DNA from: Shimia biformata
Lineage (GTDB): Bacteria > Pseudomonadota > Alphaproteobacteria > Rhodobacterales > Rhodobacteraceae
DNA: 64,000 nt
Assembly: GCF_016888515.1 (NCBI RefSeq)
Contig: NZ_JAFEJK010000001.1
Location: 2,711,116 to 2,775,115 of the forward strand
Direction: 5' to 3'
The stretch's first letter is position 1, and every line of letters starts with the position of its first letter. Of this stretch, positions 1 through 64,000 are shown piece by piece. Position numbers and translations under genes: made by a program. The notes beneath the pieces are model-generated. The model worked only from the letters and a program-made list of their open reading frames with translations, did not search any database and was not told the origin of the DNA.

Positions 1-2
1 AA

Positions 3-1061
3 AGCGCCGACGACATTGGCGCGACGGTGGCCCCTGCCCCTGCGGACGCCGGGACAACCGCCCCCGCAGCCGCACCCGCGCCTGCCCCTGCCGCGCCTGC
101 TGCGGCCCCCGCTGCACCAAAAGCGGCCAGCGGCGACCGGGTCTTTGCCTCGCCTCTCGCGCGGCGGATCGCGGCGGAGAAGGGCATCGACCTAGCCGCG
201 CTGGAAGGGTCCGGCCCGCGTGGGCGGATCATCAAGGCCGATGTCGAAGCGGCGCAGCCCGGTCAGGCGAAACCCGCCGCGGCAGCCGAGGCGCCGAAAG
301 CGGGCGCTTCCCCTGCCCCGACACCGCAGACCGTCGATGCGGGCGCGGTGGCCAAGATCTATGCCGACCGCGACTTCCAAGAGGTCAAGCTGGACGGCAT
401 GCGCAAGACCATCGCGGCCCGGCTGACCGAGGCCAAGCAGCAGATCCCGCATTTCTATCTGCGCCGCGATATCCGTCTGGACGCGCTGATGGCCTTCCGC
501 GCCGATCTGAACGCGCAACTGGAAAAGCGCGGGGTGAAGCTGTCGGTCAACGACTTCATCATCAAGGCCTGCGCGCTGGCGCTGCAACAGGTGCCGGATG
601 CCAATGCGGTCTGGGCCGGTGACCGTATCCTGAAGCTGAAACCATCGGATGTCGCGGTGGCCGTTGCTATCGAAGGCGGTCTTTTCACCCCGGTTCTGCG
701 GGATTCCGACCAGAAATCCCTGTCGGCCCTCTCCGCCGAGATGAAAGACCTCGCCACCCGCGCCCGCGACCGCAAGCTGGCCCCGCATGAATACCAGGGC
801 GGCAGCTTTGCGATCTCGAACCTTGGCATGTTCGGCATCGACAATTTCGACGCGGTCATCAACCCGCCGCACGGCGCGATCCTTGCGGTTGGCGCAGGCG
901 TGAAGAAACCCGTGGTTGGCAAGGACGGAGAAGTCACCGTGGCCACGGTCATGTCGGTGACCCTGTCGGTTGATCACCGCGTCATCGACGGCGCGCTGGG
1001 GGCCGAACTGTTGCAGGCGATTGTCGACAACCTGGAAAACCCGATGGCGATGCTGGCATAA
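3..1061 (+). CDS. pdhC: Pyruvate dehydrogenase E2 (dihydrolipoamide acetyltransferase), 3' part
   Basis: This is the E2 core of the pyruvate dehydrogenase complex, which transfers acetyl groups from lipoyl-lysine to CoA in the cytoplasm. The reading frame is open from the first bases, so the gene is cut by the window and its lipoyl domain(s) lie upstream. What remains is an Ala/Pro-rich linker, a peripheral subunit-binding domain (about residues 47-82 of the visible part, containing [13 protein letters not shown] and GPRGRI), a second Ala/Pro linker and the catalytic acyltransferase domain. The active-site motif DHRVIDGA lies near the C terminus. The linker composition and the HRVIDG motif make the family assignment firm. 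PDH rather than another 2-oxoacid dehydrogenase is inferred from overall similarity to alphaproteobacterial PdhC. A K+-channel-like gene follows after 11 bases. Confidence 0.93.
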
Positions 1062-1072
1062 GGGCACACGGC

Positions 1073-1672
1073 ATGCCCCAGCACCATATCTGGCCAACCG
1101 TTGTCAATTGCCTGGCGCCGGCATGTTTCCTGTGCCTGGCCGCGCTGTTTGCCGGGTTCGGGGCAGAAAACATCCTCTCCAACAGCATATTTGGAGTCCC
1201 ATCGGTTTATCCCGGGCTCGCGCTGATCTGTGTTGCGCTGTTTTCGATCTTCCGGTCGCATTTCAACCATTCGGTCGACGACCGGCTGGTCTGGTTGGCG
1301 ATTTTCGTCAGCGGCATCGCGCTGATCCTGTTCTTCGCGCTTCTCTATCGGGCCGAGGGGATTCTCTGTACCGCGCCGCTTTGCCCGGGAACCAGCGGCG
1401 TCATGCTGTCCGATCCCAGGTTTCTGACACCGATCGGGACCAGCCATGTGGCCGACTGGCTGCCGGTCACATCCGGCGCGCCGGTGGTCTCTCTGGATCA
1501 GGGGTTCGTTAGCGGTCTTTACTATTCCACCGTGACCTTCACAACTCTGGGCTATGGTGACTTCCAACCGGTCGTGCGGATGCGCACCATTGCCGGAATA
1601 GAGGCGCTGATCGGATATGGGTTTCTTGGGATGGTCGTCGGTCTGCTGATCGACCTTGGCAACAAGCGCTGA
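1073..1672 (+). CDS. Two-pore-domain-type potassium channel family protein
   Basis: A 199-residue inner-membrane protein. Three hydrophobic segments come first (about residues 10-33, 45-60 and 75-95). A pore loop follows with the K+-selectivity signature TTLGYGD (about residues 158-164), then a last membrane helix (about residues 173-195). This matches the ion-channel Pfam family Ion_trans_2: a pore between two helices, here with extra N-terminal helices and no visible cytoplasmic RCK or cyclic-nucleotide domain. The gene starts 11 bases after the pdhC stop, so it is probably cotranscribed with the PDH genes. That is an unusual partner, since a dihydrolipoamide dehydrogenase gene often sits near here. 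Potassium selectivity is inferred from the GYGD filter. Gating is unknown. Confidence 0.8.
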   Translation: MPQHHIWPTVVNCLAPACFLCLAALFAGFGAENILSNSIFGVPSVYPGLALICVALFSIFRSHFNHSVDDRLVWLAIFVSGIALILFFALLYRAEGILCTAPLCPGTSGVMLSDPRFLTPIGTSHVADWLPVTSGAPVVSLDQGFVSGLYYSTVTFTTLGYGDFQPVVRMRTIAGIEALIGYGFLGMVVGLLIDLGNKR

Positions 1673-1688
1673 TTGACCAGAATTGGGC

Positions 1689-1793
1689 TCAGCCCAGAAT
1701 CGCGGCCTGTGCCAAAACGACAAGACCAATGAAAGAGATGCCGGTCAGCGCAGCATTCACTTTGTATTTTTGAATTGCTTGGCGCAAGCTCAT
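1689..1793 (-). CDS. 34-residue single-span membrane peptide
   Basis: A very short frame encoding a basic N terminus (MSLRQAIQKYKVN) followed by one hydrophobic segment of about 18 residues (ALTGISFIGLVVLAQAAI). It is supported by an excellent Shine-Dalgarno sequence, aaaggagg, about 5 bases before the ATG. It lies about 105 bases downstream of cysE on the same strand and converges on the ion-channel gene. A longer frame that reads through this region into cysE is out of frame with cysE and lacks support. I do not recognise the family. The combination of strong ribosome-binding site, clean start and stop, and membrane-like composition suggests a real small protein. Confidence 0.6.
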   Translation of the reverse strand: MSLRQAIQKYKVNAALTGISFIGLVVLAQAAILG

Positions 1794-1897
1794 GACATCC
1801 TCCTTTCTTCTGCCTCTGACATATATCGTGAAGGTAAACCTATTGCAAATAGTGCCAAGCGGTTTGGTCAGGCGGAAAATCCCCGCCTGACAGCGCT

Positions 1898-2701
1898 TTA
1901 CCCCTTGAACCGCTGATCCATGCTGACCGAAGGCTGGTCGCAGCCCGCTTCGCCGACGATCTTTGCGGGAACACCGGCGACGGTCTTGCAGGGCGGCACT
2001 TCTTCCAGAACCACGGACCCGGCGGCGATGCGGCTGCAATGGCCGACCTTGATATTGCCAAGCACCTTGGCCCCGGCCCCGATCAGGACGCCATCGCCGA
2101 TCTTGGGGTGACGGTCCTCTTCTTCCTTGCCGGTGCCGCCAAGTGTCACCGAATGCAGCATCGAGACATTGTCGCCCACCACGGCGGTTTCACCGATCAC
2201 GATGGAATGGGCGTGGTCGATCATTATGCCCTTGCCGATCCGTGCAGCGGGGTGGATGTCGATGCCAAAGATTTCAGAGGTGCGCATCTGGATGAAATAA
2301 GCCAGGTCATACCGGCCTTGGGTCCACAGCCAATGACCGATGCGATACGCCTGCACCGCCTGATAGCCCTTGAAGTAAAGGATCGGCTGCGACAGACGGT
2401 GGCAGGCGGGGTCGCGCTCATAGACGGCCACCAGATCCGCGCGCGCCGCTTCGAGCAGCGACGGGTCGGCGGCATAGGCCTCATCCGCGATTTCGCGCAG
2501 GATGACCATAGACATCTCGTTCGAGTTCAGCTTGGCCGCGAACCGATAGGACAGCGCCCGTTCCATCGTCTTGTGGTGCAGGACGCAGGCATGAACCAGA
2601 CCGCCCATGAGGGGTTCATCACGAACCGCTTCATGCGCCTCGGAGGTGATACGTTGCCAGACCGGATCAATTTCGGTCAGTTTCGCGCGTGTTTCGGCCA
2701 T
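1898..2701 (-). CDS. cysE: Serine O-acetyltransferase
   Basis: This enzyme acetylates L-serine with acetyl-CoA to give O-acetylserine, the first step of cysteine synthesis. The 267-residue protein has the family's N-terminal helical domain and a C-terminal left-handed beta-helix of hexapeptide repeats. The catalytic segment IDHAHSIVIGETAVVGDN (His plus the Gly-Glu-Thr motif) and the GGTGK segment are present. The frame is open further upstream to 2887, but the ATG at 2701 starts the conserved N terminus (MAETRAKLTEIDP) and is preceded by gagagga, so it was chosen. It lies divergently from the DksA-like gene, with about 80 bases between them for both promoters. Confidence 0.95.
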   Translation of the reverse strand: MAETRAKLTEIDPVWQRITSEAHEAVRDEPLMGGLVHACVLHHKTMERALSYRFAAKLNSNEMSMVILREIADEAYAADPSLLEAARADLVAVYERDPACHRLSQPILYFKGYQAVQAYRIGHWLWTQGRYDLAYFIQMRTSEIFGIDIHPAARIGKGIMIDHAHSIVIGETAVVGDNVSMLHSVTLGGTGKEEEDRHPKIGDGVLIGAGAKVLGNIKVGHCSRIAAGSVVLEEVPPCKTVAGVPAKIVGEAGCDQPSVSMDQRFKG

Positions 2702-2783
2702 GGGTCCATCCTCTCTTGCCCTCGACCATACTACATAGTCAGATAGACGCCAATTCAAACCCTTGGCCCCGGTCATCACCAAA

Positions 2784-3122
2784 ATGAATGCAACCGAAAA
2801 GACGCGATTCAGGGACTTGATCCGCCAAAAGTTGGCCGAAATCGACCGCGAAGACGGTCTGGGACAGGACGGACAGTCGGTGGTCACACTGGATCAGCAG
2901 GCGGTCGGGCGGCTCAGCCGGATGGACGCGTTGCAGGCACAGGCCATGGCCAAGGCCCAGCAGGTCAGGCGCGACGCCAAGCGGCTGGCGCTTCAATCGG
3001 CGCTTGAGAGGATCGGGACGGATGAGTTCGGCTGGTGCGAAGATTGCGGCGAGGAAATCGCGGTGAAACGGCTGGAATTCGACCCCTCGGTCACGCGGTG
3101 TATTGCCTGCGCGGCCGGGTGA
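2784..3122 (+). CDS. Short DksA/TraR family C4-type zinc-finger protein
   Basis: A 112-residue protein. It has an N-terminal helical region (about residues 1-80) with the phrase LDQQAVGRLSRMDALQ. A C-terminal four-cysteine zinc finger follows, CxxC-x17-CxxC (CEDC and CIAC, about residues 86-108). This is the layout of short DksA/TraR-like proteins, which act in the RNA polymerase secondary channel. It is shorter than full-length DksA (about 150 residues). The start at 2784 is preferred to an ATG 21 bases upstream because the conserved region begins there. Its 3' end overlaps the convergent small gene at the end of the GTA cluster by 32 bases. Whether it controls the GTA is unknown; the adjacency may be coincidental. 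Confidence 0.78.
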   Translation: MNATEKTRFRDLIRQKLAEIDREDGLGQDGQSVVTLDQQAVGRLSRMDALQAQAMAKAQQVRRDAKRLALQSALERIGTDEFGWCEDCGEEIAVKRLEFDPSVTRCIACAAG

Positions 3123-3420
3123 CGCGAGTATATTGACGCTCTGTGCGCCAGCGGACAATCTCGTGCAGGACCATTTCAAGGCAGGCGCAATAGTCGCTGT
3201 CGCGCAGGCTGGGCTCGGCGGCAAGGCCGTGGCGCATGGCCGCCGAAATCAGTGACCCGTCCCCCCACAAAGGATGGCAGCGCCCGGTGCGGCGGGTGAA
3301 GTGATGGGCGGCGTGGGCGTGGTCGATCAGTCTGCGGCAGGCGCTGCGGCGCACAGGGTCCGGCAGCGGCAGCAGGTATCGCGCCGCCGCCACCAGATCG
3401 CCATGCAGGACCAGCCTCAT
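3091..3420 (-). CDS. Small conserved protein at the 3' end of the GTA cluster
   Basis: A 109-residue, largely helical protein rich in Arg, His and Ala, with several Cys and His residues but no motif I can assign. Its ATG overlaps the stop of orfg15 (ATGA), so it is translationally coupled to the GTA operon and is probably its last gene. Rhodobacterial GTA clusters commonly carry a small uncharacterised gene in this position, which is the main reason to treat it as real. The 3' end overlaps the convergent DksA-like gene by 32 bases. Function unknown. Confidence 0.6.
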   Translation of the reverse strand: MRLVLHGDLVAAARYLLPLPDPVRRSACRRLIDHAHAAHHFTRRTGRCHPLWGDGSLISAAMRHGLAAEPSLRDSDYCACLEMVLHEIVRWRTERQYTRVTRPRRQYTA

Positions 3421-6400
3421 GCACCGACCCCGATCACCGCGAAAGGACCTGGACCGTAACGGGCCGATACCTGTGCGACTTCCAGGGTGAACGCGCCGCT
3501 GTCAGTGCCATCGGCCAGCCGGTCGGCAAAGGGATAGGTCCAGGTCGGGGTGGCAACGGTCGTTTCGCGCAACAGGTCGCCGTCACGCGTCACGCGGATA
3601 ACATAGCTTTCGAACTCTTCGCCCAGCGGCACCTCGGACAGATCCCAGCCATCGCCGTCGATCCGGGTGCGGCGTATCCATGACAGATCGAGGTCCCCGC
3701 CTGTACCCGTGAGCCTCAGGTGACAGGGCGAAAGCGGGCGCAATCCGATGCCGTCAAACGCCTCGGTCCGATGGCGATAGGACGGATCGTCAAAGGCGCG
3801 GGCCGCGGGGCCGATGCGATAGTGGCGCGCATATCCGCGCCGGTTCGTTGCCAGCGGCAGTTGGCCGACGGCGGCGTCGATCAGGACAACACGAGATCCG
3901 GCGGGCCAGACATCGGGCATCAGCGCATCGGTCCCAAGCTGCCCACGCAGGCGCGACGACAACCACCACCGCCCCGGTCCCACCAGTTCGGCGGATTCGA
4001 ACTGGAACAGCTCCCAATTGCCGGAACTGCCGTCGCCGACCGCCATCAGGTTGGCGCCGTTCAACAGTGCGGCCCGGCTGACGCTTTGCAACTCGCCGTT
4101 CGACAGATGGATTTCCAGAGGCTCGCCACGGTCGAACAGCCCCGGACGGGCGGCAAAAAGCGGGGTTGCCGTGGTGCCCACCACCGCCTGCCGCTGAACC
4201 AGCGTTTCCAGCGTGTAATCGGAATCGCTGTCCGATCCATAAACCGCCACGCTGCCCGGCCACGGGGTAGCGGCCACGGCCAAATGCGGCGCATGTGGCA
4301 CCTCGTCCCCGGTCATCAGGGGCAGGTCCAGAAAGACCGGCGTCACGGGAACCGGCGGGACGAACCCGCGGAGCGCGCCCGGCACGTCCTCGTAATCGGA
4401 CCCCTGATAGCTGGCGGGATCGATCCGCACCGCCTCAAGCACCTGCATCGCGCCCTGCTCGACCCGGTCGACGCGGTAAAGCGCCGCGCGCCCCTGTTCC
4501 GGCAGAGAGATCACGTCCCCCGCCCCCACCCCCAATTGCGACGGCGGCAGGCCAAGGCGCAGGCTGTCCCGCGAAAGGCGCGATTCCGCGAGCCAGCGTT
4601 CGGCCAGCTGCCGCCCCTCGGCGCGGGTCATGGCCAGCGGAAACTCGGTTCCCGTAACGGCATGGGTGGCCTCATCGGGCAGCACCGCTTCTTCGGCTCG
4701 GATTTCAAAATCCGCCTCGGCCTCGACAAATCCGACCCGCACGCGGCCGGCGGTCTCGGCCTCGGATTGGCGGGTATGTTCGGTGATGCCGTCAAGCTCC
4801 GGCACCACGGCCAGAAGGTCAGGATCAAGAACCGTGGCCGGCGTGCCGTCGCGCATGATGAATTTCAACACACCGTCCCGCTCGATCGCGTCAAAGCCAT
4901 GGGCCAGCATCAGCGGCTGCAACGCGGCGCGGGCATCGGCGACCTCTGCCACGGCATAACCCCGCACCATGCCCCGCAGGTCGGTCACGTCGATCCGGGT
5001 CAACCCGGAGGCGTGACAGATTTCGGTCACCACGGACGCCAGCGACCGCGACGCGATCCGGCCATTGATCCAGTGGCCACGGGCGAAATTTGCCCCGTCG
5101 CTCCACAAGGCGCGATTGTTGGGGAAGAACGGGAACGGGCGGCTGTCCCAGGCCCAGACAAAGGCCCGCGACATGTCGACCATCGCACCGTCATATTCGG
5201 TCGAAACCGGGTTATTGGCGGCATCGCCCCAGAACTCGGCCATCGCCTTCAGATACTGGTGCTGGATGTAGTCGTCGCGCCGCGCATTCGACGCACGCGG
5301 CACGCCGTTCTCCGAGGATTTGGCATCGAGGAACCTGTTGGGCTGGTTGGTGCCCTTGTCGATGGCGGCGCAGCCGATCTCGGTGAACCAGACCGGTTTC
5401 GATTGCGGCTGCCACTCGGTCGGGGTTTCCTCGCGCACCCCGTCGATCCGGTTGTGATGGCTGTTCTGCCACCACGACCGGATGTCCTTGACCCGGTAGA
5501 TCCAGGGTTCGTCATAGGCGCCATCGGTAATCGGGCTGCGGATCTGCGCCGCTTCCGCCTCGGGGGAATGGTAGTACCAGTCGAACCCCTCGCCGCCCGC
5601 GATATTGGCCTTGAGATAGTCAAGGTCATAGATCGACCCCCAGCCCGCATCGGCATGGTCCGCCCCGTCGCGCCAGTCCGACAGCGGCATGTAATTGTCG
5701 ATCCCGATGAAGTCGATATTGTCGTCCGACCACAGCGGATCAAGGTGGAAGTACACGTCCCCAGACCCGTCTTGCGGGTGATAGCCGAAATATTCCGACC
5801 AGTCGGCGGCATAGCCGATCTGACAGTCAGGGCCGAGGATCTGGCGCACGTCCGCCGCCAGCTGGCGCAGCGCCGCGACCGCCGGGAAACTGCCGCCCGC
5901 GCCGCGGATTTGGGTCAGCCCGCGCATTTCGGAACCAATACAGAAGGCCGACACGCCCCCCGCCGCCGCACAGAGCGCCGCCTGATGCAGGATGAAGCGG
6001 CGATAGCGCCACTCGGCCGGGCCGGAATAGCCGACATTTCCGCCGGAGATGCTGAAATCCGACACCGTGGCGGTGCCAAAGAAATCGGCAACTTCCTGTT
6101 CGGCCGTTGCGGTGCCATCTGGCGACCCGGCCTGTCCCGGCGCGGCAGATAGGGTGATCCGTCCGCGCCACGGTAATACCGGTTGGTCCGCTGCCCCGCT
6201 CCACGGGTCCGTCAGACCGTTTCCGCCAAGCTGCTCCATCAGGATGAAGGGATAAAACATGACGTCCAGCCCTTCGTCCCGGATGTGCCGGATCGCCGCC
6301 ATCACCGAGGCATCGTCGGGCGTGCCGCCATAAACCGGCGCGCCGTCCAGTTGTGCCACGGTCTGCGCGGTTTCCCGCGTCAGGCCTGCCACCTGCCAGC

Positions 6401-7337
6401 CCATGTCCTCGGCATCACCCGAGGCGTTTTCGACCTTGGGCGCGATGTCACAGGACCCGCAACGCAGGTCATTGCCGAACCAGCTGACCACCAGCGAGGC
6501 CGCGCCGCAATTGGGGGCCTCGCCGCGCAGGCTGTTGATCGAGGTTTCAAGATCGCTTTGCCCGGAGGGGGAGTTCACGTTGGCAACCCGCGTTCCCCCC
6601 GCCCCTGCCTGGACATAGGCCGGCGATGTGGCCAGCGCATATTCCCCTGACCCCGGAATCAGCGCCACGGCCTTGACCGCGCGGGCGGGATCGCTGTCGG
6701 CACCTTCCTGCCCGGCGGGCGCGGGGCGGATCACCTCGAAGCTGAATTGCGGGATGCGGTTGCCAAAACGGCCCAGGTCCAGCGACTCGAACACCACATA
6801 GGCGGTGCCGCGATATGCGGGTGCCATGCCAGCGCCTTCGACTGCCTCGATCTTGGGGTCGGGCAGCTGGTCGGCGGACCCGGTATAGACCCGCATGTCA
6901 AACGAGGATGGCGCGACCTCGACCCCGTCGGCCCAGATCCGTCCGACATGGGCGATCTCGCCCTCGCAGAGCGCGATGGCCAGCGATACCGAATAGCTAT
7001 ACGTCGTGGTCCGGGGTTGGCGCGATGCGCCCTTGCCGCCGCCACTGGTGGAGGAGGTCTCCAAAAATTGCGATGCCCAGATCACTTGACCACCCAGCCG
7101 CACCCGGCCATAGGCGCGTGCCACCGGGTTGCCCTCGGCAGCGCCGGTGATACGGAACCGATCGACTTTGCCGGTTTCCACTGCGCGACTGCCTGTGCCC
7201 ATGACCGACTGGTCGATCACCCGGCCCAGCGTCGCGCCCGCAAGACGCCCGATCGCAACCGACGAGAGCCCGGCGACAGTTCCGCCGATTGAGCCGCCAA
7301 TGGCCGCGCCAACTGCTGAAAGGACGATGGTTGCCAT
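3417..7337 (-). CDS. orfg15: GTA orfg15: megatron / host-specificity tail-tip protein
   Basis: A 1306-residue protein, the largest of the cluster, matching GTA gp15 (megatron). This forms the tip of the tail and is thought to help DNA cross the recipient envelope. The N terminus is hydrophobic and Gly/Ala-rich (residues 1-45). A central region around residues 400-760 has glycoside-hydrolase TIM-barrel character (for example FIGIDNYMPL and WFTEIGCAAIDKG), as expected for the GTA TIM domain. The C-terminal part contains a phage-tail-like domain and beta-rich segments. The gene lies 3 bases after orfg14 and overlaps the next small gene by 4 bases. No internal stop or frameshift was seen, which argues for a functional tail. 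Confidence 0.95.
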   Translation of the reverse strand: MATIVLSAVGAAIGGSIGGTVAGLSSVAIGRLAGATLGRVIDQSVMGTGSRAVETGKVDRFRITGAAEGNPVARAYGRVRLGGQVIWASQFLETSSTSGGGKGASRQPRTTTYSYSVSLAIALCEGEIAHVGRIWADGVEVAPSSFDMRVYTGSADQLPDPKIEAVEGAGMAPAYRGTAYVVFESLDLGRFGNRIPQFSFEVIRPAPAGQEGADSDPARAVKAVALIPGSGEYALATSPAYVQAGAGGTRVANVNSPSGQSDLETSINSLRGEAPNCGAASLVVSWFGNDLRCGSCDIAPKVENASGDAEDMGWQVAGLTRETAQTVAQLDGAPVYGGTPDDASVMAAIRHIRDEGLDVMFYPFILMEQLGGNGLTDPWSGAADQPVLPWRGRITLSAAPGQAGSPDGTATAEQEVADFFGTATVSDFSISGGNVGYSGPAEWRYRRFILHQAALCAAAGGVSAFCIGSEMRGLTQIRGAGGSFPAVAALRQLAADVRQILGPDCQIGYAADWSEYFGYHPQDGSGDVYFHLDPLWSDDNIDFIGIDNYMPLSDWRDGADHADAGWGSIYDLDYLKANIAGGEGFDWYYHSPEAEAAQIRSPITDGAYDEPWIYRVKDIRSWWQNSHHNRIDGVREETPTEWQPQSKPVWFTEIGCAAIDKGTNQPNRFLDAKSSENGVPRASNARRDDYIQHQYLKAMAEFWGDAANNPVSTEYDGAMVDMSRAFVWAWDSRPFPFFPNNRALWSDGANFARGHWINGRIASRSLASVVTEICHASGLTRIDVTDLRGMVRGYAVAEVADARAALQPLMLAHGFDAIERDGVLKFIMRDGTPATVLDPDLLAVVPELDGITEHTRQSEAETAGRVRVGFVEAEADFEIRAEEAVLPDEATHAVTGTEFPLAMTRAEGRQLAERWLAESRLSRDSLRLGLPPSQLGVGAGDVISLPEQGRAALYRVDRVEQGAMQVLEAVRIDPASYQGSDYEDVPGALRGFVPPVPVTPVFLDLPLMTGDEVPHAPHLAVAATPWPGSVAVYGSDSDSDYTLETLVQRQAVVGTTATPLFAARPGLFDRGEPLEIHLSNGELQSVSRAALLNGANLMAVGDGSSGNWELFQFESAELVGPGRWWLSSRLRGQLGTDALMPDVWPAGSRVVLIDAAVGQLPLATNRRGYARHYRIGPAARAFDDPSYRHRTEAFDGIGLRPLSPCHLRLTGTGGDLDLSWIRRTRIDGDGWDLSEVPLGEEFESYVIRVTRDGDLLRETTVATPTWTYPFADRLADGTDSGAFTLEVAQVSARYGPGPFAVIGVGA

Positions 7338-7340
7338 GTT

Positions 7341-7784
7341 TCAAACCTCTTGAGGAAAACGGAAACGCGCCACGATACGGCGGCGCCAGGGGGCGGTCAG
7401 CGCGTTTTCAGTAACCGCGTGACCGCCATAGGCATGGATGAAGGTCGGGGTGTGTCCAACCTCAGCGGCGATACCGACATGTTTCGCAACCGCGCCGCTG
7501 CGCATGCGGAACAGCAGGACATCTCCGGGCTGTTCTGTTTGCGGGTCGACCTCGGTCAGATGGCGTGCTGCCGCCCGCCACAGCCGTTCGTCGCGCTGCG
7601 GTTCCGACCAGTCGCGGCTATAGGCAGGCACGTCTTCCGGCTCTTGTCCGAAGATCGCGCGCCAGACCCCGCGCAACAGGCCCAGACAGTCGCAGCCCGC
7701 ACCGCGCGTGCTGGCCTGGTGGCAATAGGGTGTGCCGATCCAGCCGCGCGCCTCGACCACCACCCTGTCGGCAATGCAGGTCAT
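7341..7784 (-). CDS. orfg14: GTA orfg14: NlpC/P60-type cell-wall peptidase
   Basis: A 147-residue protein of the NlpC/P60 cysteine-peptidase fold, the GTA tail peptidase that cuts peptidoglycan cross-links during delivery. The catalytic Cys is in GAGCDCLGLLRGVW (Cys33 of this frame). The catalytic His is in AKHVGIAAEV, and a polar third residue follows in the FIHAYGGHAV stretch. The size is right for the family. The ATG overlaps the end of orfg13 by 4 bases, implying translational coupling. Confidence 0.93.
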   Translation of the reverse strand: MTCIADRVVVEARGWIGTPYCHQASTRGAGCDCLGLLRGVWRAIFGQEPEDVPAYSRDWSEPQRDERLWRAAARHLTEVDPQTEQPGDVLLFRMRSGAVAKHVGIAAEVGHTPTFIHAYGGHAVTENALTAPWRRRIVARFRFPQEV

Positions 7785-8665
7785 CGCAGGCTGCCCCCGG
7801 AATTCTGCCCATCCTTGCGCGGATAGCTCATCATCCAGTCCTCACCCGGGATGTCGGGAAACCCCTGATAGTTCAGATGGTTGAGGAACTTCAGACGACA
7901 GGTTTCGAACCGCTTGTCGCAGCCCGCCATCAGTTTCACCGTGTCGCCGGTTTGAATTGCGGCGCGCAGAGGGTGCCACAGGTCAACCACGCGCGCACCG
8001 TCTTCGAACCGGTCTCCCTTGATCGGGCCGGTCAACCCCTTTCCTGCGCCCGACAGCACTTCAAGACGGCCTCGCTGAAACCAGCCGGGGTCAAAGCCGG
8101 CAAGCGACGACCACCGAAATACCTGTTCATTTTCAACGTCCTCCACCTCGATGTTGAGGCAGTAGCCCGGTTGACCGACATCAACCTTGCACGTCTTGTC
8201 GCCCAGAACCGCTGTGCAGGGTTTCTGATAAATCCGCCCCATCGGACGGTTAAGCGCCTCGGACAGGCCCCGCAGCTCGGCCCGGAAGGCGCCGCCTGAA
8301 CGGGTGATCTCGCCGATCGTGCCGCGAAACAGAACCATGCGCTGGTCAGGCGCGGCCCAGTTGACCAGCCAGGCCACCACTTCGGCCCCGTCATAGCGGC
8401 CGGCCTCGATATCGGCCTCGGTGACAGCGGCGTGGTTCAGGATGCCCAGTGCCTCGGTATTGTCGACCGAAAGCCCGGTCGCCTGATCCAGCGCACCGGC
8501 AGTCAGCCCGCTGTCGGCGCTGAAGGTGATCCCGTCAAAGGACAGCGCCCGGTCGTGGTCGGTAAACCCAAAGGTCACCCCGTCGCCCCGCGTCACCGCC
8601 CAGGCCCGCGCCAGCGTGGTCAGCCCGCCCTGAAGATGGGCCTGCAAGTCATCGTTGATCGCCAT
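7781..8665 (-). CDS. orfg13: GTA orfg13: tail hub protein (DUF2163)
   Basis: A 294-residue protein with a DUF2163 N-terminal domain and a BR0599-like C-terminal domain, which together correspond to the GTA hub protein at the base of the tail. The C-terminal half carries several Cys residues (YQKPCTAVLGDKTCKVD and GCDKRFETCRLKF), a pattern typical of this family and proposed to bind an iron-sulfur cluster in GTA hubs. It starts 1 base into the end of orfg12 and overlaps orfg14 by 4 bases. Confidence 0.92.
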   Translation of the reverse strand: MAINDDLQAHLQGGLTTLARAWAVTRGDGVTFGFTDHDRALSFDGITFSADSGLTAGALDQATGLSVDNTEALGILNHAAVTEADIEAGRYDGAEVVAWLVNWAAPDQRMVLFRGTIGEITRSGGAFRAELRGLSEALNRPMGRIYQKPCTAVLGDKTCKVDVGQPGYCLNIEVEDVENEQVFRWSSLAGFDPGWFQRGRLEVLSGAGKGLTGPIKGDRFEDGARVVDLWHPLRAAIQTGDTVKLMAGCDKRFETCRLKFLNHLNYQGFPDIPGEDWMMSYPRKDGQNSGGSLR

Positions 8666-9297
8666 CAGACACGGATCTCCACAATTGGCACATTGGGCAC
8701 ATCGCCCGCCTTGAACGAGGCCACGCTGGTCTGGATGCGATCCGTGTCGAAACGGACCGGCACATCAAACTCGAACCCGGCGGTGATTTCCTGACCCTCG
8801 GCAGGCGGATTGGCAAAGTCGATCTGGCCGGTGACGGTGTCGACCTCGAAATGCACGCCCTCTTGCAGTTCGGCCCCTTCGACCCCGATCCGCACCGTGC
8901 CTGCGACCGGTTTCTGGACCGGGCGGGTATAGTCGAACGCACCCGAGCGATAGAGCTTGACCAGCGGATAGGCCGTCGCCACCCCATCCGCCCGCGCGAT
9001 CACCTGATCGCGGAAATCCGGCTCGGCGCTGGCGCGGCTGGATTTGAAATCGGACCAGTCCTTCCAGCGGAACCCGAAAAGCTGCCCGCGCCGCGCCTCG
9101 AAAAAGGAAATCAACGTCTCGACATCGTCCAGCGACCGCATGCCCAGCCCGGCATCGAACCGGCGGCGGGAATGGGCCCAGGGCGTGTTGCGCTCTTCGA
9201 ACCCGTTGGCAAGGGTGACGACATCGGTGCGCCGTTCCGGCCCGCCAATCGAACCGAAACTGAGCGATGCCGGAAATCTGACCTCGTGAAACTGCAT
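8665..9297 (-). CDS. orfg12: GTA orfg12: distal tail protein (DUF2460)
   Basis: A 210-residue DUF2460 protein, the GTA distal tail protein that joins the tail tube to the hub. The conserved N-terminal phrase FHEVRFPASLSFGSIGG and the downstream RRRFDAGLGMRSLDD are visible. The frame is open 96 bases further upstream, but the ATG at 9297 is preceded by gaaggagg and begins the conserved sequence, so it was chosen. It is separated from orfg11 by about 13 bases and touches orfg13. Confidence 0.92.
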   Translation of the reverse strand: MQFHEVRFPASLSFGSIGGPERRTDVVTLANGFEERNTPWAHSRRRFDAGLGMRSLDDVETLISFFEARRGQLFGFRWKDWSDFKSSRASAEPDFRDQVIARADGVATAYPLVKLYRSGAFDYTRPVQKPVAGTVRIGVEGAELQEGVHFEVDTVTGQIDFANPPAEGQEITAGFEFDVPVRFDTDRIQTSVASFKAGDVPNVPIVEIRV

Positions 9298-9310
9298 ATT
9301 CTGCCCTCCT

Positions 9311-9970
9311 TCAGGTGTTGCGCTGGCCACGGCTGAGAACCCGGCCCATGCGGGCGGCGATCTGGCCCTGGCTGCGGCGGAAGCTGTCGGCATCCGGCGT
9401 CTGGATATTCATCACCACGTTGACCGTGCCGCCCCCCGCGCCGCGCACCCCCAGCTTGCCATCGGCGCCACGCGCCAGAGGCATGATCGCCTCTGGTCCA
9501 GCCTCCCCCATCAGCCCGGCGCCCCCGCGCATCGGGAAGGTCACGGGGCCACTGACGATACCGCCATTGGCAAAGGGCATGACGCGGCCCTGGGAAAAAC
9601 TTGCGCCATCGGCAAAGGGCAGGATGCCCCGCACCAGATCGCCCAGACCGCCCACAACCGCGCCCGAGACATGATCCGCCACCGGGTTCAGCGCGGCGCG
9701 ATAGGCCGCGTCGGTCATCGAGCGCATCGCCGTCGCAAACGCTTCGGACAGTTTCATGCCGTCGAAGACCAGCCCGTCAAAGGCGCGTTTCAGGCCCCGG
9801 CTGAGCCCCTTTTCCACGGTTTGCAGATCCTGCCCCGTGGCGGCCAGCGACTCGCGCATGCGGCGCAGCTCGGCATCGAAACCGGCCATGACTCCGACGG
9901 TCTGGCCCAGGCTGACCTCAAGCGCGTCAACCTGTGTATCAAGGGCATCAAGCCCGTCGAACTCAGCCAT
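9311..9970 (-). CDS. orfg11: GTA orfg11: short tail tape measure protein
   Basis: A 219-residue tape-measure-like protein that sets GTA tail length and is ejected on delivery. The N-terminal half (about residues 1-70) is predicted coiled coil (LDTQVDALEVSLGQT, ELRRMRESLAATGQDLQ). The middle is Gly/Ala-rich with the phage-type motif GLMGEAGPEAIMPLARG. The C terminus contains VNVVMNIQTPDADSFRRS, typical of lambda-like tape measures. Its small size fits the very short tails of rhodobacterial GTAs. The start overlaps orfg10.1 by 8 bases. Confidence 0.9.
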   Translation of the reverse strand: MAEFDGLDALDTQVDALEVSLGQTVGVMAGFDAELRRMRESLAATGQDLQTVEKGLSRGLKRAFDGLVFDGMKLSEAFATAMRSMTDAAYRAALNPVADHVSGAVVGGLGDLVRGILPFADGASFSQGRVMPFANGGIVSGPVTFPMRGGAGLMGEAGPEAIMPLARGADGKLGVRGAGGGTVNVVMNIQTPDADSFRRSQGQIAARMGRVLSRGQRNT

Positions 9971-10169
9971 TTTCCTTCGCTCCTCTTTCGGGGTCGGGAT
10001 GTTGTTTCAAAAGATCGTCCAGCCGGTGGCGGGACATCGGGGGCGGACCAGCGGACCGGCCCAGCATCAGCCGCAATTCGGCCGGGGTCAGCGCCCAGAA
10101 TTCTGCCGGGCGCAGGCCCAGCCCGCCGATCCCTGCGGCCATCAGGGCACCCCAGTCAAAGCGCGGCAT
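9963..10169 (-). CDS. GTA orfg10.1: phage tail assembly chaperone
   Basis: A 68-residue protein with the phrase LGLRPAEFWALTPAELRLMLG. This is characteristic of the short phage tail assembly chaperone family that sits before the tape measure gene in GTA clusters. It is probably a helper of tail assembly rather than a structural part. The ATG shares one base with the stop of orfg10 (TGATG), and its 3' end overlaps orfg11 by 8 bases. Confidence 0.88.
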   Translation of the reverse strand: MPRFDWGALMAAGIGGLGLRPAEFWALTPAELRLMLGRSAGPPPMSRHRLDDLLKQHPDPERGAKENG

Positions 10170-10483
10170 CAGGCGGGTTCGCCAAAGGCGCGCGCCAGAA
10201 GCTGCGCCGCCGCCCGTGCCGCCGCCAGCGGCCCGCCCTCGATCTCGGCTGCGGTCAGATCGCCTGCAGTTCCGCGCCAGCCGCCGCCGCGCAGCCCCGC
10301 CACGATCAGCGCCAGCACGTCCCGCGACCCGATCCGCCCCTCTTCAAACCGGGTGATCAGCGCAACCAGGCTGTCACTGTCCAATCCAGCCTCAAGCTCG
10401 GCCAGCGCGCCCAGCGTCAGCTTCATCACGTGACGCTGGCCATCGATCACCAGCGCCACTTCACCTCTATGCGGGTTCGCCAT
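10169..10483 (-). CDS. orfg10: GTA orfg10: GTA family protein (tail assembly chaperone-like)
   Basis: About 104 residues, matching GTA gp10, a GTA-specific tail-assembly-chaperone-like protein. The N-terminal phrase GEVALVIDGQRHVMKLTLGALAELE is the family hallmark. Two starts are possible. A GTG at 10489 overlaps the orfg9 stop as GTGA, and an ATG at 10483 begins MANPHRGE. The ATG is preferred because family members start at this motif. It is followed immediately by orfg10.1 with a TGATG overlap. Confidence 0.88.
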   Translation of the reverse strand: MANPHRGEVALVIDGQRHVMKLTLGALAELEAGLDSDSLVALITRFEEGRIGSRDVLALIVAGLRGGGWRGTAGDLTAAEIEGGPLAAARAAAQLLARAFGEPA

Positions 10484-10485
10484 GA

Positions 10486-10899
10486 TCACAGCGCCGTGAA
10501 GGTCAGCGCCCCGGCCGAGGCCAGCGCCAGTTCATAGGTCGCCTCACCGTTGTGACTGCCGGCATATTCGATCGCGGTGACCTGGAACGGCCCTTCGACC
10601 GTGCCGAAATCGGGGATGATCACCTGGAAATCCGGGGTTTCGCCGTCAAAGAAGATCTGGCGCGCGCGTTCATCCGTATCCTCGTCCTTGAACACGCCAG
10701 AGCCCGAGATCGCCGCCGACCGCACGCCGGCGCCCGACAGCAGCTCGCGCCAACCGCCCTGGCTTTCCAGCGATGTCACATCGACGGATTCCGCGTTGAA
10801 GCTGACCCGCGTGGCACGCAGCCCCGCGATGGTCTGAAACTGGCCGTCCCCGGTCAGGTCCACCTTGATCAGTAGGTCTTTTCCGTATTGGGCACCCAT
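10486..10899 (-). CDS. orfg9: GTA orfg9: major tail tube protein
   Basis: A 137-residue phage major tail protein (TP901-1-like family) forming the GTA tail tube. Typical elements are the opening MGAQYGKDLLIKVD, VSFNAESVDVTSLESQGGWRELLSG in the middle, and the beta-rich C-terminal TAIEYAGSHNGEATYELALASAGALTF. It lies 14 bases after orfg8, and its stop meets the orfg10 start. Confidence 0.93.
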   Translation of the reverse strand: MGAQYGKDLLIKVDLTGDGQFQTIAGLRATRVSFNAESVDVTSLESQGGWRELLSGAGVRSAAISGSGVFKDEDTDERARQIFFDGETPDFQVIIPDFGTVEGPFQVTAIEYAGSHNGEATYELALASAGALTFTAL

Positions 10900-10913
10900 G
10901 TCATTTTCTCCGG

Positions 10914-11333
10914 TTAAGTGTCCTGGTTGTCCTCGACCCGCGCGACAAAGCGCAGATCGATGCGGCGGCGGCTGGCCTGTGCCTCGCGCCGGGCGGTGGC
11001 CCGGTCAAAGCGCAGGTAAACCAGCCGACCCCGCGTCAGTGTCAGGTCGGCATCGACCAGCGCGTCACAGATCGCGACAGCGGCGGATTTCGCCGCCGAA
11101 AACCCGGCCTGCGTGCTGATGACTGAGATCTCGACCTTGTGTTCGGCCCCTGCCCCCGTCGCGTCAGAGCGGTCCAGCGCCGTCTCGGCGCCGAGGATCG
11201 CGAACAGGTCCGGCACCGTGCCTTGCGGCATGGCGTCAAAGACCGCGCTGCCCAGCTGGGCCGTGACCTCGGGATCAGCGGAAAGTGCCTGATAGATCGC
11301 CGCCTGAAGCGCGGCAGAAACGCCATAGCTCAT
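10914..11333 (-). CDS. orfg8: GTA orfg8: tail terminator protein (DUF3168)
   Basis: A 139-residue DUF3168 protein, the GTA tail terminator at the head-tail junction. The N terminus (YGVSAALQAAIYQALSADPEV) and the central SDATGAGAEHKVEISVIS match the family pattern, followed by a helix and a C-terminal strand. The ATG overlaps the orfg7 stop (ATGA). Confidence 0.92.
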   Translation of the reverse strand: MSYGVSAALQAAIYQALSADPEVTAQLGSAVFDAMPQGTVPDLFAILGAETALDRSDATGAGAEHKVEISVISTQAGFSAAKSAAVAICDALVDADLTLTRGRLVYLRFDRATARREAQASRRRIDLRFVARVEDNQDT

Positions 11334-11683
11334 GTCGGGGTCTCCTCATTGGCAAAGCAGGTGACATAGCGGTCCGCCGGGTCGCCATCGGCCACCGCAA
11401 GGATGCGGAACACCCGTGCACCCTCGCGGAACCGCTGGTCAGGCCGGGGCCGCGACGGAGAGCCAAACGGCGCGCCGCGCAGGGTGATCCGATAACTGAC
11501 CGAACCGACCGGAACCGCGCCGCCATCCTGTTGGCGTCCGGTGCGCGGCTGGACCTCGGCCCAGACCTCGCCCAGCGCGGTCCAGCTTTCGGCAAACCCC
11601 CCGGCGCCGTCCGGCGACTGCTGTGACTCTTCCAGCACCAGCCGGCGGTTCAGCTGCGGGTGGCGGGTTCTGGCCCGGCTCAT
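11330..11683 (-). CDS. orfg7: GTA orfg7: head-tail adaptor / stopper protein
   Basis: A 117-residue head closure (stopper) protein of the phage head-tail adaptor family. The motif LNRRLVLEESQQSPDGAGGF, then WAEVQPRTGRQ and the RFREGARVFRIL strand, fit this family. The frame extends upstream to 12067, but that part runs antiparallel to conserved orfg6 sequence and is not coding. The ATG at 11683 overlaps the orfg6 stop by 4 bases, as elsewhere in this operon. Confidence 0.9.
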   Translation of the reverse strand: MSRARTRHPQLNRRLVLEESQQSPDGAGGFAESWTALGEVWAEVQPRTGRQQDGGAVPVGSVSYRITLRGAPFGSPSRPRPDQRFREGARVFRILAVADGDPADRYVTCFANEETPT

Positions 11684-12273
11684 GTCGTGAACCCCAGACG
11701 CATCGGGCGATAGCGTTCGATCAGGCTGGTCACGCCAAACGGCATGCAGCCCCCTTTCAACCCGGTGTCCTCGCGATACTCGTAGTAATGCGCCGCCAGA
11801 AGAAGCACCGCCTGTGCAAGGTCCGGGGGGATCGCGCCCCATTCCGCCCCGAACCCGGCAGAGAACCGGATCTCGGCCTGTCCCCGGTGCGGGATCGTCG
11901 GCAGGCAGGATCCCATCGGCGCCAGTTTCGGCGCATGCAGGTCCTGCACCAGGCGATAGGCGCTGGGGGCAACCACCGTGCCCGTCCCGTTGCGATCGAC
12001 CAATGTCACCTCGGAAATGTCGCTGACCGGGGCCACGGGCAGAGGCTGGGCGGCATCGTCGCGCCACGCCTCAAGCGACCAGGCAAAGGCGCGTTCCAGC
12101 AGGACCTTGCCGGTCCGGGCCTCGATCGCCGCCAGCGCAGCGCGCAGGAAGCTTTCCAGAACGCTGTCTTGCAGACTGTCATCGGCAAACCCGCTGCCCA
12201 GTCTCAAATGCGCCTTCAATTCCGCAACCGGCAGGGCCGTGGTCGGCACCGGGGTTTCTTCGACTAACATCAT
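11680..12273 (-). CDS. orfg6: GTA orfg6: head-tail connector (phage adaptor, gp6-like)
   Basis: A 197-residue head-tail connector adaptor. The N-terminal LPVAELKAHLRLGSGFADDSLQ and the alpha-helical LESFLRAALAAIEARTGK are typical of the gp6/phiE125 gp8 connector family. A C-terminal beta/helix portion ends in TSLIERYRPMRLGF. Two adjacent ATG codons (12273 and 12270) can serve as start. The long upstream extension of the frame to 12417 is Arg/Pro-rich noise over the intergenic gap before orfg5's end. About 155 bases separate it from orfg5, the largest gap inside the cluster, in which I see no other gene. Confidence 0.9.
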   Translation of the reverse strand: MMLVEETPVPTTALPVAELKAHLRLGSGFADDSLQDSVLESFLRAALAAIEARTGKVLLERAFAWSLEAWRDDAAQPLPVAPVSDISEVTLVDRNGTGTVVAPSAYRLVQDLHAPKLAPMGSCLPTIPHRGQAEIRFSAGFGAEWGAIPPDLAQAVLLLAAHYYEYREDTGLKGGCMPFGVTSLIERYRPMRLGFTT

Positions 12274-12428
12274 GGAAAAACTCCGAGAATTTCGGCCCCT
12301 CCGGCCAATGGATCGAACGCGCGCCCCCTGGCTGCTCGAACGGAGGGGACAGCTGGACAACAAGGGTTCCGGCGCGCGTCCGGTGCCGGGTCCGCAAGGC
12401 GCGAACCCGGCCCTCACGACCGCGTGGT

Positions 12429-13613
12429 TTACGAGATCGCGAAGCGCAGAAGCTTGATCGCGGCAAAGTCGCTGACATCCCCGCCAACGCGCTTGGTGGC
12501 GTAGAACAGAACATGCGGCTTGGCGCTGAACGGATCGCGCAGCACGCGCAGATCGGGGCGTTCGGCGATGGTATAGCCGGCAGCAAAATCACCGAATGCG
12601 ATGGCGTCGGCACCACTGGCGATATCGGGCATGTCCTCGGCAATCATCACGCGATAGCCCAGAAGACGCGCAGGTTCGCCCGCGGCCAGACCGTCCGACC
12701 ACAGGAAACGGCCATCGGCATCCTTCAGCTTGCGCACCGCACCTGCAGTTTTCGAGTTCATTACGAAGGTGCCGTTCGCGCGATACTGCGCGCCCACCGC
12801 ATAGACCAGGTCGATCAGCGCCTCGCCACCGTCGAAATCGCCGTCCACACCCGTCGGAACATAGCCGATATTGCCCCAGCTCCAGCTGTCATTGTCGACG
12901 GTGGCATGGGTCAGGATGCCGGTCGGCTTGTCGATACCGTCACCGTTGATGAAAGCCGCAGCCTCGGCGCGGGCGAACTTGTCCGCGATACGGCCCGCCA
13001 GCCAGGTTTCGATGTCAAACGCGCTGTCGTCCAGCAGGCGCTGCGACGCCTTCGGCAGGGCCGACAATTCGTGCAGCGGGATGGTGATGCGCTCGATGCT
13101 CGGCGTGCCGGTCTCGGTGGTGGCCGAGGTCTCGTCCGCCCAGCCCGCGCCTGCCTCGGTCGAGTCGATCAGCACGTCATACGAGGTCGACTGCACGTTC
13201 ACCACATTGGCGATGGCGCGGATCGACGCGGTCGAGGCCAGCACCGACTGGATCGTGTCGGCGGTCTGCGGATCGACCAGATAGCCGCCGTCGCTGTTGA
13301 CGGCGCTGGACATGGCCTTGCCCTCGATCTCGAGGCCACGCAGCCCGTCATCCTCGCCCGAGCGCAGATATGCGTCAAAGGCCTTCTTGTGCGGTGCGTC
13401 AAGGTCGGTGGCAGCCAGCGCCGGGCGCTGCATGGTGTGCGATTTGCGATCAAGCATGTTCAGTCGCTCTTCCTGTTTTTGAAGTCGTGTATGAAGGTCG
13501 GTTTTGAAGTCTTTGAAATCGGTCATGAAACCCGTCACGGCCGACTTCAGCTCAGAGCCAGGAGACAAAGCCTCTCCGCCCCGAGACCTGGTCTCGGATG
13601 TACCCATCATCAT
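12429..13613 (-). CDS. orfg5: GTA orfg5: HK97-family major capsid protein
   Basis: A 394-residue HK97-fold capsid protein. Residues about 20-65 form a coiled-coil delta domain (FKDFKTDLHTRLQKQEERLNML), normally removed by the gp4 protease during head maturation. The capsid core follows, with SSAVNSDGGYLVDPQTAD, TASIRAIANVVNV and the C-terminal DPFSAKPHVLFYATKRVGGDV, all characteristic of GTA capsids. Three tandem ATG codons are at the start, with a gagga-type site just upstream. The gene lies 27 bases after orfg4. Confidence 0.96.
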   Translation of the reverse strand: MMMGTSETRSRGGEALSPGSELKSAVTGFMTDFKDFKTDLHTRLQKQEERLNMLDRKSHTMQRPALAATDLDAPHKKAFDAYLRSGEDDGLRGLEIEGKAMSSAVNSDGGYLVDPQTADTIQSVLASTASIRAIANVVNVQSTSYDVLIDSTEAGAGWADETSATTETGTPSIERITIPLHELSALPKASQRLLDDSAFDIETWLAGRIADKFARAEAAAFINGDGIDKPTGILTHATVDNDSWSWGNIGYVPTGVDGDFDGGEALIDLVYAVGAQYRANGTFVMNSKTAGAVRKLKDADGRFLWSDGLAAGEPARLLGYRVMIAEDMPDIASGADAIAFGDFAAGYTIAERPDLRVLRDPFSAKPHVLFYATKRVGGDVSDFAAIKLLRFAIS

Positions 13614-13640
13614 GGTCCTCGATCTAAGGTTATGCCCGGG

Positions 13641-14189
13641 CTAAAGCTGCCCAAGCTCCTGACGGGCGTCCCGAAAGGCCGCCGCCAATTCACGCATCGC
13701 GTCCCCGTCAGGGTCTTCACCCTTCGCGGCCACCCGCGCACTGGGCAGCATCGGGAAAGTCACCAGCGACACTTCCCAAAGCTCCAGTTCCTGCAAGAGC
13801 CGCTGGCCCTTGTCGTTTTTCGTCGCCTTCCTGGTGCGATAGCCGATCGACAGCCCGTCAATCGCGCCCGCCCCGATCAGCGCTGCTGCCTCGCGGCCTT
13901 TCTCGACGGTCTCAAGCAGCCGGCCCTTGACCCACAGGCCATTGGCGTCCTCACGCACCTCGTCCCAGATGCCGATGGGCTGGGCGGGGTCATGCTGCCA
14001 AAGCATCTTGACCTTGCGCCCCGCCGCGATCAGCGCCTTGAGCGAGGCCGCATAAGCGCCCTTCTGCACCACGTCACCGCCCTGATCCGCCGCCCCGAAA
14101 AGCGAGGCGTAGCCTTCGATCACATGGCCGTCTCTGACGTCCAACCCTTCGCCAAACCGGGCGAACTTGGTTTCCAAACCACTGTCCAT
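13641..14189 (-). CDS. orfg4: GTA orfg4: prohead protease
   Basis: A HK97-type prohead serine protease of about 182 residues that cleaves capsid and scaffold domains. The family motifs FARFGEG, IEGYASLFGAADQGGD, the catalytic-region MLWQHDPAQPIG and the Ser-containing GLSIGYRT are visible. Start choice is open. The ATG at 14189 has aagggat at good spacing, the ATG at 14195 sits too close to that site, and an ATG at 14216 overlaps the orfg3.5 stop (ATGA) but has no clear ribosome-binding site. I chose 14189. Confidence 0.9.
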   Translation of the reverse strand: MDSGLETKFARFGEGLDVRDGHVIEGYASLFGAADQGGDVVQKGAYAASLKALIAAGRKVKMLWQHDPAQPIGIWDEVREDANGLWVKGRLLETVEKGREAAALIGAGAIDGLSIGYRTRKATKNDKGQRLLQELELWEVSLVTFPMLPSARVAAKGEDPDGDAMRELAAAFRDARQELGQL

Positions 14190-14212
14190 CGTCATATCCC
14201 TTGCCTCGTTTC

Positions 14213-14446
14213 TCATGGTGCCGCGTTCAGAAGCGACTGGAATGCCTGCGCCAGGATCACCCCGACGACGCCATAGACCGTCAGCCACAGCCGCCGCTCC
14301 ATCCGCTCGATCGAGGTCTCAATCCGGTCAAGCCGCGCCTCAAGCGCATCGAATTGCAGCTTCGCGACCCTTTCATGCGCCTCAAGCCGCAGCGCCGGGG
14401 CGCAGTCGAACTTCTCGAACCCGTATTTCTGTTCACGCATCCGCAC
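14213..14446 (-). CDS. GTA orfg3.5: small coiled-coil membrane protein
   Basis: A 77-residue protein with a charged N terminus, a heptad-like helix (LQFDALEARLDRIETSIERMERR, residues about 30-52) and a hydrophobic C-terminal segment (YGVVGVILAQAFQSLL, residues about 57-73). This matches the small gene found between portal and protease in rhodobacterial GTAs, annotated as a head-formation protein. It overlaps the end of the portal gene by 14 bases. Its membrane-like tail suggests head assembly at the membrane, but that is inference. Confidence 0.85.
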   Translation of the reverse strand: MRMREQKYGFEKFDCAPALRLEAHERVAKLQFDALEARLDRIETSIERMERRLWLTVYGVVGVILAQAFQSLLNAAP

Positions 14447-15611
14447 CGTCCCCGCCGGATGCGGGCAGACCCAGGATCGCGCGCTTTTCGGCTTCGGTCA
14501 GAAAATCGGCCTGCGCCACCCGCGACCACTGGGCATCACGTTCCGCCGCCAGCGCCGGGACCTGGTCAAGGTCAGGTTTCAGCACCAGGTTTTCACCCGT
14601 GAACCCGCCCAGCCAGTCCGCCAAGGCCGCCGCCACACGGGTCGCCAGCGGCAACACCGTCAGGCGATAGAACGCCCGGTTCGCCTCCTGGTAATTGGCA
14701 TAGGTCGCGTCACCCTGGATCCCAAGCAGCATCGGCGGCACCCCGAAGGCCAGCGCGATCTCGCGCGCGGCGCTTTCCTTGGTCTTCTGGAACTCCATGT
14801 CCGAGGGCGAAAACCCCATCGGCTTCCAGTCCAGCCCGCCTTCCAACAGCATCGGCCGACCGGCATTGCGCGCGCCCTGATGATGGCTTTCCATCTCGCT
14901 CACCAACCGGTCATATTGCTCGGCGGGCAAGGCGCCCTGCCCCTCGACGCCCTTATAGACAATCGCTCCCGAGGGCCGCGCGGCATTGTCCAACAGCGCC
15001 TTGGACCAGCGCGACGCCGAGTTGTGGACATCCAGCGCCATCGCCGCCGCCTGCAAAGGCGAGAATCCGTAATGGTCGTCCTGCGGGTGGAAATTCTTGA
15101 TGTGGCAGACCACCTGCCCGGCCCCAAGGTCAAACCGATGCGTGCGCCCGCCGACCTTGTAGTCATAGGCGATGGGCCACCCATCCGCCCCCGGCACCAC
15201 GTTCATCCGGTCCGACCGCAACACATGCAGTTCCACCGGCGCCGCGCCCTCGCCGCCAACCGCCTCGACATAGGCGTTCCCGGTCAACAAAAGCTGGGCA
15301 TAAAGCGCCTCAAGCAACTCGGCGCGGCCCTGCATCTGGTTCGGGCTCTGGATCAGGCCAAGAAGGGGATGCGCCTCATAACGCTGTTCCCGGTCCTGCA
15401 GGACCAGCGGCAGCGCCGCCGATGCCTCGGCGATCAGCTTCACACAGCGGAACCCAACCGGATTGCCCGCAAATCCGGTGCGCGTCAGCGACACGGTGTC
15501 CCTCGGGCTCCAGGCGACGCGGCCTGCGCTCATATGCGCCACAACCGGGCCAGCGGCACTTGCCTTGGCCTCGGGTGCGTTTTGCTGCCGCCGAAAGAAA
15601 TCGAATACCAT
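14433..15611 (-). CDS. orfg3: GTA orfg3: portal protein
   Basis: A 392-residue HK97-family portal protein, the DNA-packaging ring at the capsid vertex. Family features include RTGFAGNPVGFRCVKLIAEA near the N terminus, HPLLGLIQSPNQMQGRAELLEAL, and the C-terminal FGVPPMLLGIQGDATYANYQEANRAFYRLTVLPL. The ATG at 15611 has aggag about 10 bases upstream. The gene follows orfg2 after about 108 bases, the second-largest gap of the operon. Confidence 0.95.
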   Translation of the reverse strand: MVFDFFRRQQNAPEAKASAAGPVVAHMSAGRVAWSPRDTVSLTRTGFAGNPVGFRCVKLIAEASAALPLVLQDREQRYEAHPLLGLIQSPNQMQGRAELLEALYAQLLLTGNAYVEAVGGEGAAPVELHVLRSDRMNVVPGADGWPIAYDYKVGGRTHRFDLGAGQVVCHIKNFHPQDDHYGFSPLQAAAMALDVHNSASRWSKALLDNAARPSGAIVYKGVEGQGALPAEQYDRLVSEMESHHQGARNAGRPMLLEGGLDWKPMGFSPSDMEFQKTKESAAREIALAFGVPPMLLGIQGDATYANYQEANRAFYRLTVLPLATRVAAALADWLGGFTGENLVLKPDLDQVPALAAERDAQWSRVAQADFLTEAEKRAILGLPASGGDGADA

Positions 15612-15701
15612 CGCGTCTCGCTCCTGCTTTGCCCATCCGACCGGGCCACTGTCGCCCCGTCGGTGAAAACGGTTATCGGTGAAAGAAGTTAAACCCGTGC
15701 G

Positions 15702-15722
15702 TGACCACCGTGCGGTGGGTCA
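15702..15722 (-). promoter_or_regulatory. Hairpin over the orfg2 stop codon
   Basis: An inverted repeat (TGACCACC and GGTGGGTCA with one bulged base, loop of 4) covers the orfg2 stop on the minus strand. There is no long T-run after it, so it is not a clear terminator. It may be an RNA stability or processing element between terminase and portal. Confidence 0.3.
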
Positions 15723-17099
15723 GACCGAACGAATGCCCGGCCGCGCCACACGTTTATTGGCCGGGTCGACCAGCAATTCCGTCAAGGCCCAGACCAGCGC
15801 GTCCAGCCGGTCGGGGCTGCCCTTGCCGCGATAGCCCGCCGCCGTCATCCGGCACATCTGGTCCTCAAGCGCACCCAGTCCCCGGGCATGGCTGACCCTG
15901 CCGCGCTCATAGATCGAGGCGACCGGCTCGGCGCGCAGGAATTTCGACTTGCTCGCGCGCACCGCTTTGAACGGCACCACCCCGTCGATCTGCCGGATGA
16001 CCGATTGCACGAGGTCGCCCCCCTGATTCACCTCGGCCACGATCCGGTCCGCGTCGAAGCGGTGAAACGCCTCAACCGCAGCTTCCGCCCAGACCGAGGG
16101 GCTCGCCCCCCGAACCGAACAATCGGCCAGAACATGCGCGCGCCAGTCCACCGGCGCGCCGCGCATGGATACCCCGGCAACCACGATCCCGCATTCATCG
16201 GACTTGGCGTGGCCGGTGACCGGAGGGTCGACCGCGACCACGACCCGGTCCAGGTCCGGCGGCTCAGCCGCGATCGCCACCTCGATCATCGCGGTGGTCC
16301 ATAGCGCACCCTCGACGTCGTCCAGAAGCACCCCGTCCAACTCCTGCCGCCCCAGCCGCGTGCCGTCGTAGCGCGCGCGCACTTCGGCAAGGAAACTGTC
16401 CGCCAGATGCGCCCGGTTTGCCTCGGTCGCGGCGGTTGTGGTCACGGTGCCGGGCAGCGCCAGGAGTTCCTTCAAAACATCGACATTGCGCGGGGTCGTG
16501 GTGATGCATTGCTGTGGGTGATCGCCCAGACGCAGCCCGAATTGCAGCATGTCCCAGGTCTCTCGCAGCTTCTTCCACTTGGCCAGTTCATCCGCCCAGG
16601 CCGCGTCGAATTGCGGTCCGCGCAGCGATTCAGGGTCATGGGCGGAAAACACCGCTGCCGTTGCCCCGTTGGGCCAGACCAGCCGCTTGCGCCCGGCCTC
16701 CCATGCCGGACGGCGGTCGGGCGGAGAGCATTGCAGGATGCCGCTTTCGCCAAAGACCATGATCTCGCGCACCTGATCGACGGTTTCCCCCACCAGGGCC
16801 AGCCGCCGCGCCCGCCCCCGGTCCATCGGCCTGGCGCCTTCGACCATGGACCGCACCCATTCCGCCCCGGCACGGGTCTTGCCCGCCCCGCGTCCGCCAA
16901 GGATTACCCAGCTTTTCCAGTCTCCGTCAGGGGGCATCTGGTGCGCGTGTGCCCAGAGATCGAACAAATACGGCAGCGCCAGAAGTTCGTTCTCGGTCAT
17001 CCCCTCCAGCAGCGTCCGGTGTCGCCCCGGCCCGCCAGAGACGATCCAGTCGAAGCTCAACCGCAGCTTTTGCCGCCTCAAGGTCAATGGCATAGTCAT
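15720..17099 (-). CDS. orfg2: GTA orfg2: large terminase subunit
   Basis: The DNA-packaging motor ATPase/nuclease of the GTA, about 459 residues from the chosen start. Walker A is GGRGAGKTRAGAEW, Walker B is FDAAWADELAKW, and the C-terminal nuclease begins with VVAVDPPVTGHAKSDECG and contains ADRIVAEVNQGGD. The start is uncertain: ATG codons at 17135, 17099, 17093 and 17000 are in frame. The one at 17099 has a cggaa-type site 6 bases upstream and keeps the protein-like LRLSFDWIVSGGPGRHRTLLEG. It overlaps the 3' end of orfg1 by 173 bases in another frame. If 17000 were used, the protein would have 426 residues. Confidence 0.92.
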   Translation of the reverse strand: MTMPLTLRRQKLRLSFDWIVSGGPGRHRTLLEGMTENELLALPYLFDLWAHAHQMPPDGDWKSWVILGGRGAGKTRAGAEWVRSMVEGARPMDRGRARRLALVGETVDQVREIMVFGESGILQCSPPDRRPAWEAGRKRLVWPNGATAAVFSAHDPESLRGPQFDAAWADELAKWKKLRETWDMLQFGLRLGDHPQQCITTTPRNVDVLKELLALPGTVTTTAATEANRAHLADSFLAEVRARYDGTRLGRQELDGVLLDDVEGALWTTAMIEVAIAAEPPDLDRVVVAVDPPVTGHAKSDECGIVVAGVSMRGAPVDWRAHVLADCSVRGASPSVWAEAAVEAFHRFDADRIVAEVNQGGDLVQSVIRQIDGVVPFKAVRASKSKFLRAEPVASIYERGRVSHARGLGALEDQMCRMTAAGYRGKGSPDRLDALVWALTELLVDPANKRVARPGIRSV

Positions 17100-17343
17100 G
17101 GGCAATTCCGATCTTTTGTTTTTCACGCTGTTCAATCAGGGACTCGGCGTCATAGGTGCGGCCAAGCCAGCCGCGCAGATCGCCCAGCACCTTCTCTGAC
17201 CCTTTGATGTCGGCCATCTCACCCTGGCGGATGCGTTGATCCAGCCGCTCGAGGTCCTCATAGATTTTGCAAAGTTGACGTTTGAGCCGCGAAAGCCGCT
17301 CATCCAACCCGGCGATATCGCTCGGGAGCTTCCTAACCGTCAT
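16927..17343 (-). CDS. orfg1: GTA orfg1: small terminase subunit
   Basis: A 138-residue frame at the head of the GTA operon. The first about 95 residues are convincingly helical and charged (SDIAGLDERLSRLKRQLCKIYEDLERLDQRI), consistent with the coiled-coil small terminase gp1. The last about 45 residues (GATPDAAGGDDRERTSG and on) look non-protein-like and lie over the 5' end of orfg2, which reads better there. The true C terminus cannot be judged without comparison. The start ATG at 17343 follows the leader hairpin and promoter described separately. Confidence 0.8.
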   Translation of the reverse strand: MTVRKLPSDIAGLDERLSRLKRQLCKIYEDLERLDQRIRQGEMADIKGSEKVLGDLRGWLGRTYDAESLIEQREKQKIGIAHDYAIDLEAAKAAVELRLDRLWRAGATPDAAGGDDRERTSGAAVFVRSLGTRAPDAP

Positions 17344-17390
17344 ATGTCCTGTCGCCTCTCATGCCATGAGCCCTCCGGCGACGAGAGAAA

Positions 17391-17425
17391 CGAAAACGGC
17401 CCCCGGGGAGGTTCCCGAGGGCCGT
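17391..17425 (-). terminator. Terminator-like hairpin in the GTA leader
   Basis: A GC-rich inverted repeat (arms 17396-17409 and 17412-17425; only two non-Watson-Crick positions) whose minus-strand transcript continues with GTTTTCGTTTC. That is the form of an intrinsic terminator reading toward orfg1. It lies downstream of the candidate GTA promoter and about 50 bases upstream of the orfg1 ATG. It may end mltG read-through, attenuate the GTA transcript, or both. Confidence 0.6.
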
Positions 17426-17450
17426 CATACGCTTCTTCCAGCGTGAGATA

Positions 17451-17479
17451 TGTCTACGTCAGACCGTACGCAAAGTCAA
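17451..17479 (-). promoter_or_regulatory. Candidate sigma-70 promoter of the GTA operon
   Basis: On the minus strand TTGACT (17479-17474) and TAGACA (17456-17451) are separated by exactly 17 bases, a good match to a -35/-10 pair. It lies between the mltG stop and orfg1, so the GTA operon is its only plausible target. The predicted start is near 17444, about 100 bases before the orfg1 ATG. Confidence 0.5.
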
Positions 17480-17514
17480 GATTTCGCGCCTTAACAAGGG
17501 CTTAACACGCAGCC

Positions 17515-18672
17515 CTACTGGTTGGCCCGCTGTGCCTCGATCTCGCGCCACTTGGCGACGTTGCGGTTATGCTCTTCCAGTGTTTCGGCAAAGGCATGAC
17601 CGCCGGTGCCATCGGCAACAAAGAAGATGAAGTCCGTCGTATCGGGATCGGCGGCCGCCATCAGGCTGGCCTTGCCGGGATTGGCAATCGGCGTGGGCGG
17701 CAACCCGTCGATGACATAGGTGTTCCACGGGGTACGTCCACGCAATTCGCTTTGGCGCAGGCCACGGCCAAGAACTCCCTGCCCCTTGGTGACGCCATAA
17801 ATCACCGTCGGGTCTGTCTGCAGCCGCATGCCCTGCTTCAGGCGGTTGACGAAGACACTTGCCACCTGACGCCGTTCTTCCGGCACGCCGGTTTCCTTTT
17901 CGATGATCGAGGCCAGGATCACCAGCTCTTCGGGGGACTGCAGCGGCAGATCATCAACCCTGTTGGCCCAGGCTTCGGCCACCAGCGCCGCCTGCGCTGC
18001 CTGCATCCGGGCGATCAGATCGCTGCGCTTGTCGCCCCTGCGGAATTCATAGGAATCCGGTGCCAACGTGCCTTCGGCGGGCAATTCGATCTCGCCCGAC
18101 AGGAACTCGATTGCATTAAGCGCATCCATCACCTGCCAGCTTGTCACGCCTTCGGCCAGCGACAGGCGATAACGCGTATCGGCGGCTGCCACGACCTCGA
18201 AGAACTTGGCTGGCGGCTCAACGCCTTCAGCCTTGGGGTCAAAGGCCGCGATCTCGACAAACCGCGTGGTTGCGGGGTCAAGCTCTCGCACCTGGATTTC
18301 CTGCCGCGTCACGCCGACACGATAGACCACCTCGGTGCCGCAAGTGCTGGCACCGCCGCGGGTCAGGATATCGGCAATCTGCTGCATCGACGCACCCGCC
18401 GGCACCAGGAACGCGCCCGCTTTCAACTGGCTGGACTTGTCGGTGTAGTCCGCCCCGATGCGATAGATCGCCCCGTTGGTGATCGCGCCATCGCGCTCAA
18501 GCTGGGCCGACACTTTTGACATGGTCGCACCGCGATCCACACGCACGCAGATCGCGTCTGTCAGCGGCCCTTCTGCGGTGTATTCACGCTGCCCCCAGAT
18601 GACGACGCCACCCAGAAGGAACACGATCACGATGAGCAGCGTGAGCGCGTTGGACGCAATGTTTCGCCACAT
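17515..18672 (-). CDS. mltG: Endolytic transglycosylase MltG
   Basis: A 385-residue inner-membrane lytic transglycosylase that cuts nascent glycan strands and ends their elongation. One N-terminal membrane anchor is at about residues 9-27 (LTLLIVIVFLLGGVVIWG), followed by a periplasmic YceG-like domain. The catalytic Glu is in VILASIIEKETGVPEERR, and the conserved LQTDPTVIYG and NPGKASLMAA follow. The ATG shares a base with the fabF stop (TGATG), so it is coupled to fabF, in line with the fabF-(pabC)-mltG order in many Proteobacteria. The GTA operon lies downstream behind its own promoter and hairpin. Confidence 0.95.
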   Translation of the reverse strand: MWRNIASNALTLLIVIVFLLGGVVIWGQREYTAEGPLTDAICVRVDRGATMSKVSAQLERDGAITNGAIYRIGADYTDKSSQLKAGAFLVPAGASMQQIADILTRGGASTCGTEVVYRVGVTRQEIQVRELDPATTRFVEIAAFDPKAEGVEPPAKFFEVVAAADTRYRLSLAEGVTSWQVMDALNAIEFLSGEIELPAEGTLAPDSYEFRRGDKRSDLIARMQAAQAALVAEAWANRVDDLPLQSPEELVILASIIEKETGVPEERRQVASVFVNRLKQGMRLQTDPTVIYGVTKGQGVLGRGLRQSELRGRTPWNTYVIDGLPPTPIANPGKASLMAAADPDTTDFIFFVADGTGGHAFAETLEEHNRNVAKWREIEAQRANQ

Positions 18673-19931
18673 CAGCGAACCTTTCCGACCAGCACCGACG
18701 CATTGGTGCCGCCAAATCCGAACGAGTTGGACAGGGCGACGTTGATTTCACGTTCGACCTTCTTGTTCGGTGCCAGGTCAACCGGGCTTTCGACGGCCGG
18801 GTTGTCAAGGTTGATCGTCGGCGGCGCAACCTGGTCACGAACCGCGAGGATCGAAAAGATCGCCTCGATCGCGCCCGCCGCACCCAACAGGTGGCCAGTC
18901 ATCGACTTGGTCGAGGACATCGTCACCTTGCCTGCCGCATCGCCCATCATGCGCTCAACAGCCCCCAATTCGATGACATCCGCCATCGTCGAGGTGCCAT
19001 GCGCGTTGATATAGTCGATGTCCTTCGGCTCAAGCCCGGCATCCTTCAGCGCCGCCCGCATCGACCGCTCGCCGCCTTCGCCATCTTCCGACGGCGCGGT
19101 GATGTGATAGGCGTCCCCGGACAGGCCATAGCCCAGCACCTCGGCATAGATATTGGCGCCACGCGCCTTGGCGTGTTCGTATTCTTCCAGGACAACGATC
19201 CCGGCGCCCTCGCCCATGACGAACCCGTCACGGTCGGCGTCATAAGGGCGGCTGGCGGCCTTGGGGTCATCTTCGCGTTTGGTAGACAACGCTTTGCAGG
19301 CGTTGAACCCGGCAATCCCGATCTCGCAGATCGCGGCCTCGGCCCCGCCTGCCACCATCACGTCGGCATCGCCATATTTGATCAGCCGTGCAGCGTCGCC
19401 AATGGCGTGTGCGCCTGTCGAACAGGCGGTGACAACCGCATGGTTCGGACCCTTGAAACCGTATCTGATGCCCACTTGACCCGAGATCAGATTGATCAGC
19501 GCGCCGGGAATGAAGAACGGCGACACGCGGCGCGGGCCTTTTTCGTGCATCAACAGCGTGGTTTCGGCAATCGAGTTCAGACCGCCAATCCCCGACCCGA
19601 TCATGACACCGGTGCGCAGGCGCGATTCCTCGTCTTCTGGCGTCCACCCGGCATCCTTCACCGCCTGTTCCGCGGCAGCGAGGCCATAAAGGATGAAATC
19701 ATCGACCTTGCGGCGCTCTTTCGGTTCCATCCAGTCATCGGGGTTGAATGTCCCGTCCGACCCATCGCCATATTTGACTTCGCACGCGTATTTGGTGGTG
19801 ACGCGGGACGGGTCAAACCGGGTGATCGGACCAGCCCCTGACTGCCCGTCCAGAATGCGCGTCCAGCTTTCCTCGACCCCACATGCCAGCGGAGTAACCA
19901 ATCCAAGTCCGGTAACGACGACACGACGCAT
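18672..19931 (-). CDS. fabF: 3-oxoacyl-ACP synthase II
   Basis: The elongating condensing enzyme of fatty-acid synthesis (malonyl-ACP plus acyl-ACP gives 3-oxoacyl-ACP plus CO2), 419 residues. The catalytic triad is visible: Cys170 in VVTACSTGAHA, and two His residues, one in NAHGTSTMAD and one in SMTGHLLGAAGAIEA. The C-terminal NSFGFGGTNASVLV is the thiolase-fold signature. The frame runs 93 bases further upstream, but the conserved RRVVVTGLGLVTPL begins at the ATG at 19931. It sits after acpP in the same direction but behind a strong terminator, so it probably has its own promoter. Confidence 0.97.
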   Translation of the reverse strand: MRRVVVTGLGLVTPLACGVEESWTRILDGQSGAGPITRFDPSRVTTKYACEVKYGDGSDGTFNPDDWMEPKERRKVDDFILYGLAAAEQAVKDAGWTPEDEESRLRTGVMIGSGIGGLNSIAETTLLMHEKGPRRVSPFFIPGALINLISGQVGIRYGFKGPNHAVVTACSTGAHAIGDAARLIKYGDADVMVAGGAEAAICEIGIAGFNACKALSTKREDDPKAASRPYDADRDGFVMGEGAGIVVLEEYEHAKARGANIYAEVLGYGLSGDAYHITAPSEDGEGGERSMRAALKDAGLEPKDIDYINAHGTSTMADVIELGAVERMMGDAAGKVTMSSTKSMTGHLLGAAGAIEAIFSILAVRDQVAPPTINLDNPAVESPVDLAPNKKVEREINVALSNSFGFGGTNASVLVGKVR

Positions 19932-20025
19932 AAGCCTGCCCTTTCCTCTTGATCTTTGCCTGCTCTTACCGCGACTTGGCCCACGTCGGCAAGCCTGTGT
20001 GCCTGTTTCCGCCCATCCCGTCACG

Positions 20026-20060
20026 GCAAAAAGAAAACCCCCGCCGATGGGCGGGGGCTT
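20026..20060 (-). terminator. Terminator after acpP
   Basis: A perfect 8-base GC stem (CCCCCGCC/GGCGGGGG, loop of 4) followed on the minus strand by TTTTCTTTTT. It lies just after the acpP stop and separates it from fabF. Confidence 0.85.
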
Positions 20061-20087
20061 TATAAATCCGGTCTGACCGGTTCAGTC

Positions 20088-20321
20088 TCAGGAAGCTTCC
20101 GAGATGAACTTGACGGCGTCGCCGAAGGTCTGGATGGTTTCGGCCGCGTCGTCCGGGATCTCGATGCCGAACTCTTCTTCGAAAGCCATCACCAGCTCAA
20201 CGGTGTCCAGGGAGTCTGCGCCCAGGTCATCGATGAACGAGGCGGTCTCGGTGACCTTGTCCTCTTCCACACCAAGGTGTTCCACAACGATCTTTTTCAC
20301 GCGGTCTGCGACGTCGCTCAT
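20088..20321 (-). CDS. acpP: Acyl carrier protein
   Basis: A 77-residue acidic helical carrier that holds growing acyl chains on 4'-phosphopantetheine. The attachment serine is Ser37 in [19 protein letters not shown], the standard DSL motif. The length equals the usual size. It is flanked by a strong terminator downstream and an upstream leader of about 160 bases with a promoter-like sequence, so it is probably a highly expressed single-gene unit within the fab region. Confidence 0.98.
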
Positions 20322-20473
20322 GTCTTTTCCTCATTCGTCATGGGCGCTTGCGGCCCTGTGATTTTCCGCCGCTTCGTGCAACGGATCTGGTTGTTGCCCC
20401 AAGGGGCGGCTCTTAGGTCCGGGTACCCGGTCACCCGGGCGCACGCGACGGCACCCCCGGAAAATCTGCGTGG

Positions 20474-20501
20474 CCTATAGCATATCCGCCTGCCAAGGCA
20501 A
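20474..20501 (-). promoter_or_regulatory. Candidate acpP promoter
   Basis: TTGCCT (20501-20496) and TATAGG (20479-20474) on the minus strand with a 16-base spacer, about 150 bases before the acpP ATG. It is a moderate match to a sigma-70 promoter in the 257-base gap between acpP and fabG. The rest of that gap shows no gene. Confidence 0.4.
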
Positions 20502-20537
20502 ACGCTTTCGCGCCCGACCCGATGTGGGGACTGCTGG

Positions 20538-20571
20538 CGGGAAAACAAGAGAAGGCCGCATCCGCGCGGCC
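20538..20571 (-). terminator. Terminator after fabG
   Basis: A 6-base stem GGCCGC/GCGGCC (20566-20571 with 20554-20559), followed on the minus strand by a TC-rich run (TTCTCTTGTTTT). It is positioned 8 bases after the fabG stop. Confidence 0.6.
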
Positions 20572-20578
20572 AACCCGG

Positions 20579-21316
20579 TCACAGCATGGCCATACCGCCG
20601 TTCACATGCAAGGTCGAACCGGTGACATAGCCTGCCTCTTCGCTGACAAGATACAGCACGGCTGCGGCGATTTCCTCGGGCGTGCCCATGCGCGCCGCCG
20701 GGATCTGGACGTTGATCTTGTCCTTCTGGTCGTCGGTCAGCTTGTCGGTCATCGCGGTTGCAATGAAGCCCGGCGCAACCGCGTTGGCGGTGATGCCGCG
20801 GCTTGCCACCTCATAGGCGATGGACTTGGTCATACCGACCATGCCCGCCTTGGACGCGGCATAGTTCGCCTGACCGGGGTTCCCGGTCGCCCCGACGATG
20901 GACGAGATATTCACGATCCGGCCCCAGCGCGCCTTCATCATCGGGCGCATCACGCCCCGGCACAGCCGCATCGTCGAGGTCAGATTCACATCCAGCACCG
21001 ACTGCCATTCCTCGTCCGACATGCGCATGAAGATCTGGTCGCGGGTGATCCCGGCATTGTTGACCAGGATGTCCAGCCCGCCCATTTTCTCGATCGCCTG
21101 TTTCGGCAGTGCATCCACCGCCGCGCCGTCGCTCAGGTTGCAGGTCACCACATGGGCGCGGTCGCCCAGTTCCGCCGCCAGCGCTTCAAGCGGCTCGATC
21201 CGGGTGCCCGAAAGCGTGACTTCCGCGCCCGCCCCGTGCAGCGCCTTGGCGATTGCACCACCGATGCCCCCGGACGCCCCGGTGATCAGTGCCTTCTTGC
21301 CTGTCAGGTCAAACAT
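20579..21316 (-). CDS. fabG: 3-oxoacyl-ACP reductase
   Basis: The NADPH-dependent ketoreductase of the fatty-acid cycle, a 245-residue short-chain dehydrogenase. The cofactor motif TGASGGIGGAIAKAL is near the N terminus, and NNAGITRDQ follows. The catalytic Ser is in VNISSIVGATGN, and the YxxxK pair is in YAASKAGMVG. The C-terminal GYVTGSTLHVNGGMAML is typical of FabG. It follows fabD after about 70 bases in the same direction, giving the common fabD-fabG order. Confidence 0.97.
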   Translation of the reverse strand: MFDLTGKKALITGASGGIGGAIAKALHGAGAEVTLSGTRIEPLEALAAELGDRAHVVTCNLSDGAAVDALPKQAIEKMGGLDILVNNAGITRDQIFMRMSDEEWQSVLDVNLTSTMRLCRGVMRPMMKARWGRIVNISSIVGATGNPGQANYAASKAGMVGMTKSIAYEVASRGITANAVAPGFIATAMTDKLTDDQKDKINVQIPAARMGTPEEIAAAVLYLVSEEAGYVTGSTLHVNGGMAML

Positions 21317-21385
21317 GTCTCTCTCCTCAATGACGAGTCGCCCCGCCTTTCAATTCTTCGCAATTACTCAGGTTCCAGCCGGCGA

Positions 21386-22324
21386 TCAGCGCATCGAGGC
21401 CGCGATGTTCTTGACATCTTCCGGCGTGCCGATGGCCTGACAGGAAATCGCGCGGTCGATGCGCCGCACCATGCCCGACAGGGCCTTGCCCGCACCGATT
21501 TCCCAGATCTCGTCGACCCCTTGCTGGGCCATGAACATCACCGACTCGCGCCAGCGCACCGACCCGGTGACCTGATCGACCAGCAGCGCCCGGATCGTCG
21601 TCGGATCGTTCACCGCCTCGGCCACGACATTGGCCACCAGCGGCACGGCGGGTTGCTGGATGTCGACCTGGCTCAGGGCCTCGGCCATGGCTTCCGCAGC
21701 CGGCCCCATCAGCGCGCAATGGAACGGCGCGCTGACCGGCAGCATGACGGCGCGCTTGGCGCCTTTTTCCTTGGCCAACTCCACTGCGCGCTCAACCGCC
21801 CCCTTGTGACCCGAGACCACGACCTGCCCCGGATCGTTGTCATTTGCCGCCTGACAGATCTCGCCCTCCGAAGCAACGGCGGCCACGTCGCGCGCGGTCT
21901 CGAAATCCAGCCCCAGAAGCGCCGCCATCGCGCCGATTCCCACCGGCACCGCAGCCTGCATCGCCTGTCCCCGCGTGCGCAGCAGACGCGCGGTGTCGGC
22001 AACCGAAATCGCCCCCGCAGCCGCCAGCGCCGAGTATTCGCCCAGCGAATGCCCCGCCACAAACGACGCTTCGGCAATGGTCACGCCTTCCGATTCCAGC
22101 GCCCGCATCGCCGCCAGCGAGGTTGCCATCAGTGCGGGCTGGGCGTTCTGGGTCAGGGTCAACTCGTCCTGGCTGCCTTCCCAGATCAGGGTCGACAGCT
22201 TCTCTCCCAGTGCCTCGTCGACCTCGTCATAGATCGCCTTGGCCTGCGGATAGGCGTCGGCCAGTGCCTTGCCCATGCCAATCGTCTGCGCCCCTTGTCC
22301 CGGAAATACAAATGCACGGCTCAT
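21386..22324 (-). CDS. fabD: Malonyl-CoA:ACP transacylase
   Basis: Loads malonyl groups onto ACP. The 312-residue protein starts with FVFPGQGAQTIGMGKAL, has the nucleophile Ser93 in VAGHSLGEYSALAAAG, and the active-site His in SAPFHCALMGPAAE. The C terminus contains VDEIWEIGAGKALSGMV. An ATG 12 bases upstream is in frame, but the start at 22324 matches the family's first residues. It is the first gene of the fabD-fabG unit. Confidence 0.97.
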   Translation of the reverse strand: MSRAFVFPGQGAQTIGMGKALADAYPQAKAIYDEVDEALGEKLSTLIWEGSQDELTLTQNAQPALMATSLAAMRALESEGVTIAEASFVAGHSLGEYSALAAAGAISVADTARLLRTRGQAMQAAVPVGIGAMAALLGLDFETARDVAAVASEGEICQAANDNDPGQVVVSGHKGAVERAVELAKEKGAKRAVMLPVSAPFHCALMGPAAEAMAEALSQVDIQQPAVPLVANVVAEAVNDPTTIRALLVDQVTGSVRWRESVMFMAQQGVDEIWEIGAGKALSGMVRRIDRAISCQAIGTPEDVKNIAASMR

Positions 22325-22465
22325 GCCAGTCCCCATGTTTGTTCTGTTTCCACGGGAATACCCCGCCCCCTTGCCCGGCGCAATGACCTAGCGTCCAGCC
22401 TGGCATAGGTCGAAACGGAAAAGGCCCGCACAAGTGGCGAGCCCATTCAAGCGGTGACGATCTTG

Positions 22466-22960
22466 TCAGCCGGGAAACAGGGACTGGCTGCGCAGATGCG
22501 CGATGGCATCCAGCCGCGCTTCGGGACCATCCAGCAGCAGCTGCGTCAGCTCCTCACCGTGATCGCCATAGATCACCATGCGCTGATCGTTGACGTCGAC
22601 CCGGGCGATTTCCTCGTAGTTGATCGACTTGATGACATGGCTGCGGCCACGCGGCAGCGATTCTGTCACGTGCAACTGCCGGCTTTGGGCATCGAAGTGC
22701 AGCGACCGGTGCGGTTTCTCGGTGGCGATCTGGGTCATGCCGACACCGGCGGTGACCATGAGGATCGACAGGAACATCTTGGTCAGCAGAATCTCTGCTT
22801 CCATGCCCAGCCCAGGCACCAGCCACAGGCCCGCGCCTGCCCAGATGAACCCGAACCCGAAAAGAACAGCCGCCGCCCGGACCGGCGCAGAGTGTTTCTG
22901 CACCAGGGAGGGATCCCTGAGCGACTGGTTGTTGTGAATGTAATCTGTTGCGGCAGCCAT
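22466..22960 (-). CDS. Two-span membrane protein of unknown function
   Basis: A 164-residue protein with two hydrophobic segments (about residues 28-48, AAAVLFGFGFIWAGAGLWLV, and 58-78, LTKMFLSILMVTAGVGM). A soluble C-terminal domain of about 85 residues is beta-rich with conserved-looking EEIARVDVNDQRMVIYGDHGEEL. The layout resembles small bacterial membrane proteins with a PH-like domain, but I do not recognise the family. It lies alone between fabD and the divergent ribosomal operon. Confidence 0.7.
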   Translation of the reverse strand: MAAATDYIHNNQSLRDPSLVQKHSAPVRAAAVLFGFGFIWAGAGLWLVPGLGMEAEILLTKMFLSILMVTAGVGMTQIATEKPHRSLHFDAQSRQLHVTESLPRGRSHVIKSINYEEIARVDVNDQRMVIYGDHGEELTQLLLDGPEARLDAIAHLRSQSLFPG

Positions 22961-23121
22961 CTTCGCGACCTCTTTTGCCTTGCTTACTCGACCTGACTTG
23001 GGGTCAAGGTGCCGCCGGATTCGGGCAAGAATGCGGCAGGTCCGGGGAAAAGCGGTGGAGGCGGTTTTCCGCCCACCAGCACCCTGCCCCGACGCCCCTG
23101 CAACCCTTGAGTTTTAAGGGG

Positions 23122-23149
23122 TTGCGACCCGGCGAGAATCCGCTATACA
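23122..23149 (+). promoter_or_regulatory. Candidate promoter of rpsF-rpsR-rplI
   Basis: TTGCGA (23122-23127) and TATACA (23144-23149) with a 16-base spacer, about 108 bases before the rpsF ATG. This gives a leader of roughly 100 bases that holds the inverted repeat listed next. Confidence 0.55.
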
Positions 23150-23156
23150 GCCGCAT

Positions 23157-23208
23157 CCTTTCGCAAATATCTGAACCGCGCAGTCTCTCGTGGGCGGGGC
23201 GCGAAAGG
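23157..23208 (+). promoter_or_regulatory. Candidate rpsF leader structure
   Basis: A perfect 8-base inverted repeat, CCTTTCGC (23157-23164) and GCGAAAGG (23201-23208), encloses 36 bases containing an internal GC-rich segment. It begins just after the predicted transcription start. Bacterial rpsF leaders often bind the S6:S18 complex for feedback control. This position fits such an element, but the consensus core was not verified. Confidence 0.4.
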
Positions 23209-23256
23209 CACATGGCCCCGCTCTTTGAAATGCGCCTGAAAATGAATGGAGTGCAC

Positions 23257-23610
23257 ATGCCGCTTTACGAGCATGTTTTCATCTCGCGCCAGGACCTGTC
23301 CAACGCGCAAGCTGAAGGTCTCATCGAACATTTTGGCACCGTCCTCGCGGACAACGGCGGTAAGGTCGTCGACAGCGAGTACTGGGGCGTCAAGACGATG
23401 GCCTACAAGATCAACAAGAACCGCAAAGGCCACTATGCCTTCCTGAAAACCGACGCCCCCGCAGGCGCCGTTCAGGAAATGGAACGCCTGATGCGCCTGC
23501 ATGACGACGTGATGCGTGTTCTGACCATCAAGGTTGACGAACACCCCGAAGGTCCGTCGATCCAGATGCAGAAACGCGAAGAACGCGACAACCGTCGCGA
23601 ACGTCGCTAA
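23257..23610 (+). CDS. rpsF: Ribosomal protein S6
   Basis: A 117-residue 30S protein, partner of S18. It opens with PLYEHVFISRQDLS and has the typical KTMAYKINKNRKGHYAFL and the central DDVMRVLTIKVDEH. It ends in a charged tail (QKREERDNRRERR) of the kind seen in alphaproteobacterial S6. The frame is open well upstream, but the ATG at 23257 (after ggagtgcac) starts the conserved sequence. It is the first gene of the S6-S18-L9 operon. Confidence 0.97.
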   Translation: MPLYEHVFISRQDLSNAQAEGLIEHFGTVLADNGGKVVDSEYWGVKTMAYKINKNRKGHYAFLKTDAPAGAVQEMERLMRLHDDVMRVLTIKVDEHPEGPSIQMQKREERDNRRERR

Positions 23611-23636
23611 TCAGCTTGAGGAAAGGACACTAAACC

Positions 23637-23864
23637 ATGGCTGCAAAACCGTTTTTCCGCCGTCGCAAGGTGTGCCCCTTCTCGGGCGACAACGCACCCA
23701 AAATCGACTACAAGGACACGAAACTGCTGCAACGCTACATCTCTGAGCGTGGCAAGATCGTGCCCAGCCGCATCACCGCAGTATCGGCCAAGAAGCAACG
23801 CGAACTGGCCCGTGCCATCAAACGCGCCCGCTTCCTTGCGCTGCTGCCCTACGCCGTCAAGTAA
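23637..23864 (+). CDS. rpsR: Ribosomal protein S18
   Basis: A 75-residue 30S protein that binds S6. It carries the family stretch [35 protein letters not shown] and the C-terminal [18 protein letters not shown] gaaagga ribosome-binding site precedes the ATG, 26 bases after rpsF. Confidence 0.98.
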
Positions 23865-23875
23865 GGAGAAAGCAC

Positions 23876-24502
23876 ATGCAAGTTATCCTTCTGGAACGTG
23901 TGGCCAAGCTTGGCCAGATGGGCGAAGTCGTCGACGTCAAGCCGGGCTATGCCCGTAACTTCCTGCTGCCGCAGGGCAAGGCGCTGACCGCGTCGCAAGC
24001 CAACATCGCGCAGTTCGAAGAGCAGAAAGCACAGCTTGAAGCACGTAACCTCGAAACCAAGAAAGAAGCCGAGGCCCTGGCCGAGAAGCTCGACGGACAG
24101 CAGTTCATCGTGATTCGTTCGGCATCGGATTCGGGTGCGCTTTACGGCTCGGTCACCCCGCGTGACGCCGCAGACGCCGCAACCGAAGCTGGTTTCACCA
24201 TCGACAAGAAACAGGTGATCCTGACCGCGCCGATCAAGGAACTGGGTCTGCACGACCTGACCGTGCGCCTGCACCCCGAGGTTGACGCGACCATCCAGGT
24301 CAACGTTGCCCGTTCGGCCGAAGAGGCCGAGCTTCAGGCATCGGGCAAGTCGATCCAGGAACTGGCCGCGGAAGAAGAAGCCGCCGCCGAGTTCGAGATC
24401 GCCGAACTGTTCGACGACATCGGTGCCGCTGCATCCGACGACGACGATCTGGCCGAGGTCGTTCAGTCCGACGACGAGGGCGAAGAAGAGCCGAAAGAGT
24501 AA
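23876..24502 (+). CDS. rplI: Ribosomal protein L9 with acidic C-terminal extension
   Basis: A 208-residue 50S protein. The N-terminal domain has the L9 signature [31 protein letters not shown], followed by the long connecting helix and the C-terminal RNA-binding domain ([17 protein letters not shown]). Beyond about residue 150 it continues into an Ala/Glu/Asp-rich tail ending [23 protein letters not shown], making it longer than the E. coli protein (149 residues). Alphaproteobacterial L9 proteins are often extended, so this is not a fusion artefact. It starts 12 bases after rpsR and is followed by a strong terminator. Confidence 0.97.
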
Positions 24503-24525
24503 TCTTTCACTGCTTCAGACATTTG

Positions 24526-24557
24526 AAACCGGCGTCCATCGGGCGCCGGTTTTTTTG
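24526..24557 (+). terminator. Terminator of the rpsF-rpsR-rplI operon
   Basis: A stem ACCGGCG/CGCCGGT with a 9-base loop, followed by seven T residues, starts about 25 bases after the rplI stop. Confidence 0.88.
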
Positions 24558-24572
24558 TGCGTCGGGGCCGGG

Positions 24573-24992
24573 TTACTCGCCGAAATTGCCGCCCGTGTCG
24601 ACCGGCGCCATCCGCACCAGACGAGACTCCGCAACCGCCGCCTGCCGATGCACCATCGCCGCCCGATAGTCCGGGTCTTTCAGCATGTCGGCAAAGGCGC
24701 CGACAGACGGGTATTCGGCGATGAAACACAGGTCCCATTCCTCGCCCGTCTTGGGGCCGATGACCATCAGTTCCATCTTGCCGCGCCAAACGATCCGCCC
24801 ACCCAAGCGCTTGAAAACAGGCGCGGATTCCTGGCCATAGGCGGCATAGGCCTCGGCACCAGTGGCCTGTCGCCCGTCCGGGTATTCAGCCGCCTCGCGC
24901 AGCTTCACAAGGTTCAGCATGTGGATCGGTCCGGGACGGTCATTGGCCCGGAATGCATCGAAGGTTTCGCGATCAAAGGCGGTATAGGGCAA
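24573..24992 (-). CDS. DUF1330 family protein
   Basis: A 139-residue protein of the small alpha/beta ferredoxin-like DUF1330 family. The motif IHMLNLVKLREAAEYPDG followed by AYGQESAPVFKRLGGRIVWRG and EYPSVGAFADMLKDPDYRAAMVHRQAAV is the family pattern. The biochemical role is unknown; related dimeric alpha/beta-barrel proteins include monooxygenases and degradative enzymes. It converges on rplI's terminator and lies just downstream of aqpZ in the same direction, 43 bases away. Confidence 0.8.
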   Translation of the reverse strand: MPYTAFDRETFDAFRANDRPGPIHMLNLVKLREAAEYPDGRQATGAEAYAAYGQESAPVFKRLGGRIVWRGKMELMVIGPKTGEEWDLCFIAEYPSVGAFADMLKDPDYRAAMVHRQAAVAESRLVRMAPVDTGGNFGE

Positions 24993-25034
24993 CGCAGCCT
25001 CCGTTGTTGGAACGTTGCCCCGCAGTGAAACGCC

Positions 25035-25727
25035 TCAGTCGCCCGTTGTCGAGAGCGCCTTCCAGATGATCGCCCCCAGCGCCGCCCCGATCAGCGGTGC
25101 CACCCAGAACAGCCACAACTGCCCCAGCGCCGGACCATCGGCAAACAGCGCCACCCCGGTCGAGCGCGCCGGGTTGACCGACGTGTTGGTCACCGGGATC
25201 GAGATCAGGTGAATCAGCGTCAGCCCCAAGCCGATTGCAATCGGCGCAAATCCGGCGGGCGCGCCCTTGGACGTGGCCCCGAGGATGATAATCAGGAAAA
25301 ACGCGGTCATCACGATCTCGGTCACCAGACCGGCCATCATCGAAAAGCCCTGTGGCGACGCATCGCCATATCCGTTCGAGGCAAAACCCCCGACGCCCGT
25401 ACTGCCCGCCGCACCCGTCGCGATGACATAAAGCACCACCGCAGCCAGCACCGCACCGACGACCTGCGCCACCCAATAGGGCACCATGTCCTTGGCGTCA
25501 TGGCGTCCCGCCACAACCAGCCCCAGCGTGACAGCCGGGTTGAAATGTCCGCCCGAAATATGGCCCACCGCATAAGCCATGGTCAGGACCGTCAGACCAA
25601 AGGCCAGGCTGACACCCAGCCAGCCGATCCCGACATCCGCGACACCCGCCGCAAGAACCGCGCTGCCGCAGCCCCCCAATACCAACCAGAATGTGCCGAC
25701 GACCTCGGCCAACAGTTTATTGCGCAT
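25035..25727 (-). CDS. aqpZ: Aquaporin Z
   Basis: A 230-residue six-span water channel. Both pore half-helices carry the NPA motif ([11 protein letters not shown] and [15 protein letters not shown]). The N terminus [24 protein letters not shown] is the AqpZ pattern. The GGHFNPAV and VNPARS context favours a water-selective AqpZ over a glycerol facilitator, which is inference from sequence type. Confidence 0.95.
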
Positions 25728-25795
25728 TTCAAATCTCCTGTCGTTTGTAATGCGCAGACTTCACCACCAAAAGTTGATTGCGTCGACTCTTTTCA

Positions 25796-25826
25796 ACAAA
25801 AAGGGGCCGCCCCGAAGGACGACCCC
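25796..25826 (-). terminator. Terminator after tig
   Basis: On the minus strand a 10-base stem (25817-25826 with 25803-25813, two G-U pairs, tight TTCG loop) is followed by a T-run. It lies about 40 bases after the tig stop. Confidence 0.8.
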
Positions 25827-25864
25827 GACGCAGCTTCACAAGGAAGCGGCGGTATTACTGCCGA

Positions 25865-27199
25865 TTACTCGTCGTCGAGTGCCTCGACTGCCTTTTCCAG
25901 ATCGTCCTTGCTGATTTCCTTCTCGGAAACTTTTGCAAGTTCAAAGACATAGTCCACGACCTTGTCCTCAAAGATCGGCGCGCGCAGCTGCTGCTGCATC
26001 TGGGCGTTCTGCTGCACGAACTCAAAGAACTGGCGTTCCTGTCCCGGATACTGACGGGCCTGGTTCATGATGGCCTGGGTCATCTCGGCGTCGGTCACTT
26101 CGACCTCGGCCTTCTGCCCCAGCTCGGCCAGAAGCAGACCCAGACGCACGCGGCGCTCGGCCAGCTTGGTATGTTCCTCGGTCGGCTCGATGGTGTCGTG
26201 GTTGTGGTCATGCACGTCCGGGTTCTCGTCGTGCCACAGCTGATGCGCGATCTGGCCAGCTTCGGCCTCGACCAGCGACGGCGGCAGGTCGAACGACACC
26301 AGCTTGTCCATCTCGTCCAGCAGGTGACGCTTCATCACCGCACGTGCGGCACCGGCGTATTCGGCTTCCAGACGCTCGCGGATCTGCGCTTTCAGACCGT
26401 CCAGGTCTTCCGACCCAAACTTCTGTGCCAGCTCGTCGTTGATTTCGGCGGCAACGGGTTCCTTGACCTCTTTCACGGTGCAGGAGAACACGGCCTCTTT
26501 ACCGGCCAGATGCTCGGCACCGTATTCCGCCGGGAAGGTCACGGTGACCTCTTTTTCCTCACCGGCTTTCACGCCAACCAGCTGCTCCTCGAAACCGGGG
26601 ATGAACTGACCCGACCCCAGCGTCAGCGGGAAATCTTCCGCCGAACCGCCGTCGAACGCCTCGCCGTCGACCTTGCCGACGAAATCCATCACGACCTGAT
26701 CGCCATCCTTGGCTTTCGAGCCTTTCTTGCGGGCCTTGAAGTCCTGCGCAGTCTCGGCCAGGTTCGCCAGCGCCTCATCAACGGCGGCGTCGTCAGCCTT
26801 GACGACCAGCTTCTCAAGGGCGATGCCCTTCAGGTCCACTTCCGGGATTTCGGGAAGCGCTTCATAGGACATCTCGACTTCGACGTCGTCGCCCTCTTTC
26901 CACTCTTCGCCATTCTTCATTTCGACCTTGGGCTGAAGCGCCGGCTTTTCACCCGTGTCTTCGAAATGCTTGTTCATCGCACCGTCGATGGTTTCCTGCA
27001 TCGCTTCGCCCAGCAGACGCTGGCCAAACTGCTTCTTCAGCAGCGGCATCGGCACCTTGCCTTTGCGGAAGCCCTTCATCTCGATCTCGGGCTGGGCCTC
27101 GACGAGCTTTTCATTGACCTTCGCGTCCAGCTCGGCCGCGGTCACGGTGATCGAATAACCGCGCTTCAGACCTTCCTTCAAAGTCTCGGTGACCTGCAT
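25865..27199 (-). CDS. tig: Trigger factor
   Basis: A ribosome-associated chaperone and prolyl isomerase, 444 residues. The ribosome-docking signature GFRKGKVP is at about residue 44, followed by the FKBP-type domain (about residues 160-245, including [19 protein letters not shown]) and the helical C-terminal chaperone arms. The frame extends upstream to 27331, but [17 protein letters not shown] at 27199 is the conserved start. Its C terminus is acidic ([10 protein letters not shown]). It is flanked by a terminator and appears to be a single-gene unit. Confidence 0.97.
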
Positions 27200-27325
27200 G
27201 TCATTTCCCCATAGGTTACGGCGCGCGGGTCCCCGCGCGGATACAAATTTGCGCCCTTCTATTGCCCGCCGCGCATGGGCGCAAGGGGCAATGACGCGAT
27301 TTTGTGCCTGTTGACGGACCGACCA

Positions 27326-27359
27326 AATCAAAGGGGCGCCTGCCTGCGCAGACGCCCCC
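27326..27359 (-). terminator. Terminator after the porin gene
   Basis: A GC-rich stem (GGGGCG/CGCCCC, with further pairing inside a 14-base loop region) followed by TTTGATTTGG on the minus strand, about 25 bases beyond the porin stop. Confidence 0.6.
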
Positions 27360-27384
27360 GGTTGATGTGCGTTTCAGTGTCGGC

Positions 27385-28473
27385 TCAGAACTTCCAGCGC
27401 GCACCGAACAGATAGGAATTGGCATCCTGATAGGTCGTTGCCGTGGTGTCGGCATAGCCGTACTGACGGAACCCGAAGTAAACCTCCAGGTCGGCGCTGT
27501 CGATCTCCTGGACAATGCCGATCCCGACCGCGTCGCTTTCGTCACCGGCGCTCACATTGTCCTGCCCCATGTAATAGTCGACCGCGATGCTTGTCGTGCC
27601 GAACGCGAAGAAGTCACGCCGAACCCCAAGCTTGCCGTAGATGTAAGAGGCATCCGCGCTGTTCTGACCGGCGGCAACGGTGACGTTGAAACCCGAGGGC
27701 ATATGCAACGCCGAGAATGTCCCGGCATATTGGTGCGTGGTGCCGCCACCATCCATGTCGTTCCACAGAACACCGGCGCTGGCGACATATTTCATCGACC
27801 CGAACTCGCGCGCATAGCGGGCGGCCACGTCATAAAGCACGTCGTCGTTGCCGCTGGACAGGATCTCGGTCCCGACAGACGCCGACAGGGTCAGCCCCCC
27901 CAGATCGGGCGAGTCATACCGCAGCCGGCCTTTGCGAGAGCCGTCGAAGTTCGGATAAACCGACCCGACCTTGACCGTCGACAGCGCGCCACCGCTGGTG
28001 CGGAAGAAGAACCCGCCCGCGGAGTCGCCAATGGCGTTATAGGTGGTCAGCGACGTGCCCGAGAGATCGGAATTCGTGACCCCGTCCGTGGCCATCGACC
28101 CCTGACCGACCGAGAAGGTCCCCGCGGTCGAAGTTTCAAAGATCGCGTCGATCTTGCGCAGCTTGGTCTTGTCCCAGTCCCAGATATCGGGCGTGGTGGT
28201 CTGGCTGATCGACGACGTGCCACGGAAACCAAGTGCGGTTTCAAAGTTGAACTTGAATGTCGCGCTCGACATCGGACGTTCCCACCAGATGCCGATCCGC
28301 GACGGCGCGTGGCTGCTGTCGGCGAATTCGGTCGTGGTGGTTGCGCCGTCGTCAAAGCTGACAATGGCCGGGTTCACAAATCCGTAAAACCGGAACCCAT
28401 CTTCCGCGGCAGCGGTCTGCGCCATGCCAATACCCAGCGGCAGCGCCGCCAAACCTGCATAAATACGTTTCAT
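27385..28473 (-). CDS. Outer-membrane porin
   Basis: A 362-residue exported beta-barrel protein. It has a signal peptide (KRIYAGLAALPLGIGMAQTAAA, cleavage near residue 24) and then EDGFRFYGFVNPAIVSFDDG, typical of Gram-negative porins. The rest alternates polar and aromatic residues, with many short strands, and ends in ARWKF, a terminal Phe of the kind recognised by the BAM complex. The frame is open upstream to 28554, but the signal peptide defines the start. It resembles rhodobacterial general porins; substrate unknown. Confidence 0.88.
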   Translation of the reverse strand: MKRIYAGLAALPLGIGMAQTAAAEDGFRFYGFVNPAIVSFDDGATTTTEFADSSHAPSRIGIWWERPMSSATFKFNFETALGFRGTSSISQTTTPDIWDWDKTKLRKIDAIFETSTAGTFSVGQGSMATDGVTNSDLSGTSLTTYNAIGDSAGGFFFRTSGGALSTVKVGSVYPNFDGSRKGRLRYDSPDLGGLTLSASVGTEILSSGNDDVLYDVAARYAREFGSMKYVASAGVLWNDMDGGGTTHQYAGTFSALHMPSGFNVTVAAGQNSADASYIYGKLGVRRDFFAFGTTSIAVDYYMGQDNVSAGDESDAVGIGIVQEIDSADLEVYFGFRQYGYADTTATTYQDANSYLFGARWKF

Positions 28474-28531
28474 TTCAAAGCTTCCCATCTCAGCTAATAT
28501 CCGACTCTGGATCGAGTCGCGCTCTGGCCAA

Positions 28532-28561
28532 AGAATATGATCCGCCAATCCCAAATTGCAA
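28532..28561 (-). promoter_or_regulatory. Candidate porin promoter
   Basis: TTGCAA (28561-28556) and TATTCT (28537-28532) with an 18-base spacer on the minus strand, about 60 bases before the porin ATG. The spacing and sequence are acceptable but not strong. The remainder of the gap to the tRNA gene shows no gene. Confidence 0.35.
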
Positions 28562-28701
28562 TCTCAGCAGAACAGCTTTCCGGCTGGTGTGGCTTCCCGT
28601 CCGAACCTTGCCCGGCACGCATTTTCGCATTCCTCTGCGCACGCCCAAACACCCCGAGGCAAAACGCCGCGACATGATTTGCAATTTTCCGGGAAAAAAA
28701 G

Positions 28702-28786
28702 TGGTGCGGGTGGAGGGACTTGAACCCCCACGCCTCGCGGCGCCAGAACCTAAATCTGGTGCGTCTACCAATTTCGCCACACCCGC
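28702..28786 (-). tRNA. tRNA-Leu (anticodon UAG)
   Basis: The minus strand folds as a class II tRNA with a long variable arm. The acceptor stem is GCGGGTG/CACCCGC, the D arm contains AAATTGGTAGACGC, the anticodon stem CCAGA/TCTGG encloses TTTAGGT (anticodon TAG), and the T arm contains GGTTCAAGTCC. The CCA end is encoded (28704-28702), followed at once by CTTTTTTTCC, a simple T-run terminator. The 85-base length is right for tRNA-Leu. Confidence 0.97.
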
Positions 28787-28869
28787 ACGGTGCGCGGTGC
28801 ATAGCAAAGCTGAAATCGGGATGCGAGAGGAAAATTCCGGCGCGGGGCGACAATTCTGTTCGCAACCGT

Positions 28870-30519
28870 TTAGGTCGCAAGCTCTTGCAGCACGCGGGGC
28901 AGAATCTCGGGCAGGTCCTCGGCGATCAGGCCCGGTCCGAAGGTCCGCGCGCATTCGACATGCAGCCAGGCGGCGATTTCGGCGGCTTGCATCGGCACGA
29001 AACCGCGCGCGAGAAGTCCGGCGATGAACCCGGCCAGCACATCCCCTGCCCCGGCCGTCGCCAACCACGGCGCGGCGCGGTCGTAATGGGCCGAGTTGAT
29101 GCTGCACGCGCCGGTCAAATCGGCAATCACCGTATCCGGCCCCTTGAACAACACCGTGCAGCCCGCGCGAGCAGCGGCCTCGCGGGTGGCGTCGACCTTG
29201 GAATAGGCCGGCCCCGTGGTGGCTGGTGCTATCAGCCTAGCGTGGATGTCGGGGAACAACCGCTTGAACTCGCCTTCATGCGGGGTCAGCACGCAGTCTT
29301 CGTGCAGCATATCGAACAGCACTTCGGGCGCATCGGCAAACCCCGTCAGCGCGTCGGCGTCCAGCACCGTTGCGCGCTTTTGCTGCAATGCCACCGGCAC
29401 CAGATCGCGCGCAGGTTCAAGTCCCATTCCCGGGCCAAGGCACAGCGCGTTGATCCGGTCATCCTGCAACACATGGCTCAACGCACCTGGATCGCCCACT
29501 TCGCACATCATCAGCGCCGTGATCTGCGCCGCGACCTCGGCCTGCGCCTCATGCGGCACCCCCAGCGTCACCAGCCCCGCCCCGATCCGCAGCGCCCCCC
29601 GCGCCGCCAGCCGTGCCGCGCCGGTCTTGCCTGCGCCGCCCGACAGGATCAGCGCGTGGCCGTGGGAGTATTTGTGGTCACCGTTCTTGAAAACAGAATC
29701 GTCAGGTGCGTCCACCGCCAGAATCGGGTCAGATGTACTTGTTACACCAAGGTTCGCCCCCGGCCCGGGGGTGGGGGCGATTTCGCCCCCGCCCTGGGGG
29801 GCGGGTCGGGGGCGAACCGGGGCTGAAGCCCCGGGTGAACTGTTGAGACCAATGTCCTTGACCACGACCAACCTGCACTCAGAAGGACCATCGGCCAGTT
29901 GATGGCCGAGTTTTTGACGGTGAAACGTTACCGTGATCGCGCATTCCGGCAACGGTGGATCAAAAGCGCGAAGCCCTCTTCCACTGTCTGCGCAAACGCC
30001 ACTTGGCATGTCGACAAACACCCATTTGGAGAAAGCAAATGAATCTGTTGCGGCCGCAATGCTCATGATGTGGCAAATCTCGTCATTCAACCGTCGTACC
30101 AGTCCGGTTCCAAACAATGCGTCGACGACGAGAATTTCAGCGCCAGAGACGTTTGCCTCGGACCGGACCAGCTGATCAACGGCAAGTGGCTTGACCTCCC
30201 CCATCTCCCCCCACCGCTCATAATTCACCTTTGCATCCGGCGGCAGCTTTTCGGCATCCCCGTAGAGGAAAACCTCCACCTCCCAGCCCCACTCCTTCAA
30301 CAGACGCGCCACGACAAACCCGTCGCCGCCGTTGTTGCCGGGGCCGCACAAAACCACGGCGCGATGCGAGGTTTTTGCCAGTTCGGGCCATTCCTCGAAC
30401 ACCGCTTCGACCACGCCCCGCCCGGCCCGCTCCATCAGCTCCAGCCCGGTCACCTCGCCGGAATCAATCGCCGCCTTTTCTATGGCGCGCATTTGGGCAG
30501 CAGTGAGTAATTCGGTCAC
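28870..30519 (-). CDS. nnr: Bifunctional NAD(P)H-hydrate epimerase / ADP-dependent NAD(P)HX dehydratase
   Basis: A 549-residue metabolite-repair enzyme that restores damaged NADH and NADPH. The N-terminal YjeF_N epimerase domain (about residues 1-225) has VVLCGPGNNGGDGFVVARLL and VDALFGTGLVR. The C-terminal ribokinase-like dehydratase (about residues 265-549) has KGPDTVIADLTG and the catalytic ATAGAGDVLAGFIAGLLARG. Between the two domains, residues about 229-257 (Pro/Gly-rich, no similarity to either domain) are encoded by the large palindrome at 29751-29834. The insertion keeps the frame, and the domains on each side look intact. The gene is divergent from glnB. Confidence 0.95.
   Translation of the reverse strand: MTELLTAAQMRAIEKAAIDSGEVTGLELMERAGRGVVEAVFEEWPELAKTSHRAVVLCGPGNNGGDGFVVARLLKEWGWEVEVFLYGDAEKLPPDAKVNYERWGEMGEVKPLAVDQLVRSEANVSGAEILVVDALFGTGLVRRLNDEICHIMSIAAATDSFAFSKWVFVDMPSGVCADSGRGLRAFDPPLPECAITVTFHRQKLGHQLADGPSECRLVVVKDIGLNSSPGASAPVRPRPAPQGGGEIAPTPGPGANLGVTSTSDPILAVDAPDDSVFKNGDHKYSHGHALILSGGAGKTGAARLAARGALRIGAGLVTLGVPHEAQAEVAAQITALMMCEVGDPGALSHVLQDDRINALCLGPGMGLEPARDLVPVALQQKRATVLDADALTGFADAPEVLFDMLHEDCVLTPHEGEFKRLFPDIHARLIAPATTGPAYSKVDATREAAARAGCTVLFKGPDTVIADLTGACSINSAHYDRAAPWLATAGAGDVLAGFIAGLLARGFVPMQAAEIAAWLHVECARTFGPGLIAEDLPEILPRVLQELAT
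29751..29834. repeat. GC-rich palindromic element inside nnr
   Basis: An imperfect palindrome of about 68 bases. The outer arms are GGTTCGCCCCCG and CGGGGGCGAACC (29751-29762 and 29807-29818), with complementary G/C-rich inner segments around a GATTTC centre. It is followed directly by a second hairpin (CCGGGGCT/AGCCCCGG, about 29818-29834). It interrupts the linker of a bifunctional enzyme without breaking the frame, the behaviour described for protein-coding palindromic elements such as those in Rickettsia. Confidence 0.75.
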
Positions 30520-30657
30520 TTTGTGATCCTTTGCGATTCAATTCAGCGCGAATTTCGCGCAATATGCCCATTTTTTGTGCAGCCGGCAGGAATCCACCGC
30601 CCCGCGCCACCCCGCGTCACCTTAGCCAATTGTGGACCGACAAGAGAAGTGGTCTGA

Positions 30658-31029
<372 letters not shown>

Positions 31030-31072
31030 GCCACGAATTCAAACTACATCTCTAGACAGAAGGAACCAGGGA

Positions 31073-32479
31073 ATGAGCGCAGACGCAGTTCTCCAGCAGA
31101 TCAAGGACGAAGGCGTAGAATACGTCGACATCCGTTTCACCGACCCGCGCGGTAAGCTTCAGCACGTCACCGTGATGGCCGATCAGGTCGACGAGGACTT
31201 CCTTGAAGAAGGCTTCATGTTCGACGGTTCGTCGATCGCAGGCTGGAAATCGATCGAAGCATCGGACATGAAACTGATGCCCGACACCACCAGCGCCTAT
31301 GTCGACCCGTTCTATGCCGAGAAAACCCTCTGCATCCACTGCTCGGTTGTCGAACCCGACACCGGCGAAGCCTATGAGCGCGACCCGCGCGGCACCGCGC
31401 AGAAGGCCGAAGCCTATCTGAAATCGTCGGGCATCGGCGATGTGGCCTACATGGGCCCCGAGGCGGAATTCTTCCTGTTCGACGACGTGCGTTTCTCGAA
31501 CTCGATCAACAAGGTATCCTACGAAGTTGATGCGCTGGACGCGTCGTGGAACACCGATACCGAATATGAAATGGGCAACACCGGCCACCGTCCGGGCGTC
31601 AAGGGCGGGTATTTCCCGGTGAACCCGATCGACGATGCACAGGACATCCGCTCGGAAATGCTCTCGACCATGAAGCGTCTGGGCATGAAGGTCGACAAGC
31701 ACCACCACGAAGTGGCCTCGTGCCAGCACGAGCTGGGCCTGATCTTCGACAGCCTGACCAAACAGGCCGACGAGCTGCAGAAATACAAATACGTCATCCA
31801 CAACGTTGCCCAGTCCTATGGCAAATCGGCAACCTTCATGCCGAAGCCGATCGCAGGCGACAACGGCACCGGCATGCACGTGAACATGTCGATCTGGAAA
31901 GACGGCAAGCCGCTGTTCGCAGGCGACAAATACGCCGACCTGAGCCAGGAAGCACTGTATTTCATCGGCGGCATCCTGAAGCACGCGAAAGCGCTCAATG
32001 CCTTCACCAACCCGTCGACCAACAGCTACAAGCGTCTGATCCCCGGTTTCGAAGCGCCCGTTCTGCGCGCGTATTCGGCCCGCAACCGCTCGGGTTGTGT
32101 CCGTATTCCGTGGACTGAATCGCCGAAAGCCAAGCGCGTCGAAGCCCGCTTCCCCGATCCGTCGTCGAACCCCTACCTGTGCTTCGCGGCACTGCTGATG
32201 GCCGGTCTTGACGGCATCCAGAACAAGATCGATCCGGGCGAAGCCATGGACAAGAACCTCTATGACCTGCCCGCCGAGGAACTGGCCGGCATCCCGACCG
32301 TCTGTGGTTCGCTGCGCGAAGCCATGGAAGAGCTGGAAAAGGACATGGACTTCCTGCTGGCAGGCGACGTGTTCACCAAGGACCAGATCCAGGGTTACAT
32401 CGACCTCAAGATGGAAGAGATCGAAACCTACGAACACACCCCGCACCCGGTCGAATTCGGCATGTACTACAGCTGCTGA
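31073..32479 (+). CDS. glnA: Glutamine synthetase type I
   Basis: A 468-residue GSI that forms glutamine from glutamate, ammonia and ATP. The signature regions are [13 protein letters not shown] (beta-grasp), [11 protein letters not shown] (metal site), [27 protein letters not shown] and the C-terminal [13 protein letters not shown]. The adenylylation tyrosine lies in [11 protein letters not shown] and falls at residue 397, the number used for E. coli GS. The open frame begins earlier (30884), but [19 protein letters not shown] is the conserved start with aaggaac upstream. A terminator follows. Confidence 0.98.
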
Positions 32480-32501
32480 TCCGGTTTCGGAGAGTTTCGG
32501 G

Positions 32502-32530
32502 AAAGGGCGCTTTCGGGCGCCCTTTTCTTT
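32502..32530 (+). terminator. Terminator of glnB-glnA
   Basis: A perfect 9-base stem AAAGGGCGC/GCGCCCTTT with a 6-base loop, then TCTTTTG, starting 23 bases after the glnA stop. Confidence 0.85.
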
Positions 32531-32551
32531 TGCCTGCTGGTCAGGTCGATT

Positions 32552-33301
32552 TCAGACCGCCAGCGCCGCCTCGGGCAACAGATAGGTGTGGATCGAGAAG
32601 ACCACCGCATCGCTTTCAGGCAGACGCATGATCGCCTGCCGCTCACTGCGCATGAAACGGGGATGGCCGGGTCGACAAATCGGACGCGCGTCGCCTTCCA
32701 GCCGGGGCTGATGCAGCGCGGGATCGTCATACCAAAGCGCGTTGAACCGCCAGATCGGGCGCCCCACCCGCACGCCGTCAAACAGCCGCTGCACCCGGCG
32801 GGCGATGTTGTCGTCATAGCTTTCGACCGGGACATGGATCGCCAGAAGCGGTTTCAGGACCTTCTGCGCCAGCGTCCAGCTTGCCGGAAAACACAGGATC
32901 GCGCCGGTCAGGACATGTTCGTCGCCGCGTTTTTGCAAGATGCAGAAGTCATCTTGCAGAATGACCCCCAAAACCTGCAAAGGATGGTCACGGTCAATTG
33001 CGACCGCGCGCCCGTCCGGGGTGGTGATCTGATCTCCCGCCCTCTCGAACCCTATGGGCGCAAGCCGCGCGATCTCGGACAGGGCGAACTCCAGCAATTC
33101 CTGCGCGGCGGGCAATGCCTCGGGGTCCATCGCATGCACCGCCTCGGGGCGTTCGGCGATCAAGCGCACCCGTTCTGCCATCTGCCCGGCATAGGCTTCG
33201 TCGATCAGAAGCCAGTCATCCGGGTCCAGCGGCGCGATCCCCGGCAGGGGGCGCGGCGTCAGCGGGTCATAGGGGATGGTGTCATGCAGGATCAATGTCA
33301 T
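32552..33301 (-). CDS. DUF3445 protein (heme-dependent oxidative N-demethylase alpha-like)
   Basis: A 249-residue protein of the DUF3445/HODM alpha-subunit-like family. Members are heme proteins in oxidative N-demethylation, including dimethylamine monooxygenase subunits. Family-like segments are DDWLLIDEAYAGQMAERVRLI, LQVLGVILQDDFCILQK, TGAILCFPASWTLAQKVLKPLLAIHVPVESYDDNIARRVQRLFDGV and the Arg-rich FMRSERQAIMRLPESDAVVFSIHTYL. It is shorter than characterised alpha subunits, and no partner reductase or ferredoxin gene is next to it, so its substrate cannot be named. It is divergent from dddP, with about 120 bases between. Confidence 0.75.
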   Translation of the reverse strand: MTLILHDTIPYDPLTPRPLPGIAPLDPDDWLLIDEAYAGQMAERVRLIAERPEAVHAMDPEALPAAQELLEFALSEIARLAPIGFERAGDQITTPDGRAVAIDRDHPLQVLGVILQDDFCILQKRGDEHVLTGAILCFPASWTLAQKVLKPLLAIHVPVESYDDNIARRVQRLFDGVRVGRPIWRFNALWYDDPALHQPRLEGDARPICRPGHPRFMRSERQAIMRLPESDAVVFSIHTYLLPEAALAV

Positions 33302-33421
33302 GCCCCTGACTAGCAATCACATCCCGCGCCTGCACTCCAAAACCGAACCCGATGGTCGCTTTTGTGCATGACGCCCCACCCCGCCCGCCAACACCATGGC
33401 AGGAACAGCAGGAGGGCCCGC

Positions 33422-34762
33422 ATGGACACGCATTACCGCGACACCCGCAAGATCGACCCGACCAAGGGCGCAAAACTGGGCGACGGCACGGACAACACTG
33501 GCGACCGGATCGAGATCGGCCCCACCGCGCTCGCCTATCAGGAATGGGAGGTCGCCGGACTGGTCCTGCCCGACCTTGCCGCCATGCGCCATTATCGCTG
33601 GGAACGGCTGACGCGGCATATCGTGGATCGCGGATATGGCGGGCTTTTGATGTTTGACCCGCTGAACATCCGCTATGCCACCGACAGCACCAACATGCAG
33701 TTGTGGAACACCCACAACCCGTTCCGCGCCGTGCTGCTATGTGCCGATGGCTATATGGTGATCTGGGACTACAAGAACTCTCCCTTTCTCAGCAAATTCA
33801 ACTCCTTGGTGCGGGAACAGCGGTCGGGCGCGGACCTGTTCTATTTCGACCGGGGCGACAAGGTCGATGTGCAGGCGGATGTCTTTGCCAACGAGGTGCG
33901 CGTGCTTTTGCAGGAACATAGCCCCGGCAACACCCGGCTTGCCGTGGACAAGATCATGCTGCACGGGTTGCGCGCGCTTGAGGCGCAGGGGTTTCAGATC
34001 ATGGAAGGCGAGGAAGTGACCGAGAAGGCCCGCGCCGTCAAAGGCTCCGACGAGATCCTTGCCATGCGCTGCGCCCACCATGCCTGCGAAACCGCCGTCG
34101 CCGCGATGGAGGATTTCGCCCGCGCCAATGTCGGTGACGGACAGACAACCGAGGATGACATCTGGGCGGTGCTTCATGCCGAAAACATCCGGCGCGGCGG
34201 TGAATGGATCGAAACCCGGCTTCTGGCCTCGGGCCCGCGCACCAACCCGTGGTTTCAGGAATGCGGCCCGCGCATCACCCAAAGAAACGAGATCATCAGC
34301 TTCGACACCGACCTGATCGGCTCATACGGGATCTGCATCGACATCTCGCGCAGCTGGTGGATCGGCGACCGAGCGCCACGGCCGGACATGGTCTATGCCA
34401 TGCAACACGCCCACGAGCATATCATGACCAACATGGAGATGCTGAAACCCGGTGTGACGATCCCGGAACTTTCCGCCAATACGCATCGGCTGGACGACAA
34501 GTTTCAGGCCCAGAAATACGGCTGCCTGATGCACGGGGTCGGGTTGTGTGATGAATGGCCCCTTGTCGCCTACCCCGACAGGGCCGTGGCGGGCGCCTAT
34601 GACTATCCGCTTGAACCCGGCATGGTCCTCTGCGTCGAGGCCTGTGTCGGCGAGGTCGGGGGCGATTTCTCGATCAAACTGGAAGATCAGGTTCTGATCA
34701 CCGAAACCGGCTATGAAAACCTGACGACCTACCCGTTTGATGCCGCCCTGATGGGGCGCTGA
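33422..34762 (+). CDS. dddP: DMSP lyase DddP (M24 metallopeptidase fold)
   Basis: Cleaves dimethylsulfoniopropionate to dimethyl sulfide and acrylate. The 446-residue protein has the creatinase-like N-terminal domain and the pita-bread M24 domain. From the ATG at 33422, the six metal ligands fall at Asp295, Asp297, Asp307, His371, Glu406 and Glu421, and the catalytic Asp at 377 (HGVGLCDEWP). These are the numbers of the characterised Ruegeria lacuscaerulensis enzyme. The N terminus MDTHYRDTRKIDPTKGAKL and the length (447 there) agree. The open frame extends 60 bases upstream, but this ATG follows gcaggagggcccgc, a good ribosome-binding site. No acrylate-using genes (acuI, prpE) are adjacent. 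Confidence 0.95.
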   Translation: MDTHYRDTRKIDPTKGAKLGDGTDNTGDRIEIGPTALAYQEWEVAGLVLPDLAAMRHYRWERLTRHIVDRGYGGLLMFDPLNIRYATDSTNMQLWNTHNPFRAVLLCADGYMVIWDYKNSPFLSKFNSLVREQRSGADLFYFDRGDKVDVQADVFANEVRVLLQEHSPGNTRLAVDKIMLHGLRALEAQGFQIMEGEEVTEKARAVKGSDEILAMRCAHHACETAVAAMEDFARANVGDGQTTEDDIWAVLHAENIRRGGEWIETRLLASGPRTNPWFQECGPRITQRNEIISFDTDLIGSYGICIDISRSWWIGDRAPRPDMVYAMQHAHEHIMTNMEMLKPGVTIPELSANTHRLDDKFQAQKYGCLMHGVGLCDEWPLVAYPDRAVAGAYDYPLEPGMVLCVEACVGEVGGDFSIKLEDQVLITETGYENLTTYPFDAALMGR

Positions 34763-34854
34763 CGCGTTCTCAACATCGCGTGACAGCCCGGTTCCGCCCC
34801 TTGGGTTTTTGACGCCCAGCGCCCATCCTGTCGGGAAACCGACAGGAGCCCGCC

Positions 34855-36075
34855 ATGCCGACCCAACGCATCACATTCCCCGGACATGATGGCCAACTGC
34901 TTGCCGCGCGGCTGGACCTTCCCGAAGGTCCGCGGCTGGCCACGGCGCTGTTTGCCCATTGCTTTACCTGCGGCAAGGACATTGCCGCCGCGCGACGTAT
35001 CGCCGGGCGCCTGGCCGCGATGGGGTTTGCGGTCCTGCGCTTCGATTTTACCGGGCTTGGCCATTCCGAGGGCGAGTTCGCCAACACCGGGTTCACCTCG
35101 AACCTGGAAGACCTGCAGGCAGCAGCGGCATGGCTGTCGGAACAGGGCATGACCCCAGATATGCTGATCGGGCATTCGCTGGGCGGGGCCGCAGTTCTGG
35201 GCGTCGCCCCAAGGATCGGGTCCGTGCGCGCGGCGGTGACAATCGGCGCCCCGTTCGATCCCGGCCACGTGATTGAAAACTTTTCCGACCACCTGGCCGA
35301 GATCAAGGAACAGGGTCGCGCCTCGGTCTCTTTGGCCGGGCGCAGGTTCTGCATCAGCGATAGTTTCGTGCGCGACGTGACCGAAGCCTCGCTCAGCGAT
35401 GCCATCGGGCAGTTTCGCGGCGCGTTGCTGGTGATGCACGCCCCCCGCGACGAAACCGTCGGAATCCAGAACGCCGCTGACATCTTCATGGCGGCCAAAC
35501 ACCCGAAAAGCTTTGTGACGTTGGATGATGCCGATCACCTGGTCTCGCGGGCCGAGGATGCAGAATACGCCGCCGAACTCATCGCCGCCTGGAGTGCGCG
35601 TTATCTCGACCTCGTGCCCCCGGCCCCGCCGATTGGCGCGCCCGAAGGGGTCGTGCGTGCGTCCGAAGCGGACCCCAAGGGGTTCCTTCAGGATGTAAAT
35701 TCAGGCCCCAACCACCACGCGCTGGCCGACGAACCCGAGGCCTATGGCGGCACCAACCGGGGCATGTCCCCCTATGGGTTCCTGTCCGCCGGGCTTGGGG
35801 CCTGCACCTCAATGACCATTCGCATGTATGCCCGGCGCAAGGGCTGGCCCCTGACCCATGTCGAGGTCGATGTCTGTCATGACAAGGTCCACGCGCAGGA
35901 TGCCGGGGCGCGGGTGGGAAACAAGGTCGACCTGTTTCGCCGGGTGATCCGGCTTGAAGGCGCGCTGGATGAAGATCAGCGCGCAAAGCTTTTGGAAATC
36001 GCCGACAAATGCCCGGTCCACCGCACATTGGAAGGTGGCGCAAAGGTCGAAACGAGACTGGCCGGGGCTGATTGA
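34855..36075 (+). CDS. Alpha/beta hydrolase-OsmC fusion protein
   Basis: A 406-residue two-domain protein. Residues about 1-250 are an alpha/beta hydrolase with nucleophile motif LIGHSLGGAAVLG, oxyanion region HCFTCGKDIAAARRIAGRL, acid in HAPRDETVGI and His in LDDADHLVSR. Residues about 260-406 are an OsmC/Ohr-like domain with the peroxidatic Cys in LSAGLGACTSMTIRMYARRKGW and the second Cys in DKCPVHRTLEGG. This bifunctional architecture is known in Proteobacteria and is thought to act in thiol peroxide or ester detoxification; the substrate is unknown. It begins 92 bases after dddP in the same direction and may be read with it. Confidence 0.88.
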   Translation: MPTQRITFPGHDGQLLAARLDLPEGPRLATALFAHCFTCGKDIAAARRIAGRLAAMGFAVLRFDFTGLGHSEGEFANTGFTSNLEDLQAAAAWLSEQGMTPDMLIGHSLGGAAVLGVAPRIGSVRAAVTIGAPFDPGHVIENFSDHLAEIKEQGRASVSLAGRRFCISDSFVRDVTEASLSDAIGQFRGALLVMHAPRDETVGIQNAADIFMAAKHPKSFVTLDDADHLVSRAEDAEYAAELIAAWSARYLDLVPPAPPIGAPEGVVRASEADPKGFLQDVNSGPNHHALADEPEAYGGTNRGMSPYGFLSAGLGACTSMTIRMYARRKGWPLTHVEVDVCHDKVHAQDAGARVGNKVDLFRRVIRLEGALDEDQRAKLLEIADKCPVHRTLEGGAKVETRLAGAD

Positions 36076-36103
36076 TCCCGGCCAGTTCTTGTCTTGATTA
36101 CGC

Positions 36104-36421
36104 TCAGCGCGCCCGTGGCATCGGACGGGGTGTTGGCCGGGGCGCGGGCAAGGGTCGCGTGACCGGGAAATCCGGGTTGGGCGGGCGTGTCACAGGTGGT
36201 GGGCCAACCGTCGGCGGCGGCGGCTCGATCGGATTGCCGGGTTTGGGCTGAATCGGTCGGTTCCCCGGAGGCCGGTTCCAGTAATAGTCGTTCCATAGAA
36301 ACGAGTCGTAATAGACCCCTGTGCTGGCACTCCCGGAGGGGCCGTTGCAGGCGGCCACAAGCGGAAGTATCGCGACAAGCGCAGCGGCAAGTCCCACGCG
36401 GGTTTTCAAAGTCCTGGCCAT
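36104..36421 (-). CDS. Proline-rich small lipoprotein
   Basis: A 105-residue protein with a lipoprotein signal peptide (lipobox LVAAC, Cys25). A Tyr/Trp/Asn-rich stretch (YYDSFLWNDYYWNRPPGNRP) follows, then a long Pro/Arg tail (PPPPTVGPPPVTRPPNP and on). No enzymatic domain is visible. The Pro-rich tail suggests an extended spacer or wall-contacting region. It lies 9 bases after the next exported protein gene in the same direction, likely cotranscribed. Function unknown. Confidence 0.7.
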   Translation of the reverse strand: MARTLKTRVGLAAALVAILPLVAACNGPSGSASTGVYYDSFLWNDYYWNRPPGNRPIQPKPGNPIEPPPPTVGPPPVTRPPNPDFPVTRPLPAPRPTPRPMPRAR

Positions 36422-36430
36422 GTCTATCTC

Positions 36431-36988
36431 CTACCGCACAACTCGGAACGAATCGAACACGGCGTTCAACTGTGCCACGCGTCCGGGATCGGCTCCGGGT
36501 TCGACAATGGCCACCGCGACGGCCACATGCGGCCCGGGCAGGTCGATGACGGTGGCGGTGAAGTTGATGGTCCGCCCGCCGCGCCGACCGGTGCCATTTG
36601 CCACGACAGCCTTTTGCCCACCGATACGGCGGGAATAGGCCTCGGCGATCTCGGCATCTGACAACAACGACGGCCCGACATATTGCAGGTATTCATAGGC
36701 CTCCTCCAGCGTGGTCACGCCATCGGGCACAACAAAACCCATCCAGACGCCGTCGCGATCCACCGGCTCCAGCCCGATCACCCGGCTGACGGGCCTGTCC
36801 TCGCCATGCTTGGGATCATTCAGCACCCGGTCGCCACCGGATCGCATGTACCAGAAATCCGGCACATCAATTGTAAAAACGGGCTTATTGCCTTCCAGGT
36901 AAGTGATTGGCACTTCGGCCAGCGCCGGGGCCGCGTTCATACCCGCCAAAAGACCCAGGACCGCAAGGCCCCGCCTCAGTCGTGTCAT
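36431..36988 (-). CDS. Exported protein of unknown function
   Basis: A 185-residue periplasmic protein. The signal peptide is residues 1-24 (RGLAVLGLLAGMNAAPALA). The mature part contains YLEGNKPVFTIDVPDFWYMRSGGDRV, SRVIGLEPVDRDGVWMGFVVPDG and a C-terminal INFTATVIDLPGPHVAVAVAIVEPG, reading as a single beta-rich domain. The upstream extension of the frame is not coding. I do not recognise the family. It precedes the proline-rich lipoprotein. Confidence 0.75.
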   Translation of the reverse strand: MTRLRRGLAVLGLLAGMNAAPALAEVPITYLEGNKPVFTIDVPDFWYMRSGGDRVLNDPKHGEDRPVSRVIGLEPVDRDGVWMGFVVPDGVTTLEEAYEYLQYVGPSLLSDAEIAEAYSRRIGGQKAVVANGTGRRGGRTINFTATVIDLPGPHVAVAVAIVEPGADPGRVAQLNAVFDSFRVVR

Positions 36989-37062
36989 CTGCAAAATCCT
37001 TTCGTTCGAATATTGCCACTTTGCCCGCCACCGCCAAGGGATGTCCACAGGACCGGGCACTG

Positions 37063-37416
37063 TTAGTCGGCCGTGCCGACAATTCTTCCTTCGGTCACAT
37101 GACCGCTTTCACCGATGAACCGCACATGGCCCTTTCCGTCGGCCTCTACCCCATAGCAGGCCCACCCGTCTGCCGGCGGCCACTGGCTGCAGTAACGACC
37201 CGCGCGTGTTTCCCAATAGCCCCAGCTGGGACGTCCCGAGTCATATAGTGTGCGCCCCGAAACATAGAAGGACTGGCTGGCACCGGAATATTCCACCGTC
37301 TTGCCCGCCAAACTGCCGGCGATGCCCGCATCGTCCAGCACCCGCCAGTCCCCGGCTGACACCGGCGCAGTCGTGCCGCTTAACAAAACACATGAAATAA
37401 GGGCAAATCGAAGCAT
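37063..37416 (-). CDS. Small exported protein with cysteine pair
   Basis: A 117-residue protein with signal peptide (RFALISCVLLSGTTAPVSAG, residues about 1-22). The small beta-rich mature domain contains GKTVEYSGASQSFYVSGRTLYD and the Cys pair YCSQWPPADGWACYGVEADG, likely a disulfide. The ATG at 37416 was chosen because it begins the signal peptide. Divergent from purB, upstream of the other exported genes in this run, in the same direction. Function unknown. Confidence 0.72.
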   Translation of the reverse strand: MLRFALISCVLLSGTTAPVSAGDWRVLDDAGIAGSLAGKTVEYSGASQSFYVSGRTLYDSGRPSWGYWETRAGRYCSQWPPADGWACYGVEADGKGHVRFIGESGHVTEGRIVGTAD

Positions 37417-37499
37417 ATCCGCCGCTCCTGCCTTGTTGTTTTCGCGCCCGCAGTCTAAACCGCGCGCGATATCCCCGTAAATCACACGAAGGCCGTGAC

Positions 37500-38807
37500 A
37501 TGATCCCTCGCTATGCCCGCAAAGAGATGACCGACATCTGGGAACCCGCCACCAAGTTCAAGATCTGGTACGAGATCGAGGCCCACGCCTGCGACGCCAT
37601 GGCCGATCTGGGCGTGATCCCGCGTGAAAACGCCGATGCGGTCTGGAAGGCCAAGGATGTCGAATTCGACGTCGCCCGCATTGACGAGATCGAGGCCGTC
37701 ACCAAACATGACGTCATCGCCTTCCTGACCCACCTGGCCGAACATGTCGGCTCGGAAGAGGCCCGCTTCGTGCATCAGGGCATGACTTCGTCCGACGTGC
37801 TGGACACCTGTCTGAACGTGCAGCTTGTCCGCGCCGCCGATATCCTTCTGGACGGTATGGACAAGGTGCTGGCGGCGCTGAAGAAACGTGCGTTCGAACA
37901 CAAGGACACTGTACGCGTCGGCCGCAGCCACGGCATCCACGCCGAACCGACCACCATGGGCCTGACCTTCGCGCGCTTCTACGCCGAGATGGACCGCAAC
38001 AAGAACCGTCTGGAAAAGGCCCGCTGGGAGGTCGCCACCGGCGCGATCTCGGGTGCGGTGGGAACCTTCGCCAACATCGACCCGGCGGTCGAGGAACATG
38101 TCTGCGAAAAGCTGGGCCTGCGCCCCGAACCGATCAGCACCCAGGTGATCCCGCGTGACCGCCACGCCATGTTCTTTGCCACGCTGGGCGTGATCGCCTC
38201 GTCGATCGAAAACATCGCCGTCGAAATCCGCCACATGCAGCGCACCGAGGTTCTGGAAGGGGCCGAGTTCTTCTCGATGGGTCAGAAGGGCTCGTCGGCG
38301 ATGCCGCACAAGAAGAACCCCGTCCTGACCGAAAACCTGACCGGCCTTGCGCGCCTTGTCCGCATGACCGTGATCCCGGCGATGGAAAATGTCGCGCTCT
38401 GGCATGAACGTGATATCTCGCATTCGTCCGTGGAACGCGGCATCGGCCCCGATGCCACCGTCACGCTGGACTTCGCCCTGAACCGTCTGGCGGGCGTGGT
38501 CGACAAGATGCTGATCTTCCCCGACAACATGCTCGACAACATGAACAAGTTCCCCGGCCTCGTGATGTCGCAGCGCGTGCTTCTGGCCCTGACCCAGGCC
38601 GGTGTCAGCCGCGAAGACGCCTATGCCATGGTCCAGCGCAACGCGCTGAAAGTCTGGGAAGAGCGTCTGGACTTCCGCGAGCTGCTGCTGGCAGACGACG
38701 AAGTCGTGGCCGCTCTGGGTGTCGATGCGATCAACGAAAAGTTCGACATGGGCTATCACACCAAACATGTCGACACGATCTTCAAACGCGTCTTCGGCGA
38801 GGCCTGA
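37500..38807 (+). CDS. purB: Adenylosuccinate lyase
   Basis: Acts twice in purine synthesis (SAICAR to AICAR; adenylosuccinate to AMP). The 435-residue protein of the fumarase/aspartase superfamily has GSSAMPHKKNPVLTENLTGLARL (the catalytic-Ser flexible loop and family signature), TSSDVLDTCLNVQL and the His region VGRSHGIHAEPTTMGL. The size and start (IPRYARKEMTDIWEP) match bacterial PurB. Strand change separates it from the exported-protein genes on the left. Confidence 0.97.
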   Translation: MIPRYARKEMTDIWEPATKFKIWYEIEAHACDAMADLGVIPRENADAVWKAKDVEFDVARIDEIEAVTKHDVIAFLTHLAEHVGSEEARFVHQGMTSSDVLDTCLNVQLVRAADILLDGMDKVLAALKKRAFEHKDTVRVGRSHGIHAEPTTMGLTFARFYAEMDRNKNRLEKARWEVATGAISGAVGTFANIDPAVEEHVCEKLGLRPEPISTQVIPRDRHAMFFATLGVIASSIENIAVEIRHMQRTEVLEGAEFFSMGQKGSSAMPHKKNPVLTENLTGLARLVRMTVIPAMENVALWHERDISHSSVERGIGPDATVTLDFALNRLAGVVDKMLIFPDNMLDNMNKFPGLVMSQRVLLALTQAGVSREDAYAMVQRNALKVWEERLDFRELLLADDEVVAALGVDAINEKFDMGYHTKHVDTIFKRVFGEA

Positions 38808-38884
38808 GCGCCGCTCATCTTTACGTGATTTGGCGCAAATCGGACCTTCGTGATACGATCTCCCGGACAACAGGGAGATATGAC

Positions 38885-39049
38885 ATGAAAACCAAGTCGC
38901 TGATTTGCGCCTTTCTCCTCGCCCTGGCTCCGGTCTCGGCAATGGCGATGGGGTGTGGCCCCGATCACTTTGACCAGACGGCATCCTGCAAGGCGGGCAC
39001 GGTCTGGGACAGCACAAGCCGCACCTGCGTGCCAAAGACCACAAGTTGA
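38885..39049 (+). CDS. 54-residue secreted cysteine-containing peptide
   Basis: A signal peptide (KSLICAFLLALAPVSAMA) followed by about 33 residues with three Cys: GCGPDHFDQTASC and CKAGTVWDSTSRTCV. The last part follows the pattern CxxGxVWDx5CV, which the next gene repeats. A gggagat ribosome-binding site precedes the ATG. Function unknown; an extracytoplasmic metal- or wall-associated peptide is possible. Confidence 0.65.
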   Translation: MKTKSLICAFLLALAPVSAMAMGCGPDHFDQTASCKAGTVWDSTSRTCVPKTTS

Positions 39050-39228
39050 GTCAGCCCTCCGGCTTCCGCATCCAACGCGGGGGCCGTTTTTCTTTTTGGA
39101 CAATTTGATCCAGGGTTTGTGCGCCAGCGTATTCCCCTTTGACAAGCAAGAACCGCCCGATTGCTCCTTTCCGTTTTGGGGCGCACGTCCTCGGGCCATC
39201 GAACGAAAACACATTCAGAGAGTTCACC

Positions 39229-39771
39229 ATGATTGCCAAGAAAGCCCTGTCCATCGTCGCAATTGCCGCCCTTGCCGGACCAGTCTTTGCCGCTGGGGGC
39301 GATGGCGGAGACGCGCCGGCGCCGACCACCGGCACCAAGACCTGCCTGTTTGGCAAGGTCTGGGACGCCGATGCGGGCAAATGCGTGAAGCCGGACAAAT
39401 CCAGCCTGTCGCTGGACCAGAAAATCGACGCCGTGCGGGAACTGGCCTACGCTGGAAAATACGAACACGCCCAGGTCATCCTGTCCTCGATCAAGGACCA
39501 GACGGACGACCGCGTAATGACCTACTGGGGCTTCACCACCCGCAAGATGGGCGATGTCGACGCTGGAATGCGCTATTACAACAAGGCGCTGGCGACCAAC
39601 CCGGACAACCTTCTGGTGCGCTCCTACATGGGGCAGGCGCTGGTTGAAATGGGCAGGCTGGACCTTGCCCAGACCCAGCTGTTGGAGATCCGCATGCGCG
39701 GCGGCGCGGGCAGCTGGCCCGAAGTTTCGCTGGCCGAGGCGATCCGAACCGGCCGCACCCATAACTACTGA
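39229..39771 (+). CDS. Secreted TPR-like protein with VWD-motif head
   Basis: A 180-residue exported protein. It has a signal peptide (AKKALSIVAIAALAGPVFA), a short Gly/Asp/Pro linker and the motif CLFGKVWDADAGKCV (same CxxGxVWDx5CV pattern as the gene before). A tetratricopeptide-like helical region then follows (about residues 70-180, including TYWGFTTRKMGDVDAGMRYYNKALATNPDN and SYMGQALVEMGRLDLAQTQL). TPR domains mediate protein contacts; the partner is unknown. The start at 39229 begins the signal peptide. Confidence 0.75.
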   Translation: MIAKKALSIVAIAALAGPVFAAGGDGGDAPAPTTGTKTCLFGKVWDADAGKCVKPDKSSLSLDQKIDAVRELAYAGKYEHAQVILSSIKDQTDDRVMTYWGFTTRKMGDVDAGMRYYNKALATNPDNLLVRSYMGQALVEMGRLDLAQTQLLEIRMRGGAGSWPEVSLAEAIRTGRTHNY

Positions 39772-39847
39772 CCAAGTCAAACGGTGTTGAAACTTTCTTC
39801 ACCGTTCGGCGGTTAGATCACCGGGACCAGACCGGGAAGGTTCCGCC

Positions 39848-40903
39848 ATGACCACGACAGAAACGGCGGCGCTGACACAGGCGCCGCCGGTTGCGTTTCA
39901 GACCAGCCGCCTCAGCCGCCGCCAGAAGGCCGCGATCATCGTGCGTTTCCTTTTGAACGAAGGGGCCGAGGTGCCGGTTGCCAACCTGCCGGACCACCTA
40001 CAGGGCGATCTGACCCACCTGATGGGATCCATGCGCTATGTGGATCGTGAAACCCTGTCGCGCGTGGTGATCGAGTTCGTGCAGGAACTGGAAGCGGTGG
40101 GCCTATCCTTCCCGGATGGTATCGGCGGTGCGCTGGACGTGCTGGAAGGCCGGATCAGCCCACTGACCGCGGCCCGTCTGCGCAAGGAAGCGGGGGTGCG
40201 CGCCTCCGGCGATCCCTGGTCCCGCCTGCGCGCCCTGCCGGTCGACGATCTGCGCGACCTGATCGACAGCGAAAGCACCGAAATCGCCGCCGTGATCCTG
40301 TCCAAGCTTGAGGTGACAAAGGCGGCCGAACTGTTGCAGGCCATTCCGGGCGACACCGCGCGGCGCATCACCTATGCCATTGGTCAGACGGCCAATATCA
40401 CGCCCGAGGCCGTGGATCGGATCGGGCTGACGCTGGCTTCGCAGCTGGATGAAAGACCGCCAAGCGCTTTTGCCGATCCCGCCACCGCCCGGGTAGGCGC
40501 AATCCTCAACTTCTCGCCCGCCGCAGTCCGCGAGTCCCTGCTTGACGGGCTGCAGCAGACCGATGCCCCTTTTGCCGATGACGTGCGCAAGGCGATCTTC
40601 ACCTTCGGCGACATCCCGGCACGCATTGCCCCCGCCGACGTGCCGCGCATCCTGCGCGAGGCCGACCCCGACGCCCTGTCGACTGCGCTTGCCTTTGCCC
40701 TGTCGGGCGACCTGGCGGATGCGGCTGAGTTTCTTCTTGGCAACACGTCGAAGCGCCTGGCCGAACAATTGCGCGAAGACACCGCCGAGTTGGGCGACAT
40801 CCCGATGAAAGACGGTGAGGCCGCTGCCAATACCGTCATCGCTGCCATCCGGCGGCTTGAGGACGCCGGCGAAATCAGCCTGATCCAGCCTGAAGATAAC
40901 TGA
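39848..40903 (+). CDS. DUF2336 domain-containing protein
   Basis: A 351-residue, soluble, helical-repeat protein resembling the alphaproteobacterial DUF2336 family. Repeated units occur, such as VDDLRDLIDSESTEIAAVILSKLEVTKAAELLQAIPGDTARRITYAIG and FADDVRKAIFTFGDIPARIAPADVPRILREADPDALSTALAFAL, the latter resembling FliG-type middle-domain repeats. No signal peptide or catalytic motif is visible. The similarity to FliG repeats is by eye only. Role unknown. Confidence 0.65.
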   Translation: MTTTETAALTQAPPVAFQTSRLSRRQKAAIIVRFLLNEGAEVPVANLPDHLQGDLTHLMGSMRYVDRETLSRVVIEFVQELEAVGLSFPDGIGGALDVLEGRISPLTAARLRKEAGVRASGDPWSRLRALPVDDLRDLIDSESTEIAAVILSKLEVTKAAELLQAIPGDTARRITYAIGQTANITPEAVDRIGLTLASQLDERPPSAFADPATARVGAILNFSPAAVRESLLDGLQQTDAPFADDVRKAIFTFGDIPARIAPADVPRILREADPDALSTALAFALSGDLADAAEFLLGNTSKRLAEQLREDTAELGDIPMKDGEAAANTVIAAIRRLEDAGEISLIQPEDN

Positions 40904-40947
40904 ACGCGCGGCTTTACTTTCCGCAAGCCCCGGCCCTAAGTGACGGC

Positions 40948-41820
40948 ATGAGCACCTCTGGCCCAAACTCCCGCGCGATCCTGTTGATGATCGGCGCCGT
41001 CCTGTGTTTTTCGCTGATGGATGCGGCGGTCAAGGCGCTGGCCCCCCGGATCGGCGTCCTTCCCACGCTCTGGACGCGCTACGCCGGTCAGATGCTGGTC
41101 GTAATGATCCTGGTGTCACCCCGGTTTCGGTCGGTGCTGAAAACACGCTATGTCTGGCTACAGCTTCTGCGCTCGGTCTTTCTGTTCTGCGCCACGGGCA
41201 GCTTTTTCATTGCCATCTCGCGTGTCGGTCTGGCCGAGGTGACGGCGGTGATGAACGTGAACCCGGTTCTGATCACGCTGGGCGCCGGGTTGATCCTGGG
41301 CGAACGCCTTGGTCCGCGCCGCATCGCCGGGATCGCCGTCGCCATGATCGGCGCGCTGATCGTGATCCGCCCCGGCGCCACGGCCTTTTCCCCGGATGCG
41401 CTGTTCGCGCTTCTTGGGGCGTGTTTCTATTCCGCCTATTCGCTGACCACCCGCTATGTCGGCAAGAATGAGGACGTATGGACCTCGATGATCTACACCT
41501 CGGCCTTCGGTACCGTGATCCTGACCGCCGCCCTGCCCGCCTATTGGCAAACGCCCGACATGCCCGCCCTTGGGCTGATGGCGCTTGTGACCGTCTTTGG
41601 CACAACCGCGCAGCTACTTCTGATCCGCGCATTGTCGGCGGGTGAAGCCAGCATGCTGGCGCCGTTTGCCTATTGCGGGCTGATATTCGCAACGGTCTGG
41701 GGGCTGGTGTTCTTTGCCGAAATCCCGGATGCCCTGACCATATCCGGCGCACTTGTGATTGCGGGTGCGGGTCTCTATGTCTGGCACCGCGAGACATTTG
41801 GCAAACGATCCCACACATGA
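40948..41820 (+). CDS. EamA-family (DMT superfamily) permease
   Basis: A 290-residue inner-membrane transporter with ten predicted spans in two EamA halves (about residues 10-140 and 150-285). Typical phrases are LLMIGAVLCFSLMDAAVKAL, AEVTAVMNVNPVLITLGAGLILGE and PFAYCGLIFATVWGLVFFAEIPDALTISGALVIAGAGLYVWHRE. Substrate cannot be predicted; family members export amino acids or other metabolites. Its stop overlaps the acyltransferase start by 4 bases, so the two are cotranscribed. Confidence 0.88.
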   Translation: MSTSGPNSRAILLMIGAVLCFSLMDAAVKALAPRIGVLPTLWTRYAGQMLVVMILVSPRFRSVLKTRYVWLQLLRSVFLFCATGSFFIAISRVGLAEVTAVMNVNPVLITLGAGLILGERLGPRRIAGIAVAMIGALIVIRPGATAFSPDALFALLGACFYSAYSLTTRYVGKNEDVWTSMIYTSAFGTVILTAALPAYWQTPDMPALGLMALVTVFGTTAQLLLIRALSAGEASMLAPFAYCGLIFATVWGLVFFAEIPDALTISGALVIAGAGLYVWHRETFGKRSHT

Positions 41821-42713
41821 GCGCCGACACCCCCCCCCTTTCGACGCGCATCGCGCATTACACGTCGAACCTGATTATCGTCGGGCTGATCCGCTTTGCC
41901 TTGCTGATCCCATACGAAAAGCGGGTTCCGATGATGGGCTGGCTGGTGTCGCATGTGATCGCCCCCATTGCGGGTTGGCGCAGGCGCGTGCGCCGCAACC
42001 TCGCCTATGTCCTGCCGGATCTGCCGAAAGCCGAGGTCGAACGCCTGGCCCGCGCGGTGCCCGACAATGCCGGGCGCACGCTGATCGAGATCTACTCGGG
42101 CCAGGAGATGGTCGACCGCGCCATCCGCGCGCCCGTCACCGGGCCGGGGTTGGCCAAGCTGGAAGCCGCCCGCGCCGCGGGCCGTCCCGTCATTCTCGTG
42201 ACCGGGCACATGGGCAACTACACCGCTGCCCGCGCCGCGCTGATGCACCGCGGTCACATGATGGGCGGGCTCTATCGGCGCATGTCGAACGCCTATTTCA
42301 ACACCCATTACGTAGCGGCGATGGAAAAGACCGGGAAACCCATGTTCGAACAGGGCCGCAAGGGAATGGTCGAGATGGTGCGCCACCTCAAGGGCGGCGG
42401 CGTGCTGGGCATTCTGACGGACCTGCACTTTGGGGCGGGCGAAAAGCTGGATTTCTTCGGCAAACCCGCCGCAACCAGCCTTGTCACCGCCGAGCTTGCG
42501 CTCAAGTTCGACGCGGCCATGATCCCGGTCTACGGGCTGCGCGCTGCAAACGGGCTGGATTTCGAGATCGTGATGCAGGACGAGATCGCCCATACCGACC
42601 CCGTCACCATGACCCAACAGGTAAATGACGGGCTGGAACAGCTTGTCAGGTTACATATGGATCAATGGTTCTGGATTCACCGCCGCTGGAAAGTCGATCC
42701 AAAGGCCGCCTGA
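41817..42713 (+). CDS. LpxL/HtrB-like acyltransferase with altered HX4D/E motif
   Basis: A 298-residue inner-membrane protein of the lysophospholipid acyltransferase superfamily (lipid A late acyltransferase LpxL/HtrB type). It has an N-terminal membrane segment (NLIIVGLIRFALLIPYEKR), RRNLAYVLPDLPKAEVERL typical of the family, and the substrate-binding GGLYRRMSNAYFNTHYVAAME. The catalytic HX4(D/E) motif reads H-M-G-N-Y-T (GHMGNYTAARAAL), with Thr where an acidic residue is expected. Activity is therefore doubtful or atypical. The ATG overlaps the permease stop (ATGA). Confidence 0.8.
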   Translation: MSADTPPLSTRIAHYTSNLIIVGLIRFALLIPYEKRVPMMGWLVSHVIAPIAGWRRRVRRNLAYVLPDLPKAEVERLARAVPDNAGRTLIEIYSGQEMVDRAIRAPVTGPGLAKLEAARAAGRPVILVTGHMGNYTAARAALMHRGHMMGGLYRRMSNAYFNTHYVAAMEKTGKPMFEQGRKGMVEMVRHLKGGGVLGILTDLHFGAGEKLDFFGKPAATSLVTAELALKFDAAMIPVYGLRAANGLDFEIVMQDEIAHTDPVTMTQQVNDGLEQLVRLHMDQWFWIHRRWKVDPKAA

Positions 42714-43412
42714 TCAGCGCAGCGCCGCGGCCGCGAGGATCGGACCAAAGCCGCGTTCCTGCACGATCACAACCACCGGGCCCGCCGAATCCATCGCCCG
42801 TTCGATCGTGAAGGGGCGGTCGCCGTTCCACTCCGCCAACTGGTGCCATTCACGCACGATATTGGCATAGCTCAGCACCTTGCCTGCGTTTTCGCCCCGC
42901 TTGATCGACACTTTCTTGCCCGGCTCATAGCGCACCAGCTGCACCACCATCGGGCCGCGATAGCTGCTGGACGAAGCCGACACACGCACCTTGCCCCCGA
43001 CCTTTTCCAGGGTCAGGTCAACCTTGCGATCCATTTTCTTGTGCTTCTGGATCAGCGCCTCGACTTTTTCGGGGTGATTGCCGACCACGTGGTCTTTGCC
43101 ACCGACAATCATCTGCGGCGTATAAACCGACCGTTGCCCGGCGGCATGGGCATAGCCCTTCTGACGCTTGGTATAGCGGGGATCGGCGAACAGGTCTTTC
43201 CAGCCAATATAATCCCAATAATCGACATGCAGCGCCAAGGCGATCACATCGTCACGCCCCGCCAGTTCCTGACGCAGATAGGCATCCGCCGGCGGACAGG
43301 ACGAACACCCTTGCGAGGTATAAAGCTCGACCACGACGGGCCGGTCATCCGCCCATGCAGCCAGGGTGCCCAGTGTCCAGAAAACCGCGATTAGGTGGAT
43401 CAGTCGCTTCAT
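42714..43412 (-). CDS. DUF1223 secreted thioredoxin-fold protein
   Basis: A 232-residue exported protein. It has a signal peptide (KRLIHLIAVFWTLGTLAAWA) and a thioredoxin-like domain with the CxxC in VVELYTSQGCSSCPPADAYL and a cis-Pro-type YTPQMIVGGKDHVVG. The C-terminal domain is beta-rich (VRVSASSSSYRGPMVVQLV). The layout matches the DUF1223 family, whose role is unknown; periplasmic redox activity is inferred from the CxxC. Its stop directly abuts the convergent acyltransferase stop. Confidence 0.85.
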   Translation of the reverse strand: MKRLIHLIAVFWTLGTLAAWADDRPVVVELYTSQGCSSCPPADAYLRQELAGRDDVIALALHVDYWDYIGWKDLFADPRYTKRQKGYAHAAGQRSVYTPQMIVGGKDHVVGNHPEKVEALIQKHKKMDRKVDLTLEKVGGKVRVSASSSSYRGPMVVQLVRYEPGKKVSIKRGENAGKVLSYANIVREWHQLAEWNGDRPFTIERAMDSAGPVVVIVQERGFGPILAAAALR

Positions 43413-43617
43413 GATCGGTCATATCCCCTTTGAACCGTTCCTTCCGTTCTAGGCGGTCCGTTTTGAAATAACCAATCAACTAATGCTGAACCGACGGTGA
43501 GGATTGAAATTCCGCCCCAAGGTCATAGCTCTGGTGCAGCCCCTTGATCGGGTCGACGCAACCCGTCAGAATTGAGGCCAACACACCCTGAGAATTGTAA
43601 AACAAGGGAGATTTCAC

Positions 43618-46302
43618 ATGCCCATTCTCGTTGGACAGGACAGCGCAAAGACGCGGAAAACACTGACGGCCGGCGACCAGTCCGTCGCATATTATTCCAT
43701 CCCCGCCGCCGAGGCCGCAGGCTTGGGCGACTTTGCCCGCCTGCCCGCCGCGCTGAAAGTCGTGCTGGAAAACATGCTGCGGTTCGAGGACGGCAAGACC
43801 GTCACACTGGACGATATCCGCGCCTTTGGCGAATGGGGCGCCAATGGCGGGCAGAACCCGCGCGAGATCGCCTATCGCCCGGCGCGCGTGCTGATGCAGG
43901 ATTTTACCGGCGTGCCGGCGGTGGTTGACCTTGCCGCGATGCGCGACGGGATTGTCGGGCTCAAGGGGTCGGCGGCCAAGATCAACCCGCAGGTGCCGGT
44001 GGACCTGGTGATCGACCACTCGGTCATGATCGACGAGTTCGGCAACCCGCGTGCCTTCCAGATGAACGTCGACCGCGAATATGAACGCAACCTCGAACGC
44101 TATACTTTCCTGAAATGGGGCCAGTCGGCCTTTGACAATTTCCGCGTCGTGCCGCCGGGCACCGGGATCTGCCACCAGGTCAATGTCGAATACCTGGCCC
44201 AGACCGTCTGGACCGATACCGACCAGTCCGGCGCCACCGTCGCCTACCCGGACACGCTGGTCGGGACCGACAGCCATACCACCATGGTCAACGGCCTCGC
44301 CGTGCTGGGCTGGGGTGTCGGCGGGATCGAGGCCGAGGCCGCCATGCTGGGTCAACCGATCTCGATGCTGATCCCCGAGGTCGTGGGCTTCCAGCTGACC
44401 GGGGAGATGGTCGAGGGCACCACCGCCACCGACCTTGTGCTGAAAGTGGTCGAGATGCTGCGCGCCAAGGGCGTCGTCGGAAAGTTCGTCGAGTTCTATG
44501 GCGACGGGCTGGATCACCTGCCGCTGGCCGACCGCGCCACGATTGCGAACATGGCACCGGAATACGGCGCGACCTGCGGCTTTTTCCCGATCGACGGCGA
44601 AACCCTGCGCTATCTGCGTCAGACCGGCCGGGATGAAGACCGCATCGCATTGGTCGAAGCCTATGCCAAGGAAAACGGCATGTGGCGCGGGGCGGATTAC
44701 GCGCCGATCTACACCGACACGCTGGAGCTGGACATGGCCAGCATCGTCCCGGCGATCTCGGGTCCGAAACGTCCGCAGGATTACGTTCCGCTCACTAATG
44801 CAAAAGAGGCGTTCCGCCGCGAGATGGAATCGACCTTCAAACGCCCGATGGACAAGGAAGTCCCCGTCGCGGGCGAGGATTACACCCTGTCGTCGGGCGA
44901 TGTGGTGATCGCGTCTATCACCTCCTGCACCAACACCTCGAACCCCTACGTGATGATCGGCGCCGGGCTGGTGGCGCGCAAGGCCGCCGCGCTGGGGCTG
45001 AACCGCAAGCCGTGGGTCAAGACCTCTCTTGCGCCGGGGTCGCAGGTGGTGACCGAATACCTTGAGGCAGCGGGGCTGCAGGATGACCTCGACAAGATCG
45101 GGTTCAACCTTGTCGGCTATGGCTGCACCACCTGTATCGGCAACTCTGGCCCGATCCAGAAGGAACTGTCCGAAGCCATCGCAACGGGCGACCTTGTCGG
45201 CGTGTCGGTCCTGTCCGGGAACCGCAACTTCGAAGGCCGGATCAGCCCGGACGTGCGCGCCAACTACCTGGCTTCGCCGCCTTTGGTGGTGGCCTATGCG
45301 CTGGCGGGGACGATGGATATCGACCTGACAACCGAGCCATTGGCGCAGACGCCGGATGGCAAGGACGTCTATCTGAAAGACATCTGGCCCACCAATGCCG
45401 AAATCGCGGCGCTGGTCGAGAAAACCGTCACCCGCGAAGCGTTCCAGGCCAAATATGCCGATGTTTTCAAGGGCGACGACAAATGGCGCAGCGTTGAGGT
45501 GTCGGGGGGCGAGGTCTATGACTGGCCCGCATCCTCGACCTATATCCAGAACCCGCCCTATTTCCAGGGCATGGGGCCGGAGCCGGGCAAGATCGAAAAC
45601 ATCATCGGCGCCAAGCCGCTTTTGATCCTTGGCGACATGATCACCACCGACCACATCTCGCCCGCCGGGTCATTCAAGGAATCCACCCCCGCCGGCCGGT
45701 ATCTTCTGGAACATCAGGTGCCGCCGCGCGAGTTCAACTCTTACGGTTCACGCCGGGGCAATCACGAGGTCATGATGCGCGGCACATTCGCCAATATCCG
45801 CATCAAGAACGAAATGCTGGACGGCGTCGAAGGCGGCTACACCCTTGGCCCGGATGGTCAGCAGACCAGCGTCTTTGACGCATCCACGGCCTATCAGGCA
45901 CAAGGCACGCCGCTGGTGGTGTTCGGCGGTGAACAATATGGCGCCGGGTCCAGCCGCGACTGGGCCGCCAAGGGCACAGCGCTGTTGGGCGTGAAAGCCG
46001 TGATCGCCGAAAGCTTTGAGCGCATCCACCGCTCGAACCTTGTGGGCATGGGTGTCATCCCGTTTGAATTCACCGCAGGCGAAACCCGCAAGACCCTTGG
46101 TCTGAAAGGAAATGAGACGGTCTCGATCACCGGTCTTGATACGATCCAGCCGCTGCAAGAGGTGCCCTGCACGATCACCTATGCGGACGGAACCGTGAAA
46201 GAGATCACCCTCAAGTGCCGCATCGATACCGCCATCGAGATCGAATATGTCGAACATGGCGGCGTGCTGCATTACGTGCTGCGCGATCTGGCAAAGGCGT
46301 AG
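43618..46302 (+). CDS. acnA: Aconitate hydratase A
   Basis: Interconverts citrate and isocitrate in the TCA cycle with a [4Fe-4S] cluster. The 894-residue protein carries the cluster cysteines in ITSCTNTSNPYVMIG and YGCTTCIGNSGP, plus DHSVMIDEFG and the swivel-domain GSSRDWAAKG and SYGSRRGNHEVMMRGTFANIRI. It is the aconitase A type. The ATG has gggagat upstream. A strong terminator follows the stop by about 20 bases. Confidence 0.98.
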   Translation: MPILVGQDSAKTRKTLTAGDQSVAYYSIPAAEAAGLGDFARLPAALKVVLENMLRFEDGKTVTLDDIRAFGEWGANGGQNPREIAYRPARVLMQDFTGVPAVVDLAAMRDGIVGLKGSAAKINPQVPVDLVIDHSVMIDEFGNPRAFQMNVDREYERNLERYTFLKWGQSAFDNFRVVPPGTGICHQVNVEYLAQTVWTDTDQSGATVAYPDTLVGTDSHTTMVNGLAVLGWGVGGIEAEAAMLGQPISMLIPEVVGFQLTGEMVEGTTATDLVLKVVEMLRAKGVVGKFVEFYGDGLDHLPLADRATIANMAPEYGATCGFFPIDGETLRYLRQTGRDEDRIALVEAYAKENGMWRGADYAPIYTDTLELDMASIVPAISGPKRPQDYVPLTNAKEAFRREMESTFKRPMDKEVPVAGEDYTLSSGDVVIASITSCTNTSNPYVMIGAGLVARKAAALGLNRKPWVKTSLAPGSQVVTEYLEAAGLQDDLDKIGFNLVGYGCTTCIGNSGPIQKELSEAIATGDLVGVSVLSGNRNFEGRISPDVRANYLASPPLVVAYALAGTMDIDLTTEPLAQTPDGKDVYLKDIWPTNAEIAALVEKTVTREAFQAKYADVFKGDDKWRSVEVSGGEVYDWPASSTYIQNPPYFQGMGPEPGKIENIIGAKPLLILGDMITTDHISPAGSFKESTPAGRYLLEHQVPPREFNSYGSRRGNHEVMMRGTFANIRIKNEMLDGVEGGYTLGPDGQQTSVFDASTAYQAQGTPLVVFGGEQYGAGSSRDWAAKGTALLGVKAVIAESFERIHRSNLVGMGVIPFEFTAGETRKTLGLKGNETVSITGLDTIQPLQEVPCTITYADGTVKEITLKCRIDTAIEIEYVEHGGVLHYVLRDLAKA

Positions 46303-46321
46303 GCGCCTGCAAGGACGAAGG

Positions 46322-46353
46322 AAAAGCCCCGGTCAAATGACCGGGGCTTTTTG
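46322..46353 (+). terminator. Terminator after acnA
   Basis: A perfect stem AAAGCCCCGGTCA/TGACCGGGGCTTT with a minimal loop and following T-run; the symmetric shape allows action in both directions. Confidence 0.92.
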
Positions 46354-46438
46354 GGTTGATCCGCGCCCAGGGTCAGGATGGGCATTGCGCACGTATCTGC
46401 TGCGGTATAGTTTTGCGGTATAAAGACGGAGTATTCCT

Positions 46439-46693
46439 GTGCCAACCGCCCAAAAACGCAAAACTTCACTCACGATTGATGCTGATGCGCTGGACCAAGC
46501 CAAAGAGCTTGGCATCAATGTCTCGGCCATCGCCGAAGCGGCGGTGCAGGCCGCAGTCGCCGAAAAGCGCCGCAAGGCGTGGCTGGCTGAAAACGCTGAC
46601 GCCTTTGCGGCGCAGGCCGATTGGCATGAGCAGCACGGCCATCCGCTGGCCGAGATCATCGCAGCGCCTGGGGCCACATCTTGGAAAGACTAA
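46439..46693 (+). CDS. ccdA: CcdA-type antitoxin
   Basis: An 84-residue antitoxin of a type II pair. The N-terminal part is a ribbon-helix-helix DNA-binding region (SLTIDADALDQAKELGINVSAIAEAAVQAAVAEKRRKAWL). The C-terminal part has the toxin-binding pattern ENADAFAAQADWHEQHGHPLA. It would bind and neutralise CcdB and repress the operon. It sits after the acnA terminator with about 85 bases of upstream sequence, and overlaps ccdB. Confidence 0.88.
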   Translation: MPTAQKRKTSLTIDADALDQAKELGINVSAIAEAAVQAAVAEKRRKAWLAENADAFAAQADWHEQHGHPLAEIIAAPGATSWKD

Positions 46694-46971
46694 GTCGCTT
46701 TGACGTAGCCGAATATAAGGGCGTCTCGATGGTCGTGGTCGAAAGCGACCTGTTGCCGCCTGACCCGGCCGTCGTCGTGATACCGCTTTTGCACGACTAT
46801 CCAGCGGTGCGCTTGTTGAACCCCAGCATTCATCACGGCGGGCAGCACCTGATCCTTGCGACACGGCTGATCGCAGCCGTTCAGCGCGCCAGTCTGCGCC
46901 GCACCGGAACGGTGACCGATCAGGGCGATCGGATCACGAGGGCGATAGATGTGTTGATGGCAGGAGTCTGA
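46681..46971 (+). CDS. ccdB: CcdB-type toxin
   Basis: A 96-residue toxin resembling CcdB, the gyrase poison. It has the beta-barrel N terminus (LSRFDVAEYKGVSMVVVESDLL), VVIPLLHDYPAVRLLNP, and the C-terminal helix (QGDRITRAIDVLMAGV) that contacts gyrase in characterised members. The conserved frame has no ATG at its head, and TTG at 46681, inside ccdA, is the best start. The 13-base overlap with ccdA couples their translation. Whether it is active cannot be seen; the C-terminal residues differ from the WGI end of the F-plasmid protein. Confidence 0.8.
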   Translation: MERLSRFDVAEYKGVSMVVVESDLLPPDPAVVVIPLLHDYPAVRLLNPSIHHGGQHLILATRLIAAVQRASLRRTGTVTDQGDRITRAIDVLMAGV

Positions 46972-46974
46972 GGG

Positions 46975-47514
46975 TCAGTTCCCGCCCGCTTCCGCCATCG
47001 CGGGCCGCAGCCGTGTCTCAAGTTCACGCTGGGTCACAGGACCGGCGACGCGTGTGATAATGTTGCCGTCGCCATCCACAAGATAGGTTTCAGGCACGCC
47101 ATAAACCCCCCAGTTCAGCGCCATCTTGCCCTCTGGATCGGCTCCGCCCTTTTCAAAGGGATCGCCCAGATCGGCAAGGAACTTGATACCGTTCTCGGGC
47201 TTGTCCTTGTAGTTGACGCCATAGATCGGCATCCCCTCGGCGGCGAGCTGCATCAGGGTCGGATGCTCGACCCGGCAGGGCGCGCACCAGCTGGCCCAAA
47301 AGTTCACCAGTTTCATCTTGCCATCACGCAGGTCGGCATCGATGAAGGGTGTCATCTCGCCCAGTTGCACCACCTGCACCCCCGGCGCGGGTTTGCCCGC
47401 CAGCGCGGTCGGCAACTCGTTCGGGTTCTCCCGCGCCATGCCGAACAGGAACATCGCCGCGATACCTGCAAAGATCAGCGGCGGCGCCAGCATCATTGGT
47501 GAAACCTTAGCCAT
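46975..47514 (-). CDS. ccmG: CcmG/DsbE thiol:disulfide oxidoreductase
   Basis: A 179-residue membrane-anchored periplasmic thioredoxin that reduces apocytochrome c cysteines before heme attachment. One N-terminal span (PPLIFAGIAAMFLFG) and the active site WASWCAPCRVEHPTLMQLA are visible, with the Glu-containing GVYGVPETYLVDGDG. The start at 47514 begins the anchor. It overlaps ccmD by 8 bases, ending the ccmABCDG run; the ccdAB pair converges on it. Confidence 0.95.
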   Translation of the reverse strand: MAKVSPMMLAPPLIFAGIAAMFLFGMARENPNELPTALAGKPAPGVQVVQLGEMTPFIDADLRDGKMKLVNFWASWCAPCRVEHPTLMQLAAEGMPIYGVNYKDKPENGIKFLADLGDPFEKGGADPEGKMALNWGVYGVPETYLVDGDGNIITRVAGPVTQRELETRLRPAMAEAGGN

Positions 47515-47659
47515 TCTTGCGCGCCTCCACGTTCTGCAATTCCGCCCGCGCCTTGCGCCCTGCACGAACAGACATCCAGAGCAGCCCAAGGATCAAAAAC
47601 AGCGACACGCCATAAGACGACAGCACCGCAAAGGCGTATTTTCCCAGATCAGGCATCAT
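47507..47659 (-). CDS. ccmD: Heme exporter protein CcmD
   Basis: A 50-residue single-span protein (PDLGKYAFAVLSSYGVSLFLILGLLWMSVRAGRKARAELQ) of the CcmD family, needed to release holo-CcmE from CcmABC. It lies between ccmC and ccmG, overlapping both by a few bases, exactly where ccmD is expected. Either of two adjacent ATG codons may be used. Confidence 0.9.
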   Translation of the reverse strand: MMPDLGKYAFAVLSSYGVSLFLILGLLWMSVRAGRKARAELQNVEARKNG

Positions 47660-48408
47660 CCCAGCCTCTCCCGTGCCAAGAGCGCCTTGGTGCGGCGCTT
47701 GTGAATTTCGGTGCGTGTGCGCAGGAAGACCAGCGCGATGAACAGGAACACGAAGCCAAGGATGCAAAAGGCCAGCGGATAGAAGAAGACGTTTGATACT
47801 TTTTCCTCGGTATCCGTGCCCGTCACCGCCCCTGCCCTCATGACGGACGCGCCCTGGTGCAGGCCCTGGTTCCAGAAGTTGACCGCATAGCGGCTGAGGA
47901 TCGCGAATACCGATCCGACAAGGCACAGGACCGCGGTCAGGTCTGCGGCCGTGTCGGGGTTGTCGATCGCCTCCCACAGCGCGATGTAGCCGAGGTAGAA
48001 AAGGAACAGGATCAGGAACGAGGTCAGGCGCGGGTCCCAGGCCCACCAGGTGCCCCACATCGGCTGTCCCCAGACCGCGCCGGTAAACAGCGCGATCAGC
48101 GTCATCACCACGCCCACGGGCGCTGCGGCCTTGGCCGCCAGCGCCGAAACATGGTGGCGCCGGATCAGCCAGATCAGCGAAGTGACCAGCATCATGAACC
48201 AGATATTGATCGCCATCAGCGCCGAGGGCACGTGCAGATAGATGATCTTGACCGTCGATCCCTGCCGGTAGTCGTCGGGGGTCAGGAAGAACCCCCAGAA
48301 CAGCCCGACCACCAGCGTCACGCCAGCGATCCCCATCGCCCAGGGCAAGACCCTGTCGGCAGTGCGGATGAACTTTACCGGGTTCGCGTATTCCCAGATG
48401 GATGCCAT
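47656..48408 (-). CDS. ccmC: Heme exporter protein CcmC
   Basis: A 250-residue six-span inner-membrane protein that presents heme to CcmE. The tryptophan-rich heme-handling motif WGTWWAWDPRLTS is present, with His residues in the flanking periplasmic loops (LHVPSALMA). The start at 48408 fits the family (SIWEYANPVKFIRTADRVLP). It is separated from ccmB by about 85 bases. Confidence 0.96.
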   Translation of the reverse strand: MASIWEYANPVKFIRTADRVLPWAMGIAGVTLVVGLFWGFFLTPDDYRQGSTVKIIYLHVPSALMAINIWFMMLVTSLIWLIRRHHVSALAAKAAAPVGVVMTLIALFTGAVWGQPMWGTWWAWDPRLTSFLILFLFYLGYIALWEAIDNPDTAADLTAVLCLVGSVFAILSRYAVNFWNQGLHQGASVMRAGAVTGTDTEEKVSNVFFYPLAFCILGFVFLFIALVFLRTRTEIHKRRTKALLARERLG

Positions 48409-48493
48409 GTCGCGTTTCCTATCCGTCCTTTGGTCGTCTTGCACATCACATGTCAGAGAGTGCGCAGGACTGCCTTGATATGCGTTAAGTGCC

Positions 48494-49150
48494 TCACCGC
48501 AGGTTCACCCGCAAGACCAGCGCGCTGGCAAAAGGCAACAGCGCGATCGCGCCAAATGTGATCCCCGCCAGCATCAGCATCGGGGTGGTGGTGTCCATGC
48601 CCTCGGCCCCGCGCCGCGCCAGTTCCGCGCCGAAGATCAGTGTCGGCACATATAGCGGCAGCACCAGCAAGGACAGCAAGAGGCCGCCCCGCTTGATCCC
48701 AACAGTCAGCGCCGCGCCAAACGTGCCGATCACGCTCAGCGCCGGGGTGCCCAGCACCAGCGAGGTGACAAGCCAGAGATAGCCCTGCCCCGGCAGGTTC
48801 AAGAGCAGGCCGAACAGCGGCGAGGCCACGCAAAGCGGCAGGCCCGTGGTCAGCCAATGCGCCAGCGCCTTGATGCTGACGATCCCTTCCAGCGGCAGCG
48901 GCGAGGTGGCCAGCAGGTCAAGCGACCCGTCCTCCCAGTCCAGCGCAAAGATGCGGTCCAGCGACAACAGGCAGGCCAGAAGCGCGCCGATCCACAGGAC
49001 TCCGGGCGAGATCTTTGCCAGAAGGCTGCTTTCCGGCCCCACGCCAAATGGCACCATGACCGTCACGATCAGGAAAAACGCCAGCCCCAGCCCGAACCCG
49101 CCGCCTGCGCGGAAGGCCAGTTTCATATCCCTCTGCAACAGCGCAATCAT
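48494..49150 (-). CDS. ccmB: Heme exporter protein CcmB
   Basis: A 218-residue membrane subunit of the CcmABC complex with six predicted spans. Typical phrases are [39 protein letters not shown] and the amphipathic [27 protein letters not shown]. The start overlaps ccmA by 4 bases. Confidence 0.96.
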
Positions 49151-49764
49151 AGGAAATTCTCGTCAAATCCGTCGGCGCTTTCGCGCGGCTTGGCCCGGAA
49201 CGGCCCGACATCGAAAATCTCGGCCACAAGACCAAGGTCGATATGGGTCGCAATCAGCGCCATGCCGTCGCCCGCAAGATGGGTGCGCACCGCGTTGGCG
49301 AACATCTCGACCGAGGCGACGTCCAGCGACACGGTCGGCTCGTCCAATATCCAGATCGGTCGCCCGGTGACCAGAAGGCGTGCCAGCCCAAGCCGGCGTT
49401 TCTGCCCCGCCGACAACGCACCCGCAGGCCGGTCGGCCAGTGGCTCAAGCTCGAACGCGGCCAAGGCGGGGGCAATGTCGCGGGTGCCGAAAATCTCGGA
49501 CCAGAAGCGCAGGTTCTCGACCACCGACAACATCGCCTTCAGCCCGTCGGAATGGGCGGCATAGGCGATGGTTTCCGGCGGGCAATCCACGGTTCCGCCA
49601 ATCGGCGGCTGCAACCCGGCCACGGTGCGCAACAGCGTGGTCTTGCCGACCCCGTTCGGCCCGCGCAACACCAGCGCCCGGCCCGGCTCTAGCGTGAAAT
49701 TCAGCCCCTCAAGCACAGGGATCCCCCCGCGCGAAATGCCAAGATCGGTGACAGTCAACTTCAT
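49147..49764 (-). CDS. ccmA: Heme exporter ATP-binding protein CcmA
   Basis: A 205-residue ABC ATPase driving release of holo-CcmE. It carries Walker [18 protein letters not shown], signature [15 protein letters not shown] and Walker [14 protein letters not shown]. It is first in the ccmABCDG series and follows the Mth938-like gene after about 60 bases in the same direction. Confidence 0.97.
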
Positions 49765-49824
49765 GAGGCTTGGCTTACCCTGTTTCGGGACGGTGTGACA
49801 GTGACCTAGATCAAGCTTTCCGGG

Positions 49825-50190
49825 TCAGCTTTCGACAGGCATCGGCACCAGCGCAGCGGCGACCCGGCGCCCCTCGGCCAGAAGCACGTTATAAGTGCGG
49901 CAGGCCGTCGGCGTCTTCATCGGTTCGATCCCGATCCCGACCTCCTGCAATGCCTCGCGCAGGGCCGACGGCACCGGCGCGATCTCGTCCCCCATGCCCA
50001 GAAGCACCACGTCGATCTTGCCTGCCAGCGCCACCAGCGCGGCGCTGTCGTCCAGCCCCTGCCAGACCGAAGCACCGTCACGATGGATCAACGCGCCGCC
50101 TTCGATGATCGCACCGCCGACGCGGAAGAACCCCGGGCCATAGCTGTCGATCGGGGTGGCGTCGGAAAAGGACATCTCGCTCAGTTGCAT
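49825..50190 (-). CDS. Mth938-like (DUF498) domain protein
   Basis: A 121-residue protein of the Mth938/DUF498 family: YGPGFFRVGGAIIEGGALI, DVVLLGMGDEIAPVPSALREAL and MKTPTACRTYNVLLAEGRRVAAALVP. Members are often encoded next to secD and secF in Alphaproteobacteria, as here. Its function is unresolved. It sits 7 bases after the TSUP permease. Confidence 0.9.
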   Translation of the reverse strand: MQLSEMSFSDATPIDSYGPGFFRVGGAIIEGGALIHRDGASVWQGLDDSAALVALAGKIDVVLLGMGDEIAPVPSALREALQEVGIGIEPMKTPTACRTYNVLLAEGRRVAAALVPMPVES

Positions 50191-50196
50191 GTGGTC

Positions 50197-50946
50197 TCAC
50201 CAGATGGGCAGCGCCGACAATGCCGACGCCGCGATGATCAGATAGGCCACGATCTTGTAGGCCCGTTCACGCTCGGGACGAAAGATAGCAGCCCCCAGAA
50301 GATTTCCCAGCACATTCGGCACCGCCAGCACCAGCCCAAGCGCCACGATGCTGGCGGTCAAGGCGCCGCGCAGCGCCAGCATGACAAGGACAATCGCGTC
50401 GTAAAAGAACAGGAAGGCCATGACATTGGCGCGGATGGCCGAGGCCGGGATCGGCCGCGCCATGTAAAACAGGATCACCGGAGGACCGGGCGTGCCGGTT
50501 GCGCCCCCCAGAAGCCCCGCCGCGCCGCCGATGCCGAAAACCATGGATCGCGTGACCTCTCCTTTGTAACGCACGCCGCCGACCAGACAGGCCAGAAGCG
50601 CCAGCGAGATCAGCGCAACCGCCACCCGGAACACCGCAGGGTCAATGGCAAAAAGGACAATCAGGCCGATAGGAATGGTCACCACGACCGCGATCCCCAG
50701 CCGCACAAGGTCACGTGGGTGCCCGTTGCGCAGGGCCGAGGGCATGTTGGGAAGCGGGCCGAAAATGTCCATCACCGCAAGCGTCGCAATGCACCAGATC
50801 GGATCGATCACCTGCGCCGCGATAGGCAGGTAGATCATCGCCGTGCCAAAGCCGGAAAAACCGCGCACCGTGCCGGCGACAAAGGCAGCGGCAATCAGCC
50901 AGACCAACCCGTCAAGGGCCCAGACCTGGCTGAAGACATCAGGCAT
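50197..50946 (-). CDS. TSUP-family (TauE/SafE) permease
   Basis: A 249-residue integral membrane protein with about eight spans, of the sulfite exporter TauE/SafE type. Repeated glycine-rich spans include AAAFVAGTVRGFSGFGTAMIYLPIAAQ and GGAAGLLGGATGTPGPPVILFY. Family members move sulfur-containing anions; the substrate here is unknown. Its start overlaps the end of secF by 8 bases, so it is cotranscribed with the Sec genes. Confidence 0.87.
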   Translation of the reverse strand: MPDVFSQVWALDGLVWLIAAAFVAGTVRGFSGFGTAMIYLPIAAQVIDPIWCIATLAVMDIFGPLPNMPSALRNGHPRDLVRLGIAVVVTIPIGLIVLFAIDPAVFRVAVALISLALLACLVGGVRYKGEVTRSMVFGIGGAAGLLGGATGTPGPPVILFYMARPIPASAIRANVMAFLFFYDAIVLVMLALRGALTASIVALGLVLAVPNVLGNLLGAAIFRPERERAYKIVAYLIIAASALSALPIW

Positions 50947-51907
50947 CGATATTGGCGAACTGGTTGCCGGCGGTATTGTCGGGCTTCGACCAGTCCCGCT
51001 TGACCCCCAGTTTCAACAGGATCACCGAGGCCACGAAGACCGACGAATACGTCCCGACAATGATCCCCCAGATCATGGCAAAGACGAACCCGCGGATCAC
51101 GTCTCCGCCCAGCACGAACAGCGCGATCAGCGCCAGAAGCGTGGTGAACGAGGTCATGACGGTCCGGCTGAGGGTTTCGTTGATCGACAGGTTCAGAACC
51201 TCTTTCAGGTCCTTCTTCTTGTACTTGCGCAGGTTCTCGCGGACGCGGTCAAAGACCACAACCGTATCGTTCAGCGAATAGCCGACGATAGTCAGAAGTG
51301 CCGCAATGATGGCCAGGTCGAACTTGATCTGAAGCTCGGAAAAGACGCCGATGGTCAACACCACGTCATGCACCAGCGCCACAACCGCCCCCAGCGCGAA
51401 CTGCCATTCGAAGCGCAGCCAGATATAGACCAGCACCGCCGCAATCGCGAGCAAAACGGCAATCACCGCAGTCTGGATCAATTCACCCGAAACCTTGGGG
51501 CCAACCGACTCGACCGACACGAACTTGATGTCCGGCGCAACCGCCTTCAGCGCATCTTCCACCGCGCGAATCTGCTCGGCGGTGACGGACTCCTGATCGT
51601 CCTGCGCCTGAATGCGCACCATGGTCACGTTCTGGTCTTCGTCGAAATTCGGGTCGAACACTTCGGTGATCGAGATATCGCCCAGCCCCAGTTCGGCCAG
51701 CGCCGCACGATAGGCGGCGACATCTACGGTCTCGGCGCTTTCGGTGCGGATCGTGGTGCCGCCCCGGAAGTCGATACCATAGTTCAACCCGCGCACGCCG
51801 AAGCTGCCGAGGGCCAGAAGGATAAGCAACGCCGAGATGCCAAGCCACAGCAATGGCCGCGAAAAGAAATCCCAGTTGGTCTCGGACGGAACAAGTTTCA
51901 GACGCAT
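50939..51907 (-). CDS. secF: Protein translocase subunit SecF
   Basis: A 322-residue partner of SecD that uses the proton gradient to aid Sec export. Six spans are predicted, with LNYGIDFRGGTTIRT near the N terminus and the conserved GYSLNDTVVVFDRVRENLRKYKKKDL. The order secD-secF with a 3-base gap is standard. Confidence 0.97.
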   Translation of the reverse strand: MRLKLVPSETNWDFFSRPLLWLGISALLILLALGSFGVRGLNYGIDFRGGTTIRTESAETVDVAAYRAALAELGLGDISITEVFDPNFDEDQNVTMVRIQAQDDQESVTAEQIRAVEDALKAVAPDIKFVSVESVGPKVSGELIQTAVIAVLLAIAAVLVYIWLRFEWQFALGAVVALVHDVVLTIGVFSELQIKFDLAIIAALLTIVGYSLNDTVVVFDRVRENLRKYKKKDLKEVLNLSINETLSRTVMTSFTTLLALIALFVLGGDVIRGFVFAMIWGIIVGTYSSVFVASVILLKLGVKRDWSKPDNTAGNQFANIDA

Positions 51908-51910
51908 GGC

Positions 51911-53572
51911 TTATACCTCGATGGTGTTGGGACGGCGGCGTTCGAACCAGATCACGATCATCAGCCGCGTCACGAAGATCGCGGTAAAGACCGAGGTCAT
52001 GATACCCAGTCCCAGTGTGATCGAGAAACCGCGTACCGGGCCAGAGCCGACGGCAAACAGGATCACGGCGGTGATGAAGGTGGTGATATTGGCGTCGACA
52101 ATGGCCGACAGCGCCTTTTCATAGCCAAGGGAAATGGCGCGCGCCGGGCCCTTGGCCGTCTTCAGTTCCTCGCGGATACGCTCGAACACCAGCACGTTGG
52201 CGTCCACCGCCATACCGATGGTCAGAACGATCCCGGCAATACCCGGCAGGGTAAGCGTGCCGCCGATCATCGACAACAGACCAAAGATCAGCCCGACGTT
52301 GATCATCAGCGCGATATTGGCAAAAACCCCGAACAGCCCATAGCTGAGAACCATAAAGACCAGCACAGCGGCAAAGGCGACGATACAGGCGATTTTCCCG
52401 GCGTCGATGCTGTCCTGCCCCAGTTCCGGCCCGATGGTCCGTTCCTCAAGGAATTCCAGCCCCGCCGGAAGCGCACCAGCCCGCAGCAGAACCGCCAGGT
52501 TGGTCGATTCCTCGACCGAGAACCGGCCTGTGATGATGCCCGACCCGCCCGCGATATGGGCCTGGATGACGGGGGCCGACACGACCTCGCCGTCCAGCAC
52601 AATGGCGAAGGGCGACCCGATGTTTTCCGCCGTGTAATTGCCGAACTTCCGCGCGCCTGTGGGGTTGAAGCGGAAGGACACGGCGGGCCGGTTGTTCTGG
52701 TCGAACGACGGCTGCGCGTCGACCAGTTCCTCGCCGGTCACAACCGGCGCGGCTTCGACGATATAGAATGTGCCTTCTTCATCCAGCGACGGCAGAACCT
52801 CGTTGCCCGGACCGGCGGCGGCATCGGCGCTGCTGGCGCGACCAACAACCGGCTGGAAGGTCAGCTGTGCTGTGGTGCCGATGATGTCCTTCAACTCGGC
52901 CGCCGAGCCGATGCCCGGCACCTGGATCAGGATACGATCCGCGCCCTGGCGCTGGATCGTCGGCTCACGCGTGCCGACCTCATCGATCCGGCGGCGGATG
53001 ATTTCAAGCGCCTGCTGCACGGTGCGCTCATCGGTGGCCTGTTTCTCGGCATCCGACAGCTTGATCGTGACCTCGTCCCCATCGACCCCGATCACAAGGT
53101 CCGACTGCCCCGCCGCGGTCAGCGACACCACGGGCCGCGCCAGACCGCGCAGAACCTCGGCCGCGCGCGCGATATTCTCGGGCTGCGAAACCTTGACGCG
53201 CAGTTCACCCGGCTCGGAATCCTGCAGGCGTATGGTGCCGATCGTGGCGCGTTCCTCACGCAGAAGATCGCGCACCTCGGGCCACATCGCCTTGACGCGG
53301 GTGTCATAGACATCCTGCACCTGAACTTCGGCCAGAAGATGCGCCCCGCCGCGCAGGTCAAGGCCAAGGTTCACCAACGACGACGGCATCCAGTCGGGCC
53401 AGATACTGGCCTTTTCCTGCATCTCGGCGCTGGTATTGCCCAGCTCGATCGCGGCCACCGCGTCGTTATGCGTCTCGACCCGCGCATAGAACGCGTTGGG
53501 CAGAGCCATCCACAGCCCAAGGGCGCAGACCGCCCATATCAGGACCCGTTTCCAGGTATCGATTTGCAGCAT
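51911..53572 (-). CDS. secD: Protein translocase subunit SecD
   Basis: A 553-residue RND-superfamily subunit. It has an N-terminal span, a large periplasmic region with NLGLDLRGGAHLLAEVQV and VQQALEIIRRRIDEVGTREPTIQRQG, and a five-span C-terminal part with GMAVDANVLVFERIREELK. Length is normal. It follows yajC after about 35 bases. Confidence 0.97.
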   Translation of the reverse strand: MLQIDTWKRVLIWAVCALGLWMALPNAFYARVETHNDAVAAIELGNTSAEMQEKASIWPDWMPSSLVNLGLDLRGGAHLLAEVQVQDVYDTRVKAMWPEVRDLLREERATIGTIRLQDSEPGELRVKVSQPENIARAAEVLRGLARPVVSLTAAGQSDLVIGVDGDEVTIKLSDAEKQATDERTVQQALEIIRRRIDEVGTREPTIQRQGADRILIQVPGIGSAAELKDIIGTTAQLTFQPVVGRASSADAAAGPGNEVLPSLDEEGTFYIVEAAPVVTGEELVDAQPSFDQNNRPAVSFRFNPTGARKFGNYTAENIGSPFAIVLDGEVVSAPVIQAHIAGGSGIITGRFSVEESTNLAVLLRAGALPAGLEFLEERTIGPELGQDSIDAGKIACIVAFAAVLVFMVLSYGLFGVFANIALMINVGLIFGLLSMIGGTLTLPGIAGIVLTIGMAVDANVLVFERIREELKTAKGPARAISLGYEKALSAIVDANITTFITAVILFAVGSGPVRGFSITLGLGIMTSVFTAIFVTRLMIVIWFERRRPNTIEV

Positions 53573-53607
53573 GATGTCCTGCCCGCTTGGTTCTTATTCT
53601 TGGTCGA

Positions 53608-53892
53608 TCAGGCGTTCGACGCCGGTTCGGTCTTGGCCAGAACCTGCGCGATGGTCGCCTTGACGACGCGCACCTTCACGCCTTCGGCGATCTCGACCTC
53701 AAGTTCGCCGTCTTCCTTCACCTTCGACACCTTGCCGATGATACCGCCCTGGGTGACGACGCGGTCGCCCCGGTGCAGTGCATCGACCATGGCCTGATGC
53801 TCTTTCACCTTCTTCTGCTGCGGACGGATCAGGAGGAAGTACATGATCGCGAAGATCAGGATAAGCGGCAAAAACTGGCCAATGGCTTCCAT
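53608..53892 (-). CDS. yajC: Preprotein translocase subunit YajC
   Basis: A 94-residue single-span protein (QFLPLILIFAIMYFLLIRPQQKKVKEHQ) with the basic/acidic cytoplasmic tail GDRVVTQGGIIGKVSKVKEDGELEVEIAEGVKVRVVK, the YajC pattern. It starts the yajC-secD-secF run and is divergent from serS across about 225 bases that should hold both promoters. I could not place these firmly. Confidence 0.96.
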   Translation of the reverse strand: MEAIGQFLPLILIFAIMYFLLIRPQQKKVKEHQAMVDALHRGDRVVTQGGIIGKVSKVKEDGELEVEIAEGVKVRVVKATIAQVLAKTEPASNA

Positions 53893-54119
53893 GAGCGGTT
53901 TTCCTTCGTCTGGCCGGGCGTCCTTGCCCGGAGGTCAAATTTGGTGGGGAACCTATGGGCGCGGGCCGGTATTGGCAAGGCGTGAAACGTCCGCGCCCCC
54001 GCCGGAAAGGGCGACAAAACCACATATCACGGATGCACAGGCGCGCGCCCGCTTACGTATGGCCGAAAAATGCGCCATATAGCCCGCCAGATGTGATTCA
54101 CTTGCCAAGGACGACTCCC

Positions 54120-55412
54120 ATGCATGACATCCGCGCGATCCGCGAAAACCCGGCCGCTTTTGACGCCGCCCTCGCCCGCCGAGGCGACGCGCCGATGTCC
54201 CCGTCGATCCTGGCCCTCGACGCGGAACGCCGCGCCAAGATCCAGGCCGCCGAGGAAGCCCAGGCAGAACAGAAAAAGGCCGCCAAGGACGTTGGCGCAG
54301 CCAAGGCCAAGGGCGACGAGGCCGAATTCGAACGCCTGCGCGCCCTTGTCGGCGACAAGAAGGCCGAGGTCGCCGCGATGCAGGCCGAAGCCAAGGAACT
54401 GGACGCCAAGCTGACCGACATGCTGGCCCGTATCCCCAACCTGCCCGCCGATGACGTGCCGGACGGCGCGGATGAGGCCGACAATGCCGAGATCAAACGC
54501 TGGGGCACCCCGCGCGTTTTCGATTTCACCCCGAAAGAGCATTACGAGATCGCTGGCGTCGCCGCCGCAATGGACTTCGACACCGCCGCCAAACTCTCGG
54601 GCGCGCGTTTTGTCGTGCTGAAAGGCGCCGTCGCACGTATCCACCGCGCACTGGCGCAATTCATGATCGACACCCATGTCGACGAGAACGGCCTGCAAGA
54701 GGTGAACTCGCCCGTGCTGGTGCGGGACGAGGCCATGTATGGCACGGACAAACTGCCGAAATTCGGCGATGACAGCTATCAGACCACCAATGGCTGGTGG
54801 CTGATCCCGACCTCTGAAGTCACGCTGACCTATTCCGTCGCCGGCGACGTTCTGGACGAAAAAGACCTGCCGATCCGCATGACCAGCCACACGCTCTGCT
54901 TCCGCTCCGAAGCAGGCAGCGCCGGGCGCGACACTTCGGGCATGCTGCGCCAGCACCAGTTCGAGAAGGTCGAGATGGTGTCGATCACCCACCCCGATGA
55001 AAGCGACACCGAGCAACAGCGCATGCTGGGCTGCGCCGAAGGCATCCTTGAAAAACTGGGCGTGCCTTACCGCACCGTGGTCCTGTGCACCGGCGACATG
55101 GGTTTCGGCGCGCGCCGCACCTTCGACATCGAGGCATGGCTGCCCGGTCAGAACACCTATCGCGAGATCTCCTCGGTCTCGACCACCGGCGATTTTCAGG
55201 CCCGCCGCATGAACGCCCGCTTCCGCCCCGCAGATGGCGGCAAACCGGAATTCGTGCATTCCCTGAACGGCTCCGGCCTGGCTGTGGGCCGCGCGTTGAT
55301 AGCGGTTCTGGAAAACGGCCAGAATGCAGATGGCTCGGTCAGCCTGCCGGATGCGCTGGCGCCCTATCTTGGCGGCAAGACCCTGTTGACCGCGGACGGC
55401 AATCTGGCCTGA
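54120..55412 (+). CDS. serS: Seryl-tRNA synthetase
   Basis: A 430-residue class II synthetase that charges tRNA-Ser. The N-terminal coiled-coil arm (about residues 28-100) binds the tRNA long arm. Motif 2 is [28 protein letters not shown], and motif 3 is [19 protein letters not shown]. The frame is open upstream to 53955, but [18 protein letters not shown] is the conserved start. A palindrome-rich 125-base gap follows. Confidence 0.97.
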
Positions 55413-55537
55413 GACGCTCCCGCCCGGGCGGACGTCAGCAGAGCTGACATCACCCCGGTTGGGCGTAGCCCTCGCTGCGCTCGGGCCCAGGGTATTTGGA
55501 ACCAGAAAAAAGCGGCTTTTTGCTGGTCAGAAATACC
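55413..55537. repeat. Palindrome-rich gap with bidirectional terminator
   Basis: Between the convergent serS and desaturase genes lie a CGCCCGGGCG palindrome and a GTCAGC/GCTGAC hairpin with a 3-base loop (near 55434). They are followed by a GCCCTCG...CGGGC inverted segment and a larger hairpin at 55491-55537 (outer GGTATTT/AAATACC, inner ACCAG/CTGGT, with A- and T-runs inside). The last can terminate transcription from both sides. Confidence 0.6.
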
Positions 55538-56521
55538 CTAACCCACCGGCGCCGCCCGGCGTTCGGGTGCGGAAGGAAACGGCACCAGCCGCTCCTGCTC
55601 CTCGTCCCACAGTTTCAGCGTGAAGGACCGCAGCGCCTCGGGCCAGCGGATCACCCGCAACCCGTATTCGTCGCGGATCGCCTGATGGCAGCGGCGCAAG
55701 GCGTAGTGCGGGATGCGGGCGTTGAAATGGTGGATGTCGTGATAGGCGATATTGGCCGAAATCAAGTCCATGACCCATCCCAGATCCAGCGCAGATGACC
55801 CCTGAAGCGCCGCAAGGCGCGGATCAAGCCCCGGTCGCCGGTCCCAGTAGGTGTCTTCGAAGTTATGCTGAAGATAAACCATGAAGACACCGATCATCCC
55901 GCCGAAGAACGAGGCGAGGAACCAGATCAGGATCGCCTGCCAACCTCCTGCAATATATAGAAAACCCATGAAGGCCGCGACAGCCATGTTGTGCAGCATC
56001 ACTGCGCGGGCACCGATCCGCCCTGTGTTCTTGGGCCAGCGGTAGCGGATGAAATACGTAAACAGGCTGCCAGCCGGGATCAGGATGAACGGGTTGCGAT
56101 AAAGGCGGTAGGTCAGGCGCGTCCAGATGCCCGCCTCTTGCCATTCGCGCAATGTCATCGTGTGGATTTCGCCGGTGTCACGATGGTCGAGGTTGCCGAG
56201 GTGGGAATGGTGCAGGTTGTGGTTATGACGCATGGCGGCGTAGGGCGCGAAGGTGAACAGCGACAGAATCTCTCCGGCCCAGTCATTGTGGCGCCGGGCG
56301 CGGAACAACGAGGCATGGCCGCAATCGTGCTGCAACACGTAAAGGCGCACTGCGGTGCAGCCATTGAGAAGCATCGCCGGGATGCACACCCACCAAAGCC
56401 CGGAAAAGGCAATCGCCGCCCACAAGGTCACGGCATATGCAATCAGAGTCCCGAACAGGCCAATCGCGCCAATGCGGTCGTCTTTCTCGGCAAATTGCTG
56501 AAGTCGCTCACGAATATCCAT
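55538..56521 (-). CDS. Membrane fatty acid desaturase
   Basis: A 327-residue diiron membrane desaturase. All three histidine boxes are present: HDCGHAS (about residues 86-92), HNHNLHHSH (about 119-127) and HDIHHFN (about 256-262). Four or more hydrophobic segments lie between them (GLFGTLIAYAVTLWAAIAFSGLW and others). The boxes resemble acyl-lipid desaturases and related hydroxylases, so the substrate is not certain. Convergent with serS. Confidence 0.9.
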   Translation of the reverse strand: MDIRERLQQFAEKDDRIGAIGLFGTLIAYAVTLWAAIAFSGLWWVCIPAMLLNGCTAVRLYVLQHDCGHASLFRARRHNDWAGEILSLFTFAPYAAMRHNHNLHHSHLGNLDHRDTGEIHTMTLREWQEAGIWTRLTYRLYRNPFILIPAGSLFTYFIRYRWPKNTGRIGARAVMLHNMAVAAFMGFLYIAGGWQAILIWFLASFFGGMIGVFMVYLQHNFEDTYWDRRPGLDPRLAALQGSSALDLGWVMDLISANIAYHDIHHFNARIPHYALRRCHQAIRDEYGLRVIRWPEALRSFTLKLWDEEQERLVPFPSAPERRAAPVG

Positions 56522-56657
56522 CGCGACCCACCCCCGTTGTTACGGCGAACAAACTGCAAATGTATGACAGCCCCGTGACAGGGCCAGAATGTCATAGAGT
56601 TTACCGCGAAACGGGGAAAAACCAAATGGTCGCAGGATCAGCGGGAGAACGGCGGGG

Positions 56658-58112
56658 TCAGTCCCGCCGGCCCTTGATATGCTTCCTAAGCTTGGACGGC
56701 CCGGATTTCTTCTTGCCCTGATAGGGGTTCTTGTCGCCCTGTCCGCGCATGGTCAGGCGGATCGGCGTTCCCGGCATGTCAAAATCCTCACGCAAGCCGT
56801 TGACAAGATAGCGCGAATAGCTGTCGGGCATCTTGTCGGGATGGCTGCACATCACCACGAACCCCGGCGGGCGGGTCTTGGCCTGGGTCATGTAGCGCAG
56901 CTTGATCCGCTTGCCCTGCGGCGCGGGGGGCGGGTGCTGTTCCAGCATGCCTGTCAGCCAGCGGTTTAGCTGCGCCGTGGTGACGCGGCGGTTCCAGATG
57001 TCATAGGCGCGGATGATGGCGTCATGCAGCCGGTCAAGCCCCCGCCCGGTCTTGGCCGAAACGGTGATCAGCGGCGCGCCACGCAATTGCGGCAACAGGC
57101 GGTTGAACGCCTCTTTCAGGTCGCGCAGCTTCTGCTGCTTCTCGGGCTCGACGTCCCACTTGTTGACGGCAACGACCACGGCCCGCCCCTCGCGCTCGGC
57201 AAGGTCGGCGATGCGCAGGTCCTGTTGTTCAAACGGGATCGCGGCGTCCAGAAGCACCACGACAACCTCGGCGAACTTGACAGCGCGCAGCCCATCCGAG
57301 ACCGACAGTTTCTCGACCTTGTCCTGCACCTTGGCCTTCTTGCGCATGCCTGCGGTGTCGAAGATGCGCATCGGGGTGCCGCCCCACTCGGTCCGCAACG
57401 AGATCGAGTCGCGGGTGATCCCCGCCTCGGGGCCGGTCAGCAGACGGTCTTCGCCGATGATCTTGTTTATAAGCGTGGACTTGCCCGCGTTCGGACGGCC
57501 AACCACGGCCACCTGCAGCGGCTTTGCCTTTGTCGGTTTGGGCGCGGCGCCCTCGGATTCGTCATCTTCGATGTCGATCTCGATCTCGGGCGCGTCCTGA
57601 TCGGCGCGCTCGGCATATTCATCGGCCAGCGGCATCAGCGCGACATAGAGGTCGTTCATCCCCTCGCCATGTTCGGCGGACAGGCGGATCGGCTCGCCCA
57701 GGCCAAGCGACCAGGCATCGATGACACCGGCATCGGCAGCCGCGCCTTCGCCCTTGTTGGCCGCCAACAGCACATGAGCTGACCGTTTGCGCAGGATTTC
57801 GGCGAACATCATGTCCATTGGCGTCACCCCGGCGCGGGCGTCGATCATGAACAGGCAGATGTCGGCCATGTCCACCGCGCGTTCGGTCAGGCGGCGCATG
57901 CGGCCCTGCAAACTGTCGTCGGTCGCGTCTTCCAGCCCGGCGGTGTCGATCACGGTGAACCGCAAATCCCCCAGCCGCGCCTCGCCTTCGCGCAAATCGC
58001 GCGTGACGCCCGGCTGGTCATCGACCAGCGCGAGCTTCTTACCGACAAGGCGGTTGAACAGTGTGGATTTGCCCACATTCGGGCGCCCCACGATGGCGAG
58101 GGTAAAGCTCAT
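56658..58112 (-). CDS. der: Ribosome-assembly GTPase Der (EngA)
   Basis: A 484-residue GTPase needed for 50S maturation. It has two G domains in tandem: G1 motifs [16 protein letters not shown] (residue 8 on) and [16 protein letters not shown], with DTAGLED and [11 protein letters not shown], and NKWD in the second domain. A C-terminal KH-like domain ([19 protein letters not shown]) and a basic tail follow. An acidic linker (about residues 170-192) separates the G domains. It ends the yfgM-like-bamB-der series. Confidence 0.97.
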
Positions 58113-58160
58113 TGAACTTCTCCGAGACGAATAAGGACGCCCCGATACACCATTCCGCGC

Positions 58161-59462
58161 TTAACGGAAAGCGTGCAATTGGCCGTTGGACCCGACAACG
58201 TAAAGCGTGCCGCCCGCGACAGCCATGCCGGTTGCGGCACCTCCGGGGATCTCGACGCTGTGGACCAGCGCCCCGGACCTTGGGTCAAAGACCCGCAGCA
58301 GGCCGTCTGACGAGGCAACGATGATTTGGCTGCCCGCAAGGACCGGGCCGAAATGGGCATAGACCGCCGCCTGCTTGCGCGGCTTGTCTTTCTTGAACAG
58401 CGGTAGTTCGACCGACCAGATCGGCTCACCCGACCCGGCGTCGAGCCGTATCAGGTGATTGCGGTCCGAGACCAGAAAGACACTGCCGCCCGCTGGCCAG
58501 ACCGGGCTGATGGCACCTTCGTTGGCCGTCCACAGACGTTCGCCCGTGTCGATGTTCAGCGCCACAGTGCGGCCCGAGTAATTGGCGGCATAGACGCGGC
58601 GGCCGTCGATTACAGGATCGCCCGAGACGTCGCCAACCGTCCCCGAGGCATAACCGACGCGCTGCCCCTGCACCCCGGCATCCCAAAGGCGCACGCCACC
58701 GCGACGGAACGCGGCCTGCAACTCGCCCGAGCCAAATGCAAAGATCGCCAGTCGGTCATCCACCGCCGGCGCCGAGGCCGAATGCAACCCGGCGATATTG
58801 GGAACCGAGCCCAGCTGCCATTCCGTTTTGCCGGTTTCGGCATTGATCGCCCAGGCGGTATCGTTGCCTGCCACGATATAGACCTTGTCACCGTAAATCG
58901 TGGGCGACCCACTGCCGACCGCCTGCAACCGCTGTTCCCAGATCTCGTTTCCGGTGGCTGGATCCAGCGCCTTCAGATGACCGAATCCGGACGCGACATA
59001 AAGTTTGCCATTGCCAAAGGCGATGCCACCGCCCGCGGATTCCGACGGCTTGTCACGCACCGGCACCAGGCTTTTCTGCCACAGCGTCTGTCCGGACGGA
59101 GACGTCGCGGTAACCGTCGATTCCGAATCCATGGTGAAAATGCGCCCACCCGCCACGACCGGATCGGCCACGATGCGGTTGCGCTTGCCCTCGCCCTTGC
59201 CGATCGACGCGCTCCAGGCAAGCGTCGGCCGCGCCGAAAGGGCGGCGTTGCGGGTGCGATATTTCGGCGTGCCGATTCGATGGGTCCATTCGGCGTTCTT
59301 GACCTGCCCCGGCAGGCTGATCGCGCGATCCTGGTTTACGATTTCGGCAGACTGGTTCGGGCGAAGTTCTTCCCGCTTGCCGGGAAGGATCACCTCTTTG
59401 TCGCCGCACCCGACAAGAATGGCCGTGGCTGTCAGGGCAAACACCCAATTCCTGATCGTCAC
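58161..59462 (-). CDS. bamB: Outer-membrane assembly lipoprotein BamB-like
   Basis: A 433-residue lipoprotein with lipobox LVGC (Cys19) and a PQQ-type beta-propeller of repeated blades (for example GRIFTMDSESTVTATSPSGQTLWQKSL, GNGKLYVASGFGHLKALDPATGNEIWEQRL, GSQIIVASSDGLLRVFDPRSGALVHSVEIPGG). In the BAM complex BamB helps insert beta-barrel proteins. The gene order with der and the TPR protein equals the yfgM-bamB-der order of enterobacteria, supporting the call. Confidence 0.9.
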   Translation of the reverse strand: MTIRNWVFALTATAILVGCGDKEVILPGKREELRPNQSAEIVNQDRAISLPGQVKNAEWTHRIGTPKYRTRNAALSARPTLAWSASIGKGEGKRNRIVADPVVAGGRIFTMDSESTVTATSPSGQTLWQKSLVPVRDKPSESAGGGIAFGNGKLYVASGFGHLKALDPATGNEIWEQRLQAVGSGSPTIYGDKVYIVAGNDTAWAINAETGKTEWQLGSVPNIAGLHSASAPAVDDRLAIFAFGSGELQAAFRRGGVRLWDAGVQGQRVGYASGTVGDVSGDPVIDGRRVYAANYSGRTVALNIDTGERLWTANEGAISPVWPAGGSVFLVSDRNHLIRLDAGSGEPIWSVELPLFKKDKPRKQAAVYAHFGPVLAGSQIIVASSDGLLRVFDPRSGALVHSVEIPGGAATGMAVAGGTLYVVGSNGQLHAFR

Positions 59463-59509
59463 TGCGTCCGCCCCCCTGGGTTGCCCGACTTCGTTCCCGT
59501 TCTCCGGGT

Positions 59510-60181
59510 TTATTGCGACGGCGTGTTGCCTGCCGGCTCACCGCCCAATGCCACAATCAACTGTGTTGACCTGCGACGCAAGCCCGGCGTCGCGGAGGCA
59601 TCGGCGACGATACGCTGCAAACGCTCAAGTGCGGCGCCTGCGTCGCCGGTCTCGATGTCGAGAAGCGCCAGTTGTTCCTGCGCCAGAAGCGAAAGCGGCG
59701 CGCCGGGCACGGCAAGCGATTCCAGCGCCACGCGGCGTTCCGCCTGGTCCATCGCGGTGCCTGCCGCAACGATGGCCTTGAACAGTGCGATCTGGCGATA
59801 GAACTCGGGGATATCGCTGCCGCCGTTGGCAATCGTCATCAGTGTTTCCGATGCCCCTGCCCCGTCGCCATCCGCCGCTTGCTGGGCAGCGGCCAGGAAC
59901 CGCGCGACCATGTCGGCCTCGGCCCCTTCGACATCGACCGCCTTCAGCGCCGCGATCCGGGCCGCGGGGTCATTTTCGGACAGGGCCGTCAGGATTGCAT
60001 CGCCTGCGGCCTCGGCCGCGGCGCGGGTCTGCGCCTTGCGGTATTCGTTGAACGCGGCCCCGCCGACGATCAGCACAACGGCAAGGACCGCGATCCAGCC
60101 GTATTTCCGCATCGTCGCGAACAGCTTGTCGCGGCGGACCTCTTCGGTGACTTCTTCAATGAAACTGTCGGTGTCGCTCAC
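59510..60181 (-). CDS. YfgM-like TPR membrane protein
   Basis: A 223-residue protein with an N-terminal cytoplasmic stretch, one span (KYGWIAVLAVVLIVGGAAFNEY, about residues 27-47) and a periplasmic TPR_21-type helical domain (ALSENDPAARIAALKAVDVEGAEADMVARFLAAAQQAA, and LEALAVPGAPLSLLAQEQLALLDIE-like repeats). It resembles YfgM, which contacts the Sec translocon and periplasmic chaperones. It precedes bamB in the same direction. Confidence 0.82.
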   Translation of the reverse strand: MSDTDSFIEEVTEEVRRDKLFATMRKYGWIAVLAVVLIVGGAAFNEYRKAQTRAAAEAAGDAILTALSENDPAARIAALKAVDVEGAEADMVARFLAAAQQAADGDGAGASETLMTIANGGSDIPEFYRQIALFKAIVAAGTAMDQAERRVALESLAVPGAPLSLLAQEQLALLDIETGDAGAALERLQRIVADASATPGLRRRSTQLIVALGGEPAGNTPSQ

Positions 60182-60375
60182 GCCGTTTCCCCTTTGATTT
60201 GGTTCCTCTTACGGCAAAGCCAGAAAGCCCTCAAGAGGCGGAGAAATGCACAAACTGTCACCTTAGCGCCCCAAAACTGAACTAATCGGTTCAGAAATTG
60301 CCTCAAAGCCGTTGCATTTGCTGTCCAAGGTATTATTTGGCTTGGCAAGCACAGGACAGACAAAGGACAGCCCGC

Positions 60376-61617
60376 ATGCGTCCCATTCCGATGATCACCG
60401 CTATTCTGGTGACGGCGTTCCTATTCTATGTCGTGGTTGAGCGTGACACGCTGATGGCGTTTGCCTCGGCGGACGCGGGATCGGTGCAAGCCACCGAAAC
60501 CGTCGCCACCGTGACCGAGGAGGTGGCGCAAAGCGATGCGGTGCCCGCCGTGGGGGTCATCGCGATCCACTCGACCGCTTCCCAGATCGATTCGGCGGTT
60601 GTCCTGCGCGGTGAAACACGCGCCGCACGTTCGGTCGAGGTGCGCGCCGAAACATCGGCGCGGGTCATTTCGGAACCGCTGCGCAAGGGCGCGTCCGTCG
60701 ATGAGGGCGCAGTGCTGTGCCAGCTTGAACTCGGCACCCGCGAAGCATCGCTGGCTGAGGCAAACGCTCGTCTGGAAGAAGCGCAGGCAAAAGTCCCCGA
60801 AGCGCAGGCCCGTCTGGTGGAGGCGACAGCCCGCCTGAGCGAAGCAAGGCTGAACCAGAACGCGGCCAACAAACTGTCCGAAGGCGGCTATGCCTCGGAA
60901 ACCCGTGTTGCATCGGCAGAGGCCGCTGTTCAGGCCGCGCTTGCGTCGGTCCAGTCGGCACAATCCGGGCTGCGCTCGGCAAATGCCGGGATCGAATCGG
61001 CAGAGGCCGCCGTTGCCGCCGCCGAACGCGAGATCGGGCGACTGACCATTACCGCCCCCTTCTCCGGGGTGCTGGAAACCGACACAGCCGAACTGGGCAG
61101 CCTTCTGCAGCCCGGTTCGCTGTGCGGCACGGTCATGCAGATGGACCCGATCAAGATCGTCGGGTTCGTGCCGGAAACCGAAGTGAACCGGGTGAACCTC
61201 GGCGCGTCGGCCGGGGCGCGGATGGCCAATGGCGACGTGGTCACGGGCACGGTCGGCTTCATCGCCCGATCCGCCGACCCGGTGACACGCACCTTCATGG
61301 TCGAGATCGACGCCCCCAACACCGATCTGCGCATCCGCGATGGCCAGACTGCGGAAATCGCCATCCAGTCCGATGGCGCCACCGCCCATCTGGTGCCGCA
61401 ATCTGCCCTGACACTGAACGACCACGGCACACTTGGGGTTCGCGTGGTCGCGGCGGACAACACCGCACAGTTCGCAGCCGTTGAACTGGTCCGCGACAGT
61501 GCTGACGGCGTCTGGGTCGACGGATTGCCGGAACAGGTGGATGTCATTGTCGTCGGACAGGAATACGTCACCGACGGGGTCATCGTTGCACCCAGTTTCG
61601 AAGGGCTGACCAAATGA
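60376..61617 (+). CDS. RND efflux periplasmic adaptor (membrane fusion protein)
   Basis: A 413-residue membrane-fusion subunit. It has an N-terminal span (PMITAILVTAFLFYVVVERD), a lipoyl/barrel-sandwich half with VVLRGETRAARSVEVRAETSARVISEPLRKGA, a long alpha-hairpin of Ala/Glu-rich heptads (about residues 115-205), and a beta-barrel domain with GFVPETEVNRVNLGASAG and LVPQSALTLNDHGTLGVRVV. It links an RND pump to an outer-membrane channel. Its stop overlaps the pump start (ATGA). No outer-membrane factor gene is in the window. Confidence 0.93.
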   Translation: MRPIPMITAILVTAFLFYVVVERDTLMAFASADAGSVQATETVATVTEEVAQSDAVPAVGVIAIHSTASQIDSAVVLRGETRAARSVEVRAETSARVISEPLRKGASVDEGAVLCQLELGTREASLAEANARLEEAQAKVPEAQARLVEATARLSEARLNQNAANKLSEGGYASETRVASAEAAVQAALASVQSAQSGLRSANAGIESAEAAVAAAEREIGRLTITAPFSGVLETDTAELGSLLQPGSLCGTVMQMDPIKIVGFVPETEVNRVNLGASAGARMANGDVVTGTVGFIARSADPVTRTFMVEIDAPNTDLRIRDGQTAEIAIQSDGATAHLVPQSALTLNDHGTLGVRVVAADNTAQFAAVELVRDSADGVWVDGLPEQVDVIVVGQEYVTDGVIVAPSFEGLTK

Positions 61618-64000
61618 TCGGCATGGTAGATTGGGCCGCCGATCGCGCGCGGATGGTGCTGGCGTTTATCGCGCTCTCGCTGCTGGTGGGCGGATACGCC
61701 TACTGGAACCTGCCCAAAGAAGGTGAGCCGGACATTCAAATTCCGGCTCTTTTCGTTTCGGTGCCCTTCCCCGGCATCTCGGCGGTCGACAGTGAATCTC
61801 TGCTGGTCCGGCCAATGGAGACCGAGCTTTCGGATCTCGACGGGCTGAAGACAATGCGGTCCACCGCCGCGGAAGGCTATGCCGGGCTGTTCCTTGAGTT
61901 CGAGTTCGGCTGGGACAAGTCCAAAGTCATGGCGGACGTGCGCGAGGCGATGAACACCGCCGAGGGCCAGTTCCCGGACGGGTTTGAAAAATATACGATC
62001 AACGAGATCAATTTCTCGGAATTCCCGATCATCATCGTGAACCTGACTGGCGACGTGCCGGAACGCACGATGGCGCAGGTCGCCAAGAAGTTGCAGGACC
62101 GTCTTGAAGGTCTTGATGCGGTGCTTGAGGCCGGGATTGCCGGCAACCGCGACGAGATGGTCGAGGTCATTATCGACCCGCTGCGCCTTGAGGCCTATAA
62201 CGTCACGGCCGGAGAGCTGATCACCGTTGTCCAGAACAACAACCAGCTGATCGCCGCTGGCGAGATCGAGACATCAAGCGGCAAGTTCGCGGTCAAGATC
62301 CCATCCTCTTTCAGCGAAGCGCGCGACATCTACACCCTTCCGGTCAAGACAAACGGCGACCGTGTGGTCACGCTGGGCGATCTTGCGGAAATCAACCTGA
62401 CCTTCGAAGACCGCAAGGGCACCGCCCGTTTCAACGGTGAGAACACGGTCGCGCTGCAGGTCGTCAAGCGCAAGGGGTTCAACCTGATCGGCACCGCCGA
62501 ACTGGTGAAACAAGAGGTCGACAAGGCCGCCGCCGACTGGCCGGACGAGTTGAAGGCCGCCGTCGAAGTCGGCACCTCGAACGACCAGAGCCGCATCGTC
62601 GGCTCTATGGTCAGCCAGCTTGAGGGTTCGGTTCTGACCGCCATCGCGCTGGTGATGATCGTCGTGCTGGCGGCGCTTGGTAGCCGGGCCGCGCTGCTGG
62701 TCGGCTTTGCCATCCCGACCTCGTTCCTGTTGTGTTTCGCGCTGCTGGCGGCCATGGACATCACCATTTCCAACATCGTGATGTTCGGCCTGATCCTTGC
62801 CGTGGGGATGCTGGTCGACGGGGCCATTGTTGTCGTCGAATACGCCGACAAGCGGATCGAGGAAGGCACCGGCCCCATGCATGCCTATGTCGAGGCCGCC
62901 AAGCGCATGTTCTGGCCCATCGTATCCTCGACCGCGACCACGCTCTGCGCCTTCCTGCCGATGCTGTTCTGGCCCGGTGTGCCGGGTGAGTTCATGGGGA
63001 TGCTGCCCGTCACGCTGATCTTCGTTTTGTCGGCCTCTCTGGTTGTGGCACTGATCTATCTGCCGGTCCTGGGCGGCGTCTCGGGCCGCCTCAGCCGCAA
63101 GTTCCACGTCGCTTCGGAATGGCTGCGGGCGCATACACCCTGGTTCGTGCGCGCGGCGCTCGTGACACTTGCACTTTGGGCTCTATTTGTTGGCGCCATG
63201 ACCGGGATCAACCCCGACTATGTTCCCGCCATTGCCGTTGTACGCGCTTTCATTGCTGAGAACTGGTGGGCGTTTTTTGCCACTCCGGCACTTTACGCTT
63301 TGCAATTTTTGCCTTTCCTTCTGGCCGCCTTTGCCGCGTCCATAACGCTGGATGCAGCCCGGATCGAGCGTCGGCAAAAACGGATCAAATCCGGATTCCG
63401 CCTGTCGCCCTTTGGATGGTTCATCAAGCTGATCGCTGGCAACCCGATCATGCCTTTGGTGTCGATTGCCGCGGTCATCGCCTTCGTATTCGTTGTTTTC
63501 GGCTATTTCGGAGAGAACAACAAAGGCGTCGAGTTCTTCGTCGAATCCGAACCCGAACAGGCCATCGTCTATGTCCGCGCGCGCGGCAACCACAGCCTTG
63601 AGCAAAAGGATGCGCTGCTGAAACGCGCCGAGGAAATCGTGCTGCGCCATCCCGGTGTCCAGACCGCGTTTGCCTTTGCCGGCGAAGGCGGGCTGAACAG
63701 CAATACCGGCGGCGCCCAGGCCCCGAAGGACACGATTGGCCAGATCCAGCTTGAGACCATTCCGTGGGAAGACCGCCCCGACGCCCGCGAGGACTGGTTC
63801 ACCATTCCGGTGATCGGCTATACCGTCACCCGCGCCGTCAAGGACCTGGAGTGGGATGGCGACAAGGTCATCGACGAATTGACCGCCGAGCTTGAACAGC
63901 TGCCCGGCACCAAGATCGAAATCCTTGCCGCGTCGCGTGGGCCCGCATCGGCCAAACCGGTGCATCTGCGCGTCAAGGGCGATGACTGGGAAGACCTGTT
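61614..64000 (+). CDS. RND efflux pump, 3' end beyond window
   Basis: The AcrB/MexF-type inner-membrane pump, open from the ATG at 61614 to the last base (795 complete codons visible). Features are the N-terminal TM1 (MVLAFIALSLLVGGYAYWNLPKEGEPDI), the porter-domain FPGISAVDSE and the TM4 proton-relay segment GLILAVGMLVDGAIVVVEYADKR. The usual Asp-Asp pair here is Asp402-Gly403. Between TM6 and TM7 lie two extra hydrophobic stretches (about residues 511-531 and 552-580), described as a finding. It is translationally coupled to the adaptor. Substrate unknown. Confidence 0.93.
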   Translation, partial: MIGMVDWAADRARMVLAFIALSLLVGGYAYWNLPKEGEPDIQIPALFVSVPFPGISAVDSESLLVRPMETELSDLDGLKTMRSTAAEGYAGLFLEFEFGWDKSKVMADVREAMNTAEGQFPDGFEKYTINEINFSEFPIIIVNLTGDVPERTMAQVAKKLQDRLEGLDAVLEAGIAGNRDEMVEVIIDPLRLEAYNVTAGELITVVQNNNQLIAAGEIETSSGKFAVKIPSSFSEARDIYTLPVKTNGDRVVTLGDLAEINLTFEDRKGTARFNGENTVALQVVKRKGFNLIGTAELVKQEVDKAAADWPDELKAAVEVGTSNDQSRIVGSMVSQLEGSVLTAIALVMIVVLAALGSRAALLVGFAIPTSFLLCFALLAAMDITISNIVMFGLILAVGMLVDGAIVVVEYADKRIEEGTGPMHAYVEAAKRMFWPIVSSTATTLCAFLPMLFWPGVPGEFMGMLPVTLIFVLSASLVVALIYLPVLGGVSGRLSRKFHVASEWLRAHTPWFVRAALVTLALWALFVGAMTGINPDYVPAIAVVRAFIAENWWAFFATPALYALQFLPFLLAAFAASITLDAARIERRQKRIKSGFRLSPFGWFIKLIAGNPIMPLVSIAAVIAFVFVVFGYFGENNKGVEFFVESEPEQAIVYVRARGNHSLEQKDALLKRAEEIVLRHPGVQTAFAFAGEGGLNSNTGGAQAPKDTIGQIQLETIPWEDRPDAREDWFTIPVIGYTVTRAVKDLEWDGDKVIDELTAELEQLPGTKIEILAASRGPASAKPVHLRVKGDDWEDL

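Follow-up and report, generated by a model that had tools for sequence, protein, structure and literature searches.

We analysed a 64,000-nucleotide stretch of the Shimia biformata genome (hereafter the window), in which the minus-strand gene nnr carries a palindromic element in frame between its two enzyme domains. The gene and the parts of the element are listed below.

28870..30519, minus strand: nnr, bifunctional NAD(P)H-hydrate epimerase/dehydratase, GTG start; 549-residue open reading frame with Pfam YjeF_N and Carb_kinase matches and NCBIfam TIGR00197 and TIGR00196 above cut-off
29905..30441, minus strand: epimerase domain YjeF_N, residues 27-205 (Pfam PF03853, E 4.5e-34, profile 3-169 of 169)
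28939..29652, minus strand: dehydratase domain Carb_kinase, residues 290-527 (Pfam PF01256, E 2.4e-45, profile 2-223 of 242)
29751..29836, minus strand: complete palindromic element in S-A-B order, translated in frame (covariance model R1, 72.4 bits, E 1.2e-9, this copy being one of the 11 used to build R1)
29817..29834, minus strand: hairpin S, 7-bp stem and TTCA loop; 29817-29818 double as part of the long hairpin's outer arm
29783..29815, minus strand: hairpin A, core CCCGACCCGCCCCCCAGGGCGGG (alignment of copies; inverted-repeat search)
29754..29780, minus strand: hairpin B (alignment and consensus fold); A and B can also pair as one long bulged hairpin
29746..29750, minus strand: TTGGT, at the position of a weak 3' tag (flank profile of 120 copies)

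The preliminary description had placed an in-frame palindrome at 29751-29834, and both these coordinates and the in-frame state within the minus-strand frame were correct. The run is a composite palindrome with a G+C content of 83%, consisting of a 68-nt bulged hairpin and an 18-nt hairpin. The 68-base palindrome and the second hairpin (29817-29834) were thus as described, but the terminal arms are not of 12 bases; they occupy 29751-29767 and 29802-29818 and are 17 nt long with 94% complementarity. The element spans approximately residues 229-257 of Nnr, and the two domains around it do look complete, as had been proposed, with Pfam profiles almost fully covered. The predicted RNA fold of 29741-29844 (plus strand) had a free energy of -82.7 kcal/mol, shuffled sequences averaging -56.9 (z -5.87), and none of 200 shuffles was as good. 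DNA folding of 29751-29834 gave z-scores of -5.99 (plus strand) and -4.31 (minus strand).

An AlphaFold2 model of the window Nnr, built from 42 Nnr sequences (mean pLDDT 81.6, pTM 0.56), placed 441 of 549 residues at a pLDDT of at least 70 (268 at 90 or above and 173 at 70-90), and gave values below 50 to residues 227-280, so that the linker encoded by the element is predicted to be disordered. Codon 379 falls in the turn that connects a helix (367-379) with a strand (383-387). With a disordered linker and a turn at codon 379, extra residues are predicted to do little harm at both sites.

A dispersed repeat family

When Nnr was searched against 61 genomes by tblastn, the window genome, G010 and G015 each had one stray match, confined to the linker peptide. 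A blastn search with a 96-nt stretch gave 33 rows in the window genome at E<=10, of which those that are weak and short are probably due to chance. The covariance model R1 was built from 11 aligned copies, nine of the window genome and two of G010. At E<=0.01, it gave 26 rows in the window genome, representing 23 distinct places, since three rows were opposite-strand readings. The preliminary description had left the copy number open and regarded a lack of other copies as evidence against an inserted element; by R1, there are 22 further places in the genome. At the same threshold R1 matched 13 of 41 genomes, comprising 13 of the 25 Rhodobacteraceae and none of the 16 from other families. Wider draws were run with stricter filters, by which weak matches were lost: 43 of 149 sampled Rhodobacteraceae genomes matched at E<=1e-5, and a class-wide draw of 142 genomes gave three matching ones, i.e., the window genome, G173 of the same family and G200 of another family.

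The family unit is approximately 85 nt long and includes a hairpin S of variable sequence, two hairpins, A and B, whose cores are conserved, and a weak T-rich tag. Read along the coding strand of nnr, S (approximately 18-22 nt) comes first, followed by A (core CCCGACCCGCCCCCCAGGGCGGG), then a short loop and finally B. The S stem reached p<=0.01 against shuffles in 38 of 61 copies; an uninterrupted stem of at least 6 bp was found in 44 of the 61, with 30 distinct 5' arms, and was absent from 17. The consensus fold contains 22 pairs, and in five of them pairing is preserved through one or more double changes. The flank profile was drawn from 120 of 121 copies, one lacking the full 30-nt flank having been dropped. 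The 3' tag was weak, with T at +1 in 89% of copies followed by majorities of C/T, T, G and T, and with the exact TCTGT in 13 of 120; the opposite flank was C-rich and untagged.

A long form of the element, approximately 150 nt, occurs in 11 copies (L113, L124, L132, L138, L141, L145, L146, L216, L310, L312, and L318). Their A and B cores are conserved, and the spacer between them has a near-constant length (68-77 nt from the end of A to CCCACCC) and almost no conserved sequence. Two copies of one genome, L139 and L140 in G009, are identical in the element and nearly so in their 25-nt flanks, an indication that a larger stretch was duplicated.

A G+C-rich linker might also be palindromic by chance, and at 83% G+C chance hairpins are common. 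The fold z-scores of -4.3 to -6, the 23 places in the window genome, the R1 matches in other genera and the 30 distinct arms among the 44 copies with an S stem of at least 6 bp all argue against such an origin, and we rejected it on the genomic copies and the z-scores, its probability being negligible.

As for movement, PF01797 (the RAYT/Y1 transposase) had no match in the window genome, G009, G010, G012, or G024, and a RAYT-mobilised REP was rejected for the window genome on this ground. Seven of 41 genomes overall, G015 included, and 5 of 14 control genomes had PF01797 matches. A comparison of the two flanks for target-site duplication, as would be expected of a MITE, gave an ambiguous picture: 4-mers were shared in 29 of 120 copies where 19.3 were expected, a count that none of 200 shuffles attained, but there was no excess at lengths 3, 5, 6, or 8.

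Genomic context of the copies

Context was determined for 121 copies, with genes called by our own codon scoring. The 60 + 60 fetched stretches are a subset of all R1 places; one stretch, L129, was picked from the blastn listing and had no R1 row. The majority of copies were intergenic. At threshold 10, neighbours were convergent for 34 copies, on the same strand for 49 and divergent for 13, while seven copies lay within a called gene; these are the 103 of 121 copies that were classified, the 18 without a neighbour class being left out of the counts.

Convergent neighbours exceeded divergent ones at two other thresholds as well (32 vs 12 and 28 vs 13), and a called stop codon lay at most 60 nt away from 52 of the 121 copies. 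These observations are consistent with a primarily transcript-end, REP-like RNA or DNA element whose coding copies are rare accidents, a reading compatible with insertion of a dispersed element into nnr. Other results argue against it. The tagged end seemed by eye to point toward gene 3' ends in the first 61 copies (20 vs 7 toward stop codons, p 0.019, at threshold 10; 16 vs 8 and 14 vs 8 otherwise), but this bias was gone in the next 60 (10 vs 9) and was not significant over all 121 (30 vs 16, p 0.054; 26 vs 15, p 0.12, at both other thresholds; 25 vs 21 when counted by stop codon). A run of at least four T followed S in 2 of 120 copies, and an intrinsic terminator was not borne out. Rfam gave nothing above the gathering score for the element: in 20 loci with copies the sole match above gathering was a tRNA elsewhere in L141, and at 29500-30100 of the window there were sub-threshold matches only (6C RNA, 29.8 bits vs 47; ar35, 19.3 vs 45), so that a known Rfam RNA was rejected. 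We therefore consider a primary role at transcript ends possible, though somewhat unlikely.

Seven of the 121 copies were in frame inside conserved genes with domain matches, namely nnr, cobN and an ABC-transporter ATPase gene; both orientations occur among them, and the frame in which the element is read differs as well.

Window genome, nnr: coding strand S-A-B; Pfam domain matches
L015, nnr of G010: coding strand S-A-B; Pfam domain matches
L281, nnr of G036: second loop, codon ~379; identical to L231 over 1700 nt
L108, cobN site 1 of the window genome: coding strand reverse of S-A-B; domain matches
L283 (G084) and L314 (G167), cobN site 2: mutual identity 81%, identity to the window-genome CobN 42%
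L149, N-terminus of an oligopeptide-type ABC ATPase of G015: 7 residues past the presumed start

The block at cobN site 1 was missing from all four aligned CobN of other genomes without the element (G002, G010, G011, and G043). At site 2 the other CobN lack a stretch longer than the element, so absence there is not specific to it. Three groups were excluded from the coding count: seven copies (L158, L147, L162, L288, L315, L331, and L337) in long open frames that have coding-like codons on either side of the element but no Pfam match; gene-edge copies, for example L107, L115, L130, L142, and L151, whose genes probably start further downstream; and two copies, L155 and L156, in frames without a Pfam match. 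The same element is thus found both between genes and in frame within them, and is absent from the compared orthologues, as in a dispersed coding palindromic repeat. Among the gene-edge copies, L130 (G010) and L151 (G015) lie just upstream of a gene with HMGL-like and LeuA_dimer domains in the same orientation, and are perhaps the same old insertion.

Repeated occupation of nnr

The preliminary description had taken the same linker, present without the palindrome in all relatives, as the finding that would speak against an inserted element. In a survey of 110 nnr loci (30 from the 61-genome tblastn and 80 named), R1 matched inside the gene in only seven, i.e., in the window genome, in G010 and in the five below; L216 has its R1 match upstream of nnr, outside the gene.

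L178, Roseovarius MAG: nnr linker, reverse; apparent junction common to L182 and L184
L184, Aliiroseovarius sediminis: nnr linker, reverse; apparent junction common to L178 and L182
L182, Aliiroseovarius sp. PrR006: nnr linker, reverse; weak R1 match (E 0.021)
L210, Defluviimonas sediminis: nnr linker, reverse; at another position than in L178, L182 and L184
L231, Pseudohalocynthiibacter aestuariivivens: nnr codon ~379, forward

Alignment of nnr, which had been proposed as a check, bore out the absence of the insert from the compared orthologues but not an exact boundary, because the linker diverges fast and letter-exact junctions are unreadable. Insertion is supported by the absence of the element from the compared nnr and cobN site 1 orthologues and by the finding of copies in either orientation at the nnr linker. 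Six changes of linker state were required on a quick tree of 103 Nnr proteins, from which the linker columns had been removed. The reverse copies did not form one group in it, and a starred branch parted G010 from the window protein; support was below 80 on 36 of 100 inner branches. This pattern points to several events, or to old insertions with many losses or transfer. Since the window and G010 copies have site, orientation, frame and S-stem core in common, they may represent one old insertion followed by losses. In five relatives (L023, L024, L030, L032, and L035), the epimerase and dehydratase parts of nnr are in different frames, i.e., the fusion is split there.

A second site of length variation is codon ~379, in a loop of the dehydratase domain, where 28 of the 103 Nnr proteins have at least 10 extra residues. 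By eye, long palindromes encode approximately 21 of these 28 extras and not the other seven. One of the palindromes is the R1 element; others are CGTC-like, GTAG-like or encode PPPP..HEGEG / LPLPLVGRG, and L203 has another kind. The GTAG and CGTC labels follow the tag letters named in PMC3733652, not its consensus figures. Counting the query itself and opposite-strand rows, blastn gave 43 rows for the PPPP repeat in G034 and seven for the CGTC-like repeat in G010.

A hairpin of mRNA or DNA might also be kept in nnr for a role, such as ribosome pausing between domains or mRNA decay, with selection acting on the structure. Between L178 and L184, which have the same junction, six of eight differences form three compensatory pair changes (0.00024 if the eight sites were random), against 0-1 with the partners slid, and many nnr genes have other long palindromes, without an R1 match, inserted in frame around codon ~379. 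However, the comparison involves just two sequences, and a two-sequence shuffle control attained the observed value in 51 of 500 cases; moreover, hairpin-templated correction or conversion from another copy could yield paired changes without selection. In addition, 103 of the 110 loci have no R1 match within nnr, and apparent remnants of the element, seen by eye in L177, L208, and L209, are decaying. We consider selection on structure quite improbable as the main explanation.

The repeated occupation of nnr is the most interesting lead of this analysis. It is conceivable that palindromic repeats of more than one kind preferentially land in the nnr gene of Rhodobacteraceae and are retained there. 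Palindromic mobile DNA would then provide the material, perhaps in the form of a folded mRNA module, from which the loops and linker of this enzyme are made; we hold this wider proposal to be doubtful, and put it forward as tentative.

Interpretation and comparison with known systems

Taken together, the best explanation, to which we assign a probability of roughly 0.83, is that the nnr palindrome belongs to a small palindromic element, dispersed in Rhodobacteraceae, that spread mostly into intergenic DNA and of which one copy came to sit in the nnr linker and was tolerated there. First, the element of approximately 85 nt (S, A, and B) would have spread through the genome, mainly between genes, presumably moved by a transposition-like event, and one copy would have reached the interdomain linker of nnr. 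Second, its base composition keeps most frames free of stop codons, so an insertion in a multiple of three would add a disordered Pro/Gly/Arg-rich stretch of approximately 28 residues; the 54 short copies have on average 5.28 of six frames open against 4.78 for base-shuffled copies, a modest excess. Third, the enzyme would tolerate the added stretch between two independently folded domains, and the protein is presumably full length and active, with a peptide that probably has no function of its own. Copies may later decay, and the residue may turn into an ordinary linker.

Several implications follow. Nnr offers one enzyme for measuring how such inserts affect folding, activity and mRNA. Its loop with palindromic repeats of more than one kind is also relevant to the question of how new protein segments arise from mobile DNA. 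Odd Pro/Gly/Arg-rich linkers of G+C-rich proteins are suggested to be, in some cases, decayed repeats.

The preliminary description had proposed a coding palindromic element analogous to those of Rickettsia, and the computed dispersed copies, in-frame copies and absence from compared orthologues support it. Rickettsia palindromic elements (RPE-1, RPE-4, and RPE-6) are likewise short, palindromic, dispersed repeats found in frame in ordinary proteins, as is generally known and as PMC3733652 has it. The Rhodobacteraceae element differs from them in being G+C-rich and in having three hairpins, and the likeness is one of kind. An NCBIfam scan of four element-bearing proteins found no RPE domain at E<=1e-3 (for L149, among the best 25 of 193 matches); we take NCBIfam to contain RPE models.

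According to PMC3733652, the occurrence of palindromic repeats within genes is established both in Rickettsia and, beyond Rickettsia, among the GTAG/CGTC REPs. As described there, REPs are palindromic and dispersed, lie mostly between convergent or same-strand genes and in some cases wholly in open reading frames, and different REPs occupy about the same recB site in two Xanthomonas species; GTAG/CGTC REPs carry a GTAG or CGTC tag, and the CGTC type has stems of 8-9 bp (PMC3733652). The text of that paper makes no mention of YjeF, CobN or Rhodobacterales. A literature search, covering mostly work outside subscription, found no earlier description of the Rhodobacteraceae repeat family among the titles and abstract openings listed.

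Similar to the GTAG/CGTC REPs, the Rhodobacteraceae element is mostly intergenic and favours convergent or same-strand neighbours. It differs from them in that the flank profile of 120 copies has no GTAG/CGTC tag, the unit of approximately 85 nt has three hairpins, and the window genome has no Y1 transposase match. REPINs and RAYT-mobilised REPs are units of two hairpins; a difference is that PF01797 has no match in the window genome or in the four other genomes named above. MITEs are short dispersed non-coding DNA; the outer ends of the Rhodobacteraceae element, in contrast, are not obvious inverted repeats, because hairpin S lies outside the paired arms of A and B. Coding palindromic repeats are a known kind, to which the present analysis adds a three-hairpin family of Rhodobacteraceae that is defined by a searchable model and whose genomes are named. 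This family is set apart by its build, its tag and the lack of a Y1 gene in the window genome.
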